A DNA stretch of 48,891 bases from Candidatus Dadabacteria bacterium (lineage in GTDB: Bacteria > Desulfobacterota_D > UBA1144 > Nemesobacterales > Nemesobacteraceae). The stretch's first letter is position 1; each line of letters begins with the position of its first letter. Below are positions 1-48,891 of the stretch, one piece after another. The notes beneath the pieces are model-generated. The model made no database searches. It worked only from the letters and a program-made list of their open reading frames with translations, and was not told where the DNA came from. The position numbers and the translations under genes are program-made. The DNA lies in the NCBI GenBank assembly GCA_028823955.1, contig JAPPFE010000032.1, forward strand, positions 1-48,891, given 5' to 3'.

Positions 1-2
1 TT

Positions 3-329
3 GGACGAAAAAAGCCGGTTGAAACCTCGGCACTCGCAAAAGAGGGGATAGGGCGACTCAGGCAGGCCATGTTTGAGACCCTTTCGGGCTCGCCTAATGC
101 CTCGGATGCCTCGGAACTGGTACTTACGAACCTTCGCCACAAAAAATCCATGGAGAAGGCCCGCAGCCAGTTGCGCATGTTTCTTGAGCTTCTTGGGCGG
201 AATGAGTATCCGGAGATCCTCTCGATAGAGCTGCGAAACTCAATGAATTCGCTCGGCGAGATTACGGGAGAAGTCACCACGGAAGATCTTCTGGGCAGAA
301 TTTTCTCCAGATTCTGCATTGGAAAATAG
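3..329 (+). CDS. mnmE: tRNA modification GTPase MnmE, C-terminal part (5' end outside window)
   Basis: The reading frame is open from base 3 and enters from the left edge, so only the last 108 residues are visible. MnmE works with MnmG to install cmnm5 groups on wobble uridine of tRNA. The fragment shows the end of the G domain, with the G5-like [10 protein letters not shown] stretch near its start, then the helical C-terminal domain. It ends in the family's diagnostic sequence [24 protein letters not shown]-stop, whose terminal C-I-G-K carries the catalytic-site cysteine. In many bacteria mnmE follows jag and precedes mnmG and parAB. Here jag lies about 38.5 kb away on the other strand, and a parS site follows mnmE directly. 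Confidence 0.95.
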
Positions 330-342
330 AAACGGGACTGAA

Positions 343-358
343 TGTTTCACGTGAAACA
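343..358. other. parS: parS centromere site for ParB
   Basis: The sequence tgtttcacgtgaaaca is a perfect 16-bp palindrome (20 bp if the flanking aa/tt pairs are counted). It agrees with the widely conserved chromosomal parS consensus TGTTNCACGTGAAACA. ParB binds such sites near the replication origin to load SMC and drive ParA-dependent segregation. It sits 14 bp after the mnmE stop codon. The parA and parB genes are not in the window. An smc gene lies 15 kb away. I found no second copy when reading the window. Confidence 0.93.
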
Positions 359-456
359 TTTGGGAACTATATACTTAAGTTGACAGGGGGTTGTTTAACG
401 ACATTCAGGAATATTGCGAATCTTTTTTTCGGCCGGGCCTATTGTACTCGGGTTTT

Positions 457-1320
457 TCAGTCGGCAATGTCTTCAATCGGAGTTCCTATTTCAAGCGAAT
501 AGATCTTCCGAAGTGCCGCACAGTCAAGAGGCATGGGCAGAGTCGCCTCTTCAAATGAGTCCATGAGATTGCAGCCAATCCGCGAGTCCATGATGGTATC
601 GTATCGGGGCCAAGGCACGTGTCCCGGAAAACCTAGGGCGTGGAGAAGTTCGTGGAGGGCCACCTTTCTCAGGAGTTCGTCGTCCTGACGTCCGGGACAG
701 GGGCTTTGCTCCGCGTTCGCACCTATCCATATGCGGGAGTGAATGAGGCCGTCCTCATCCGAGTTGTATCCCGCGATGCCGAACAGTCCCGTGCGCTCGG
801 GGTCTATGAACGAGCCGTCGGGCCAGGTCCACTGGGGAGTGTATCCGAAGTGGACGTGGATCTCCCCCCGGGGAACGCGCTCGGCGGGATCTGTGGCATC
901 CTGTCCGATCCTCATGTCGTAGGGGTCGGGGAGCACGGTGTTAAGTCTGGAGATTGCCTCCATGACCGCTCTGCGCACGTGGCCCGGGAGATCGCGGGAG
1001 AGCCGCACCGTCGGAGCCGAGGCCCATCGCACGACGTCTCGGCTGAACCACAGCAGAAATTCCTCTATCTGTTCGTCCGTCACTTGCTCTATTTCCTCGG
1101 GCCTGCAGGTCTCAAGGTAGGGAGCCTTCGGGCAGTCCCTGAGATCCTTGACCCATCCGCCTCGTGGGCAGCCGTAATAGTTGACTCCCTCTTCAATCGG
1201 GTTGCCGAGAGCGTCTGTGCGCAGAACTCCGTCCAGTGTATGCTCCGAAGGCGATTCTCCCTCGGATCCCACGCAGGACAGAAGAAAGAGCGCAAGAAGC
1301 AGAACAGCAAATTTCATCAT
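457..1320 (-). CDS. Secreted lipoprotein with metzincin-like zinc protease motif
   Basis: The 287-residue product starts with a lipoprotein signal, MMKFAVLLLALFLLSC, with the lipidated cysteine at residue 16, so it should be membrane-anchored outside the cytoplasm. Residues 223-234 read HELLHALGFPGH, a zinc-protease motif. A Met-turn-like sequence (TIMDSR, Met about 244) follows, as in metzincins. The third histidine is one position later than in the classic HExxHxxGxxH, which may mean a variant fold or a shifted ligand. Several cysteines suggest disulfides. A GTG nine bases upstream is also possible, but ATG at 1320 begins the signal peptide. No good Shine-Dalgarno sequence is visible. Substrate is unknown. 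It stands alone between parS and a non-coding stretch. Confidence 0.7.
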   Translation of the reverse strand: MMKFAVLLLALFLLSCVGSEGESPSEHTLDGVLRTDALGNPIEEGVNYYGCPRGGWVKDLRDCPKAPYLETCRPEEIEQVTDEQIEEFLLWFSRDVVRWASAPTVRLSRDLPGHVRRAVMEAISRLNTVLPDPYDMRIGQDATDPAERVPRGEIHVHFGYTPQWTWPDGSFIDPERTGLFGIAGYNSDEDGLIHSRIWIGANAEQSPCPGRQDDELLRKVALHELLHALGFPGHVPWPRYDTIMDSRIGCNLMDSFEEATLPMPLDCAALRKIYSLEIGTPIEDIAD

Positions 1321-1421
1321 ATAAGTCACTAGGTTAGATGCGGAGAGCGCCGAAACCCAGAGCTGCTAACTAGGTTCTGGATTCCAAGGATGGTTCAGGC
1401 CCTTGCTCCCTCCACAAGGCA

Positions 1422-1572
1422 TTAAATCAAATCGCTGTGAGAATTACAACCATTTAAGGAAGTTTTTGTGCTTGTTTCTTCCCACCGTATCGCTTCCATG
1501 TGCTTCATTGCCTTCTCTTCCATATTGAAGTATTCAAGCAGTCCGTACAGGGAAAGTTTGGGTCTTAGGCAT
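1422..1572 (-). pseudogene. Remnant of an IS1595-type transposase N-terminus (tentative)
   Basis: On the minus strand a good ribosome site (aaggagg, 1578-1584) precedes an ATG at 1572, but that frame stops after 12 codons. Shifting one frame gives about 45 residues containing LLEYFNMEEKAMKHMEAIRW. This resembles the start of IS1595-family transposases (EEKA.. YLE.IRW before a zinc ribbon). The frame then ends without the zinc ribbon or catalytic domain. This looks like the decayed 5' end of an insertion sequence with a frameshift. The assignment rests on a short motif only. The rest of 1321-1800 shows no gene I can support. Confidence 0.35.
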
Positions 1573-1814
1573 TGTTACCTCCTTATCCTTAAAGACCTGT
1601 CAATCTAGGTTTATGAGTTCCAAACATTTCACAGGGCACTCGGCGGAACGAGTGAGAGGAATCGGGCCGTTTGGAGAATTATTCAATTATTCAAGGGAGT
1701 TAGAGTACAGTCCGCGGAGTTCGGGGAATTTCATTCACAATCTATCGACAAGAAAAAGTGTTTCATATCAGTGAATTAAGAAACTCCAAACGAAATTTTA
1801 ATAATTTGTTAACA

Positions 1815-1982
1815 GTTAAGAAGTTCACTGAGAATTTTACGCGGGGCGCGCGCTTCTTTGCCCGTCTCGGGAACCGCGTTTTTTCTCTTCAGCCGGTTAA
1901 AATGCCCGCCTGTTTGCGGGACCGGTTGCGCGGTCCCCCGGATTTGGCCATGATTGTTTGGAGGTTATTTTTAACTTCTTAA
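1815..1982 (+). ncRNA. Candidate structured RNA or pheT leader
   Basis: Four nested complementary segments lie in this gene-free stretch. The closing pair is ttaagaagtt (1816-1825) with aacttcttaa (1973-1982). Inside it, gggaaccgcg (1869-1878) pairs with cgcggtccc (1929-1937), with one bulged A. Next, ccggt (1893-1897) pairs with accgg (1921-1925), and innermost cccgc (1905-1909) pairs with gcggg (1916-1920). The result is one long rod-like fold of about 168 nt with a large internal bubble. It ends 75 bp before pheT, so it may be a leader. The rod shape also recalls 6S RNA. Strand is assigned by analogy with pheT and is not proven. Confidence 0.4.
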
Positions 1983-2057
1983 ATAATCTTTTGTTTTCAG
2001 CAGGTTAACTGTTGACCAGTTTTTTATACCGTGTAACCTAACTCGCCGGGTGAATTT

Positions 2058-4472
2058 ATGATTTTTCCTCTTGGATGGCTTACCGACTACCTCAAAATCG
2101 ACGTTTCTCCGGAAGAACTGGGAGAAATGCTCACCATGGCGGGCCTGGAGCTTGAAGCGCTTGAAGACAAGGGCAAGGCTCTTGCCGATGTCTGCGTCGC
2201 CCAGATAAGCAGCATCGAGAAGCATCCGAACGCCGACAGGCTGAGCGTCTGCGAGATTACGGACGGAGAAACCCCCTACACGGTTGTCTGCGGCGCGGAC
2301 AACATGAAAAAAGGGGACAAGGTTGCTTTTGCCAGGGCTGGAACCGTTCTTCCCGCTACCTTGAAGTTTCCGGAAGGCCTTAAGATAAAACGCTCCAAGA
2401 TCCGCGGGGAAAATTCCGAGGGAATGCTGTGTTCCGCGGATGAAATGGGCCTCTCGGGCGATGAAGACGGGATAATGATTCTTTCGCCCAAGGCAGAACT
2501 TGGAACCAGCATGAACGAGCAGATCGGTTACGACGGCGTTATCTTCGAGGTGGGAATTACCCCTAACCGTCCTGACTGCATGAGTATTTTCGGGATCGCG
2601 AGAGAAGTCTCGGCAATACTGGGCGAGAATCTTCAGAAACCGGTTTTCTCCTTAAAAGAGCAGGGGGAGAGCATTTCGGAAAAGTCCGCCGTAGTTGTTG
2701 AGGACACGGAGGCATGCCCCAGGTACTGCTGCCGGCTCATTGAAGGAGTCAGAATCGGTCCTTCTCCCGCGTGGCTTCAGGAGAGGCTTGAGTACTGCGG
2801 AATCCGCTCCGTTAACAATGTTGTTGACGTTACGAACTTCGTTTTGCTTGAGCAGGGACAGCCGCTTCACGCTTTTGATTACGACAAGCTTGATGAGGGT
2901 CGGATCTCCGTCAGAAAAGCTAGTGACGGGGAAACGATAGAAACGCTAGACGGGGTTGAGAGAAAGCTGCTCGCCGAGGATCTGCTTATCTGCAGCGGGG
3001 ATCATCCCGTCGCGCTTGCCGGAGTCATGGGCGGATCCGGCACCGAGATAGAGGATGCGACGAGCAATGTTCTGCTTGAATCCGCTTACTTTTCTCCCGT
3101 AGGGATAAGGAAAACGTCCAAGCAAACCGGCCTCAAGAGCGAATCTTCGAGCAGGTTTGAAAGAGGCATAGACATAAACAACGTTTCGTTTGCGCTTGAC
3201 CGCGCCGCCGAGCTTATAAGCCGCTTGTCCGGAGGAGCAGTTGCCAAGGGGATTATCGACGTGTATCCCGAACCGGTTAGCCCGAGGGAGATCTCCATGT
3301 CGGTTGACAAGGTCTGCAATCTGGTCGGCATATCCACCGATTCCCAGGAGATAGCGGAACTTCTCGAGAGTCTCGGGTTTGAAGTTCTGAGCATCTCTGC
3401 CGGGGAGCTTTTGCTTCGGGTTCCGACTTTCAGGGTGGACGTAGAGCGCGAGGTGGACATAGTCGAGGAAGTCGCCCGTCTTCTGGGTTATGACAACATT
3501 CCCTCCGTCCTGCCGGAGGTTCCCATGGTAGCCAGAAAACCCAGCGTGATAACCGTCATGGAGAAAAGGCTCAGGGACATTTTCGTCTCCTACGGTTTTC
3601 TTGAGGCTATAAACTACAGTTTCGAGTCTCCCGAACTTCTCAGGACGTTCGGCTTTGAGGAGTCGATCCGTATTATGAACCCGATATCGCGGGAGCTTTC
3701 GGAGATGAGGATGAGCCTTCTTCCCTCCCTGGTGAAAAACGTGAGACTCAACCTCTCAAGGCAGAATCAGGACGTAAGACTTTTCGAGTCCGGCAAGGTG
3801 TTTTACCCCAAGGACATGGACCAGTTGCCGAACGAAGTGAAGAAATTCGCGGCGATTGCCACCGGAAAAAGGGCACCAGAGATATGGGACGGGGAGAAAT
3901 TCGACTTCTTTGACATAAAAAGCGTGCTTGAAAGGAGCCTGGAGGTCCTTTCGGTGGATTCAAGGATAGAGTTTGAGTCCGTTTTCCCCGATCATGGATT
4001 CCTCTGGCCCGGAAAATCCTCCGCCGTACTGGTCGACGGAAACGTTCTGGGGATGGTAGGGGAGCTTCATCCCCATCTTCTGGAAAAACTCGAGATAAGC
4101 GAAAGCGTGTACGTGCTTGAACTCGACCTGTCGCTTCTCTCGGTCGTCTATACGAGTTTCGAGAGGAAATTCTCCCCCCTTCCCAAATTCCCATCTCTTC
4201 GCCGCGACATAGCGCTTGTGGTCGATGATACGGTTCCGGTGCGGGAAATTCTTTCGGTTATAAAAAAAGCGGATTCCGGTATAATAGAAAACGCTTGGGT
4301 GTTTGACGTTTACAAGGGAGATTCCCTTGAAGAAGGAAAAAAGAGTGTTGCACTTTCCTTGATTCTTCGAAACAGGGAAAGGACCCTTACCGACGAGGAT
4401 GCTAACAGGGTTCAGCAGGATGTTCTTAAGAGTTTGGAAAAAACAATAGGGGCCGAATTGCGTTCGATCTAA
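2058..4472 (+). CDS. pheT: Phenylalanyl-tRNA synthetase beta subunit
   Basis: The 804-residue product has normal length and full domain order. An OB-fold tRNA-binding (EMAP-like) domain sits at about residues 38-150 (ISSIEKHPNADRLSVCEI), followed by the B3/B4 editing domain, the B5 domain, the synthetase-like core, and the C-terminal ferredoxin-fold anticodon-binding domain (about 710-804, LPKFPSLRRDIALVV). It pairs with PheS to charge tRNA-Phe. The start MIFPLGWLTDYL is typical, with a gggtga sequence just upstream. The usual upstream partner pheS is absent: 700 bp of non-coding DNA precedes the gene. Downstream is an IHF-type gene, as in the pheST-ihfA order of many proteobacteria. Confidence 0.97.
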   Translation: MIFPLGWLTDYLKIDVSPEELGEMLTMAGLELEALEDKGKALADVCVAQISSIEKHPNADRLSVCEITDGETPYTVVCGADNMKKGDKVAFARAGTVLPATLKFPEGLKIKRSKIRGENSEGMLCSADEMGLSGDEDGIMILSPKAELGTSMNEQIGYDGVIFEVGITPNRPDCMSIFGIAREVSAILGENLQKPVFSLKEQGESISEKSAVVVEDTEACPRYCCRLIEGVRIGPSPAWLQERLEYCGIRSVNNVVDVTNFVLLEQGQPLHAFDYDKLDEGRISVRKASDGETIETLDGVERKLLAEDLLICSGDHPVALAGVMGGSGTEIEDATSNVLLESAYFSPVGIRKTSKQTGLKSESSSRFERGIDINNVSFALDRAAELISRLSGGAVAKGIIDVYPEPVSPREISMSVDKVCNLVGISTDSQEIAELLESLGFEVLSISAGELLLRVPTFRVDVEREVDIVEEVARLLGYDNIPSVLPEVPMVARKPSVITVMEKRLRDIFVSYGFLEAINYSFESPELLRTFGFEESIRIMNPISRELSEMRMSLLPSLVKNVRLNLSRQNQDVRLFESGKVFYPKDMDQLPNEVKKFAAIATGKRAPEIWDGEKFDFFDIKSVLERSLEVLSVDSRIEFESVFPDHGFLWPGKSSAVLVDGNVLGMVGELHPHLLEKLEISESVYVLELDLSLLSVVYTSFERKFSPLPKFPSLRRDIALVVDDTVPVREILSVIKKADSGIIENAWVFDVYKGDSLEEGKKSVALSLILRNRERTLTDEDANRVQQDVLKSLEKTIGAELRSI

Positions 4473-4487
4473 AAAGGGGGGCTTTTC

Positions 4488-4775
4488 ATGACAAAGAAGG
4501 ATCTGGCAGGCGTTTTATACGAGGAAATAGGGTTTTCGAGAAGGGAATCCGCTGAGATAGTAAACTTTTTTTTCGACTTGATGAGAGAGAAGCTTATAGC
4601 CGGTGAAGAGGTGAAACTCCCAGGGTTCGGAACCTTCAGGGTCACGAGAAGGAAATCCCGTATAGGAAGAAACCCTTCCACTGGAGAGGAAGTAGACATA
4701 CCTTCCCGTCTGACAGTTGTTTTCAAACCCAGCAGGTTTCTCAGGAAAAAGATTGACCAGAAACGGGGGGATTAA
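4488..4775 (+). CDS. ihfA: Integration host factor alpha-type DNA-bending protein
   Basis: This 95-residue protein belongs to the HU/IHF family. It opens MTKKDLAGVLYEEIGFSRRES, an IHF-alpha-like N-terminus. It then carries the signature GFGTFRVTRRKSRIGRNPSTGEEVDIP, whose RNP loop tip intercalates into the minor groove and kinks DNA. A strong ribosome site (aaggggggc) lies 13 bp upstream, and the gap from pheT is only 15 bp, so the two are probably co-transcribed. The pheT-ihfA arrangement supports the IHF-alpha name over HU, though a homodimeric HU-like role cannot be excluded. No beta subunit gene is in the window. Confidence 0.9.
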   Translation: MTKKDLAGVLYEEIGFSRRESAEIVNFFFDLMREKLIAGEEVKLPGFGTFRVTRRKSRIGRNPSTGEEVDIPSRLTVVFKPSRFLRKKIDQKRGD

Positions 4776-5454
4776 AATACTAGACTCAAAACCTCCTCAA
4801 TCTTCTTTTTTCAAGCAGAGCTTCATTGCCGGCATCCTGATTATCGTCCCTTTCGGGGTGACCATTTTCGTCCTCTACAAGCTGATAAAGTGGATGCTTT
4901 TCTTTTTCAGCACCGGCCCTGCCGGGATACTCCGCCACTTCATAGATGTTCCGCCCTACGTGTTTCAGGGAATCTCTTTTGTCATAGGGATCCTTGCCAC
5001 GCTGCTGCTGATCATTTTCCTGGGGGCTGTGACCAGGAACTTCGTTGGCAGAAGGATGATTCTGTTCGGCGAGTCTCTTATCTCGAAGATTCCGCTTGCG
5101 AGAACTTTCTACGTGAGCGTGAAGCAGGTCGTGCAGACGCTTTTTTTCACCTCCCAGATGCAGAGCATGAGTAGGGTCGTGCTGGTCGAGTACCCGAGAA
5201 AAGGGATTCATGCCATAGCTTTCGTAACGGGAGTTACGGAGGCCAGGAGGAACCATAACGTGACGGACCATAATCTTGTCAGCCTGTTTGTCCCCACGAC
5301 GCCGAATCCGACAAGCGGCATTTACATTATGGTTCCGGAAGAGGACCTGCAGGAGCTGGATATTTCCGTGGAAGACGCGTTTCGGCTCATAGTTTCCGCC
5401 GGGATTTCTCAAAGCGACTCCGATGTTTCTGGCCAAGATAAGAAAAACGGTTGA
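4753..5454 (+). CDS. DUF502 family membrane protein
   Basis: This is a conserved membrane protein of unknown function (DUF502). Two transmembrane segments lie near the N-terminus (IAGILIIVPFGVTIFVLYKLI and VIGILATLLLIIFLGAV). They are followed by the family motifs GR(R)...IP..R..Y...KQV..T and a soluble C-terminal part with VFVPTTPNPTSG-like sequence (LFVPTTPNPTSGIYIMVP). No ATG fits before the conserved region. I place the start at TTG 4753, preceded by agga six bases upstream, overlapping ihfA by 23 bp. An ATG at 4717 in the same frame is deeper inside ihfA. It overlaps tilS by 32 bp, so translation is likely coupled. Confidence 0.85.
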   Translation: MTRNGGIKILDSKPPQSSFFKQSFIAGILIIVPFGVTIFVLYKLIKWMLFFFSTGPAGILRHFIDVPPYVFQGISFVIGILATLLLIIFLGAVTRNFVGRRMILFGESLISKIPLARTFYVSVKQVVQTLFFTSQMQSMSRVVLVEYPRKGIHAIAFVTGVTEARRNHNVTDHNLVSLFVPTTPNPTSGIYIMVPEEDLQELDISVEDAFRLIVSAGISQSDSDVSGQDKKNG

Positions 5455-6835
5455 TTCCTTCGGAATGATCGCTCCCGGGGACGTGATCGTCGCGGGAGTG
5501 TCCGGGGGGTCAGACTCCATGGCGCTTCTCTTTGCCCTTTGGGACCTGCGGGAGTTTTATCCGGGCACAAATGTGATCGTTTCCCACGTCAATCACGGGC
5601 TAAGGGGCGCCGAGTCGGATGAAGACGCCGAGTTCGTCAGGGAAGCGGCCAAGCGGCTCGGCTTTCCGTTTGAATGCGTGCGGGTAGACGCGGAGGGCTT
5701 CAGAAAAAAACACGGACTTTCACTCGAGGACGCCGCCAGGGAGCTTCGCTACGGCTTTTTCAACGATGTTCTGACGAAATATTCTGCCCAGAGGATCGCC
5801 ACGGCGCACACGCTTAACGATCAGGCGGAGACGGTCATAATGAGGCTCATAAGGGGAAGCGGTTCCCGAGGGCTTGCCGGGATAAGACCCTCGGTCGGCA
5901 ACATAATACGCCCGCTCATAAACGTCACCAAGCATGAAGTCATCGAGTACCTCCAGTCAAAAAGAGAGCCCTGGAGGGAGGATTCTACCAACAGTTCGGA
6001 CGAATTTTTGAGAAACAGGGTAAGGAGCGAACTTATTCCCCTGCTTGAGAGCTATAATCCGGCCGTCGAGCAGGTTCTCTCCCGTGTGGCGGCGGTCTGC
6101 GCCGCGGAAGCGGATTTCATTTCGGCCGAAGGCGAGAAAAGATTTCGGGAGATTGCCCGCGTTGTGGCAGGAGGCGTGCTCGGAGACACGGAAAAACTTC
6201 TTCGCGAGCCCCCGGCGATCAGGTTCTCGGTAATGAGAAAATCGATTCTGGCCGTAAAGGGGGACCTGAACTCGGTTTCCGCCAAGCATCTTTTCGCGAT
6301 TGACGAAGTGCTTGGCTCCGGGGAGCCCTCTGCTGAGGTAAACCTTCCCGGCGGAGTCGTTTTTCACGCGGGGCACGGGGTTTTCTTTTTCACGCGCGAG
6401 GAGAAATTCCGCGAGTTCCCGCAAACCGAGATAAAAAACCACGGTACCCACAGGATCTCCCGGGATCTTGAGGTCACTGTTGAGCTTACGGATGACGCCT
6501 CCCTCTGGGGCGCGGCCGACGTCGGGCACTTCGCGCCCGAGAAAGTCGGTTTTCCCGTAACGCTCAGGAGCTTTTCCGAAGGAGACAGGTTCGTTCCGCT
6601 CGGAATGAAGGGAGCCAAGAAGCTCAAGGATTTCTTCATTGACGAGAAAATACCTAGATTTCTTAGAAAAAAAGTGCCGGTTTTCGAAACCCGCGATGGA
6701 ATAGTCTGGGTGGGCGGTTTAAGAATGGATAACAGGTTCAAAGCGGATGAAACCAAGGGTCCGTGGCTCAGGATAAGGATTCGCGGTTCTTCGCAGAAGC
6801 TGCTTGACCTTGCGAAAAGTCTCCGGGCCTCCTAG
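5423..6835 (+). CDS. tilS: tRNA(Ile)-lysidine synthase
   Basis: TilS modifies C34 of the tRNA-Ile CAU anticodon to lysidine, making it read AUA. This matters here because ATA codons are common in the window. The N-type ATP pyrophosphatase P-loop SGGSDS is at residues 27-32. It is followed by VSHVNHGLRGAESDEDAEF and the TAHTLNDQAETVIMRLIRGSG.RGL segment typical of TilS. A central substrate-binding domain and the C-terminal TilS-C domain (VTLRSFSEGDRFVPLGMKGAKKLKDFF) complete a 470-residue protein of normal length. It is the last gene of the pheT-ihfA-DUF502-tilS run and converges on the ROK gene with a 4-bp overlap. Confidence 0.96.
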   Translation: MFLAKIRKTVDSFGMIAPGDVIVAGVSGGSDSMALLFALWDLREFYPGTNVIVSHVNHGLRGAESDEDAEFVREAAKRLGFPFECVRVDAEGFRKKHGLSLEDAARELRYGFFNDVLTKYSAQRIATAHTLNDQAETVIMRLIRGSGSRGLAGIRPSVGNIIRPLINVTKHEVIEYLQSKREPWREDSTNSSDEFLRNRVRSELIPLLESYNPAVEQVLSRVAAVCAAEADFISAEGEKRFREIARVVAGGVLGDTEKLLREPPAIRFSVMRKSILAVKGDLNSVSAKHLFAIDEVLGSGEPSAEVNLPGGVVFHAGHGVFFFTREEKFREFPQTEIKNHGTHRISRDLEVTVELTDDASLWGAADVGHFAPEKVGFPVTLRSFSEGDRFVPLGMKGAKKLKDFFIDEKIPRFLRKKVPVFETRDGIVWVGGLRMDNRFKADETKGPWLRIRIRGSSQKLLDLAKSLRAS

Positions 6836-7776
6836 GATCTCTCCCCGAGCCCGGTTTCGGCCACGTAACACGCTCCCAGCACCCCCGCATCGTCTCCCAG
6901 GGCCGCTCTTTTTACCTGAAGTCCCCTTTGGGCTCCCCCAAGACACCTTCTTTCGGCTTCCTCGAGGGCTTTCCCGATAAAAAGTTCCCAGGCCCCCGAA
7001 AGCCCCCCGCCCACTACCACCGTCTTTACGTCGAGGATGGTTACGAGAATTGATATTCCCACCCCCAGGTTCGCCCCGAAATCGTTCCATACCGAGATGG
7101 CCGCTTGGTCTTTTTCGCGCGCAAGCTCCGCCAGGCGCTCGGGGAGGGCTGATTCTTCGGTACCGGCGAGCCTTTCGCGGAGTTCCGGGTGCTCGCGGAC
7201 GACTCTCTTTATCGCTACCTGAGAAACGTAGGTTTCAATGCAGCCCCTCGCGCCGCAGCCACAAATGGGTCCCGACGGGTTAATCGTTATATGCCCCACC
7301 TCTCCGGCGAAGCCGTCTTCCCCCGGCCAGAGCTTGCCGTCGAGGATTATTCCGCCCCCGAACCCTGTTCCCAGGGTTATCATTACCATCGAGCCTGATC
7401 CTCTGCCCGCCCCCGCCCGGTATTCACCGAGAGCCGCGCAGGAAGCGTCGTTTTGTATAAAAACGGGGGTTGCGGTTCCGATTTTCTCCGAAAGGACTTC
7501 TGTAAACGGGAAATCCCTGGTGTTTGCTATGTTCGGGGCCTGGACAAGAGTGCCGCTTGCGCGGTCAACGGTCCCCGGTACTCCTATCCCGATTGCGGAT
7601 AGCCCTTCCCCGGCAAATCCTTCTATGAAGTCGGCCAGGTTCTCCATGAGCCGGGAGATGCCCATGTGGGCGTCCGAGAGGGTTTTTCTCTCGCCGAGCG
7701 TGCCTCCCTCCTCGGAGATGACTTTCCCCCTGATATTGGTTCCCCCTATATCTATGCCAAGGAATTTCCGCTTCAT
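6832..7776 (-). CDS. ROK family sugar kinase (glucokinase-like)
   Basis: The 314-residue protein starts with the phosphate-1 ATP motif GIDIGGTNIRG and contains the ROK zinc motif CGCGARGCIETY. It also has the catalytic region EYRAGAGRGSGSMVMITLGTGFGGGIILDG and the GEVGHI sequence that binds the sugar hydroxyls. These indicate phosphorylation of glucose or a related hexose (or N-acetylhexosamine) with ATP in the cytoplasm. No DNA-binding HTH domain is present, so it is a kinase and not a ROK repressor. It is a single-gene unit facing tilS. A terminator-like hairpin lies in its 5' leader (separate entry). The exact sugar cannot be read from sequence. Confidence 0.9.
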   Translation of the reverse strand: MKRKFLGIDIGGTNIRGKVISEEGGTLGERKTLSDAHMGISRLMENLADFIEGFAGEGLSAIGIGVPGTVDRASGTLVQAPNIANTRDFPFTEVLSEKIGTATPVFIQNDASCAALGEYRAGAGRGSGSMVMITLGTGFGGGIILDGKLWPGEDGFAGEVGHITINPSGPICGCGARGCIETYVSQVAIKRVVREHPELRERLAGTEESALPERLAELAREKDQAAISVWNDFGANLGVGISILVTILDVKTVVVGGGLSGAWELFIGKALEEAERRCLGGAQRGLQVKRAALGDDAGVLGACYVAETGLGERS

Positions 7777-7796
7777 TTTTTCCGTTTCTTGACTGC

Positions 7797-7818
7797 AAAA
7801 AACCGCAGGTTGCTGCGG
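7797..7818 (-). terminator. Intrinsic-terminator-like hairpin in the ROK kinase leader
   Basis: Read on the minus strand, ccgca and tgcgg (7803-7807 and 7814-7818) form a 5-bp stem with a six-base loop, followed by six T. It points toward the ROK start codon 20 bp away. No minus-strand gene lies immediately upstream, so it could act as an attenuator or insulate the gene from antisense transcripts. Confidence 0.4.
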
Positions 7819-7899
7819 CCAGACTGTCCCGAAATTTTTATTTTACCCTGTCTTTTCAGAAAAATATCCGTCCCGGCAGAGAACGGAGACGCAGAATTT

Positions 7900-7929
7900 T
7901 TGCGTAAGCCGCATGTAACAAGGTATAAA
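7900..7929 (+). promoter_or_regulatory. Putative sigma-70 promoter for mltA
   Basis: ttgcgt (7900-7905) and tataaa (7924-7929) are separated by 18 bp, placing transcription start some 55 bp before mltA. Confidence 0.45.
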
Positions 7930-7992
7930 TTTATCCTGATTAGCGGGCGTTTCGCGTCGTATATTTTTCCTTTAGAGAACCAACAGGTTTAA

Positions 7993-9285
7993 ATGAACCA
8001 AAGAACCGCAGCTGTCCTGTCAGCCGTTTTCCTGCTCTTTCTCTACCTTTCCTGCGAGAGACCTCCGGAGATTCCGGGCCCCGAGTCCATGCGGGCGGTT
8101 CCCGCATTTCCCGAGATGGACGACGACCTTTTCCCCGAGGGACTGAAGGAATCCATCGGCGCAAGCGTCGAGAAACTTTCGCAGAAAAAGGACTCCCAAC
8201 TCGTTTTCGGACAAAAAACCGTCTCCGCGGGAGACTACGCACTTGCACTCGGTTATCTTCTCGCCAAGCTTGAGGCGGGCGTTACCAAGGATGATTTCAT
8301 AAAGGACGTAAGGGAAAATTTCGATTTCTACGGCTTTCCGGGAAAACCCTGGGGCAAGGTTTTTATAACCTCTTACTTTTCTCCGGTGCTCTCCGCTTCC
8401 CGAACCAGGACACTTCAGCACACCCAGCCGCTCTATGGGATTCCCGACGACCTGGTGCGCTTGAGGATAGACAGGTTCGTCGAGCGGTTCGAGAGACTTT
8501 CGTTTCTTGAGGAGGACAAGATCGCCTGGGAAAAGCTTCAGTCCCTCTACGGCAGGGTTGCCCCCGGAGGTCCCGGCAGGACGTCCGAACTGGTTCCCTA
8601 TTACTCGCGAAGCGAAATAGACTCCGGGGGAAAGCTCCGGGGGAAAAGGCTTGAGATCGCGTGGGTAGACCCTGTTGACGCGTTTTTTCTTCAGATTCAG
8701 GGCTCGGGTAAAATAAGGTTCGCGGACGGAGAGGAGCGGGTCGTGGGTTACGCCGCCCAGAACGGACACGATTACGTGGCAATAGGGAAATTTCTCTTCG
8801 AGTGGATTCCGAAGGAAAAAATGAGCCTTTGGGCCATAGAAAGCCACCTGAGATCCCTCTCCTACGCGGAGAGGATGAATATCCTTTACAAAAACCCGAG
8901 TTACATTTTCTTCCGCGGACTTCCGGGGAAACCCGAAACCTCTTTCGGAACGGAAGTCGTCGACGGCAGGACCATAGCGACCGACAAGGTTTTTTTCCCC
9001 AGGGGAGCTCTGGCGTTCATGGAGTTTGAGAGACCGGTCTTCGAAACTTCCTCTTCAGTCGAGCCGTCGCAGTGGGAACCGGTTTCCCGCTTTGTCGTTA
9101 ACCACGACAGCGGGGGAGCCATAAAAGGGGCCCGGCGCGTCGACCTTTTCTGGGGGGAGGGAAAAGATGCCTCCCGGCACGCGGGTGTGATGAAAAACTG
9201 GGGAAAGTTCTTCTATCTGGTGCCGAAAGGGGAATTCCTGACGGTGCTTAGGGCAAAAAACGCCGGGCAGGGCCAAGGAGGATGA
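7993..9285 (+). CDS. mltA: Membrane-bound lytic murein transglycosylase A
   Basis: MltA cleaves the MurNAc-GlcNAc bond of peptidoglycan, forming 1,6-anhydro ends, from the inner face of the outer membrane. The 430-residue product begins with a lipoprotein signal (FLLFLYLSC, lipid cysteine at 21). The central MltA domain includes YYSRSEI, WVDPVDAFFLQIQGSGKIRF and VGYAAQNGHDY. The C-terminal 3D domain (named for three conserved aspartates) carries NHDSGGAIKGARRVDLFWG. Length is somewhat above the E. coli enzyme because of a longer N-terminal region. The next gene starts one base after the stop codon, so the two form an operon. Confidence 0.93.
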   Translation: MNQRTAAVLSAVFLLFLYLSCERPPEIPGPESMRAVPAFPEMDDDLFPEGLKESIGASVEKLSQKKDSQLVFGQKTVSAGDYALALGYLLAKLEAGVTKDDFIKDVRENFDFYGFPGKPWGKVFITSYFSPVLSASRTRTLQHTQPLYGIPDDLVRLRIDRFVERFERLSFLEEDKIAWEKLQSLYGRVAPGGPGRTSELVPYYSRSEIDSGGKLRGKRLEIAWVDPVDAFFLQIQGSGKIRFADGEERVVGYAAQNGHDYVAIGKFLFEWIPKEKMSLWAIESHLRSLSYAERMNILYKNPSYIFFRGLPGKPETSFGTEVVDGRTIATDKVFFPRGALAFMEFERPVFETSSSVEPSQWEPVSRFVVNHDSGGAIKGARRVDLFWGEGKDASRHAGVMKNWGKFFYLVPKGEFLTVLRAKNAGQGQGG

Positions 9286-9286
9286 G

Positions 9287-10222
9287 ATGACCGACGAAAA
9301 AACACTTACATGTTCCCAGATGTCTTCCCAAAGCGGAGAACATCTCTACGGAACCGCTCTTGAGGTGAAAAACTGGTTTTTGCTTGAGTACTCCGGGGTA
9401 TGGAAAAGGGATGCTTTTCCGGAAAGCGCGGTGCCGGAGGAGGTAAAGGAGCATCTTGGAGGCTTTCTCTCGTCTTTTGAGGAATCCAGGATTCAGCTGA
9501 TAGGGGGGCCGGGGCCAAGCAAGGGAAACCTTGCTTTTTACTACGCCCACTCTTCTGAATTCTCCCCGAAACTCTACAGATTCGAAATAGAAACATACGA
9601 AGACCTCCTCTTGATAGATCTCCCCGAGCTTGTCAGCACCGGGGAGATAGAGAAATTCTCCTGCGAAGAGAGGCTCGCTCTGGTCTGCACCCACGGAGCC
9701 CACGACGGATGCTGCGCGGTCGCGGGATCGGGGGTTTACAAGGAGCTTCTAAAAAAAGAGGGGATTTCCGCGTGGAGAACCAGCCATGTGGGAGGCCACC
9801 GCTTCGCCGCCAACATGATCATGCTTCCCGAGGGGATATATTACGGGAGGGTAAACGGCGGAAATCTCGATGATGTGGTTTCCTCTCACCTTCGCGGCGA
9901 GATATTTCTTGACTGCTTCAGGGGAAGGTCGTGTTATTCCCAGACTTCGCAGGTTTCCGACTATTTCTTGAGGAAGGAGATAGAAAAACTCGGCATTTAC
10001 GATATAAGGTGGCAATTCGAGAAGGACCAGGAGGACTATACATCGGTTGAGTTCGGAGTGGAGGGGGACACCACGGTTTATGGCATAAACACGGTGGTCA
10101 TGAACCACGGAGCAAGGCTCCGGACGAGTTGCGATTCACCGGAAGTAAAGGGTATACCCCAGTTCTTTTTCTACGGCATAATACATTATGAGCAGTGGAG
10201 AGAAGAAAAGGAGGATTCCTGA
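9287..10222 (+). CDS. Sucrase/ferredoxin-like (thioredoxin-fold [2Fe-2S]) protein
   Basis: The 311-residue protein matches the sucraseferredoxin-like family: a thioredoxin-fold protein that in characterised relatives holds a [2Fe-2S] cluster. The visible signature is CTHGAHDGCCAVAGSGVYKEL followed by TSHVGGHRFAANMIMLPEGIYYGRV, with cysteines and histidines as likely ligands. A C-terminal region of about 100 residues (from SQVSDYFLRKEIEKLGI) follows. Function in bacteria is unclear; redox or iron handling is an inference. A good ribosome site (aaggagg) overlaps the end of mltA, so translation is probably coupled. It is cytoplasmic, with no signal peptide. Confidence 0.75.
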   Translation: MTDEKTLTCSQMSSQSGEHLYGTALEVKNWFLLEYSGVWKRDAFPESAVPEEVKEHLGGFLSSFEESRIQLIGGPGPSKGNLAFYYAHSSEFSPKLYRFEIETYEDLLLIDLPELVSTGEIEKFSCEERLALVCTHGAHDGCCAVAGSGVYKELLKKEGISAWRTSHVGGHRFAANMIMLPEGIYYGRVNGGNLDDVVSSHLRGEIFLDCFRGRSCYSQTSQVSDYFLRKEIEKLGIYDIRWQFEKDQEDYTSVEFGVEGDTTVYGINTVVMNHGARLRTSCDSPEVKGIPQFFFYGIIHYEQWREEKEDS

Positions 10223-10229
10223 TCGCTCC

Positions 10230-11183
10230 CTAGGGTGAAGCGCGCCGCTGTCCCAAAGATTCTGTAAAATTAAGAATTTCCTGCGAAAGACGCATCGAGC
10301 TTTGCTCGTCGGGGATTACGGTGTCCGTCACTAAAACGCTTACCCCGAGAGCTTCTATGGCGGCCGCCTCTCCAGCATCCGAGCGGTCAATCACGAGCAC
10401 GTCCAGAAAATCGGCGTAAAGCCTGGCCACCTGGGTCGAAGAAGCCTCCATTCCAAGCCCCCTCATGAGTTTGTCCGCCGGACCCTTAAGGGGTTTTCCG
10501 CGCATAAGGGGACTCACGGCGACCTTGAGTCCCGGCGCGCCGACTAGCCTTTCTCTAACTTCTTTTATCTCGAGTATGGGCCCTATGCTGATTATGGGGT
10601 TGCTCGGGCATATGATCACAAGGTCGGCGCCGTCTATCGAGTCAAGAACCAGCGGGGCCGCAGAAGCCTCGCGTGCGCCCTTTATCTTGACTCCGCGAAC
10701 CTCGGGACGCATCGCGTGCTTTATGTAGTATTCCTGGAAGTGTATTTCGCCCGCGTCCGTCTCTATCCATGTCTCGACCCTGTCATCGCTCATTGGCAGT
10801 ATGCGCATTTCCCCGAGGCCGAAGCGCTGCGCTATCTTTGAAGTGGATTCGCTGAGGGTCCCGCCCCCGTCGGTGACGGCTTTTCTGAACAGGTGAGTGG
10901 CGAGATCCCTGTCCCCGAGCCCGAACCATGTCGGAAAACCGAACCTCGCGGCGGCGCCCAGAAACTCGAACGTGTCGCCGCGGAGCCCCCACCCTTTTTT
11001 TTCGTCTATGCTTCCCGAGAGCCTGTAGATTATGGTGTCTATGTCCGGAGAGACCCTCATTCCGTAAAGGTCCATGTCATCCGCGGTGTTCACTATTACG
11101 GTAAGTTCCGACAGGGGAATTATCCCCGTGAGTCCCTTGAGGAATTTCGCGGCTCCGCTTCCGCCGCCAAGTGCCGTTATCAT
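10230..11183 (-). CDS. cofD: 2-phospho-L-lactate transferase (F420 biosynthesis)
   Basis: CofD/FbiA joins an activated lactyl- or phosphoenolpyruvyl-diphosphoguanosine to the deazaflavin Fo, giving F420-0 (or dehydro-F420-0). The 317-residue product opens with the nucleotide-binding GGGSGAAKFLKG. It has VIVNTADDMDLYGMRVSPDIDTIIY and GWGLRGDTF, all CofD-specific and different from the related YvcK/GlmR proteins. Residues VICPSNPIISIGPIL form the phosphate-binding region. It is a lone gene here; cofC, cofE and cofG/H are not in the window. Presence implies F420-dependent enzymes in this organism, unusual for a Gram-negative genome. Convergent with the preceding gene, 7 bp apart. Confidence 0.93.
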   Translation of the reverse strand: MITALGGGSGAAKFLKGLTGIIPLSELTVIVNTADDMDLYGMRVSPDIDTIIYRLSGSIDEKKGWGLRGDTFEFLGAAARFGFPTWFGLGDRDLATHLFRKAVTDGGGTLSESTSKIAQRFGLGEMRILPMSDDRVETWIETDAGEIHFQEYYIKHAMRPEVRGVKIKGAREASAAPLVLDSIDGADLVIICPSNPIISIGPILEIKEVRERLVGAPGLKVAVSPLMRGKPLKGPADKLMRGLGMEASSTQVARLYADFLDVLVIDRSDAGEAAAIEALGVSVLVTDTVIPDEQSSMRLSQEILNFTESLGQRRASP

Positions 11184-11243
11184 CTGAGTTTCTCCGTGCT
11201 CCCGGATATTTCACCTGTAAGCTATTTGAGCCCCTTATCCGTG

Positions 11244-11281
11244 TCAAGCCGGGGACCACGCGGCCCGCTGCGACGGCTTGA
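11244..11281. repeat. Inverted repeat between cofD and the PpiD-like gene
   Basis: tcaagccg (11244-11251) and cggcttga (11274-11281) are perfect complements around a GC-rich 22-bp loop, in the divergent intergenic region. No T-run follows, so an operator or 5' leader hairpin is more likely than a terminator. Confidence 0.35.
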
Positions 11282-11334
11282 AAGTTGATACCGGCTCATA
11301 TAGAGTTTAGTTCGTCTTTTCAAGGAAAACCCCG

Positions 11335-12927
11335 TTGGCATTCGATATCATAAAAAACAGGCAAGGCCTTCTCACCAAGGCCCTGCTTCTGCTGCTCGCC
11401 CTTACCTTCGTTATCGGGTTCGGATACGTGGGAGGAATAAGTATAGGGGGTAGAGGCCCAAGCGGCGGAGCTGCGGTAGAGGTAAACGGGGACAAGGTTT
11501 CCCTCGCGGAGTTCTATAATCTTAGGGACTCGATGCTTGACCGCCTGCGCCGCAGCGACCAGGAGATCTCGGACGAGCTTTTCGAATACGTGAATTTTTC
11601 CGTGATCGACTCGCTGGTCAACAAGAAGCTTCTCGCCCAGAAGGCCGAAGAACTGGGGATCAGGGTAAGCCAGGAGGAGCTTTCAGACGCAATAAGAAAC
11701 GATCCGGGGTTCCAGGTGGACGGCGCTTTCGTGGGGTTTGAACGCTACCGGGACTTTATTTCAAGGGGGCTTAACCGCACCGTGAAGGATTTCGAGGATT
11801 CCTACAGGGAGGACCTCCTTGTGGAGAAGCTCGTATCAGTTCTTGACAGTTCCGTAACGGCAAGCGACGAGGAGCTTTTAAGCATTTACAGGGCGCGCGA
11901 GGAGAAAATCGATCTTCACTACGTTTCGTTTGCGGCCCGGGATTACCTTGAGGGCCAGAAACCGAGCGAAGAGGAGATCGCCCGGTATTACAGAAAAAAC
12001 ACCGATCTTTTCTGGGAGCCGGAGAAACGCGCGGCGCGCTACGTAAAGCTCACTCCCGGGGATTTCACCGAGGATGCCGAGGTTTCCGACGAGGAAATCG
12101 AGGCCTACTACACTACTTACCCGGAGGAATTTCTTTCCAAAGGGACCCCGAAACCATTTGACGACGTAAAGGGGGAGATAAAAAAGCAGCTTGTAGAGGG
12201 CAAATCAAAGCTTCTCTACAACCAGTTCCTTGAGGAGTTTCTCCGGAAAAGACGCTCATTCTCAGACCTTCTTTCCGAAAAAAGCTCGCTTGAGGTGAAA
12301 GAAACCGCGGAGTTTACTCTCGGAGGCACGGGCGGAGACGTTCCTGGCGCCATAAGAAGAGAGGCTTTTTCGGTAAAGAAAAAAAGGCTTTCAAACGTGG
12401 TGCTTCGGGATTTCACTTGGTTTTTCGAGATAACCCGGGTTCAATCCTCAAAGCGGTCGGGAATTGAGTCCGCGCGCGGGGAGATTGTCGAGGCCCTAAA
12501 AAGGGAAAAGGGCGTCGATCGGGCCAGGGAATCCGCTGGGAACAGTCTCGCGAAAATAACCGCCTCGGGCAAAGGTTTCTCCGGGATGGCCAAGTCCATG
12601 GGTCTTTCGGTGGAGCGCACCGGTTTTTTCTCAAGGTCCGAGGATCCTCTGGACGTCGAATCGAGGGATTTCATTTCAGATGTCTTCGGGCTGAGAAGCA
12701 ACCGTCCTACCCCCAATCGTGTTTACAAGTCGGGGGAGACTTTCTACATAGTGTCGCTTGCGAAGACAAAGCCCGCCGACAGCGGGTACTTCGGGAACGA
12801 GAGGGATTCTCTTAGGCGCCAAGAGGTCTCGTTGCGAAAGATGCTTGTGGTTGAACGCCTGCTTGAGAACCTCAGAGAAAGCTCCAAGATCTCACCCAAC
12901 AAGAACCTTCTTTCCCAGGGAGGATAA
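11335..12927 (+). CDS. PpiD/SurA-like membrane-anchored periplasmic chaperone
   Basis: The 530-residue protein starts at TTG (preceded by aagga, spacing 8) as MAFDIIKNRQGLLTKALLLLLALTFV. This is the PpiD layout: a short cytoplasmic tail, one transmembrane helix at about 14-34, then a large periplasmic part. Residues about 50-180 form a SurA_N-like chaperone domain (EVNGDKVSLAEFYNLRD, VIDSLVNKKLLAQKAEELGI). A second module around 200-260 (SEEEIARYYRKNTDLFWEPEKRAARYVKL) is PpiD-like. The parvulin PPIase core is not recognisable where PpiD would have it: FLSKGTPKPFDDVKGEI follows EIEAYYTTYPEE directly. It probably helps fold secreted proteins as a chaperone only. It stands alone and is followed by a terminator. 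Confidence 0.8.
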   Translation: MAFDIIKNRQGLLTKALLLLLALTFVIGFGYVGGISIGGRGPSGGAAVEVNGDKVSLAEFYNLRDSMLDRLRRSDQEISDELFEYVNFSVIDSLVNKKLLAQKAEELGIRVSQEELSDAIRNDPGFQVDGAFVGFERYRDFISRGLNRTVKDFEDSYREDLLVEKLVSVLDSSVTASDEELLSIYRAREEKIDLHYVSFAARDYLEGQKPSEEEIARYYRKNTDLFWEPEKRAARYVKLTPGDFTEDAEVSDEEIEAYYTTYPEEFLSKGTPKPFDDVKGEIKKQLVEGKSKLLYNQFLEEFLRKRRSFSDLLSEKSSLEVKETAEFTLGGTGGDVPGAIRREAFSVKKKRLSNVVLRDFTWFFEITRVQSSKRSGIESARGEIVEALKREKGVDRARESAGNSLAKITASGKGFSGMAKSMGLSVERTGFFSRSEDPLDVESRDFISDVFGLRSNRPTPNRVYKSGETFYIVSLAKTKPADSGYFGNERDSLRRQEVSLRKMLVVERLLENLRESSKISPNKNLLSQGG

Positions 12928-13073
12928 TTCCCCGGGAAGTTTTCTTCCGAACGAGATATAAATCCGGTATACTAAACCCTTAGTATTTTACTGTAGGCCT
13001 ACCGCTATAATTCATGATAGTGAACCGCTGTCGAAGGAGAGCGAGTAGCTTCCCAGATCCGGTCGCGTGCTAG

Positions 13074-13131
13074 GAAAAACGGACCAAGAAACTTCAGATG
13101 AAAAGACAAATTTCTTTGGGGCCGTCTTTTT
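13074..13131 (+). terminator. Rho-independent terminator after the PpiD-like gene
   Basis: acgg-acc-aagaaa (13079-13091) pairs imperfectly with tttctt-gg-ccgt (13111-13125) and is followed by ctttttc. An A-run precedes the stem, so it may work both ways. It isolates the following retron from upstream transcription. Confidence 0.55.
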
Positions 13132-13254
13132 CCTGAACTTTCGCTGAACTCTTTAAGCCGATTTTTTATCATGGAGTTCCAGGATTATCGAAATCATTTT
13201 TCTGCGGTCACCGCCCCCTTTCATAAGATTTTTTATTTTCTCTGAGAAAAAAAA

Positions 13255-13282
13255 TTGACTTTTAGCAAATATCGTGTAGCAT
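13255..13282 (+). promoter_or_regulatory. Putative promoter of the retron
   Basis: ttgact (13255-13260) and tagcat (13277-13282) are 16 bp apart in AT-rich DNA, giving a start near 13289 at the beginning of the structured leader. A 7-bp inverted repeat lies right after it. Confidence 0.5.
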
Positions 13283-13288
13283 TTATTC

Positions 13289-13620
13289 TTAACTGAACTG
13301 ATAGTTCAGACGTTCTTTGACAACACCTCCAAGATTGGACTTGTTAAGGGCCAAGCTTTTTAGCTTGGCCGATGCTTATGCATCTTAACAGAAGCAGATG
13401 GCGAGGGCAGAGGGATCTTCATCTTTGAAGCTTGTAGAAGATAGGTTCTCTCCCGGTCGTGTTATACCGGCGTTTAGGCGTTGAGCCCTTGAGACCTGTG
13501 GAAGTATAGTTCGCATGATAGTATGCGACTGAAATAAGAGGGATTATGGGTTTCCGCTGTGTTTTTTCCGGTCCGATCGCATGGCGACTGGGCGAAAGCA
13601 CCAGAAAAAAATTCGCTCAA
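13289..13620 (+). ncRNA. Presumed retron msr-msd RNA (limits approximate)
   Basis: This 330-bp stretch has no gene but many hairpins, which is what a retron RT needs as template and primer. At 13342-13390 a stem tgttaa/ttaaca encloses two hairpins: ggccaagct-tttt-agcttggcc (13349-13370, 9 bp perfect) and gatgc-ttat-gcatc (13371-13384). This three-way shape resembles an msr. A longer stem aggt(t)ctc/gagacct (13443-13450 with 13491-13497) enclosing ccggt...accgg (13453-13470) could be the msd. Further hairpins are at 13508-13530 and 13562-13610 (ttttttccgg with ccagaaaaaa). I could not identify the a1/a2 pair or branching guanosine with confidence. Confidence 0.6.
13293..13309. promoter_or_regulatory. 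Inverted repeat at the retron transcription start
   Basis: ctgaact-gat-agttcag is a perfect 7-3-7 inverted repeat just downstream of the -10 box. It is a good candidate operator for the XRE-type HTH protein encoded in the same operon, or a 5' hairpin of the RNA. Confidence 0.4.
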
Positions 13621-13632
13621 GGAGGTAATAAA

Positions 13633-13875
13633 ATGCTTTTAGAGAAGCAGTTGTTAAAGAAGACGCTCAATACGCTCATAGAGCTAAAAGCGTCTATACG
13701 TGACACAGCGGACCCAGGCGTTATAGTCCGACTGGATGAGGTTATAGACCAACTCCAGTCTGTTATAGAAGGCAGAAAGCCTGAAGACCCAGACAAGATC
13801 TTGAATGGTCTTGGCAAGTTTTTGAAGATGCTGCCAAGCATCGAGGCTTTGATGAGTTTCCTGTCTGATGATTAA
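13633..13875 (+). CDS. Retron-associated 80-aa protein of unknown function
   Basis: I do not recognise this protein. It starts at ATG 13633 behind a strong ribosome site (ggaggt, spacing 6); a longer frame upstream would run through the structured RNA and is unlikely. The sequence (MLLEKQLLKKTLNTLIELK... to ...MLPSIEALMSFLSDD) is predicted by eye to be mostly amphipathic helix, with an acidic end, no cysteines, no signal peptide and no transmembrane segment. It lies between the presumed msr-msd and the HTH gene, so it belongs to the retron operon. It may be the effector, an adaptor or an antitoxin-like partner. This is inference from position only. Confidence 0.75.
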   Translation: MLLEKQLLKKTLNTLIELKASIRDTADPGVIVRLDEVIDQLQSVIEGRKPEDPDKILNGLGKFLKMLPSIEALMSFLSDD

Positions 13876-13909
13876 CGCAATAATCCTTTTTATTTTTTAC
13901 AGCCTGATC

Positions 13910-14200
13910 ATGAACCTTGGCGCAACGATAAAAGAGTGTCGGAGTTTGCGTAAGATGACGCAAACTCAACTGGCCGATGCGGCCGGTCTGTCTGTTTCCC
14001 ATCTTTGCCTTCTCGAAAAAAACGAGCGTCAGCCCAGTATTTCAACTATAGAATCAATAGCGCGAACTCTGGAAATACCCTTGAGCGTCCTTATTTTCCT
14101 CGCTGCGGAAAAAGAAGAAGTCCCCGAGTTAACAGCAAGACACATTGAAGACCTGTCCAAACACATAATAGGTTTGATGAAATTACATGCCCAGAAATAG
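13910..14200 (+). CDS. XRE-type helix-turn-helix protein of the retron operon
   Basis: The 96-residue product opens MNLGATIKECRSLRKMTQTQLADAAGLSVSHLCLLEKNERQPS, a standard Cro/C1-type HTH. A C-terminal helical tail of about 35 residues follows (EVPELTARHIEDLSKHIIGLMKL). An in-frame ATG at 13868 overlaps the end of the 80-aa gene (atgattaa) and would add a hydrophobic 14-residue leader. I prefer 13910 because the HTH normally begins near the N-terminus, though neither start has a clear ribosome site. It overlaps the RT gene by 14 bp, so the two are translated together. Small HTH partners are known for one group of retrons. It could regulate the operon or act as effector. Confidence 0.8.
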   Translation: MNLGATIKECRSLRKMTQTQLADAAGLSVSHLCLLEKNERQPSISTIESIARTLEIPLSVLIFLAAEKEEVPELTARHIEDLSKHIIGLMKLHAQK

Positions 14201-15149
14201 ACATCCCGTTATAAACATTTCCCCTATCGCTAAGGTTTCATCTCTGGCTTCATTACTTTCGATCAAGGAATCCGATTTGCTGTATATTGCCGCAAATGTG
14301 GATCGGTTTCACAGGCTGGGGAAAGAGCTTAAAAAAAGAAACGGGGAACCACGGCATACCCATGACGCGGAGCAACGGCTGAAAATCATACATGAGAGGA
14401 TTAACAACCGAATACTTAAAAAAGTCGATTACCCATACTATTTACAGGGTGGAATAGCAGACAAAAAACGGCCTCGAGGCTGTCGTACTAACGCCATTAT
14501 TCATTCCAGAAAGAAGTCGATTATCACTGAGGATATAAAGGATTTTTTCCCCTGTACAAGCAAAAGAATTGTTAAAGGAATTTGGCAATACTGCTTCCGA
14601 TTTCATCCCGAAATAGCCGATATCCTGACCCGTCTGACCATCTACCAGAACCAACTCCCCCAAGGCTGGAAAACCAGTTCATACTTGGCGAACTTAGTAT
14701 TTTGGGACAAAGAACCGGATTTGGTGTCTTTACTTGAGCAACGGGGTTATTCCTACAGCCGTTATATGGACGACATTACCGTGTCAAGCGGGCATTATAT
14801 AAACAATCACCAAAAGAACTACATAATATCAAAAGTTTACGAAATGCTTTTTTCCAAAGGGTTCGCACCAAAGCGCAGCAAGCATGAAATAGTCAGTCAG
14901 AGTCAGCGAATGGATGTTACGGGCTTGGTGGTAAACAGGAAAAATCCGACGGTCTCAAAGAGCAAACGCAGGGGAGTGCGAGTAGGCGTATTCAAACTGG
15001 AGGAACTGCCAATAAATAATCGTTCAGATGCTGATTATTGTGAGTGCTGGGAGCATTTGTCTGGATTGGTAAGTTATATAAGCACTTACCATCCTAAAGA
15101 AGGTAAAAAGCTACGTGCTCGGTTACGTAATATAAAGCCGAATAGGTAG
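14187..15149 (+). CDS. ret: Retron reverse transcriptase
   Basis: The 320-residue protein has the size of a stand-alone retron RT and all hallmark motifs in order. The retron-specific NAxxH in region X is N102-A-I-I-H106. Catalytic Asp motif A is DIKDFF, 116-121. QGWKTSSYLANL is at 159-170. The active-site YMDD box is at 193-196 (YSRYMDDITVS). Retron-specific VTG in region Y is at 244-246 (MDVTGLVVN). No fused C-terminal domain is present. Such enzymes copy the msd part of their own RNA into a branched RNA-DNA hybrid, now known to serve in phage defence. Codon use and low GC differ from flanking genes, indicating acquisition. The gene ends inside a 21-bp repeat shared with the MITE-like element at 24.2 kb. 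Confidence 0.95.
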   Translation: MPRNRHPVINISPIAKVSSLASLLSIKESDLLYIAANVDRFHRLGKELKKRNGEPRHTHDAEQRLKIIHERINNRILKKVDYPYYLQGGIADKKRPRGCRTNAIIHSRKKSIITEDIKDFFPCTSKRIVKGIWQYCFRFHPEIADILTRLTIYQNQLPQGWKTSSYLANLVFWDKEPDLVSLLEQRGYSYSRYMDDITVSSGHYINNHQKNYIISKVYEMLFSKGFAPKRSKHEIVSQSQRMDVTGLVVNRKNPTVSKSKRRGVRVGVFKLEELPINNRSDADYCECWEHLSGLVSYISTYHPKEGKKLRARLRNIKPNR

Positions 15150-15163
15150 TATCTGCCAGAAGA
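15143..15163. repeat. Single copy of a 21-bp repeat shared with the MITE at 24.2 kb
   Basis: taggtagtatctgccagaaga matches tagatagtgtctgccggaaga (24155-24175) at 18 of 21 positions. It overlaps the RT stop codon. It may be the right border of the acquired retron segment or a leftover element end. Confidence 0.4.
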
Positions 15164-15298
15164 CTCTGTTTTCCTCCGAATTATTTTAGGGCATAATCAA
15201 CAGCAACTACCTTTCCTGCTATCTGTTTATGAATCAACATACTGCGTTCCTTTGTTTTTAACCTAGTACACAGCAATTAACTGTTCCCGACCGGGAAG

Positions 15299-15328
15299 TT
15301 GTAAATCCTCTAGATATTGTGGTATAAT
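15299..15328 (+). promoter_or_regulatory. Promoter for smc with upstream palindrome
   Basis: ttgtaa (15299-15304) and tataat (15323-15328) are 18 bp apart, with an extended -10 (tggtataat). ttcccgaccgggaa (15284-15297) is a 14-bp inverted repeat just before the -35 box. The rest of the gene-free stretch 15150-15538 shows no RNA gene or open frame that I can support. Confidence 0.6.
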
Positions 15329-15538
15329 TCATACTGACCGGAAGGCCTTGATCGATAAGGAATCTTTTTCACGTACTGCCGAAAGCATTATCCCGGCAGC
15401 TTTCTTCAGGATTCTGGCCCTGTCAGGGCTTCTATAATACGCATGCGGGAGCTTTAACTTTCCCGGTTACGGCGAGGATTTTGCGTAAAACGGGCGGCGG
15501 CGCGCGTGAACGCAGCGATGCCGGGCCGCGATTCTCCC

Positions 15539-18500
15539 ATGAGAATTAAAGCACTTGAAATAGCAGGTTTTAAATCTTTTTACCTGAAGACGAGAATAGA
15601 CTTCTCCGAGGGTATAACCGCGATAGTCGGTCCCAACGGCTGCGGAAAATCCAACATTCTCGACGCCATCAGGTGGGTAATCGGCGAACACAACCCGAGA
15701 CAGCTGCGCGCGGGGGGCATGGAAGACGTTATCTCCAACGGGAGCGCCGAGCTCAAGCCCCTGGGCATGGCCGACGTGTCCCTGGTCCTTGAGGAGGTCG
15801 AGGGCTTCGGTTTTGAGGAAGTCAGAATCCGGAGGAAACTTTACCGCTCGGGAGAGAGCGAATACAGCATAAACGGGGTCAAGTGCCGCCTCAAGGACAT
15901 AACCGAGATGCTTCTTGACACCGGAATGGGTGCGAGGGCCTATTCGATTGTCGAACAGGGCCAGGTCGAATCCTTCATACTTTCGAAGCCCGATGAGAAA
16001 AGAAAGTTCATAGAGGAAGTCGCGGGGATCGAGAAGTACAAGCTCAGAAGAAAGGAAACCAGAAGCAGGATAGAGTCGACCAGGGAGAACCTCTCCCGCG
16101 TCCTTGATATGAAGCGCGAGGTTTCGGACCGTATTGAGTCCGTGGCGCTTCAGGCAAAGCGCGCCAGAGAGTACGAGGAGCTCACCGGGCGGGCCCGCTC
16201 GCTTGAATTTGATGTTCTCTCGGCCAAGCTCTCGGACTCGCAGCAGCGCAAGGAAGCGCTTCTTGAAAAAAAGCTCGGGGCGGAACAGTTTGTCCGCTCG
16301 GCAGATACCGAGCTTGAGCAAAAGCGCGGGCTGCTTCAAGAGGCGAAGGAGAAAAACTCCGTTTCGGGCCAGGATCTGGGGTCCCTTGAGAAGGAGATCT
16401 ACGAGCTTCGGGCGCAGAAAAGGGAAAACGAGTACCGCAGGGCCTCGATCGAACGGGAGATCGCCGGGATTTCAAGCTACGTAACGAACATTGAAGCCGA
16501 GATAGAGAGCCTCGGGCGCGAAGTTTCGGAGATGGAGGAGAGAAGCAGCCGCGCCGGGCTCCAGTCAGAAGAACTTAAAACCACGCGTCTTTCCGCTTCA
16601 GAGGAGATTTCGCGCGAGGAACAGAACCTTGTGACCTTAAAAAGCGAATGGGAACAGAACAAAAAGGAACTTGAGGAAACTGCAGACCTGGTCTCTGACG
16701 TGATGACCAGAAGAAGCTCGCTTGGAAGCACGATAGGCGCTTTCTCAAAGGAGCTTGAGGAGCTTGAGGAGAAAAAAGAGGTGCTTGAGGGGGAGGTTTC
16801 CGCCTTGGGACTTGAAAAACTCGAGTGCGAGAAAAGACTTGCTTCGCTCCGCCGCCGGGAAGGGGAAATAAAAGACGAATTTACCTCGGCCACCAAAGAA
16901 AAAGAAGAAATCGATTCGCGTCTTTACGATCTCAGGGTTGAGCATGAGAAAAAACTCGGCGAACTGAGGGGTCTTGAAGGCAGGAAAAAAGACTGCGTCT
17001 CCAGGGTGGAGGCCCTTAACAAAATACAGAGCAACTACGAATGGCTTCCTGACGCCACGCGCAAGTTCGTGCTCGAGCGCAAGCAGAGGGGCGTGCTGGG
17101 GGTTGTTTCCGATTTCGTTTCCGTCCCGAGAAACTACGAAAGAGCGGTCGAGGCGGCCTTCGGGGAAAAACTCAACTGGATAGTGGTCGAAGGGAGCACG
17201 GAGGCGGTCGCCGCGGTCGAGCTCCTAAGGGAGTTTGACGCGGGAAGGGGAACCTTCATACCGGCAACCGAACGGTTCGCGGCAAACGGCTCGGCAAACG
17301 GAAACGGCAGGGCCAGCGGAAACGGCAAGCCGGATGCGACCTCCCTTAACAGCCTCCTTGACGTGAAAGTGATAGAGAAAAGCCTTGTTGACTCGATGCT
17401 GCAGGAAGTTTACGTCACTTCCGATCTGCGGGAAGCCATCAGGCTTAAGGACCGGACGGGAAACGGCGCGTGCTTCGCCACCCTCGAGGGAGACTACGTC
17501 GATTCCCAAGGGGCCGTGACGGGCGGAAAATCCCTGGCAGGGGTGTTTGAGAGAAAAAGGGAAATCAAGGAGCTTGAGGGGCAGACGCAGACCCTTTTGG
17601 CCGACATAGAGAAACTGGAATCTGTCTGCAGGACGCTTAGAGAGGAGATGGATGCGCTTGAGAGCCGCCGGGGGCAGGTAGAGGAACTTCTTCGGCGCTG
17701 CGAGATAAGCTCGGTTGAGAACGCAAAGGACCGCTCGAACGCGGAGACCAGGATAGAAGAGATGGGGACGAGAATCGGGAACCTTGAGGTGCAGCGCGAC
17801 GAGCTTGAGCGCAAGCTGGGGAGCAAAAACCGCACCGTCGAGGAGATGGAGTCGCTTATAGAGCAGCTTGACGGCCAAAGAAGCGCCCTTGAATCAAAAT
17901 ACGGGGAAATCGAAAAACGGGCTCTCGGGTTTGCCGAGGAGGAAAAAGCTCTTCAGGAGAAAGTAACGAAACTCAGGATAGAGAACGCCGGGGTTCTTGA
18001 AAGGGAAAAGGCCCTTGAGCACGAGATATCGGAAGCCGAGAGAATAAAGGCGGTCATAAACGAGAAGCTTTCCCTTAGAACAAAGGATGGGGAACTTAAA
18101 AAACAGGAGAGCGAAGCGCTTGCCCTGTCGAGACGCCAGGCGGAAGAGGAGTTTGAGAAGATCTGCAGCGACCTAGGCTTAAGAGAAGAGTCCTTCGGGG
18201 AACTCAGGGAAAGGGTGTCGCACTACGCGGAGGATCTCCGCAGAAGCGAAGAGGAATTCGAGGCCGCATCACAAGAACTTTCCTCGCGAAGAGAGCGGCT
18301 TGCCTCGGCCCAGGCGCAGCTTGAGCGTGCGGAGGATGAGTTTGAGTATCTGAGCGAACGGTACGCGGAGACATTCGGCGATGCTACGCCCGATGTCTCG
18401 CAAAGCCCGAATCTCTCCCATGTTTCGATACCCGATGCGGAGAGGGAACTTAAGACGCTTCGGCGGCGCGTAGAGAATTTCGGTCCCGTGAACCTGCTCG

Positions 18501-19075
18501 CGCCCGAGGAATACGAGCAGCTTGAAGAGAGAAACGGGTTTCTCCAGCGCCAGACCGACGACCTCGCCCGGGCGCTTGATTACCTCGAAGGCGCTATAAG
18601 GAAGCTTGACAGGGAGTCAGTTTCAAGGTTCCGGGAGGCGTTTGAGACCGTAAACGGGAAATTCAGCGAAACCTTCTGCAAGCTTTTCGAAAACGGAGAG
18701 GCTCGCCTTGAGCTTACGGATCCCAGAAACCTGCTTGAAACCGGAGTGGAGGTCATGATCAGGCCCGGAGGAAAGCGCTTCCAGCCGATAAACCTGCTCT
18801 CGGGAGGGGAAAAGGCACTTTCGGCCATAGCGGTCATAATCTCCGCATGCCTGGTAAAGCCCGTTCCCTTTGTGTTCCTAGATGAAATAGACGCCGCGCT
18901 TGACGAAGTGAACACGGTGAGATTCAACAAGATCCTGAGCGAGATAGCGGCCCATTCCCAGGTTGCCGTCATCACGCATAACAGAAAAACCATGCACGAG
19001 GCCGACGCGCTTATAGGAATAACCTCGGACGGTACCGCCGCTTCGAGGGTCGTAAGCGTGAAGCTTGACGCCTGA
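15539..19075 (+). CDS. smc: Chromosome partition protein SMC
   Basis: The 1178-residue ATPase of bacterial condensin compacts and segregates the chromosome and is loaded at parS by ParB. N-terminal Walker A is GPNGCGKSNILDAIRWVIGE. Two long Glu/Lys/Arg-rich coiled coils flank the hinge (about 510-690). The C-terminal head has the ABC signature LSGGEKALSAIA and Walker B FVFLDEIDAALDEVN. I start at ATG 15539 (MRIKALEIAGFKSF, the family's standard N-terminus). GTG 15506 would add 11 residues with no homology, and neither has a clear ribosome site. The hinge holds a Gly/Asn-rich tract at about residues 580-600. secA follows in the same orientation. Confidence 0.97.
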   Translation: MRIKALEIAGFKSFYLKTRIDFSEGITAIVGPNGCGKSNILDAIRWVIGEHNPRQLRAGGMEDVISNGSAELKPLGMADVSLVLEEVEGFGFEEVRIRRKLYRSGESEYSINGVKCRLKDITEMLLDTGMGARAYSIVEQGQVESFILSKPDEKRKFIEEVAGIEKYKLRRKETRSRIESTRENLSRVLDMKREVSDRIESVALQAKRAREYEELTGRARSLEFDVLSAKLSDSQQRKEALLEKKLGAEQFVRSADTELEQKRGLLQEAKEKNSVSGQDLGSLEKEIYELRAQKRENEYRRASIEREIAGISSYVTNIEAEIESLGREVSEMEERSSRAGLQSEELKTTRLSASEEISREEQNLVTLKSEWEQNKKELEETADLVSDVMTRRSSLGSTIGAFSKELEELEEKKEVLEGEVSALGLEKLECEKRLASLRRREGEIKDEFTSATKEKEEIDSRLYDLRVEHEKKLGELRGLEGRKKDCVSRVEALNKIQSNYEWLPDATRKFVLERKQRGVLGVVSDFVSVPRNYERAVEAAFGEKLNWIVVEGSTEAVAAVELLREFDAGRGTFIPATERFAANGSANGNGRASGNGKPDATSLNSLLDVKVIEKSLVDSMLQEVYVTSDLREAIRLKDRTGNGACFATLEGDYVDSQGAVTGGKSLAGVFERKREIKELEGQTQTLLADIEKLESVCRTLREEMDALESRRGQVEELLRRCEISSVENAKDRSNAETRIEEMGTRIGNLEVQRDELERKLGSKNRTVEEMESLIEQLDGQRSALESKYGEIEKRALGFAEEEKALQEKVTKLRIENAGVLEREKALEHEISEAERIKAVINEKLSLRTKDGELKKQESEALALSRRQAEEEFEKICSDLGLREESFGELRERVSHYAEDLRRSEEEFEAASQELSSRRERLASAQAQLERAEDEFEYLSERYAETFGDATPDVSQSPNLSHVSIPDAERELKTLRRRVENFGPVNLLAPEEYEQLEERNGFLQRQTDDLARALDYLEGAIRKLDRESVSRFREAFETVNGKFSETFCKLFENGEARLELTDPRNLLETGVEVMIRPGGKRFQPINLLSGGEKALSAIAVIISACLVKPVPFVFLDEIDAALDEVNTVRFNKILSEIAAHSQVAVITHNRKTMHEADALIGITSDGTAASRVVSVKLDA

Positions 19076-19130
19076 AGCCAGAAAGTTCTTGTCTATTTCC
19101 CACGGATTATTAGACTGTTTTAGGAGAGCT

Positions 19131-19151
19131 GTTCCCGGACGTTCCGGGAAC
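19131..19151 (+). promoter_or_regulatory. Strong hairpin in the smc-secA intergenic leader
   Basis: gttcccgga-cgt-tccgggaac is a perfect 9-bp stem with a 3-base loop, 30 bp before secA and 10 bp before its aaaggag ribosome site. There is no T-run, so it is not a terminator. It could control secA translation or mRNA stability. It resembles the ttcccgaccgggaa palindrome upstream of smc. Confidence 0.5.
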
Positions 19152-19179
19152 CGTTAGCTAAAGGAGACCGCTTCGGCGC

Positions 19180-22035
19180 ATGATTTCTTACGTCCTGAAA
19201 AAGATAGTCGGCTCGCAGAACGAAAGAGAGGTGAAGAAGCTCGGCGTTCTGGCAGAAAGGATAAACGACCTTGAAGAAACGCTGGTTAAGGTTCCCACGG
19301 CGGAACTTCGCGCAAAGACCTCGCAATTCCGGGAACTGATACACTCCCGTCTCGGCACAAACGGAAGCCCGTCCGACGAGAAGTATTTCGCTGAGATGGA
19401 GAGGGCTCTTGAGGATGTCCTGCCGGAGGCGTTCGCCGCCGTGAGGGAAGCGTCGAGAAGAACGATAGCCATGAGGCATTTCGACGTTCAGATGATAGGG
19501 GGGATGGTTCTTCACAGAGGCAGAATAGCCGAGATGAGAACCGGGGAAGGAAAAACGCTGGTCGCCGTCCTGCCCCTTTACCTAAACGCCCTCACCGGGC
19601 TCGGCTCCCACCTTATCACCGTAAACGATTACCTAGCCGCCAGGGATGCCACCTGGATGTCGCCGATTTTTATGGTCCTGGACATGAAGGTGGGAGTTAT
19701 AAATCACGATGCCTCCTACGTGCTTGCCTGGGAGGATCCCAAGCGGGCCGAAGAGTCGGTAGAGAAAAACCTGACCGCGTGGCCAAACGAGTATCTGGCA
19801 AACGACGTTCTTCCCGAAAAAAACCTCGACATCATAAATTCCTTCAAGACCTGCCTCGAGCCTTCAACCAGGCAGGATTCCTATCAGGCGGACGTTACCT
19901 ACGGAACCAACAACGAGTTCGGTTTCGACTATTTGCGCGACAACATGAAGTTCTCCCTTGAGAGCTACGTTCAGCGCGGCCACAATTTCGCCATAGTGGA
20001 CGAGGTCGACAGCATTCTCATAGACGAGGCGAGAACCCCGCTTATAATCTCGGGGCCTTCGGAGGACTCGACCGATCTTTACTACAAGGTGGACAAGGTG
20101 GTGAAGACGCTCTCCGGGAAAACCGATTTCACGGTGGACGAGAAAACAAGGCAGGTGGATCTTACCGAGGAGGGGGTTTCCAAGACGGAGAGGGCGCTCG
20201 ACGTCCCGAACCTCTACGACCCCGTCAACCTCAAGGTTCTCCACCACGTTAACCAGTCGCTTCGCGCCAATGCCCTTTTCAGCCTCGACGTCGACTACAT
20301 GATGCAGGACGGGAAAGTGGTGATAGTCGACGAGTTCACGGGGAGGCTCATGCCGGGGCGCAGATGGAGCGACGGGCTTCACCAGGCGGTTGAGGCCAAG
20401 GAAGGGGTGGAAATCGAAAGCGAGAACCAGACGATGGCCACCATAACGATCCAGAACTATTTCAGGATGTACAGAAAGCTTGCCGGTATGACGGGTACCG
20501 CCGACACGGAAGCGTTTGAGTTCAGCCACATATACGATCTTGACGTCACCGTGATACCGACCCACAAGCCGCTTATAAGGAAGGATTACGAAGATGTTGT
20601 CTACAGGACCGAGCGCGAGAAGTTCAACGCCGCGTGCGCTGAGATAAAGGAAATGAATTCCGCCGGCCGGCCGGTGCTTGTCGGCACATCATCGATCGAG
20701 CAGTCGGAAAAACTGGGCGCCTACCTTGAGAAGATGGGTCTTAGCCACAACGTGCTTAACGCCAAGCAGCATGGGAAAGAGGCCGAGATTGTCGCCCAGG
20801 CGGGCAGGATAGGAGCCATAACCATAGCGACCAACATGGCGGGGAGGGGAACTGACATACTGCTCGGCGGAAACCCCGAGTTCCTTGCAATGGATATTCT
20901 CAGGAAAGAGTTCAGGGTCCAGCCCGAGGAAGCAGATCCAAAGCAGTACGAGGAAGCGCTTTTCGAGGCGAAATCGATCTGCGATTCTGAAAAGGAGAAA
21001 GTTAAGGAACTCGGCGGGCTTCATATCCTTTCGGTCGAAAGACACGAGGCGAGGAGGATAGACAACCAGTTTAGGGGAAGGGCGGGAAGACAGGGAGATG
21101 ACGGATCTTCAAGATTCTATGTTTCCCTTGAAGACGACCTGATGCGCATTTTCGCCTCGGAGAGGATAACGGGTGTCATGGACAAGCTCGGGTGGGAGGA
21201 AGGAGAGCCGATTGAGCACTCGATGATAAGCAAGTCGATTGAGAACGCCCAGAAAAAGGTTGAGGGAAGGAATTTTGACATCCGCAAGCATCTCCTGAGA
21301 TACGACGATGTTCTCAACACGCAAAGAGACGTCGTCTACAGGCAGCGCCGCGAAATTCTCGAGGGCGGCGAGAGCCTGAGAGAGATGCTTTTTACGTCTT
21401 CAGAAGACATCGTTCGGGAATCCGTGGGCAGTTACCTGGCGGGGCGGGATGACCGCCCGGAATCTGATTTCTCCGAGCTCTGCGAAGTTATCGGGAGGAT
21501 TTTCGGAACGGAGATCGAGATAGAAGCCTCCGGCAAGGCGGACGGCGAAGTCATAACGGAAGAAGTTACCGGAAAACTGACCGCCGCGTACCGGGAAAAA
21601 GAGGAGAGGATAGGTTCTGAAAACCTCTCGCAGGTCGAACGCTACGTCATGCTTCAGCACATAGACTATCTCTGGAAGGATCATCTTCTTAACATGGATC
21701 ACCTGAGGGAAGGGGTGGGACTCAGGGGATATGCGCAGAAAGACCCCCTTCGGGAATACACGAAAGAGGGCTTCGACATGTTTGCCCTCATGATGGACAA
21801 GTTCAGGATGGACGTCTGCTCCAATCTTTTCAGGATACAGCCCGCGAGCGAAGAGCAGATCGAGGAACTTGAGAGAAGAAGGGAGCTTGAGGAGAAGAAA
21901 ATGGTGCTCGGGCGGGGAGAAGGGGCTGAAGAAAAGGCCAAGACCCCGGTCAGGAGAACGCAGAAGAAGGTTGGTCGGAACGACCCGTGTCCCTGTGGCA
22001 GCGGCAAGAAATACAAAAGGTGCTGCGGTCGGTGA
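19180..22035 (+). CDS. secA: Preprotein translocase ATPase SecA
   Basis: SecA drives secretory proteins through SecYEG with ATP. The 951-residue product has Walker A (MRTGEGKTLVAVLP) and VDEVDSILIDEARTPLIISGP (DEAD-like motif II). It also has the preprotein cross-linking domain and the second helicase half (TNMAGRGTDILLGGNPE, DNQFRGRAGRQGD). The helical wing/scaffold and a C-terminal SEC-C zinc motif, CPCGSGKKYKRCC, follow. Compared with E. coli there is an extra segment of about 50 residues (about 175-228) between MKVGVIN and the conserved YQADVTYGTNNEFGFDYLRDN. The ribosome site aaaggag is 13 bp upstream. A small membrane protein gene follows 22 bp downstream. Confidence 0.98.
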   Translation: MISYVLKKIVGSQNEREVKKLGVLAERINDLEETLVKVPTAELRAKTSQFRELIHSRLGTNGSPSDEKYFAEMERALEDVLPEAFAAVREASRRTIAMRHFDVQMIGGMVLHRGRIAEMRTGEGKTLVAVLPLYLNALTGLGSHLITVNDYLAARDATWMSPIFMVLDMKVGVINHDASYVLAWEDPKRAEESVEKNLTAWPNEYLANDVLPEKNLDIINSFKTCLEPSTRQDSYQADVTYGTNNEFGFDYLRDNMKFSLESYVQRGHNFAIVDEVDSILIDEARTPLIISGPSEDSTDLYYKVDKVVKTLSGKTDFTVDEKTRQVDLTEEGVSKTERALDVPNLYDPVNLKVLHHVNQSLRANALFSLDVDYMMQDGKVVIVDEFTGRLMPGRRWSDGLHQAVEAKEGVEIESENQTMATITIQNYFRMYRKLAGMTGTADTEAFEFSHIYDLDVTVIPTHKPLIRKDYEDVVYRTEREKFNAACAEIKEMNSAGRPVLVGTSSIEQSEKLGAYLEKMGLSHNVLNAKQHGKEAEIVAQAGRIGAITIATNMAGRGTDILLGGNPEFLAMDILRKEFRVQPEEADPKQYEEALFEAKSICDSEKEKVKELGGLHILSVERHEARRIDNQFRGRAGRQGDDGSSRFYVSLEDDLMRIFASERITGVMDKLGWEEGEPIEHSMISKSIENAQKKVEGRNFDIRKHLLRYDDVLNTQRDVVYRQRREILEGGESLREMLFTSSEDIVRESVGSYLAGRDDRPESDFSELCEVIGRIFGTEIEIEASGKADGEVITEEVTGKLTAAYREKEERIGSENLSQVERYVMLQHIDYLWKDHLLNMDHLREGVGLRGYAQKDPLREYTKEGFDMFALMMDKFRMDVCSNLFRIQPASEEQIEELERRRELEEKKMVLGRGEGAEEKAKTPVRRTQKKVGRNDPCPCGSGKKYKRCCGR

Positions 22036-22057
22036 TAATATTGAATAAGGTGTCTTA

Positions 22058-22324
22058 ATGGCTGGAAAAATCTACATTCGCAGGGGAAGAGTTCCGTTTT
22101 TCTCTCTTCCCTTCATTGCACTTTTCGTGGTCGTGGCCGTCTGCCTTTTCGCGTTTTTCGGCGTTCTGGCTCTGGTTGCGCTAGGAGTTCTCGGAGCAGG
22201 AGCCTCGCTTTTGAGGAAGCTGTTTCCGGGCAGGGGCAGAAAAACCGATCCCCGCGTGGGCGGACCTGGAGGGGATACCATTACCCTCGGAGAGGACGAT
22301 TACGAAATAAGGGATGCGGACTAG
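22058..22324 (+). CDS. Small hydrophobic membrane protein, unknown function
   Basis: I do not recognise this 88-residue protein. It has a basic N-terminus (MAGKIYIRRGRVPFF) and one long or two short hydrophobic segments (about 15-50: LPFIALFVVVAVCLFAFFGVL, ALVALGVLGAGASLL). A basic patch (RKLFPGRGRK) and an acidic C-terminal tail (TITLGEDDYEIRDAD) follow. The layout predicts an inner-membrane protein with both ends in the cytoplasm if two helices form. It lies 22 bp after secA in the same direction and is probably co-transcribed. Convergent with the pterin dehydratase gene. Confidence 0.7.
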   Translation: MAGKIYIRRGRVPFFSLPFIALFVVVAVCLFAFFGVLALVALGVLGAGASLLRKLFPGRGRKTDPRVGGPGGDTITLGEDDYEIRDAD

Positions 22325-22352
22325 CTTTCCCGGACGGTGCGTGGAACTCGCG

Positions 22353-22643
22353 TCAGAGCGCCTTTTCTATTTCCCCCGCCAGGCTCAGGTCTTTTTCCGT
22401 GATTCCGCCTTCGCTGTGGGTTGAAAGGGTGATGGAAACCTTGTTCCACCGTATGAGGATGTCGGGATGGTGGTCTGCCCTTTCTGAAAGAAGCGCGACC
22501 TTGTTCACAAAACCCATGGAATCGACGAAATTTCTGAGAACGAACGTCTTTTCTATTTCTTCTCCCTTCCTCTGCCAGCCCTGAAGGCCCTCGAGCGCGG
22601 AAGAAATTTCTTTTTCGGTTAAAAGTGCCATATATTTTCTCAT
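22353..22643 (-). CDS. Pterin-4a-carbinolamine dehydratase
   Basis: This 96-residue protein (92 if it starts at the second ATG, 22631, giving MALLTEKEI, which fits the family better) contains the family pattern. This includes GWQRKGEEIEKTFVLRNFVDSMGFVNKVA followed by ADHHPDI with the catalytic histidines. The SITLSTHSEGGIT.KD segment completes it. The enzyme dehydrates 4a-hydroxytetrahydropterins. In bacteria without phenylalanine hydroxylase, a role in molybdopterin or pterin recycling has been proposed. No phenylalanine hydroxylase gene is visible here. Next door, on the opposite strand, is folK, so the region has a pterin theme. No clear ribosome site for either start. Confidence 0.9.
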   Translation of the reverse strand: MRKYMALLTEKEISSALEGLQGWQRKGEEIEKTFVLRNFVDSMGFVNKVALLSERADHHPDILIRWNKVSITLSTHSEGGITEKDLSLAGEIEKAL

Positions 22644-22670
22644 TATATATTAACCGGGGGGAGTATTCCA

Positions 22671-23189
22671 TTGAGCGAACCCGAAGCTTCGCCGAACATC
22701 GTTTTCATAGGGGTCGGAGCCAATCTCGGCCCCATGCGCGAGAATTTCACCCGCGCGCTGAGGAGCATAGAAAAGCGCGCGCGCGTGGTGGCAGTGTCCT
22801 CCCTTTACGAATCGGATCCCGTGGGACCGCAGGATCAGCCGAAATTCACAAACGCTGTCGTTAAGGTGGAAACGGAACTCTCCCCTTTTGAGCTTCTTGA
22901 TTACCTCAAGACAATCGAAAAGGAGATCGGGAGAAAAAAGACGAAGAGATGGGGACCCAGAGTGATAGATCTTGACATAATCTTCTACGGAGACCTTGTA
23001 ATAAGTACGGATTCCTTGGTAATTCCTCACCCGAGGGCGCACGAAAGAAGATTTGTCTTGGAGCCTCTCCTCGAGATAGACCCGGCCGCCTGGCATCCCG
23101 CAAAGAACATGACGGTAAGGGATATCTGTTCCGGCCTCGGGGATTCGCAGGCGATTTCGAAAACCGATGGCCCCGAGGTGCTTCTCTGA
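22671..23189 (+). CDS. folK: 2-amino-4-hydroxy-6-hydroxymethyldihydropteridine pyrophosphokinase
   Basis: FolK transfers pyrophosphate from ATP to 6-hydroxymethyl-dihydropterin, a step to folate. The 172-residue protein starts at TTG behind ggggggag. It shows IGVGANLGPMRENF at the N-terminus, SSLYESDPVGPQDQPKFTNAVV, and the PROSITE-type signature RWGPRVIDLDIIFYGD with its magnesium-binding aspartates. It ends with IPHPRAHERRFVLEPLLEI. All are normal for HPPK, and there is no fusion to FolB or FolP. It is transcribed divergently from the pterin dehydratase and convergently with folD (13 bp apart), clustering C1/pterin genes. Confidence 0.94.
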   Translation: MSEPEASPNIVFIGVGANLGPMRENFTRALRSIEKRARVVAVSSLYESDPVGPQDQPKFTNAVVKVETELSPFELLDYLKTIEKEIGRKKTKRWGPRVIDLDIIFYGDLVISTDSLVIPHPRAHERRFVLEPLLEIDPAAWHPAKNMTVRDICSGLGDSQAISKTDGPEVLL

Positions 23190-23202
23190 CCCAGGTTTGG
23201 GG

Positions 23203-24060
23203 CTACTCGCCCAGCACGAATATCTCCGCCGCCTCAAGCGTGTTCCAAAGAAGCATGGTTATGGTCATCGGACCCACCCCGCCGGGAACGGGGGTTATGT
23301 AAGAGGCCTTTTCCTTTACGTCCTCAAAGTCAATGTCGCCGACGATCTTTCCGCTCTCGTTCCTGTTGATTCCGACGTCGATTAAAACCGCTCCGTCCTT
23401 TATCATCTCCTTCTTTATGAACTGCGGATCCCCTATTGCGACTATCAGTATGTCCGCCATGGTGGTTATAGACGAGAGGTTTCGAGTTTCGATATGGGCT
23501 ATGGTGACGGTGGCGTCCCTGTTAAGCATCAAGGCCGCCGCGGGTTTTCCAACTATGTTGCTTTTTCCAACGACCACTACGTGCTTGCCCAATATCTCTA
23601 TGCCGTGGTAATCGAGAATTTTTTCTATTCCGTACGGGGTGCAGGAGATGGCGCTAGGGTTTTCCTGGAACAGTTTTCCGATGTTCTCGGGATGAAACCC
23701 GTCGACATCTTTGTCAGGAGACACCGTTCTTATCACTTTTGCCGGATTCATATGGACCGGAAGGGGGAGCTGTACCAGTATGCCGTGAATCTTTTCATCC
23801 GAGTTGAGGCGCTCGATCAACGAAAGAAGCTCCTGTTCTGAGGTTTCCTCCGGAAGATTGTATTCTTCTGAAAGCATTCCACATCTTCCGCACGCCCTTC
23901 TCTTGTTCCTCACGTATATTTCGGACGCGGGATCGTCGCCGACCAGAATAGAAGCAAGACCGGGCACTACTCCCGCGCGGTCTTTAAGTTCCTGGGTCCT
24001 TCGGATGATCCATTCTTTAATGTCTTGAGAGACCTTTTTGCCATCCATGATTTTAGACAT
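23203..24060 (-). CDS. folD: Bifunctional methylenetetrahydrofolate dehydrogenase/cyclohydrolase
   Basis: FolD converts 5,10-methylene-THF to 10-formyl-THF via NADP-dependent oxidation and hydrolysis. The 285-residue protein has YVRNKRRACGRCGM, the family's Tyr-Lys active site (Y50xxxK54-like). It also has GILVQLPLPVHM, PDKDVDGFHPENIG, the Rossmann segment VVVGKSNIVGKPAAALML, and the C-terminal PVPGGVGPMTITMLLWNT. Length is normal. It starts at ATG 24060, just downstream of a region holding a MITE-like repeat. Converges with folK. Confidence 0.97.
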   Translation of the reverse strand: MSKIMDGKKVSQDIKEWIIRRTQELKDRAGVVPGLASILVGDDPASEIYVRNKRRACGRCGMLSEEYNLPEETSEQELLSLIERLNSDEKIHGILVQLPLPVHMNPAKVIRTVSPDKDVDGFHPENIGKLFQENPSAISCTPYGIEKILDYHGIEILGKHVVVVGKSNIVGKPAAALMLNRDATVTIAHIETRNLSSITTMADILIVAIGDPQFIKKEMIKDGAVLIDVGINRNESGKIVGDIDFEDVKEKASYITPVPGGVGPMTITMLLWNTLEAAEIFVLGE

Positions 24061-24154
24061 GTTCAGTTCCCTTTTTTTTTCGAAAGATGGCCGGTTGGAA
24101 AACTGTTAGTATAATCGACTCCGGCGGGTTAATCCATATTGGACCGGATTTATC

Positions 24155-24244
24155 TAGATAGTGTCTGCCGGAAGAACCTTTAGAAAATCAGCAATATTCT
24201 GTTCTATTTCAATGAGTTAGGTCTTTTCTGACAGACACTGTTTA
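24155..24244. mobile_element. MITE-like element with imperfect terminal inverted repeats
   Basis: The left end tagatagtgtctgccgga (24155-24172) and the inverse of the right end (24227-24244, taaacagtgtctgtcaga) match at 14 of 18 positions, around about 54 bp of non-coding sequence. The left end also matches a single site at 15143. Such short non-coding elements usually derive from insertion sequences. I could not see target duplications. Confidence 0.5.
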
Positions 24245-24345
24245 GGCGACCGGCCCATCCATCTTCCAATTCGTTCCGGCGGGAATTACGGATAACGCCC
24301 TGAAGGGCGGTAGGCCCGATCAGCGGCGAACCCCGGGAACCGTTA

Positions 24346-25080
24346 TCAATAACCCAAAACGCTGTAGTCGCCGTTCACGATCAGACGAATGGAGACGTAG
24401 AGTCCCAGTAGCGCGAAAAGCACCCATGGAGAATTCATCCCCCAGATGTAGATGTACATATCCCATCGGCTGATTCGGGTTTGTCGATTGGCCGAGAAGA
24501 AACTGACCCAATAAACTGAGGTCATGTACGTCAACTGCCAGAACAGTATCACTCCGACGATTCCCGCGACGGGAGCGGGCAAGATATCGAAGGTGAAGGC
24601 GGCGTAGAGAATCAACGTCGGGATCGGGATCACAAAGCCGTTGGCAATATCCACGCTGTAACCGTAGGTGCGCCGGTCTGCGTAGGAACCGTCGAACTGG
24701 GAATACGTCGCCCAGACATCCGCCCATACCGTCGGCGACAACACCCTCGTCAACGGAACCTTTGTGGTAAGGAATTCGGTGGACGGTTTTCGGCCCGTTT
24801 CCCGCCAGCGCTTGCGCCAATATTCGGCGCGCCGCTCGATATAGTCGCGTTTGAGGAACAGGCACACCTCCCAATAGCAGATCACCAGATTAATCGAAAG
24901 GAACAGAATCAACAGGGCATGAATAACGTTGAAATCCCCGCGGGTCCAGTAACGCGCGCCAATGCCCGCCAATGTCAGAATTGCGATAACCAGCACTGTG
25001 AACAATGCTACCGGAATTGCCAGCCTGACCCGGCGTGCATCGGGTTCGGAATGTGCTCGCTCGGTTCGATTTTCGGGCAT
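24346..25080 (-). CDS. Multi-pass membrane protein, possibly EXPERA/emopamil-binding-like
   Basis: The 244-residue product (ATG 25080, gagg 10 bases upstream; a GTG at 25182 would add 34 residues) has about five hydrophobic segments. They lie at roughly 15-35, 47-70, 130-155, 160-185 and 200-230. The pattern W-x-x-Y-x-x-x-D-x-x-Y before the third segment (ATYSQFDGSYADR), and GMNSPWVLFALLGLYVSIRLI at the end, recall EXPERA proteins such as sterol isomerase EBP. This is a weak similarity read by eye. Arginine is coded mostly by CGN, unlike the AGG/AGA-rich neighbours. With the MITE next to it, this suggests horizontal acquisition. It stands alone. Confidence 0.6.
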   Translation of the reverse strand: MPENRTERAHSEPDARRVRLAIPVALFTVLVIAILTLAGIGARYWTRGDFNVIHALLILFLSINLVICYWEVCLFLKRDYIERRAEYWRKRWRETGRKPSTEFLTTKVPLTRVLSPTVWADVWATYSQFDGSYADRRTYGYSVDIANGFVIPIPTLILYAAFTFDILPAPVAGIVGVILFWQLTYMTSVYWVSFFSANRQTRISRWDMYIYIWGMNSPWVLFALLGLYVSIRLIVNGDYSVLGY

Positions 25081-25329
25081 GTGTTCTGATCCTCGCAAAA
25101 AGTCCGGCGTTACGGCTCGCCGCATTGTACCCTTTGGAGCGTCCCATGTCTTGGACAAACGTGCTACGCTCCAGACGGACACTAATTATATCCAATAGTC
25201 AAAAGAATTTGATTTCCCTGCTGAAAAGTGTCCATCCAGTGCCGACTACAGTCCTTTTCCAAATAAAAATTTTGTCGAAATTATCTCGCAAGAAACAGTG
25301 TTGCTTGAAGTCGGCGGTTTTCAGATTTT

Positions 25330-26115
25330 TCAGAGATGATTAAGGGGTCCGTGGCCCTTCCCGATTTTAAGAGAATTTCTTATCGCCTCCGTCACAAAGG
25401 CTTTCGAATTCTCAAGGGAAACCGGAAGAGACATTCCCTTTGCCAGAAAAGCGCACACGGCCGCCGAAAAGGTGCAGCCGGTTCCGTGGGTGTTCTTCGT
25501 TTCTATTCTCTCGCTAACCAGTTCTTCAAATGTCTCCCCGTCGAAAAAAAGATCTACCGCCGGGTGATCTTTTGCGAGATGCCCCCCTTTTACAAGAACC
25601 GCCTTCGCTCCAAGCAAGTGGATCTTCTCGGCTGCGGTCTTCATATCGCTTATGCCGCCTATGCTAACAGAACTCAGTATTTCTGCCTCGGGTATGTTCG
25701 GAGTCACTATGAGCGCCCTTGGGAGAATCTCCTTTTTTAGGAGCCCCGTTGAGTCTTTTAAAAGAGCGGCCCCGCCTTTTGAACTCATCACGGGGTCGAC
25801 AACCAGCTTTTCAATTCCATAGAGGTCTATTTTTTCCGCCACGGTCTCAATGATTTTTTCATTGGAAAGCATCCCCAGCTTCGCCGCGTCGCAGCCTATA
25901 TCGCTCATCACGGCGTCAAACTGCAGTCCCACGAACTGCTCGGGAAGGTCATGAATCGCGCTTACCTCCAGCGTGTTCTGGGCGGTAACGGAGGTGAGCA
26001 CGGAAAGTCCGTACACCCCCAAGGCGGTAAAAGTCTTAAGGTCGGCCTGGATCCCTGCCCCTCCTCCTGAATCGGACCCGGCAACGGTAAGCGCTCTTGG
26101 GATTTTTTCCGCCAC
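25330..26115 (-). CDS. thiD: Hydroxymethylpyrimidine/phosphomethylpyrimidine kinase
   Basis: ThiD phosphorylates HMP and HMP-phosphate to HMP-PP for thiamine synthesis. The 261-residue ribokinase-like protein starts with the HMP-binding [38 protein letters not shown]. It has [28 protein letters not shown] and the catalytic anion-hole motif [20 protein letters not shown]. No ThiE fusion is present and no other thiamine genes are adjacent. No TPP riboswitch is recognisable in the short upstream region (26116-26241), which instead holds the left end of a TnpB element. Confidence 0.96.
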
Positions 26116-26241
26116 GTAAAAATTCTACAAATTCACCTGTTTTTTTACAAACCCGGACAAGGGCTTCTCCGCCGGGAGGGGTGCGGGAATTGAAAAAGGA
26201 ATCATATATGAACCTGTCATAATTAGGTATACTATACTGCA

Positions 26242-27465
26242 ATGACTAAAGAAATGCGCACAGTAGAGTTTGTAGTTCTGCCTGCTACGAAGGCTAAGGC
26301 AAGGAAGATGTTCCAGATTGCGGGAGCCTGCCGGTACATCTGGAACCATTTCAGGGAGAAAAACCTTGCCGATTACCAGGCGTTCAGAAACGGCAAGGGG
26401 CAGCGACCGCAGACCAGTTATTTCTCTCTTGGCGTGGAGTTCACCAGATTAAGGCATGAGACGGAGTGGATGCTGGAACTTCCCGCCAATCCAATCAAGC
26501 ATACCCTCAAGTATTTTGCTGACGCGATGAAAGAGGCGATGGCTGGCAAAAGGGGGTTCCCGAAGCCGAGAAGCAGAAAGAGAACCGCTCCCGGTTTCAC
26601 GCTTCCCAGTCCCGGACAGTTCAGGATAGAGAAGCACGACAGAAAGTACAGCCTGCTTCGCATTCAGGGTGTGGGATGGATAAAGATTACCCGCAGGGGA
26701 GGCAACATCTGGGAGAACGGTACACCGAAACAGGCAGTGCTTCGCCATGACGGGCACAGGTGGCGTGCCTTTGTCTTCTATGAAGTTGAGGTGGAAGAAA
26801 AAATGGACGATGGCGAGGTTCTCGGAGTTGACATGAACGCACGCCAGATTGCCACCTCGGATGGACATTTTTATTTCCTGCCTGATTTAAAGAAGAAAGA
26901 AGCGAGGCGGAAGCGGTATCAGCGAAGAATGGCAAGGCAAATAAAGGGGTCTAACAGGAGAAAAGACACGAAAAAGAAGCTTGCGAAGGTAAGCAGAGAG
27001 ATAGCCAATATACGCAAAAACTGGATTCATCAAACTACGAAAGAAATTGCCGGGAAATGCGGAACGATAGTTGTGGAAGATCTCAATGTAAAGAACATGA
27101 CGGCTTCCGCAAAGGGTACGGTAGAGAATCCTGGAAAGAAAGTAAAGCAGAAGGCGGGACTTAACAGAGCAATGCTTGATACCGCCTTGGGGGAAATAAG
27201 AAGGAATCTTGAGTACAAGTGCGGGAGGCTGGTGGAAGTAAATCCCGCATACACGAGTCGGACGTGTTCGCGCTGCGGACACGCAGAAAAAGAGAACCGT
27301 AAAACCCAAGCGCGGTTCCTATGTGCGAGTTGCGGGTTTGCGTCCAATGCGGACACGAACGCCGCGATAAACATAAGGCGTCTGGGAATGGCGCGACTGC
27401 ACGGGGAGGACATTGCGTTGGCAAATCCCGCGAACCGTGAAATTGATACGAGACTACCTTTCTGA
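26242..27465 (+). CDS. tnpB: TnpB RNA-guided nuclease, solitary IS605/IS1341-type element
   Basis: The 407-residue protein has the TnpB layout: an N-terminal helical/wedge part (IAGACRYIWNHF) and a split RuvC nuclease. The RuvC residues are Asp 197 (GVDMNARQIATSDG), Glu about 279 (VVEDLNVKNM) and Asp about 369 (NADTNAAINIRR). Between the last two lies a zinc ribbon CSRCGH...CASCGF. All key residues are intact, so the protein should be active. No tnpA transposase is nearby, so it is a non-autonomous element. TnpB enzymes cut DNA next to a short target-adjacent motif using an omega-RNA encoded at the 3' end of the element. The gene sits between thiD and DUF35. Confidence 0.95.
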   Translation: MTKEMRTVEFVVLPATKAKARKMFQIAGACRYIWNHFREKNLADYQAFRNGKGQRPQTSYFSLGVEFTRLRHETEWMLELPANPIKHTLKYFADAMKEAMAGKRGFPKPRSRKRTAPGFTLPSPGQFRIEKHDRKYSLLRIQGVGWIKITRRGGNIWENGTPKQAVLRHDGHRWRAFVFYEVEVEEKMDDGEVLGVDMNARQIATSDGHFYFLPDLKKKEARRKRYQRRMARQIKGSNRRKDTKKKLAKVSREIANIRKNWIHQTTKEIAGKCGTIVVEDLNVKNMTASAKGTVENPGKKVKQKAGLNRAMLDTALGEIRRNLEYKCGRLVEVNPAYTSRTCSRCGHAEKENRKTQARFLCASCGFASNADTNAAINIRRLGMARLHGEDIALANPANREIDTRLPF

Positions 27466-27479
27466 TGGTAGAATCGTAT
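27446..27479 (+). mobile_element. Right-end hairpin of the TnpB element (probable end of the omega-RNA)
   Basis: atacga (27446-27451) pairs with tcgtat (27474-27479), and inside ctacc (27454-27458) pairs with ggtag (27467-27471), overlapping the tnpB stop codon. IS200/IS605 elements end in such subterminal hairpins, and the guide RNA runs through this area into flanking DNA. At the left end gtatactatac lies just before the start codon. Confidence 0.55.
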
Positions 27480-27489
27480 ATAATTTCCA

Positions 27490-27543
27490 TTGAAAACTGT
27501 TTTCAGTTGTATATAATTCCCCTTCACGCTAAACGATCGTTTA
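27490..27543 (+). promoter_or_regulatory. Promoter and palindromic operator of the DUF35 gene
   Basis: ttgaaa (27490-27495) and tataat (27512-27517) are 16 bp apart. Downstream, taaacgatcgttta (27530-27543) is a perfect 14-bp palindrome that abuts the ribosome site aaggag. Its shape is like operators of TetR-type repressors. No such regulator gene lies in the window. Confidence 0.55.
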
Positions 27544-27556
27544 AGGAGAGAGAGTC

Positions 27557-27964
27557 ATGAGCGAAGATATTTTCAGACCGGATTTGTTTACAACCGACGA
27601 TGAGGGCAGAGTGAGGCTGATTGCGGGTTACTGCAAGGAATCCGACAACTGGACCTTTCCTAGGTACCTTGCGGACCCAGTGAGTTTTTCAGATGACGTG
27701 GAAGAGAGACTTCTCAGCCCAACAGGCGTTCTGCATTCCTTTACAGTCGTGAGAAGGAGCATGCCGGAATTCACGGTGCCCTATGTTCTAGCTCTTGTTG
27801 ATTTTCCGGAAGGCGTGAGGGTCATGGCGCAGGTTGAAACCGAAGATCCCGATTCTCTTGAGTTCGGAGAGGAGATGGGCGTTACGGTCGGGGTGATAAA
27901 GAAAGCGCCAGACGGAACGGATATCAGTTCCTACAAATTTATCCCGGTAAGGGAGAGCTCCTGA
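27557..27964 (+). CDS. DUF35 OB-fold protein (acyl-CoA-associated type)
   Basis: The 135-residue protein has the DUF35 pattern: an N-terminal segment where most members carry a zinc ribbon, then an OB fold (LLSPTGVLHSFTVVRRSM..., PYVLALVDFPEGVRVMAQV, GEEMGVTVGVIK). Here the ribbon is degenerate: only one cysteine remains (AGYCKESDNWTFPRYLADP), so it should not bind zinc. DUF35 proteins usually act beside thiolases or hydratases in acyl-CoA, sterol side-chain or mevalonate metabolism. No thiolase is adjacent, but two acyl-CoA ligases are encoded 6-9 kb away. It has its own promoter with a palindromic operator and a strong ribosome site. Confidence 0.8.
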   Translation: MSEDIFRPDLFTTDDEGRVRLIAGYCKESDNWTFPRYLADPVSFSDDVEERLLSPTGVLHSFTVVRRSMPEFTVPYVLALVDFPEGVRVMAQVETEDPDSLEFGEEMGVTVGVIKKAPDGTDISSYKFIPVRESS

Positions 27965-29326
27965 TCAGCCGATCTCATTGATCGTTTCTTTAAGGGTTTT
28001 TTCCACGGTCCCCCTTATTTCCGCGAGCCTTGATTCCGTCTGAGCTTCAAAACGAAGCACCAGGGCTGGCTGGGTGTTGGATGCCCGGAGAAGGCCCCAT
28101 CCGTCTGGATACTCAACCCTGACTCCATCTATGTCGATCACTTCATTTTGCTCCCCGAGTTTTTTCTTTACCGCTTCCGTTACCTGAAACTTGATTTCAT
28201 CGGGACAATCTACTCTTATCTCTGGGGTTGCGAAGGTTTTAGGTAGCCCTGTAAGCAGTTCCGAGGCCTTCTTTCCTGTTTTTGAGAGGATTTCAAGAAA
28301 CCGAAGTCCTGCGTAAAGAGCGTCGTCGTATCCGAAAAACCTGTTTTTAAAGAAGATGTGGCCGCTCATCTCTCCACCGAGTTCGGCGCCTTCCTTTTTC
28401 ATCTTGTCCTTGATTACCGAGTGGCCGGTTTTCCACATGATGGGATTCCCGCCGGCTTCCCGTATCTTGGAGAAAAGGTTTCCCGAACACTTAACGTCCC
28501 CTATTATGGTCGCTCCCGGGTTCGTTTCGAGAAGGTCGAGCGAATAGACAAGGAGCAGCATGTCTCCGCTCATTGAGTTTCCCCGCTCATCGACGATTCC
28601 TATCCTGTCTGCGTCCCCGTCAAACGCCAAGCCCACATCGAGGCCGGCTTCCACGATCTTTTTCTTTATGTCGGAGAGATTCTCCTCGACCGTGGGATCG
28701 GGGTGGTGGTTCGGAAAATCCCCGTCAGGGTCCATGTATAGCTCATGAACTTCGCAGCCGAATCTCCTGAGTATCTGCGGGCAGGTCACTCCTGCGGTTC
28801 CGTTGCCGCCGTCGGCCGCGACTTTTATCCCCGGTTCTATATGAAGATTCTGCTCGAAAAACTCAAGGTAGCTCTCAATTATGTCTGTCTGTTTCTTTCC
28901 GCCCCTCCCCGTTTTGAACCTTCCCTCTTCGACCGATTTTCTTATTTTCTGTATGCCTTCGCCGAAAAGGGAGTTCTGGCCGACGCACATTTTAAGCCCG
29001 TTGTACTCGGAGGGATTGTGGCTGGCGGTCACCATCACCCCGCCATCAACGCCTGAGGTGAAGGTGGAGAAATAAACCATCGGGGTCGTTACCATTCCTA
29101 TGTCGACCACACTAACGCCGGTTGAGGTTATTCCTTCGCAGAGTGCGTCCCGGAAAGCCAGGGAAGACTTCCTGCAGTCGTATCCAACGGAAACCTCCGA
29201 TCCCCCGTCCTCGGCCACCATGGTTCCGTAGGCTTTTCCGATTCTCTCGACGACCTCTTCTGTGATGCTCTCTCCCGCTATGCCCCTTATGTCGTATTCT
29301 CTGAATATAGCTTTGTCAGGAATCAA
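27965..29326 (-). CDS. Phosphomannomutase/phosphoglucomutase
   Basis: This 453-residue alpha-D-phosphohexomutase starts at TTG (MIPDKAIFREYDIRGI) behind aaggag, with no nearby ATG. The catalytic phosphoserine loop is VTASHNPSEYNGLKM. The magnesium loop is FDGDADRIG. The sugar-binding loop is GGEMSGHIFF, and the phosphate-binding loop near the C-terminus is RASNTQPALVLRFEA. The order and length match the PMM/PGM (AlgC/ManB) type, which interconverts mannose or glucose 6- and 1-phosphates for cell-surface sugars. The gene converges with DUF35 (0 bp gap) and diverges from trpE. Confidence 0.93.
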   Translation of the reverse strand: MIPDKAIFREYDIRGIAGESITEEVVERIGKAYGTMVAEDGGSEVSVGYDCRKSSLAFRDALCEGITSTGVSVVDIGMVTTPMVYFSTFTSGVDGGVMVTASHNPSEYNGLKMCVGQNSLFGEGIQKIRKSVEEGRFKTGRGGKKQTDIIESYLEFFEQNLHIEPGIKVAADGGNGTAGVTCPQILRRFGCEVHELYMDPDGDFPNHHPDPTVEENLSDIKKKIVEAGLDVGLAFDGDADRIGIVDERGNSMSGDMLLLVYSLDLLETNPGATIIGDVKCSGNLFSKIREAGGNPIMWKTGHSVIKDKMKKEGAELGGEMSGHIFFKNRFFGYDDALYAGLRFLEILSKTGKKASELLTGLPKTFATPEIRVDCPDEIKFQVTEAVKKKLGEQNEVIDIDGVRVEYPDGWGLLRASNTQPALVLRFEAQTESRLAEIRGTVEKTLKETINEIG

Positions 29327-29433
29327 CGTTAACGTGCTCCTTTATTTTTTAAGCCCTTAATTATAATGTCCCCGGGGATTTATAAAAGGCGTTCTTCTTG
29401 ACTTTAGTTTTTCGAGTCTTATCATTTCCTTCC

Positions 29434-30921
29434 ATGGTTTCACCCCCCTACGAACAGTTCCTAGAGAACCTCGAACACGGGAATCTCGTACCCGTGTGGG
29501 AGGAGGTTCTGGCCGATTACGACACTCCGGTTTCGGTTTTCAGGAAGATAGACTCGCCCGGTTACTCCTTTCTGTTCGAAAGCGTGGAGGGTGGAGACAA
29601 GTGGGCGCGCTACAGCTTTCTGGGCACGGAACCCTCGGTGGTATTCCGCTCGAAGGGCCAAATCATCGAGATAATGTACTCGGACGGGGAAACCGAAACG
29701 TTCACGGGCGACCCGATTCTGGCGTTGCGGGACCTGCTTTCACGATACAGGCCGGTTTCTTCGAAGGAGCTTCCGAGATTTCACGGTGGGGCGGTCGGTT
29801 ACTTCGGTTACGACATAATCAGATTTATAGAGGATATTCCCGATACCTCTCCTGATGAGCTAAAGGTCTGGGACTCCGTTTACATGGTAATGGATACCGT
29901 TTTGGCATTTGATAACGTTACGAGCAAGATAAAGATCATCTCAAATGCCTATGTTCCCGACGTTAAAAATGCGAGGGAGGAGTACGAAAAGTCCCTTGCG
30001 AAAATAGCCGAGCTCAAAAGCAAGCTTAGAAATTCGCTTAGCGAAAAGTTTACCAACGGTATTCCTCAAGATGTTGGCGAGGAAGAATTCAAGATCGAAT
30101 CCAATTTCGAACCCGCACACTTCAAAGATGCGGTTCTCAGGACCAAGGAGTACATAAAATCAGGGGACATAATACAGGCAGTGATTTCCCAGAGATGGAC
30201 GACGGACCTGAGGGTCGATCCTTTCGATCTCTACAGGGCGCTCAGGATACTAAACCCTTCTCCGTACATGTTTTTTCTGAGGATGGGTGATGAGATACTC
30301 ACCGGATCTTCTCCGGAGGTGATGGTGAGGGTCGAGGGGGAAAGAATCTCTAGCCGTCCGATAGCCGGAACGCGGCCGAGAGGAAAAACCGTCTCCGAGG
30401 ACGAAGGCCTCGCGACCGAACTCATTGCGGATCCCAAGGAGAGGGCCGAGCACATAATGCTCGTTGATCTCGCGAGAAACGATCTGGGAAGAGTTTCCAA
30501 CACGGGCTCGGTCAAAGTGGACGATTTCATGATCGTGGAGAGATATTCCCACGTGATGCATATAGTTTCGAACGTGACGGCCCTGATTGCCGAGGGAGCG
30601 GATGCCTTTGACGTCATAAAGGCGACTTTTCCCGCAGGCACTCTTTCCGGAGCGCCGAAGGTAAGGGCAATGGAGATAATCGAGGAAACCGAGCCGACGA
30701 CTAGAGGGGCATACGGGGGATGCGTCTGCTACTTCAGTTTTTCGGGCAACATGGACAGTTGCATAACCATAAGAACGTTTGTGATAAAAGACGGCAAAAT
30801 CTACATACAGGCGGGGGCCGGCATAGTGGCAGATTCGGATCCCGAAACCGAGTACCAGGAAACGGTTAACAAGGTAAAAGCCTTGGTGAAATCGGTTGAG
30901 CTCGCGGAGGACGGACTCTGA
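29434..30921 (+). CDS. trpE: Anthranilate synthase component I
   Basis: TrpE makes anthranilate from chorismate with ammonia from TrpG. I place the start at ATG 29434 ([21 protein letters not shown], the normal family start). TTG 29398 adds 12 residues but has a slightly better upstream aaagg. The feedback region [19 protein letters not shown] keeps the LLES-like motif that binds tryptophan. The chorismate-binding core has [29 protein letters not shown] and [18 protein letters not shown]. Length (495 residues) is normal. It overlaps trpG by one base. The remaining trp genes are not here. Confidence 0.95.
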
Positions 30922-31511
30922 TGACCGAGAGCAAAAGGAAAATGATTCTGATGATTGATAATTACGATTCCTTTACCTACAACTTGGTCCACTACCTGGG
31001 GGAACTCGGTCAGCAGATCGAGGTGAGAAGAAACGACAGTCTTGATTTCGGTTTCGTGGATGATCTTGACCCCGACATAATCGTAATCTCTCCCGGGCCC
31101 TGCACTCCCAAAGAGGCTGGGATTTCGGTCGACATAATAAAAAGGTATGTCGGGGAAAAACCCATTCTCGGTGTCTGCCTGGGTCACCAAGCGGTGGGCT
31201 ATGCGTACGGGGCGAACATAGTCCGGGCAGAGAGGCTTCTGCACGGAAAAACTTCCCCGATCCTCCACGACGGAAAAACCATCTATAAGGATCTTCCGAA
31301 TCCCTTTGAAGCTACGAGATACCATTCACTTCTGGTGGAAGAGGCATCCCTTCCGTCCGACTTCGAAATTTCCGCTTGGACCAAGGAGGGTGAAATCATG
31401 GGGATAAGGCACAGGGAACTTCCCGTTGAGGGCGTTCAGTTTCACCCCGAGTCCATCCTTACGGAGTGCGGGAAGGATCTTCTAAGAAACTTTATCGACT
31501 GCTATGGGTAA
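30921..31511 (+). CDS. trpG: Anthranilate/aminodeoxychorismate synthase glutamine amidotransferase
   Basis: This class I glutamine amidotransferase has 196 residues. [19 protein letters not shown] is at the N-terminus, the catalytic cysteine is in [14 protein letters not shown], and the His-Glu pair is in VQFHPESIL. It supplies ammonia to TrpE. In organisms with one such subunit it also serves PabB, so the folate genes at 22-24 kb may depend on it. The start overlaps the trpE stop (ATG at 30921). An internal ATG ([10 protein letters not shown]) is an alternative. A strong terminator follows at once, ending a two-gene operon. Confidence 0.95.
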
Positions 31512-31538
31512 AGCCGATACGGCTTTCCCGTTTTTTTT
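31506..31538 (+). terminator. Rho-independent terminator of trpEG
   Basis: gggtaaagccg-ata-cggctttccc forms a stem of about 10 bp with a bulge, starting inside the last trpG codons and followed by g and eight T (31531-31538). Confidence 0.85.
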
Positions 31539-31781
31539 CCTGCTTGAGAAGCCCTTTCGACTTATTAACATATTTAGAGCATAGGACAGCATTTTGACCA
31601 GCTTTTTCCCCAAATGCGGTCCCGAACCGAAAAAGCGGTTTACGGTCTGTTTTTACTTGCCCACGTTTCAGCGTGAGCGCAAAGTTCCGAAGGAGTTAAG
31701 TCTGTTAAGCCATGTCTGAGTTGGTTAAACAAAGAGAAGTTTTAAGAGAGCAGGATTCGAGTCCGTTTCGCAGGAGGTCAG

Positions 31782-33557
31782 ATGGGCCTTCTGGTTGAAG
31801 CTTTCATTTTTCTGCTGGCAACGATTGTCGTTGTTCCTGTCTGCCGTAAGTTCGGATTGAGCAGCGTGCTTGGGTATCTGCTTGTTGGATTGCTGATCGG
31901 TCCAGGCGTGTTCGGGCTTGTGGGCAATGCAACGGAAGTTCTGCACTTCGCTGAGTTCGGAATCGTTTTGTTGATGTTTCTCATCGGTCTCGAACTTCGT
32001 CCGCATCGTCTCTGGACCATGCGGAGATTTCTCTTCGGGCTGGGTATAACCCAGATCCTTATCACTTCAGTCGTGATTGCGGTGTTCTGCTTCATGTTGC
32101 TGGGGATGGGAACGCCTGCGTCAATGCTGATCGGGTTCTCTCTTGCTCTTTCAAGCACGGCATTTGTCGTGCAGTGGCTCGGGGAGCACAAGGAATTCAA
32201 CAGGCCCCATGGACGTGCGGCTTTCGGCACGCTGCTTATGCAGGATGTTGCCGTTATCCCCGCAATAGCCTTAATAGGCATCTTGTCTTCTAAGCCCGGG
32301 GATTCGGTGTCGTTGAACTTACTGCTTCTTGTCGCTGTTGTGGGTGGATTCGTGGCTGCTCGGTTTACGCTTCGCCCCGCCCTGCGTTTTGTTGCCTCCA
32401 CGGGAATCCATGAACTTTTCACGGCCGCCGCGCTTACGCTTGTGACAGGTGCCGCCTTGGCGATGCACAGCATCGGTTTTTCAATGGGGCTCGGGGCTTT
32501 CGTGGCGGGCGTTATGGTTGCCGATTCTGAGTATCGCCACCAGCTTGAAGCGGACGTAATGCCCTTTAAGGGGCTGCTTGTGGGTCTTTTCTTCATTGCG
32601 GTCGGCATGTCGGCCAACTTGGGTTTGTTGATCAGCAAGCCGCTTTTGATCGTCGGGCTGACTGCGGTTCTCATGGTCGTAAAATCGCTCGTTATATACC
32701 CGCTTGCCAGATTGCAGGGTCTTAAGCACGATGAAGCGGTACGGACGGGACTTGTGCTTTCCCAGGGCGGGGAGTTTGCCTTTATCCTGTTTACCATAGG
32801 CATTTCGGCGCAGCTTGTAGATCAATTCGTTGTCGATATTGCCGTTTTGGTGGTGACGTTGTCGATGGCGGCAACACCTTTTCTTGTTGGACTCGGTTCC
32901 CGGTTCGGTGCCGAAAAGGACAGCGCACCTGAGCCGTTAGAGGAAACCCATGGATCGCAAAATTCCGTTATCATCGTAGGTTTTGGTCCGTTCGGCCAGA
33001 CCGTAGCCCGAATACTGACCATACTTGAAATTCCATTCACGGTGATTGAACTCGATCCCAAGAGGGTTGACTTCGTTCGTCAGTTTGCAAGCGAAACATA
33101 CTATGGCAACGCATCGAGCCTGCGGGTTCTGCTATCCGCTCATATTGACCGAGCTCCTGCGATCGTCGTGGCGATTGACGATGTCGAATCGTCTATGAAA
33201 ATAGTCAGCCAGGTATCTAACTCCTTTCCGAACCTTAAAATCATGGCGCGTGCTAGGAATCGTTTTCACGAAATAAAGCTCCGCGAGCTTGGAGTGACCT
33301 CCGTGATTCGCGAGACTCTGCTTTCAAGCCTTGCTCTTTCAACCCAACTGCTTGAGCATCTGGGGTTACCCCAGTCCGATGCGGCGGAGATAATTCAGGC
33401 TTTTCGGGAACACGATGCCCAAGCTCTGGATAATCAGATGGCGGTTTACCACGATAAAACAGGGTTTCCTGAAGATGTGTTTGATACGACGCAGGAACTA
33501 AAGGAGTTGTTCAAGGAAGACAAAAAAACCAGTCTCCGCGTCGAAAAGAAAACATGA
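31782..33557 (+). CDS. Kef/CPA2-type monovalent cation:proton antiporter with RCK domain
   Basis: The 591-residue protein has an N-terminal CPA2 transporter domain with about 12 hydrophobic segments. It includes LLVGLLIGPGVFGLV, FLIGLELRPHRLW and FSLALSSTAFVVQWL. From about residue 394 follows a cytoplasmic TrkA-N/RCK nucleotide-binding domain (NSVIIVGFGPFGQTVARIL, FTVIELDPKRVDFVR). It should exchange K+ or Na+ for protons under NAD(H)- or adduct-dependent control, as in KefB/KefC. The Kef-specific gating cannot be confirmed. The ribosome site caggagg is well placed. It is a single-gene unit between trpG and the first acyl-CoA ligase. Confidence 0.9.
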   Translation: MGLLVEAFIFLLATIVVVPVCRKFGLSSVLGYLLVGLLIGPGVFGLVGNATEVLHFAEFGIVLLMFLIGLELRPHRLWTMRRFLFGLGITQILITSVVIAVFCFMLLGMGTPASMLIGFSLALSSTAFVVQWLGEHKEFNRPHGRAAFGTLLMQDVAVIPAIALIGILSSKPGDSVSLNLLLLVAVVGGFVAARFTLRPALRFVASTGIHELFTAAALTLVTGAALAMHSIGFSMGLGAFVAGVMVADSEYRHQLEADVMPFKGLLVGLFFIAVGMSANLGLLISKPLLIVGLTAVLMVVKSLVIYPLARLQGLKHDEAVRTGLVLSQGGEFAFILFTIGISAQLVDQFVVDIAVLVVTLSMAATPFLVGLGSRFGAEKDSAPEPLEETHGSQNSVIIVGFGPFGQTVARILTILEIPFTVIELDPKRVDFVRQFASETYYGNASSLRVLLSAHIDRAPAIVVAIDDVESSMKIVSQVSNSFPNLKIMARARNRFHEIKLRELGVTSVIRETLLSSLALSTQLLEHLGLPQSDAAEIIQAFREHDAQALDNQMAVYHDKTGFPEDVFDTTQELKELFKEDKKTSLRVEKKT

Positions 33558-33636
33558 TAAGTCTTTTTCCCGGACCTGTTTATGTTGGCCGATTCAGGCT
33601 ATTTTAATTGAAGAAATAGTGTTTGCTAGTAAGGCC

Positions 33637-33677
33637 TTTTGTACAATTTGAAAACGGTATTTTCAAACTGTGCAAAA
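33637..33677. repeat. Long imperfect palindrome upstream of the first acyl-CoA ligase
   Basis: An 18-bp arm (33637-33654) pairs with 33660-33677 around the loop cggta, with one G-T pair and one mismatch. The inner part is tttgaaaa...ttttcaaa. No T-run follows. It may be the end of the kef transcript, an operator for the downstream gene, or a REP-like unit. Confidence 0.6.
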
Positions 33678-33821
33678 TTCTCAGTGGACCACAGGGATGA
33701 GGATATCAGGTTCCGGTCAACCGCTTTTCAGGTAGACTAAAATCCTTCGGAATAGAAAACGGCTAGAAACTGTTAAAAAGCCAATTTATATTCTGAAATC
33801 GAGAGATCCAAAGAGGAAAAA

Positions 33822-35540
33822 ATGAAACTGCCTTTACGTCCGAGAGACGAAAAATACATAGGGGAAGGGACTCTTCCAAACGGCCCCTTAGACGATACCG
33901 ACAAGTGGCTTCCGATAACCAGATACCTTGAGGCGGGCGCTGATTCATACCCAGAAAAAACGGTGTTCAGCCTCGGGGATTCAGACGGCAACGTGGCTGA
34001 AAGCTACAGTTACGGGGAAACCAACGCCTGGGCGAACAGGGTGGCAAACGGTCTTGTCGGGGAGTTCGGAATAAAAAAAGGGGACAAGGTCGGTATGTAC
34101 ATGCTCAACTGTTCAGAGTACGTCATATCGATTATCGCCGCGCACAAATCAGGCGCCGTTCAGGTCCCGATAAACAAGGATGAAAAAGGCGATAGGCTGG
34201 CTTACGTAATAAACTACTCCGAGATGCGGGTGCTCGTGGTCGACACCCAGAGCCTTCCCTACATAACTGAAATAGCGGACAAGCTCGAGAATCTCGAGGC
34301 GGTTTTTCTTGTCTCGGAGGATGCTCCGGCGGATATAGGGGGCATAAGAGCGCTTCCTTTTTCCACTTTTGATCAATACTCATCCGAAAACCCGGGAGTC
34401 GACGTGACGATTGCCGACAAGGAAAGGTGCATGTTCACTTCAGGCACCACGGGTATGCCCAAAGGTGTTATCCGCGATCACGGAGGGGTGATCATGACGG
34501 TTCGCTCCTTCATACAGCAGCAAGGGCTAAGAAGCGAAGACGTCTTGATGACGGTTCTTTCCCTGGGACACGCAAACGCCCAGGTGATGTGCCTTTTTGT
34601 CTCAATAGCCGTTGGAGGTTCAGCCGTTTTCTTCCCGAGGTTCTCCGCCTCCAATTTCTGGAAGTGGGCGGCGGGCTGCGGTGCGACCGGGGCGAACATG
34701 CTGGGAGCAGTGCCAGAATACATATGGGCTTCTCCGCTGTCAGAGTGGGATTCAAAGCATGGGATAAGGATGATGCTCTCGGGGCCCGCGCCTAAAAAGC
34801 TTCGCGAGTTCGAGGAAAGGTTCAACACGAAGATAGTTGAGGGCTACGGATCTACTGAGATGGGGATGCCGCTCTGGAAGGACCCCGAGGATGAAAACCC
34901 GGGTTCATGCGGATTTCCCGTCGAGGGGTACCACCTTGAGATAAGAGATCCCCTGAACACAGACGAGATCATAGATAAACTATGGGACGTGGACAAGAAT
35001 CCCGCTCCCGCCGAGGAGGAAAAAGGACTTCTTTTCATAAAGCCCCTAGTTCCGCACACTACCCTCGATGAATATTTCAAGGACGAGAGAAGAACGAAAA
35101 ACGCTTTTGACGACCAGGGATTTTTCAATTCGGATGACCTGTTTGCCGCGGGAACCGACGGGAGATACTACTTCATGGGCCGCTACAGCAGGATACGCGT
35201 GTCGGGAGAGAACGTTGATCCTGTAGCGGTAGCCGATGTCTCCGAGGAACATCCTTCAGTTCGGGAGGGGGTGGCCGTAGGCATTAGACTGCCCGACATA
35301 TCGGATGACGAAATCAAACTCAACCTGATACTTAAGGAAGGGGCGGATTTCGATCCTGTGGACTTCTGCGAGTGGATGGCCGAGAAGGTGATGGTGGCCA
35401 TGGTTCCAAGGTTCATTGAAGTCTACGAGGAGTTTCCGCTTACCTCAACCCAGAAAATCGCGGTTTCGGAACTAAAGAGCATATCCGGTTCCACATGGGA
35501 CAGGCACGAAAGCGGGCTCAAGCTAAGATCAAGAAAGTGA
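33822..35540 (+). CDS. Class I adenylate-forming acyl-CoA ligase, copy 1
   Basis: The 572-residue enzyme activates a carboxylic acid with ATP and joins it to CoA. The AMP-binding P-loop is MFTSGTTGMPKGVIRDHGG at about 205. VEGYGSTEMGMPLW is the A5 region, and SDDLFAAGTDGRYYFMGRYSRIRVSGENVDP carries the hinge. TSTQKIAVSELK, with the catalytic lysine near residue 545, ends the protein. The layout resembles carnitine/crotonobetaine-CoA ligase (CaiC) and long-chain ligases; the substrate cannot be read. The ribosome site agagga precedes the ATG. It is a close paralogue of the gene at 36650; a cation exchanger lies between them and converges with this gene (12 bp overlap). Confidence 0.9.
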   Translation: MKLPLRPRDEKYIGEGTLPNGPLDDTDKWLPITRYLEAGADSYPEKTVFSLGDSDGNVAESYSYGETNAWANRVANGLVGEFGIKKGDKVGMYMLNCSEYVISIIAAHKSGAVQVPINKDEKGDRLAYVINYSEMRVLVVDTQSLPYITEIADKLENLEAVFLVSEDAPADIGGIRALPFSTFDQYSSENPGVDVTIADKERCMFTSGTTGMPKGVIRDHGGVIMTVRSFIQQQGLRSEDVLMTVLSLGHANAQVMCLFVSIAVGGSAVFFPRFSASNFWKWAAGCGATGANMLGAVPEYIWASPLSEWDSKHGIRMMLSGPAPKKLREFEERFNTKIVEGYGSTEMGMPLWKDPEDENPGSCGFPVEGYHLEIRDPLNTDEIIDKLWDVDKNPAPAEEEKGLLFIKPLVPHTTLDEYFKDERRTKNAFDDQGFFNSDDLFAAGTDGRYYFMGRYSRIRVSGENVDPVAVADVSEEHPSVREGVAVGIRLPDISDDEIKLNLILKEGADFDPVDFCEWMAEKVMVAMVPRFIEVYEEFPLTSTQKIAVSELKSISGSTWDRHESGLKLRSRK

Positions 35541-36491
35541 GCCTGAGATAAAGTAGAGAAACGCTACGTAAATTATAAGCAGAAGAGCGCCTTTCTTTTT
35601 TCCGATCCTGTTTTTACTAATCTGGGTTTTTCCGATTAGTAACACGAAAAGAACTGTAAGCAGGATAAGAAATGCGAATTCGGATGTGTATCCGAACATA
35701 CCCCGGTTTATCTCTATGGGTCGGATAACCGCAACGAGACCCAAATACCCGAGATTAAAGAAATTGCTCCCTATTATGTTGCCAACGACTATATTCTGCT
35801 CTTTTCTCCACGCGGCCACGAGCGAAGCGGCAAGTTCCGGAAGTGAAGTTCCGAAGGCAACTGCCACGACCCCTATGAAAAGTTCGCTTATCCCGAGCTG
35901 TTCGGCGATATCTATTGCGCTACTAACCAAAAGATGGGCGCTGACAGCCAGAAGCACTGAACCCGAGACTACGTAAAGAAGGAGCTTCCACCCGCCATCA
36001 TCTGGCGATACGGAAGAAGCCTCGTTTTCTTCTGTGGATTTTCCGTAGGGGATAACCAAAAGGACGGCAAGTAGAAAAAACAACAGTATTCCTTCACCTC
36101 TTCTGAGAGAGAATTCCGTGAGGCTGAGGCCGAAAGCGGCAAAAGTCATAAGCCCCATAAAAACAAGCGGAAGCCACTGCTCTTTCCACGCTTCTCTGCC
36201 TATCACTATTGGACTTATAAGAACCGTCAGGCCGAAAATAAGCCCGGTGTTGGCGATATTACTTCCGACCATGTTTCCGACTGCTATGTCACTTGAGCCC
36301 TCTATGACTGCCACCAAGGAAACCATGAATTCGGGAACGGATGTTCCAAACGCAACCACGATAAGGCCCGCAAAAAAAGTGCCCATGCCGGTGAACGCAG
36401 CAATCCCGGAGGCGCCTCTAACGAGAAGGCGGGCCCCCTTCCACAGAAGAGCGAAACTCACGGCAAAAATCAGCAGATTCAAAAATTCCAT
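35529..36491 (-). CDS. CaCA-family calcium/sodium:cation exchanger (YrbG-like)
   Basis: The 320-residue membrane protein has two repeated halves of about five helices. Each carries the alpha-repeat signature: VVAFGTSVPEFMVSLVAVIEG (GTSVPE at 49-54) with GNMVGSNIANTGLIFG, and VAVAFGTSLPELAASLVAAW with GNIIGSNFFNLGYLG. The acidic residues in GTSxPE bind the cation. This is the bacterial YrbG/CaxA type that expels Ca2+ or another cation using Na+ or H+. It sits in opposite orientation between two acyl-CoA ligase paralogues, overlapping the first at its 3' end. Confidence 0.93.
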   Translation of the reverse strand: MEFLNLLIFAVSFALLWKGARLLVRGASGIAAFTGMGTFFAGLIVVAFGTSVPEFMVSLVAVIEGSSDIAVGNMVGSNIANTGLIFGLTVLISPIVIGREAWKEQWLPLVFMGLMTFAAFGLSLTEFSLRRGEGILLFFLLAVLLVIPYGKSTEENEASSVSPDDGGWKLLLYVVSGSVLLAVSAHLLVSSAIDIAEQLGISELFIGVVAVAFGTSLPELAASLVAAWRKEQNIVVGNIIGSNFFNLGYLGLVAVIRPIEINRGMFGYTSEFAFLILLTVLFVLLIGKTQISKNRIGKKKGALLLIIYVAFLYFISGSLS

Positions 36492-36562
36492 ATGTCAGAA
36501 GCGGATTTCAGGCCGTATGCGGTCGGCCAGAGATTTTTTCAGGAACCGGAAAAAAACGGGGT

Positions 36563-36591
36563 TTGCAATGAGACACCGATTAACCTATAAT
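36563..36591 (+). promoter_or_regulatory. Sigma-70 promoter of the second acyl-CoA ligase gene
   Basis: ttgcaa (36563-36568) and tataat (36586-36591) are 17 bp apart, about 58 bp before the start codon. This shows the second paralogue is transcribed on its own. Confidence 0.65.
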
Positions 36592-36649
36592 AGTCCGGGT
36601 GTTTTTTTCATTTCCAAATGCTACAAGACTGTTCAGGAGGTTACAGTAA

Positions 36650-38371
36650 ATGCAATTATTATTCAAACCGCGCGATGGCGTATATCTGGGAAGCGGAGAT
36701 CTTCCCTTTGGCAAATTCGAAGACACTTCACTTTGGCAGCCGATAACCACAAATCTTGAGAAGGGTGCCGAGATGTTTCCCGACAAGGCAATGTTCAAGG
36801 TCGGAGACAGAGACGGAAACATCGTGGAGAGCTACACTTATGCGGAAACCAACGCGTGGGCCAACAGGGTGGCAAACGGTCTTGCCCAAGGGTTCGGAAT
36901 AAATAAAGGGGACAAAGTCGGCATGTACATGCTCAACTGTTCTGAGCACGTGATATCTATTATCGCCATACACAAGTGCGGCGGCGTGCAGGTTCCGGTA
37001 AACAAGGACGAGAAGGGGGAAAGACTCGCTTACGTAATCAACTACTCGGACATGAGAGCCCTCATTATTGACGAGGGGAGCATTCCTTTTATAGAGGAAA
37101 TCGGCGACAGTCTGGAGCATCTTGAAGCAGTTTTCGTGACGGTTGACAATCCACCTGAAAAAATCGGAGGTATAAAGGCGCTTCCTTTTTCAGAATTTGA
37201 TAGTTATGACGATACTAATCCCGGGGTGGACGTTACCACTGCCGACATGGAGAGATGTATGTTCACGTCCGGTACCACGGGGATGCCGAAAGGGGTTGCC
37301 AGAGACCACGGAGGAGTAATCATGACAGTCCGTTCTTATCTGCAGCAGCAGGGAATAAGGAGCGACGACGTGCTCATGAGCATACTTTCACTCGGTCACG
37401 CCAACGCGCAGGTAATGTGCCTTTTCAGCGCCATGGCGTCCGGTGGGACTGCCGTGTTTTTCCCCAGGTTCTCAGCTTCCAATTTCTGGAAATGGGCGGC
37501 CGGGTGTGGCGCTACATGCGTTAACATGCTGGGAGCGGTAGCCGAGTACCTCTGGGCCGCGCCTGAGAGCGAGTGGGATCAGAAGCACAACGTAAGGATA
37601 ATGCTGGGCTCCCCTGCTCCTAGGAATTTGAAGGAGTTCCAGGAAAGGTTCGGAGTCAGGGTAATAGACGGATACGGTTCGACCGAGATGGGTATGGTTC
37701 TCTGGAAAGACCCCGAGGATCACCGCCCGGGTTCATCCGGTTTCCCCATGGAGGGATATTACGTCGAGCTCAGAAATCCCGAAGACATCGATACGGTGGT
37801 AAGACCGTTCTGGGACTCTACCGACGACATTACTCCTCCCGACGACGCCAAGGGGCTTCTTTTCGTAAAGCCGCTTGTTCCGCATACGACCCTGAATGAA
37901 TATTTCAAGGATGAGAGAAGAACCAGGGAGGCCTTTGACGATGACGGCTTCTTCAATTCGGACGATCTTTTCGCTAGAGGTATCGATGGGAGATACTATT
38001 TTGTCGGAAGGTTCAGCCGCATCAGGGTTTCAGGCGAAAATGTGGATCCGGTAGCCGTCGGGGACGAGGCGATGCAATATCCCGCGATTCAGGAAGCCAT
38101 TGCGGTCGGTATAAGGCTCCCGAACGTTTCGGATGACGAGATCAAGCTCTGCGTTACGCTCAAGGTGGGCGAGGAATTTGATCCGATTGAGTTCTCCAAA
38201 TGGATGGCCGAAAGGGTTATAGTGGCCATGGTGCCCAGATTCATAGAGGTTTACGAGGATGGATTCCCGGTAACCGCGACCCAGAAGGTCAAGGTCGCCG
38301 AGATAAAGGAAATCACCGAGAATACTTGGGACAGAAACGAGACGGGCCTGAAGTTCAGCGCCAGAAAGTAG
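36650..38371 (+). CDS. Class I adenylate-forming acyl-CoA ligase, copy 2
   Basis: The 573-residue paralogue of the gene at 33822 shares sequence along its whole length, including the family-specific N-terminus (LLFKPRDGVYLGSGDLPFGKFEDTSLWQPIT). Motifs are the P-loop FTSGTTGMPKGVARDHGG at about 204, IDGYGSTEMGMVLW, FNSDDLFARGIDGRYYFVGRFSRIRVSGEN, and ATQKVKVAEIK with the catalytic lysine. Differences cluster in the acyl-pocket stretch (ANMLGAVPEYIWASPLSEW versus VNMLGAVAEYLWAAPESEW), so substrates may be close but not identical. The ribosome site caggagg is strong. It arose by tandem duplication; the exchanger now lies between the copies. Confidence 0.9.
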   Translation: MQLLFKPRDGVYLGSGDLPFGKFEDTSLWQPITTNLEKGAEMFPDKAMFKVGDRDGNIVESYTYAETNAWANRVANGLAQGFGINKGDKVGMYMLNCSEHVISIIAIHKCGGVQVPVNKDEKGERLAYVINYSDMRALIIDEGSIPFIEEIGDSLEHLEAVFVTVDNPPEKIGGIKALPFSEFDSYDDTNPGVDVTTADMERCMFTSGTTGMPKGVARDHGGVIMTVRSYLQQQGIRSDDVLMSILSLGHANAQVMCLFSAMASGGTAVFFPRFSASNFWKWAAGCGATCVNMLGAVAEYLWAAPESEWDQKHNVRIMLGSPAPRNLKEFQERFGVRVIDGYGSTEMGMVLWKDPEDHRPGSSGFPMEGYYVELRNPEDIDTVVRPFWDSTDDITPPDDAKGLLFVKPLVPHTTLNEYFKDERRTREAFDDDGFFNSDDLFARGIDGRYYFVGRFSRIRVSGENVDPVAVGDEAMQYPAIQEAIAVGIRLPNVSDDEIKLCVTLKVGEEFDPIEFSKWMAERVIVAMVPRFIEVYEDGFPVTATQKVKVAEIKEITENTWDRNETGLKFSARK

Positions 38372-38391
38372 ATTAGATTTTCCTTTTATCC

Positions 38392-38856
38392 GTGACGGGG
38401 CAGTCCGATGAAATCATTATGGCCTTGGCTATCGGGGAGGCCGAGCGGGCCGCTTCGGAAGGCGAGGTTCCGGTAGGGGCGGTCATAGTTGATGGGGGAG
38501 GCACCGTAATTTCAGCCGCCCACAACCTGAGGGAATCAGCTTCGGACGCTACCGCCCACGCCGAAATTCTGGCTATACGCCGCGCGTGCGAAGTTATCGG
38601 AAACTGGAGACTTTCCGGCACTTCTATCTACGTTACCCTTGAGCCCTGCGCCATGTGCATGGGAGCCATAATCAACGCGAGAATAGACAGGGTCGTGTTC
38701 GGCGCTCCCGATCCCAAGGGCGGAGCGCTTGTAAGCAACTTCGGAATCGGTGCGGGAGGGGAACTCAATCACCGTGTGGAATTCTCGGGGGGAGTCTGCG
38801 GCGAGCGGTGCGCCCGCATTCTTGAGGATTTTTTCAAAACGCTTCGGGATTCCTGA
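38392..38856 (+). CDS. tadA: tRNA-specific adenosine deaminase
   Basis: TadA converts A34 to inosine in tRNA-Arg. The 154-residue protein has the zinc site His56-Ala-Glu58 (HAEI) with Cys86 and Cys89 (LEPCAMCMGAI), and the tRNA-binding ARIDRVVFGAPDPKGGA segment. It begins at GTG 38392. A later ATG (residue 10) would cut into the first helix, so the GTG is preferred, although no ribosome site is visible. It follows the acyl-CoA ligase by 20 bp and converges with jag two bases after its stop codon. Confidence 0.92.
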   Translation: MTGQSDEIIMALAIGEAERAASEGEVPVGAVIVDGGGTVISAAHNLRESASDATAHAEILAIRRACEVIGNWRLSGTSIYVTLEPCAMCMGAIINARIDRVVFGAPDPKGGALVSNFGIGAGGELNHRVEFSGGVCGERCARILEDFFKTLRDS

Positions 38857-38858
38857 AC

Positions 38859-39509
38859 TCAGGCCTGAGGGCTAACGACGATTTTTTTCGAGTTACCCTT
38901 GCTTGGAACCGTCTCGTATTTTATGTCCTCTTGCTTCTTGAGTTCTATGTAGGCCATTTTCCTTTCGTAGGACGAAAGCCGCTCGATTGAGTGAGAATTT
39001 CCGCTTTCTTTTACTTTCTGCACGGTCTCCGCGACTTTTCTCGGCACATCGGTGTCCTTTTTCTTTCCGTCGTGCCCGCCGATGTTTATGGCGACCCTCT
39101 TGTTTTTCCCCTCGTTGCTGTTTCTCGAAGCTATCTTCCCTACTATGTACTCAAGGGACTTTATTACTTCCCCGTTTCTTCCTATGAGGAATTTCTTGTC
39201 TTTAACGGGCCAGACTTCAAGTATTATCCTGTTTTCAGTCTCTTCGGCCTTTACGCTCTGCGGGGCTGGAAACAGAAAACCCAGGAGGGTCTCAAGAGTT
39301 TTTTTCGCCCGAAACGCCTTTTCGCTCAATCCGCCAGTTTTTATTTCCACCCTCACTATGGCGTTTTTGCTTCCTATGCCCAGAACCCCCTTGGAGTCTT
39401 CTCTTATAACTTCGATTTCCACTTCGTCTTTTGAGACTCCGAGTTCTTCACAGGCGTTCACTACGGCTTCGGAAATTGTTTTTCCTTCCTTTTCTATTAC
39501 GGTAGCCAT
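38859..39509 (-). CDS. jag: Jag/KhpB-type RNA-binding protein
   Basis: The 216-residue protein (ATG 39509, ribosome site ggaggatagca; a longer frame to 39728 runs into yidC and is discarded) has three parts. The Jag-N domain is MATVIEKEGKTISEAVVNACEELGVSKDEVEIEVI. A KH domain follows, with GRNGEVIKSLEYIVGKIA (GxxG = GRNG). An R3H domain (PRKVAETVQKVKES...RLSSYERKMAYIEL) ends the protein; R3H usually has RxxxH, and the His here is replaced or shifted. It binds RNA and is linked to cell-envelope control. It follows yidC two bases apart, as in most bacteria. Confidence 0.92.
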   Translation of the reverse strand: MATVIEKEGKTISEAVVNACEELGVSKDEVEIEVIREDSKGVLGIGSKNAIVRVEIKTGGLSEKAFRAKKTLETLLGFLFPAPQSVKAEETENRIILEVWPVKDKKFLIGRNGEVIKSLEYIVGKIASRNSNEGKNKRVAINIGGHDGKKKDTDVPRKVAETVQKVKESGNSHSIERLSSYERKMAYIELKKQEDIKYETVPSKGNSKKIVVSPQA

Positions 39510-39511
39510 TG

Positions 39512-41179
39512 CTATCCTCCTTCTGGCTCCGGGACCTGTCGATTGATGTATAGTTGCTGACCGACGGAGAGAATGTTGCTTACGGTCCAGTAAAGTATAA
39601 GACCGGAAGGCAGGCCCCAGAACATTACGGTAAAAATTATAGGCATAAACTGCATGAGCTTCATCTGCAGTTCCATCGTCTCGCTTCCTGGAGTAGTCAT
39701 GGGGGTGAGTCTCTGCGAGAGAAACCACGAGACACCCATCAAAAGGGGCAGCACCCGAAACGGTATTCCCAGCACGTCAAACAGGTGTTCGGGCTGGGAG
39801 AGGTCGTTTACCCAGAGAAACGAGCTGTGTCTTAGATCTATCGAATACAGAAGCGCGAAATAAAGAGCTATGAAAACGGGAAGCTGTATGAGCAGGGGAA
39901 GACATCCCCCGAGACTGCTGAGCGGGTTTATGTCGTTACTTGTGTAAAGCTTCATCATCTCTGCCTGCTGAGTCGATTTGTCGTCCTTGTATTTTTCTTT
40001 GAGAGCGTCGATTTCAGGCTTCAGACTCTTCATCTTGTTCTGCATGGCTTTCATCGACTTCATGCTTTTCACGGTAAGGGGGAAGAATATCACCCTGAGA
40101 GCGATCGTAAGCACTATTATGGAGATTCCGAAGTTGCTGAAAAAGTCGTTGACGAACTTAAGAAGCACGACGGCAATCTTGGTAAGTACTCCCGCGTAGC
40201 CGTAGTCAATCGATTTCTCAAGGCTGTACCCGGCTTCCTTGAGGTCCGGTTCATTTTTCGGACCGAAATACGATTTCCATCCGACTTTGTAGCTTTTCCC
40301 CGCGGCTATTTTTTGCTCTGGATAGGAAAAACCCGCCCCGGCAAGGCCTTTTTCGTCAAGGGGTTGCAGGTAGAGTCCCCGGTCTCCCCCTATTTCCGGC
40401 AGAAATGCGCCGAGAAAGTACTTGTCACCGAAACCGAACCAGTTTGTCTCTCCATTGTACGCCTTGGTTTCCTTAAGGGGTTTCTTGGTCCGCTTGACCT
40501 CGCCGCCGACCATTGAGATAAACTCGTAGAGACTGTTTGAACCGCTCTCGTATACCGTATTTTCCCAGCCGACGTAAACTTTCTGGTTTATCTGTCTCTG
40601 CGTTCCGTTAAGAATCTCCAGGTTTTCCTTGATAAAGTATTTTCCGGGGTAAAAGGAGATGGTTTTACGTACCGTAATCCCACCGGGTTTTCTCCAGGCC
40701 AGATTGACATCAAGCCCCTCGGGACCCACGACCAGATTCGTGCCTCCCTTGTAGGAAAACGGGATGAGTTCCGGCATTTTTTCGTTTTTGACTCTCAGTA
40801 TGGTGTCAAACGACTTTTTCTCTTCACCTATCACCGCCACAGGCACCGAGTCCGTCTCGACCGTCTTTTTGTATTCCGAGAGTTCCCAGCCGACAACTTT
40901 TCCTCCTAGGGTGTCTATCTCGGCAACATAAAGGTCGGATCTGACTTTTATGATCTTGGAAGCGTAGGAAGATTTTATCGGTTGAAATTCCGTGGGAATT
41001 TCCTGTGGGGAACCTGGTTCTTCGGAAAGATCCCCTGCGGCGGGCGTCGATGCGGGCCCATCTATTTTTGTGGTCTGTTTTTCCTTGGGGGCTTCTGCAA
41101 AAAACGCCGAGTAACCGACGATTACCAGTACCGACAATACCAGAAATAAAATGTAGTTTCTCTTGAGGTCGCTGTTCAT
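39512..41179 (-). CDS. yidC: Membrane protein insertase YidC
   Basis: YidC inserts and folds inner-membrane proteins, with or without SecYEG. The 555-residue protein has the Gram-negative layout. An N-terminal signal-anchor (YILFLVLSVLVIVGYSAFF) comes first, then a large periplasmic beta-domain (about 60-330). The five-helix core follows, with FPLTVKSMKSMKAMQNKMKSLKPEIDALKEKYKDD, LGGCLPLLIQLPVFIALYFAL and LMQFMPIIFTVMFWGLPSGLILYW. The large periplasmic domain supports assignment of the organism to Gram-negatives. About 180 bp separate it from yidD; this gap shows no gene. Confidence 0.97.
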   Translation of the reverse strand: MNSDLKRNYILFLVLSVLVIVGYSAFFAEAPKEKQTTKIDGPASTPAAGDLSEEPGSPQEIPTEFQPIKSSYASKIIKVRSDLYVAEIDTLGGKVVGWELSEYKKTVETDSVPVAVIGEEKKSFDTILRVKNEKMPELIPFSYKGGTNLVVGPEGLDVNLAWRKPGGITVRKTISFYPGKYFIKENLEILNGTQRQINQKVYVGWENTVYESGSNSLYEFISMVGGEVKRTKKPLKETKAYNGETNWFGFGDKYFLGAFLPEIGGDRGLYLQPLDEKGLAGAGFSYPEQKIAAGKSYKVGWKSYFGPKNEPDLKEAGYSLEKSIDYGYAGVLTKIAVVLLKFVNDFFSNFGISIIVLTIALRVIFFPLTVKSMKSMKAMQNKMKSLKPEIDALKEKYKDDKSTQQAEMMKLYTSNDINPLSSLGGCLPLLIQLPVFIALYFALLYSIDLRHSSFLWVNDLSQPEHLFDVLGIPFRVLPLLMGVSWFLSQRLTPMTTPGSETMELQMKLMQFMPIIFTVMFWGLPSGLILYWTVSNILSVGQQLYINRQVPEPEGG

Positions 41180-41357
41180 GTGTTGTTTCTTAGGACTTTA
41201 TTGAGGATGTGGGGTGCTATCGTGATTTCTACGAGACACCTGTGAGACTGCTCCCGTTTTCTGTGCGTAGTTCTAGCATGTAGCAGGAAACCAAAGAGTA
41301 AGAATTCATGGAAGCAATGATACACGATAAGTTTTAATAGGAATAGGGGAGTGTAGT

Positions 41358-41609
41358 TCACCCCTTCGCCCGTTTATCGCTTTTTTTCTTTACAGGGTCA
41401 TATCCTCCTGCGCTTAACGGATGACATCGCAGTATTCTTCTGAGAGTCATCCAGATTCCTCTGAAAGCTCCGTGTTCCCGCAAGGCCTCAATTGAATACG
41501 CGGAGCAGCTGGGGTGGAACCTGCAGGTTTGGGGAAGCAGGGGAGAAATGGTTTTCTGGTAGACCCTTACCAGTAAAACAAGGAATCTGACTGCGGGGTT
41601 TTCTTTCAT
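41358..41609 (-). CDS. yidD: Membrane protein insertion efficiency factor YidD
   Basis: This 83-residue protein has the YidD signature: [60 protein letters not shown], with three conserved cysteines and an N-terminal amphipathic helix. YidD assists YidC in inserting some inner-membrane proteins and is peripheral to the membrane. Its start overlaps the rnpA stop by 4 bp, so the two are translated together in the rpmH-rnpA-yidD-yidC-jag operon. Confidence 0.95.
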
Positions 41610-41965
41610 TTGATGCGGCCTGCGAGTTTTTTTATCTCTAGGTAAAGTTCAGAGAATTTCTTACCCGATACGTCGTTCTTTATTACGAACACCACGTCGT
41701 TTGAGGAAAACACGGGCTTGTTTCTCCTGAAAACTTCCCTCAGCACCCTTTTCATCCTGTTTCTTCTGACTGCGCTTGCCGACGCTTTTTTGCCCACGGA
41801 CACTCCTAGGCGGGGAAACCCAAGAGAGTTGGGCTTTGCGTAGAGTATGAAGTTTTCCGAGTGGGTTTTAGTGCCTTCTGAGAGTGTGTTGCGAAAGTCG
41901 CGGGAGGTTTTTATCTTGAATTTTGCGGGAAACGAGCTGTCGGACTCAAACGCTACTTTTTCCAT
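41606..41965 (-). CDS. rnpA: Ribonuclease P protein component
   Basis: RnpA is the protein subunit that helps the RNase P ribozyme cut tRNA leaders. I start at ATG 41965 ([28 protein letters not shown]), giving 119 residues, the normal length. A 178-residue frame continues upstream but is the shadow of rpmH. The RNR motif [25 protein letters not shown] is complete. The start lies inside rpmH, overlapping it by 13 bp, with gggag from the rpmH coding region as possible ribosome site. A short overlap of this kind is known in a few bacteria. Confidence 0.93.
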
Positions 41966-42102
41966 CTCCCAACCGTGAGAACGTATCTTCCCTTGGCAGT
42001 TCTTCTCCTGAGTATGCTTCTGCCTCCCCTTGTGCTCAGCCTGGCGCGGAAGCCGTGTGTTCTGAGCCTCTTTTTTACGTGCGGTTGATAAGTCCTTTTC
42101 AT
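41953..42102 (-). CDS. rpmH: 50S ribosomal protein L34
   Basis: A 49-codon frame reads [20 protein letters not shown]... and ends ...[13 protein letters not shown]. This is the complete, highly basic L34 protein with the family signature (KRTYQPS...R.HGFRAR..T..GR..L..RR.KGR). The usual serine after the second proline is histidine here (YQPHV). It is too short for most gene finders. It is the first gene of the operon, driven by a good promoter (42114-42142). It overlaps rnpA by 13 bp in another frame. Confidence 0.95.
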
Positions 42103-42113
42103 AGTGGGGGGTC

Positions 42114-42142
42114 AGAATAACACGTAAGGATTTGAAGGTCAA
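42114..42142 (-). promoter_or_regulatory. Promoter of the rpmH-rnpA-yidD-yidC-jag operon
   Basis: On the minus strand ttgacc (42142-42137) and tattct (42119-42114) are 17 bp apart, placing the transcript start just before rpmH. Confidence 0.6.
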
Positions 42143-42203
42143 GGGAAAACAGGGAGCTCAGGAATCCGCGGCGTGCGCACGTCACTGGAGGCCTTGCCGC
42201 AGA

Positions 42204-42232
42204 TTGACAATAAACAAGTTCTTGTAAATAAT
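42204..42232 (+). promoter_or_regulatory. Promoter of the oad operon
   Basis: A perfect -35 box ttgaca (42204-42209) is followed after 17 bp by aataat (42227-42232), about 46 bp before oadG. The spacer contains the short inverted repeat acaag-tt-cttgt. This promoter diverges from that of rpmH. Confidence 0.6.
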
Positions 42233-42277
42233 TGATACCCATTAAATTCAAACGGTTTTTGAGATTCTTCGTCCATT

Positions 42278-42502
42278 ATGATCCTTGAAGGCGTAAAACT
42301 CATGGTCATAGGTATGGCCACAGTATATATTTTTCTGCTTGTATTGATGGTAAGCGTGATGTTGTCTGCGAAGCTTTTTAAAGACAGCGACGTGCGTGCG
42401 CCCTCGGGTCCCGGGGCGTCCAAAAAATCCAGAAGGGACGTCATTCCGGTTATAGCCGCGGCAGTTGCGGCCTACAGGGCGAAGCATGCCGGCGACGGCT
42501 AG
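42278..42502 (+). CDS. oadG: Oxaloacetate decarboxylase gamma chain (OadG-like)
   Basis: The 74-residue protein has one transmembrane segment near the N-terminus (VKLMVIGMATVYIFLLVLMVSVML) and a polar C-terminal tail (VIPVIAAAVAAYRAKH). That is the OadG pattern, in which GM..V..FL..LV is typical. The gamma chain tethers the alpha subunit to the membrane beta subunit and can bind zinc. Its place directly before oadA and oadB supports the assignment. The expected His-rich end is replaced by a short AAAVAAYRAKHAGDG tail, common in gamma chains of related decarboxylases. Confidence 0.85.
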   Translation: MILEGVKLMVIGMATVYIFLLVLMVSVMLSAKLFKDSDVRAPSGPGASKKSRRDVIPVIAAAVAAYRAKHAGDG

Positions 42503-42527
42503 ATCTTGAAAACCTCAGGGTCTTGTC

Positions 42528-44345
42528 ATGAAAAAAATCTTATTTCAGGATACATCCTTTCGCGACGGGTTTCAGTCTGTTTTCGGCGCGAGAGTGCTTA
42601 CAGAAGACTTCATTCCGGCGGTCGAGGCCGCTAGGGAAGCCGGGATAACCCACTTTGAGGCTGGCGGGGGAGCCAGGTTCCAGAGCCTGTTTCTTTACTG
42701 CGGTGAGTCCGCTTTTGATATGATGGACCGCTTCCGCGAAGCAGCGGGACCGGACGCTAACCTACAGACGCTTGCAAGGGGGATCAATGTTGTTGCCCTG
42801 TCCCAGCAGCCCAAGGACATGATAGATCTTCACGCCAGGATGTTCAAGAAACATGGCATAACTCACATAAGAAACTTCGACGCCCTAAATGACGTAAGAA
42901 ACCTCGAGTACTCCGGTCAGTGCATAAAGAATGCGGGCCTGCACCACCAGGCGGTGGTAACGCTTATGGAGCTTCCTCCGGGCTGCGAAGGAGCCCACGA
43001 CGTGGATTTCTATATAGACAGGCTGAGGAAAATACTTGATTCGGGGCTTCCCTACGATTCCATATGCTTCAAGGACGCTTCCGGAACATCGAATCCCAAA
43101 AAGATTTACGAGACCGTGAAGGCCGCGAGAAAGCTCGTCGGAGAAAACGTCATTCTCTGGGTGCACACTCACGAGACGGCCGCCCAGGGAGTCAACCAGT
43201 ACATGGCCGGCATAAACGGCGGGTGCGACGGAATCTGCGTCGCGAGAGCACCCGTTTCCGGGGGAACCTCTCAGCCCGACCTTATATCCATGTGGAACGC
43301 CCTTAAGGGGACGGAGTACACCTTGGACGTGGACATAACCAAGGTTCTCGAGGCGAATTCCGTGTTCAAGGAATGCATGTCTGGCTATTATTTCCCGCCC
43401 GAAGCCCTTCGGGTCTCCTCGGAGGTTCTTCTCTCTCCGATGCCCGGCGGAGCGCTTACCGCAAACACCATGATGATGAGAGACACCGGCACCCTCGATC
43501 TTTACCCGCAGGTGATCGAGGCAATGAGCGAATGTGTTGCGAAGGGTGGATTCGGGACATCGGTTACCCCGGTTTCCCAGTTCTATTTCCAGCAGGCCTA
43601 CGCCAACGTCACTCAGGGAACCTGGAAAAAGATCACCGATGGTTACGGGAACATGGTACTAGGCTACTTCGGACGCACGCCCGTCGAGCCCGACCCAGAA
43701 GTCGTGGCGATAGCGGAAGAGCAGATGGGCAAGCCCCGCTTTGAAGGCGACCCGCTCGATATACTTGAGCCCGGCATTCCGAAGGCAACCGAGATTCTCG
43801 AGAAAGAGGGCCTTCCCGTCACCGAGGAGAACATATTCATAGTCGGGGCGCTTCAGACCCAGGGCGGAAACAAGGGACTTGACTTTCTCAAGGGGAATTT
43901 CAGCGTCAACGTAAGAAAAGACAAGCCTGAAGAGCAGCCTCAGCAGAGACAAGGTCTTGGCACGAGCGTAGCGTCGAAGGTATCCGGTACCGGGGAGAAC
44001 TTCGTTATTACGGTTGACGGGAAAAGCTACAACGTAACCGTAAAGGAAGGAACTTCGGAAGTTGCTTCGGTAACCGAAGCTCCAGCCCCGAAAACATCCT
44101 CTGCGATGGATGAAGATTCTCCCGATGTTGTGGCCGTTACAGCGAGCGTGCCCGGCAACGTGTACAGGGTTCAGGTCAGCGTGGGTGACAAGATAAAGGA
44201 AAATCAGACGCTGATCATGCTTGAAGCCATGAAGATGGAAACTCCGGTTGCCTCTCCGTGCGACGGGGAAGTGGTGTCCATAGAGGTTGAACAGGGACAG
44301 GTAGTAGAGACGGGTCAGCTTATCCTGACCATTCTTCCCTCTTGA
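42528..44345 (+). CDS. oadA: Biotin-dependent decarboxylase alpha subunit (oxaloacetate decarboxylase type)
   Basis: The 605-residue protein has a carboxyltransferase TIM barrel (DTSFRDGFQ at 8-16). Metal ligands lie in [11 protein letters not shown] and the carbamylated lysine in CFKDASG (about 181). The PYC_OADA conserved region follows. The C-terminal biotin domain has the lipoyl-like site EAMKMET (about 566). The barrel start [16 protein letters not shown] differs from the DTTLRDAHQSLLATR of classical OadA, so the substrate may be another oxo-acid or acyl-CoA. With OadB it should form a Na+-pumping complex. A Pro/Ala-rich linker precedes the biotin domain. It sits 25 bp after oadG and 4 bp before oadB. 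Confidence 0.9.
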
Positions 44346-44349
44346 GCGC

Positions 44350-45648
44350 ATGAAAAAATTCATACTTATTTTGGCGGTTCTTACTTTTTCCTTGGGAATG
44401 TTCGCCGGCGCACCCGACTGTCTCGGGGAGACGGTAAGCGACGTGGCGGTCTCTGGGGAGCAAACCAAGGAGCTTGCATCTTTTTCCCAGCTTTTGAAGA
44501 ACGTGGCTACCAGTACCGGCATCTACGGATTTATTGCGGGCAACGCAATTTCCTGGGTTAACGGGTTCGGGATGTTTTTGATGATCTTGGTAGGATTTCT
44601 TCTTCTCTACCTGGGGATTGCGAAGAAATTCGAACCTCTTCTTCTGGTTACGATAGCTTTCGGGTGCATATTGGCCAACATTCCGCTTGCGGGGATAAAT
44701 GACCCCGGCGGGGTACTTTACTACGTGTACGATGTCGGCATAAAGACCGGCATTTTCCCCCTTCTGATATTCATGGGAGTGGGGGCGCTTACCGATTTCG
44801 GTCCGCTTCTGGCCAACCCCAAGACGGTTCTTCTGGGAGGCGCTGCGCAGTTCGGGATTTTCACGACATTGCTCGGCGCGCTCGTGCTTGCCCAGTACGT
44901 GCCCGGAATCGATTTTTCCCTAAAAGACGCGGCGTCGATAGGAATAATAGGGTCAGCGGACGGACCGACCTCTATTTACATTTCTTCGCAGCTCTCCCCG
45001 AGGCTTCTCGGTGCGGTCTCGGTCGCCGCGTATTCCTACATGGCTCTCGTGCCGATAATCCAGCCCCCGATAATGAAAGCTCTTACTTCCCCTGAAGAGA
45101 GAAAAATAAGGATGAACCAACTTCGTCCGGTGGCGAAAAGGGAAAGAATAATGTTTCCGTTGATTGCTCTTACCCTCTGCCTCCTTTTTCTTCCATCCGC
45201 GGCGCCTCTAATAGGTTTTTTCGCTTTCGGCAACCTGATGAGGGAATGCGGAGTGGTCGACCGGCTCTCGGATACGACGAGAAACGCGCTTATCAACATC
45301 GTTACGATATTCCTCGGCCTCGGAGTCGGCTCGCAGCTTCTGGCCTCCGAATTTCTCTCCCTTGAGACTCTTGGCATACTTCTTCTGGGAATTGTGGCTT
45401 TCTGCATAGGCACGGCCTCCGGGGTGCTGATGGCCAAGCTTATGAATGTTTTCTCCGAAACCAAGATCAATCCCCTGATCGGTTCGGCAGGGGTTTCGGC
45501 GGTTCCAATGGCTGCTCGCGTCTCTCAGGATATGGGGGCCAGGGAAGATCCTCAGAATGTGCTTTTGATGCACGCTATGGGTCCGAACGTGGCCGGGGTT
45601 GTGGGTTCGGCCGTAGCGGCAGGAGTGCTGCTTGCGGTTTTCGCGTAA
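44350..45648 (+). CDS. oadB: Sodium-translocating decarboxylase beta subunit
   Basis: The 432-residue membrane protein carries out decarboxylation of carboxybiotin coupled to Na+ export. Family motifs are [44 protein letters not shown] and [14 protein letters not shown]. The sodium-site sequence [17 protein letters not shown] and [17 protein letters not shown] complete the set. The N-terminus ([24 protein letters not shown]) looks like a cleaved or anchor signal plus about 50 polar residues before the usual start. Such an extension is seen in some beta subunits and places the N-terminus outside. It completes the oadGAB operon. Confidence 0.95.
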
Positions 45649-45689
45649 GTTTCTGATCTGCTACAAAGGATGTTTTTGCGGAATCTTCT

Positions 45690-46451
45690 ATGAGATTTAA
45701 AGGACGCTCGGCGATTATTACAGGAGGGGGAACCGGAATCGGGGAGGCAACTGCGCTTTTGCTGGCGCGAAACGGGGCTAGGGTTCTTATTGCCGGCAGA
45801 AGGGAAGAGAAGCTGAAAGAACTGTGCGACAGGGCGGAGGAAGAGGGGCTTTCTATAGAATACAAGGTCTGTGACGTTTCAGTCGAGAGCGACTGCGCGG
45901 CCACCGTGGAGACCGCTTTTCGCGAGCACGGAAAGATTGACATTCTTTTTAACAACGCCGGTATCATTTTTTCCGGCCCCCTTCACGAAGTCGAAACCTC
46001 AAGGTTCCAGGAGATCTTCGATATAAACGTGAAGGGAGCGTTCATGATGTGCAAATATGCCATTCCTCATATGCTTTCTGCGGGCAGAGGCTTTATCGTC
46101 AACAACTCTTCTGTTATCGGGTTAAAGGGTTTTGCGGGACTTTCGGCCTATTCGGCATCCAAGGGGGCCCTTGTTCAGCTCACAAGAAGCATGGCCCTTG
46201 AGTACGCGGACAAGGGACTCAGGATAAATGCTGTCTGTCCTGGAGGGGTCTGGACACCGATGTTCGATTCCTATCTTGAGAGAGCCGAAGATGCCGAAGC
46301 GGCCCAGGCTTTTATGGAATCTCTTCACCCCATGGGACGGCTGGCCGACCCGTACGAAATAGCTGAAGCGGTTCTGTTTCTCTGCGATGATAAGGTCATG
46401 TTCAACACGGGTTCAATGCTTTCAATTGACGGCGGCATTATAGCCAAGTGA
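45690..46451 (+). CDS. Short-chain dehydrogenase/reductase
   Basis: The 253-residue protein is a classical SDR. The cofactor loop is TGxxxGIG (ITGGGTGIGEATALLLARNG), with RREEK after beta-2 favouring NADP. NNAG is at about 86-89. The catalytic triad is Ser (NNSSVIGL), Tyr-x-x-x-Lys (YSASKGAL), and PGGVWTPM follows. It ends with the normal SMLSIDGGIIAK. The substrate is unknown; FabG-like or alcohol dehydrogenase activities are both possible. It follows oadB by 41 bp and may be read from the same transcript. It converges with the binding-protein gene. Confidence 0.9.
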   Translation: MRFKGRSAIITGGGTGIGEATALLLARNGARVLIAGRREEKLKELCDRAEEEGLSIEYKVCDVSVESDCAATVETAFREHGKIDILFNNAGIIFSGPLHEVETSRFQEIFDINVKGAFMMCKYAIPHMLSAGRGFIVNNSSVIGLKGFAGLSAYSASKGALVQLTRSMALEYADKGLRINAVCPGGVWTPMFDSYLERAEDAEAAQAFMESLHPMGRLADPYEIAEAVLFLCDDKVMFNTGSMLSIDGGIIAK

Positions 46452-46498
46452 TTGCAGTGAAACGGTCTCGAAAAACAGCTTTTAGCTGTACCCGAAAT

Positions 46499-47815
46499 TC
46501 ACGGGACTCTATCAGTTGTTATGTCTTCTAAATCCGGAACGCTGAAAACCTGTCTCGTGCGGCCCCCCTCGGCGTCGTATGTGTAGACGGAATAGCAGCC
46601 CGCTCCTATGTCCCCGTTTTCATCAAACTCGATCGGTCCCGAGACTCCCTCGTAATTGATGTCGTCGTTGGCTGCGGTCTCATCCATAAGAGCCGCTGCA
46701 CATTCGGCATAGGTTAAACAACGGTTTTCCCCTGCGGTAACCTCCGCCATTTCGGAGACGTATTCGGAAGGGTCGTTGCTTCCGGCGCTCAAGGCCGCGA
46801 GTGCTACTGCTACCACTGCGTCATAGGCATGGACGGCGAATCGAAGGGAAGGGAACATCTCTCGGTCAAATCGTTTTTCAAACTCGTCTTTTCTCTCGGG
46901 AGGATCCGGCAGGGAGCATGGAGTCGTGCTTTTGAAGCCCTCAACCGCGGCCGGGTTGTCCGGGTCCACGCGTTCATACAGATTTTCAACTGCGAATGAG
47001 TCGGAAATGTAGTATCTCGCGGCGGACGAAACGACCGTGGAGTCAAGCATGCCCTTTATTATCTTCCCTCCTTCGTCTATCGACAGGATTAGTATTATGG
47101 AACCTATGTTGCCGATTCCGTCTACCGCCTCGATATCGTCAAGCACGGCCTGGGTTTTCTCCTCGAACATTGGGTCGTCAGAATAGTATCGCTCGTACCA
47201 GACGACCTTGGCGGCGGGACGGTTTCGGGAAAGAAATTCCCTGTTGATCAGCTCCGTGAGCTTCACTCCGTAATTGTCGTTTCGATGGACTATCAGCACT
47301 TCGTCTCCGTTTCGGACTTCGGTCGCCAGGATTTTCGCCTGGAACGAATCCGTCGGAACGGTTCTGAAGAAAAAGTGCGCTTTCCCGGCTTGGGAAATTT
47401 CCCTGTTTTTTTCGGTCAGGGTAACGGAAGTTGCGGAGGGTGAAACCGCGACTAGCCCGTTCTCAACTAGGAAATCAAAAATTTCAACGGAACTCTGTGA
47501 AGTTCCAGGTCCGATTATCGCCTTCACGCCCATTTCCAGAAGTTCCATGGTCGAGGCAAGAGGAGTAGCGCCGTCTCCGGCGATAAGCTTTATGTTTCCG
47601 CCGGCTTCGTTAATGTCATCCCTTGCGAGTTCCGCGGCCTTTATTACCGAGGAAGGAGAATCGCTTGTCCGGAAAAGCGTTCCTATGCAGAAGGCATCTT
47701 CGCAGCCAGCGTCGACTTCGACTTGCTCGTTGGTTCCATCGCCGCATCCTGTGGAAAGAAGAAAGGAGGCAAAGACAAGAAACGCAATCGAAAGTGCTCC
47801 TCTCAGAATTCTCAT
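46499..47815 (-). CDS. Branched-chain amino-acid-type ABC substrate-binding lipoprotein
   Basis: The 438-residue protein has a lipoprotein signal (ALSIAFLVFASFLLSTGC, lipid cysteine about 24). It has the Peripla_BP_6 fold of Leu/Ile/Val-binding proteins: IGTLFRTSDSPSSVIKAAELARDDINEAGGNIKLI, then ATPLASTMELLEMGVKAIIGPGTSQSS, VAVSPSATSVTLT, and HAYDAVVAVALAAL. No permease or ATPase genes (livHMGF) are adjacent, so it is an orphan; it may serve a distant transporter or act as a sensor. An insert with paired cysteines (CLTYAECAAAL, CSLPDPP) lies in the second lobe. Convergent with the SDR gene. Confidence 0.85.
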   Translation of the reverse strand: MRILRGALSIAFLVFASFLLSTGCGDGTNEQVEVDAGCEDAFCIGTLFRTSDSPSSVIKAAELARDDINEAGGNIKLIAGDGATPLASTMELLEMGVKAIIGPGTSQSSVEIFDFLVENGLVAVSPSATSVTLTEKNREISQAGKAHFFFRTVPTDSFQAKILATEVRNGDEVLIVHRNDNYGVKLTELINREFLSRNRPAAKVVWYERYYSDDPMFEEKTQAVLDDIEAVDGIGNIGSIILILSIDEGGKIIKGMLDSTVVSSAARYYISDSFAVENLYERVDPDNPAAVEGFKSTTPCSLPDPPERKDEFEKRFDREMFPSLRFAVHAYDAVVAVALAALSAGSNDPSEYVSEMAEVTAGENRCLTYAECAAALMDETAANDDINYEGVSGPIEFDENGDIGAGCYSVYTYDAEGGRTRQVFSVPDLEDITTDRVP

Positions 47816-48033
47816 GATGAACTTAACTGCCTCCCGCGCATGTCAAATTGAAATCACTTTTCCGGAAACGGAAACCCGAATCCATACTTTATTCCGATGA
47901 GAGTATAACCCTGAATACTTATGGGAACAAACGCTGGGTACCCTTATTCACATGGATTTTCCGGTATGCAATCACCTCGCAAATAGGCTCCTTGTTTTCC
48001 GCAGTTGCGTCTTTTTAATTTCGGTTTTTGCCC

Positions 48034-48062
48034 TTGACGGTTCGTAACAAGCGATTTAGAAT
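48034..48062 (+). promoter_or_regulatory. Promoter of fur
   Basis: ttgacg (48034-48039) and tagaat (48057-48062) are exactly 17 bp apart. The start of transcription would be near 48069, just before the operator. Confidence 0.7.
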
Positions 48063-48072
48063 AAGAGCTAAT

Positions 48073-48087
48073 TGAAAATCATTCTCA
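48073..48087. promoter_or_regulatory. Fur box upstream of fur
   Basis: tgaaaatcattctca matches the 7-1-7 Fur consensus TGATAATNATTATCA at 12 of 14 defined positions. It lies over the early transcribed region between the -10 box and the ATG, implying that the regulator represses its own gene. Confidence 0.7.
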
Positions 48088-48100
48088 TTTAATAATTCTC

Positions 48101-48547
48101 ATGATGAAAGATTTTGAATGCACTCAGGAATCGTATGCCAGAGAAGTTCTGCGGGAAAAGGGACTCAAGTCCACAGCGCAGCGTCTAGCAGTCGTTCATG
48201 TTCTTCACACGAGCGGGAAATCGCTTTCGGTCGGCGAAATACACGACGGGGTGAAGGATATGCTCGGCGCCACGGGGCTTGCCACCATCTACAGAACCCT
48301 TGAGATGTTCGAGGACTTGGGCATCGTGAAGCGCCTTCATTTTCCCGACGGCCGTCACGGTTACGCGTTCTCCCAAGGCGAGCATGTTCATCATATGGTG
48401 TGCGTTGACTGCAGGGGAGTTTTCGATTTTCCCGAGTGTCCGGTGGAGAGCTTTGATTACTCTTCGATTGAAAAGCAGGGATTCAGAGTGAAGGATCATT
48501 TCGTACAGCTTTTCGGCCAGTGCTTAAAGTGTGCGGAGGCGGCTTAA
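48101..48547 (+). CDS. fur: Ferric uptake regulator family protein (Fur or Zur)
   Basis: The 148-residue protein has the Fur winged-helix domain (LKSTAQRLAVVHVLHTSGKSLSVGEIHDGV, GLATIYRTLEMFEDLGIVKRL). It also has the metal-binding dimer domain with HHMVCVDCRGVFDFPEC and a second C-x-x-C at the end (CLKC), forming the structural zinc site. The regulatory site includes HGYAFSQGEHVHH. The two adjacent ATG codons (48101, 48104) are equally possible. A Fur-type box lies directly upstream, so autoregulation is likely. The box favours Fur; the following MerC-like gene would also fit a zinc regulator (Zur), which cannot be excluded. Confidence 0.9.
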   Translation: MMKDFECTQESYAREVLREKGLKSTAQRLAVVHVLHTSGKSLSVGEIHDGVKDMLGATGLATIYRTLEMFEDLGIVKRLHFPDGRHGYAFSQGEHVHHMVCVDCRGVFDFPECPVESFDYSSIEKQGFRVKDHFVQLFGQCLKCAEAA

Positions 48548-48554
48548 CGATACA

Positions 48555-48891
48555 ATGAATCAGGTAAGAATTCAGAGGCTCACCGATTATACCTCGATAT
48601 CCCTTGCGGGTATCTGTGCCATCCACTGTTTTTTTACGCCGGTAGCGCTCATACTGTTCCCGGTCGTGGGTTCGACATTCGTGTTTGAAGAGATTTTCCA
48701 CGAGCTGATGCTTTTTCTGGTCATTCCAGCAAGCGTGGTCGCCATGTTTCTCGGCTGCAGACGCCATAAGGATTTCAGCGTGATCATGCTGGGGGGCGTG
48801 GGACTCTATTTTCTCCTAGTCGGAGCTTTCGCCGCTACGGGCTACGTAGAATCGATTCTTACTCTTACCGGCGCTTTTATCATGATTTCCG
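48555..48891 (+). CDS. MerC-domain membrane protein (3' end outside window)
   Basis: The frame opens at ATG 48555, seven bases after the fur stop, and runs off the right edge, showing 112 residues. The start MNQVRIQRLTDYTSISLAGICAIHCFFTPVALILFP has the MerC pattern: a first helix with a Cys and the C-A-I-H-C pair. At least three more hydrophobic segments follow (ELMLFLVIPASVVAMFLGC, IMLGGVGLYFLLVGAFAAT). MerC proteins carry Hg2+ or, in non-resistance contexts, may move other metals. The tight link to a Fur-family regulator suggests metal-controlled expression. Confidence 0.8.
   Translation, partial: MNQVRIQRLTDYTSISLAGICAIHCFFTPVALILFPVVGSTFVFEEIFHELMLFLVIPASVVAMFLGCRRHKDFSVIMLGGVGLYFLLVGAFAATGYVESILTLTGAFIMIS

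What the first reader, a model, noticed from the sequence alone, without database searches (positions are those of the whole stretch)
13289..13620. Unusual fold of the presumed msr-msd RNA
The leader has a three-way junction (closing stem 13342-13390 with two perfect hairpins), a long bulged stem (13443-13497) with an inner hairpin, and two further hairpins. I could not find the usual a1/a2 pairing that flanks an msr-msd. acctcc (13325-13330) is complementary to the ribosome site ggaggt (13621-13626) of the 80-aa gene. If that pairing forms, the RNA ends would both be held together and block translation of the accessory gene, linking RNA state to effector expression.
Basis: partly seen in the sequence, partly recalled or inferred. 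Interest (0 to 1): 0.65.

Follow-up and report, generated by a model that had tools for sequence, protein, structure and literature searches.

The report
Retron RNA that cages its own genes
A bacterial retron (a reverse-transcriptase defence element) carries a leader RNA whose ends clamp the start and the far side of the small gene behind it, and the same clamps plus a conserved duplicated tag recur in about 36 related retrons, which suggests that copying the RNA into DNA switches the element's own proteins on.

Summary
The locus is a type VI retron: SP (13633-13875), HTH (13868 or 13910-14200) and RT (14187-15149) all match the PADLOC type VI models. The leader does fold unusually well (z = -4.3). 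Across 36 non-redundant type VI loci the segment after the 5' hairpin covaries with the SP ribosome site (P1; 0/20,000 permutations reach it). It is the best candidate for the 'missing' a1/a2. (i) A helix P2 just inside P1. (ii) P4, the strongest pairing: the leader core pairs with the SP-HTH gap across the whole SP gene (window 13531-13547 with 13880-13896; permutation z = 12.9). (iii) A locus-specific 7-10 nt direct repeat about 75 nt apart, with no covarying complement in the transcript (z = 13.7). (iv) A 5' hairpin followed by an rrn-boxA-like motif. The three-way-junction closing stem and the 13443-13497 stem are not supported outside the genus or are untested. Best model: the leader is the type VI msr-msd, its end helix hides the SP start, and reverse transcription or disturbance of the fold releases translation. 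RT-DNA, translation control and template jumping are inferred, not shown.

The parts
13255..13282 (+). promoter-like -35 TTGACT and -10 TAGCAT; predicted transcript start about 13289
   Evidence: consensus match only; a similar TTGAC...-10 element sits just upstream of the 5' hairpin in most relatives
13293..13309 (+). H0, 5' hairpin, 7 bp with 3-nt loop (boxB-like position)
   Evidence: 7-bp hairpin with 3-4 nt loop of varying sequence in nearly all relatives (loci were in part selected on it)
13312..13322 (+). boxA-like motif GTTCTTTGACA
   Evidence: exact gamma consensus GYTCTTTAANA (PMC5725501) in 14 of 36 leaders and relaxed GYTCTTTRA in about 22; rrn leaders of the same genus carry TGATCTTTGAAAA
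13325..13330 (+). P1 5' strand (a1-like), pairs with the SP ribosome site 13621-13626
13333..13340 (+). P2 5' strand GATTGGAC, pairs with 13571-13578; G13333 is a candidate branching G (inference)
13349..13370 (+). H1 hairpin, 9 bp (msr-like)
   Evidence: two-sided compensatory change in L008
13371..13384 (+). H2 hairpin, 5 bp (msr-like)
13511..13531 (+). direct repeat copy 1: TCGCATG[atagtat]GCGACTG; the first part folds as hairpin H3 (13511-13516/13523-13528)
13531..13547 (+). P4 5' strand (leader core), pairs with 13880-13896
   Evidence: A13546-U13881 becomes G-C in L008
13562..13572 (+). P3 5' strand, outer stem of the 3' domain, pairs with 13600-13610
13571..13578 (+). P2 3' strand GTCCGATC
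13577..13590 (+). direct repeat copy 2: TCGCATGGCGACTG
13588..13604 (+). H4 terminal hairpin with GAAA tetraloop
13621..13626 (+). SP ribosome site GGAGGT = P1 3' strand (a2-like)
13633..13875 (+). SP_VI, 80-aa small protein, presumed effector
   Evidence: PDLC02971, 1.1e-11; AlphaFold four helices, pLDDT 81
13880..13896 (+). P4 3' strand in the SP-HTH gap
13868..14200 (+). HTH_VI, Cro/CI-type regulator (start 13868 or 13910)
   Evidence: (2.1e-24)
14187..15149 (+). RT_VI reverse transcriptase; NAxxH, YMDD and VTG motifs present
   Evidence: (1e-73)

Best explanation
The leader 13289-13633 is the non-coding RNA (msr-msd) of a type VI retron, transcribed as the 5' part of the ncRNA-SP-HTH-RT operon. 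Shown by covariation: its ends are joined by P1, in which an a1-like segment right after the 5' hairpin pairs with the SP ribosome site. P2 stacks just inside, the 3' domain carries P3/H4, and the leader core pairs (P4) with the gap between SP and HTH. The RNA therefore bridges both sides of the SP gene. Inferred: P1 plays the a1/a2 role, placing a branching G (about 13333) next to the template end just upstream of the ribosome site; while the RNA is folded SP is not translated and, through P4, HTH-RT translation is damped. Copying the 3' domain into DNA, with loss of the RNA template, or disturbing the fold during infection opens the ribosome site and releases SP. The 5' hairpin with boxA would recruit Nus factors, as in rRNA leaders, so that the long untranslated leader is transcribed through and its distant strands find each other.
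For: Type VI assignment of all three genes. Leader folds at z = -4.3. 36 non-redundant leaders: P1 z = 7.8, P2 7.5, P3 5.8, P4 12.9 against permuted partners, 0/20,000 each; four control region pairs z between -1.8 and 1.9. Window-by-window maps, made without choosing coordinates, peak at P1, at P3/H4/H1/H2 and, within the gap map, at P4. Two-sided changes between the window and L008 in H1 and P4, and pairing kept in P1 and P2. G-U excess at P4 flanks over permuted partners (p = 0.006) points to RNA pairing. New loci: P4 clear in 3 of 3.
Against: No transcript, RT-DNA, probing or translation data. P1 is short (6 bp in the window) and absent or different in one held-out locus (L097). P2 is not convincing in held-out L118. 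P4 crosses P1/P2 and P3 touches P2, so the full set may be alternative states and not one fold. P4 ends 10-30 nt upstream of the HTH start, so a block of HTH translation is not obvious. The SP is only assumed to be the effector.
Confidence: 0.6

Rival explanations
1. Template-jumping retron: the paired direct repeats let the growing cDNA leave copy 1 and re-anneal to copy 2, so that the RT makes tandem copies of the about 60-85 nt core, as DRT2 does with its ACA motifs; translation control is secondary.
For: The repeat is locus-specific yet identical in both copies (longest shared word 8.1 vs 5.3 nt for permuted partners, z = 13.7; map peak at -120 x -48). No part of the transcript carries a covarying complement (nine regions, z between -1.7 and 1.6), so the cDNA is the obvious molecule complementary to both. 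DRT2 precedent with matching ACA-1/ACA-2 motifs (PMC11100668).
Against: No cDNA data; known retrons make monomeric msDNA. The repeats might instead mark the RNA-DNA overlap at the msDNA end, or bind a trans partner. In the window copy 1 is split by 7 nt.
Confidence: 0.3
2. The long-range helices are RNA processing sites (for example RNase III cutting P4 and freeing the ncRNA from the mRNA), and pairing of the ribosome site is a by-product.
For: P4 is a 9-17 bp duplex next to the SP stop codon in nearly all loci; in rRNA operons the leader-trailer helix is an RNase III site (PMC10250234).
Against: P1 covaries at the ribosome site itself; P4 is shorter than a typical RNase III substrate.
Confidence: 0.2
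3. The leader is an ordinary structured 5' UTR with HTH autoregulation, and the msr-msd lies elsewhere.
For: CACTGnCAGTG-like palindrome beside the -35 in most relatives, a typical Cro/CI operator.
Against: No other untranslated room in the element apart from 134 nt downstream of the RT and about 310 nt upstream of the promoter, which I did not test as an ncRNA; the leader is the only part where a conserved RNA fold was found.
Confidence: 0.07
4. P4 and the repeats are DNA-level repeats (binding or recombination sites), not RNA pairing.
For: Inverted and direct repeats also suit DNA-binding proteins.
Against: Repeat sequence changes freely between loci while the two copies match, unlike a protein site; G-U pairs exceed permuted expectation at P4 flanks (p = 0.006) and P1 (p = 0.03), a modest effect.
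Confidence: 0.06

Closest known systems
Type VI retrons (PADLOC RT_VI/HTH_VI/SP_VI; classification of Mestre et al. 2020, paper not held here)
   Same: All three proteins and the gene order SP-HTH-RT
   Different: The RNA architecture (ribosome-site a2, P4 across the SP gene, paired direct repeats, boxA-like motif) was not found described in the literature I could search; Rfam 15 has no hit
Canonical retron msr-msd such as Ec86/Eco1 (from general knowledge)
   Same: End helix joining both ends of the ncRNA, hairpins after a presumed branching G, RT with NAxxH and VTG motifs
   Different: A hairpin and a boxA-like motif precede a1; a2 overlaps the ribosome site of the accessory gene; a pairing crosses that gene; direct repeats flank the presumed template core
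DRT2 (KpnDRT2) ncRNA
   Same: Short identical motifs at both ends of the presumed template
   Different: RT belongs to retrons, not DRT2; repeats are 7-10 nt and locus-specific; no never-ending ORF was looked for
rRNA operon leader boxB-boxA-boxC with leader-trailer helix
   Same: 5' hairpin, boxA, then a strand that pairs with a distant downstream segment, with two hairpins following
   Different: Downstream segments are a ribosome site and a gap between genes, not rRNA; Nus binding is untested
suhB 5' UTR boxA
   Same: boxA in the leader of a protein gene
   Different: There boxA lies 6 nt from the ribosome site and acts directly; here it lies about 300 nt upstream

Membership tests
Type VI retron | RT of the type VI clade | tested here: met
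   RT_VI best, 246 bits, 1e-73 (RT_V next, 229 bits)
Type VI retron | HTH_VI protein encoded directly upstream of the RT | tested here: met
   2.1e-24; gene order
Type VI retron | SP_VI small protein | tested here: met
   PDLC02971 1.1e-11
Retron RT | YxDD plus retron NAxxH and VTG motifs | tested here: met
   read in the translation: NAIIH, YMDD, VTG
Retron | structured ncRNA next to the RT operon with a1/a2-type end helix | tested here: met
   that P1 acts as a1/a2 is inference
Retron | branching G and 2'-5' linked msDNA | not testable with these tools
   G13333 proposed from position only
Retron | anti-phage defence | not testable with these tools
   no experiment
DRT2-like template jumping | identical motifs at both ends of the template | tested here: met
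DRT2-like template jumping | concatemeric cDNA | not testable with these tools
   no sequencing of RT-DNA
DRT2 | RT of the DRT2 family | tested here: not met
   Drt2 26.9 bits against cut-off 390
rrn-type antitermination site | boxA consensus | tested here: inconclusive
   window GTTCTTTGACA differs by one base from GYTCTTTAANA; 14/36 relatives exact; factor binding untested

The most novel reading that the evidence does not exclude
Type VI retrons use one RNA as template, switch and sensor: the RT jumps between locus-specific direct repeats and makes tandem-repeat cDNA, and consumption of the template opens P1 and P4, so that reverse transcription itself turns on translation of the small effector and of HTH-RT, with boxA-recruited Nus factors chaperoning the long-range fold.
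Probability: 0.2. Interest if true: 0.92.

Novelty: new variant of a known kind. Interest (0 to 1): 0.72.

Why it matters
Type VI is a retron type for which I found no worked-out ncRNA in the papers I could search. The covarying map gives a concrete secondary structure, a predicted template and a predicted a1/a2. It makes two open questions testable with small mutants: whether retron RNA directly gates translation of the effector, and whether some retrons make repetitive cDNA by template jumping. It would also extend boxA-type leaders to retrons.

Tried and rejected
Rfam scan of the window: nothing. First protein-pattern scan of genome contigs with the window RT alone: no relatives; the alignment A1 worked. 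RNAalifold on a MAFFT alignment of the 3' 140 nt: only the terminal hairpin, because a sequence alignment of such divergent leaders is poor; replaced by permutation tests of duplex energy. Complement of the direct repeat inside the transcript: none. G-U versus A-C count at P4 flanks (73 vs 15) looked decisive but is mostly base composition; against permuted partners it is only a modest effect. SP fold: four helices, no PDB match below E = 0.001. Held-out set was small: only three usable new loci, because most new RT_VI hits lack SP_VI or are other types. Own genome has no 16S for a boxA comparison; sister genomes were used instead. Papers on the type VI classification and the retron census are not held, so prior description of this ncRNA cannot be excluded. 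No covariance model was built, because pseudoknots cannot be represented and the pairing strands lie up to about 350 nt apart.

Full report
What the locus is. Three genes follow the leader: SP (80 aa), a Cro/CI-type HTH protein and a 320-aa reverse transcriptase. PADLOC's type VI retron models match all three (SP_VI 1.1e-11, HTH_VI 2.1e-24, RT_VI 1e-73). The RT carries the retron NAxxH and VTG motifs and YMDD (read). A same-genus genome (G011, locus L008) has the same element at the same place, 96% identical over 2.9 kb. More distant relatives with the order SP-HTH-RT occur in Psychrobacter, Alteromonas and Pseudomonas plasmids and in many, mostly proteobacterial, genomes. The transcript probably starts near 13289 (-35 TTGACT 13255, -10 TAGCAT 13277-13282).

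The observation. The leader folds at -119.1 kcal/mol against -97.5 for shuffles (z = -4.26). H1 and H2 are perfect hairpins. Against L008, H1 shows a two-sided compensatory change, H2's loop-closing bases change in concert, and P1 and P2 stay paired through G-U exchanges. The closing stem of the three-way junction acquires a mismatch in L008, and I saw no counterpart in distant members. The 13443-13497 stem lies in a region that does not align across the type, so it stays untested.

Covariation. I took 36 non-redundant leaders with an SP start and asked, for windows of the leader, whether a locus's own two segments pair better than segments shuffled among loci. The maps scan all window pairs without choosing coordinates. 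The 5'-3' map peaks at z = -7.8 for the segment 16-32 nt after the 5' hairpin against the last 16 nt before the SP start (P1). A second peak (z about -5) lies just inside it (P2). The local maps show the 5' hairpin (selected for in part), H1, H2, the terminal hairpin H4 and its outer stem P3. With contiguous-helix scores P1 reaches z = 7.8, P2 7.5 and P3 5.8, none reached in 20,000 permutations; control region pairs give -1.8 to 1.9. So the ribosome site of the SP gene is one strand of the helix that holds the ends of this RNA together, in the type and not only in this window. These windows were refined after looking at examples, the loci are related, and each statistic is for the set, not for a single locus.

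P4. The gap between SP and HTH carries a segment complementary to the leader core, on the far side of the SP gene. Most loci have a helix of 9 bp or more there; in the window it is 17 bp with three G-U pairs (13531-13547 with 13880-13896). It covaries more strongly than anything else (own 24.5, permuted 16.8, z = 12.9); the core against the inside of the SP or HTH gene shows nothing. Between the window and L008 one A-U becomes G-C (sequences). A distant type VI subgroup with another small protein shows the same kind of helix (L114, TGTTTAAGGGT/ACCCTTAAACA), and it holds in three held-out loci. P4 crosses P1 and P2, so it is either a pseudoknot or an alternative state. The excess of G-U at its flanks (p = 0.006) is modest support for pairing in RNA.

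Direct repeats. Most leaders hold one 7-10 nt word twice, about 75 nt apart (range 52-88 in the automated search), the second copy just before the terminal hairpin. The word differs between loci (TCGACTGG, ACGGGGCTTC, TGACGGCG, TGGAGGGA and others) but the two copies of a locus agree (z = 13.7, map peak -120 x -48). In the window copy 2 is TCGCATGGCGACTG (13577-13590) and copy 1 the same word split by ATAGTAT (13511-13531). No region of the transcript has a covarying complement. A pair of copies that change together must share a partner, and the obvious partner is the cDNA that the RT makes from them. DRT2 uses matching motifs at both template ends to jump and make concatemers (PMC11100668); that is the precedent, not proof.

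boxA. Directly after the 5' hairpin most leaders carry GYTCTTTRA. The gamma-proteobacterial boxA consensus GYTCTTTAANA (PMC5725501) is matched exactly in 14 of 36 leaders. The window has GTTCTTTGACA, and rRNA leaders of the same genus have TGATCTTTGAAAA. In rRNA operons boxB-boxA-boxC is followed by a long-range leader-trailer helix, and tethering of boxA is thought to help that helix form (PMC10250234). The order here is the same. Nus binding is untested, and no paper in the searched library joined the terms retron and boxA in its top hits.

Mechanism. Shown: a type VI retron; a conserved leader RNA; P1 at the ribosome site; P4 across the SP gene; paired repeats. Inferred: P1 is the functional a1/a2, the branching G is near 13333, the template is the 3' domain, SP is the effector and is silent while P1 stands, and reverse transcription or infection opens it. 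Because the RNA template is normally removed after copying in retrons (general knowledge), the same act that makes the DNA would destroy both clamps.

Limits. No RT-DNA, no RNA ends, no probing. The original type VI classification paper and the retron census are not in the library, so part of this ncRNA may already have been predicted.

Noticed in passing
window 12942-15283: The retron is a discrete 2.34-kb insertion. In the five closest same-genus genomes aligned, 12934/12941 is joined directly to 15284 (homology also starts at about 15284 in seven more), at a terminator-like palindrome TTCCCGACCGGGAA of which a version stands at both ends; no integrase or transposase inside.
   Followed up: partly
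window 13325-13396 and 13537-14150 versus L008: Divergence from the sister locus is concentrated in the pairing segments, SP (8 synonymous, 20 nonsynonymous changes) and HTH (19 and 7), while RT (6 and 11 over 960 nt) and the leader middle 13397-13536 are nearly identical; fast evolution or recombination.
   Followed up: partly
upstream of the 5' hairpin in most relatives, e.g. L012, L023, L040: Palindrome CACTGnCAGTG (or TTGACTnnnAGTCAA) beside or over the -35, a likely operator of the HTH protein; weak in the window.
   Followed up: no
L055 and L057 leaders, variable region: Arrays of short tandem units (GTTCGTCAGGCAGACA about 9 copies; GGCTAACA about 9 copies) in the leader between H2 and repeat 1.
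   Followed up: no
L114, L115, L117: A distant type VI subgroup has a different small hydrophobic protein (54-92 aa) in place of SP_VI; L114 shows an 11-bp P4-like helix across that gene.
   Followed up: partly
G000:C49:33200-33820 (L001): The genome holds a second reverse transcriptase (RVT_1 128 bits, 486-aa frame) of another kind.
   Followed up: no
window 13868-13875: The longer HTH reading frame starts in the SP stop (ATGATTAA), and no ribosome site precedes the 13910 start, so HTH translation may depend on translation of SP.
   Followed up: no
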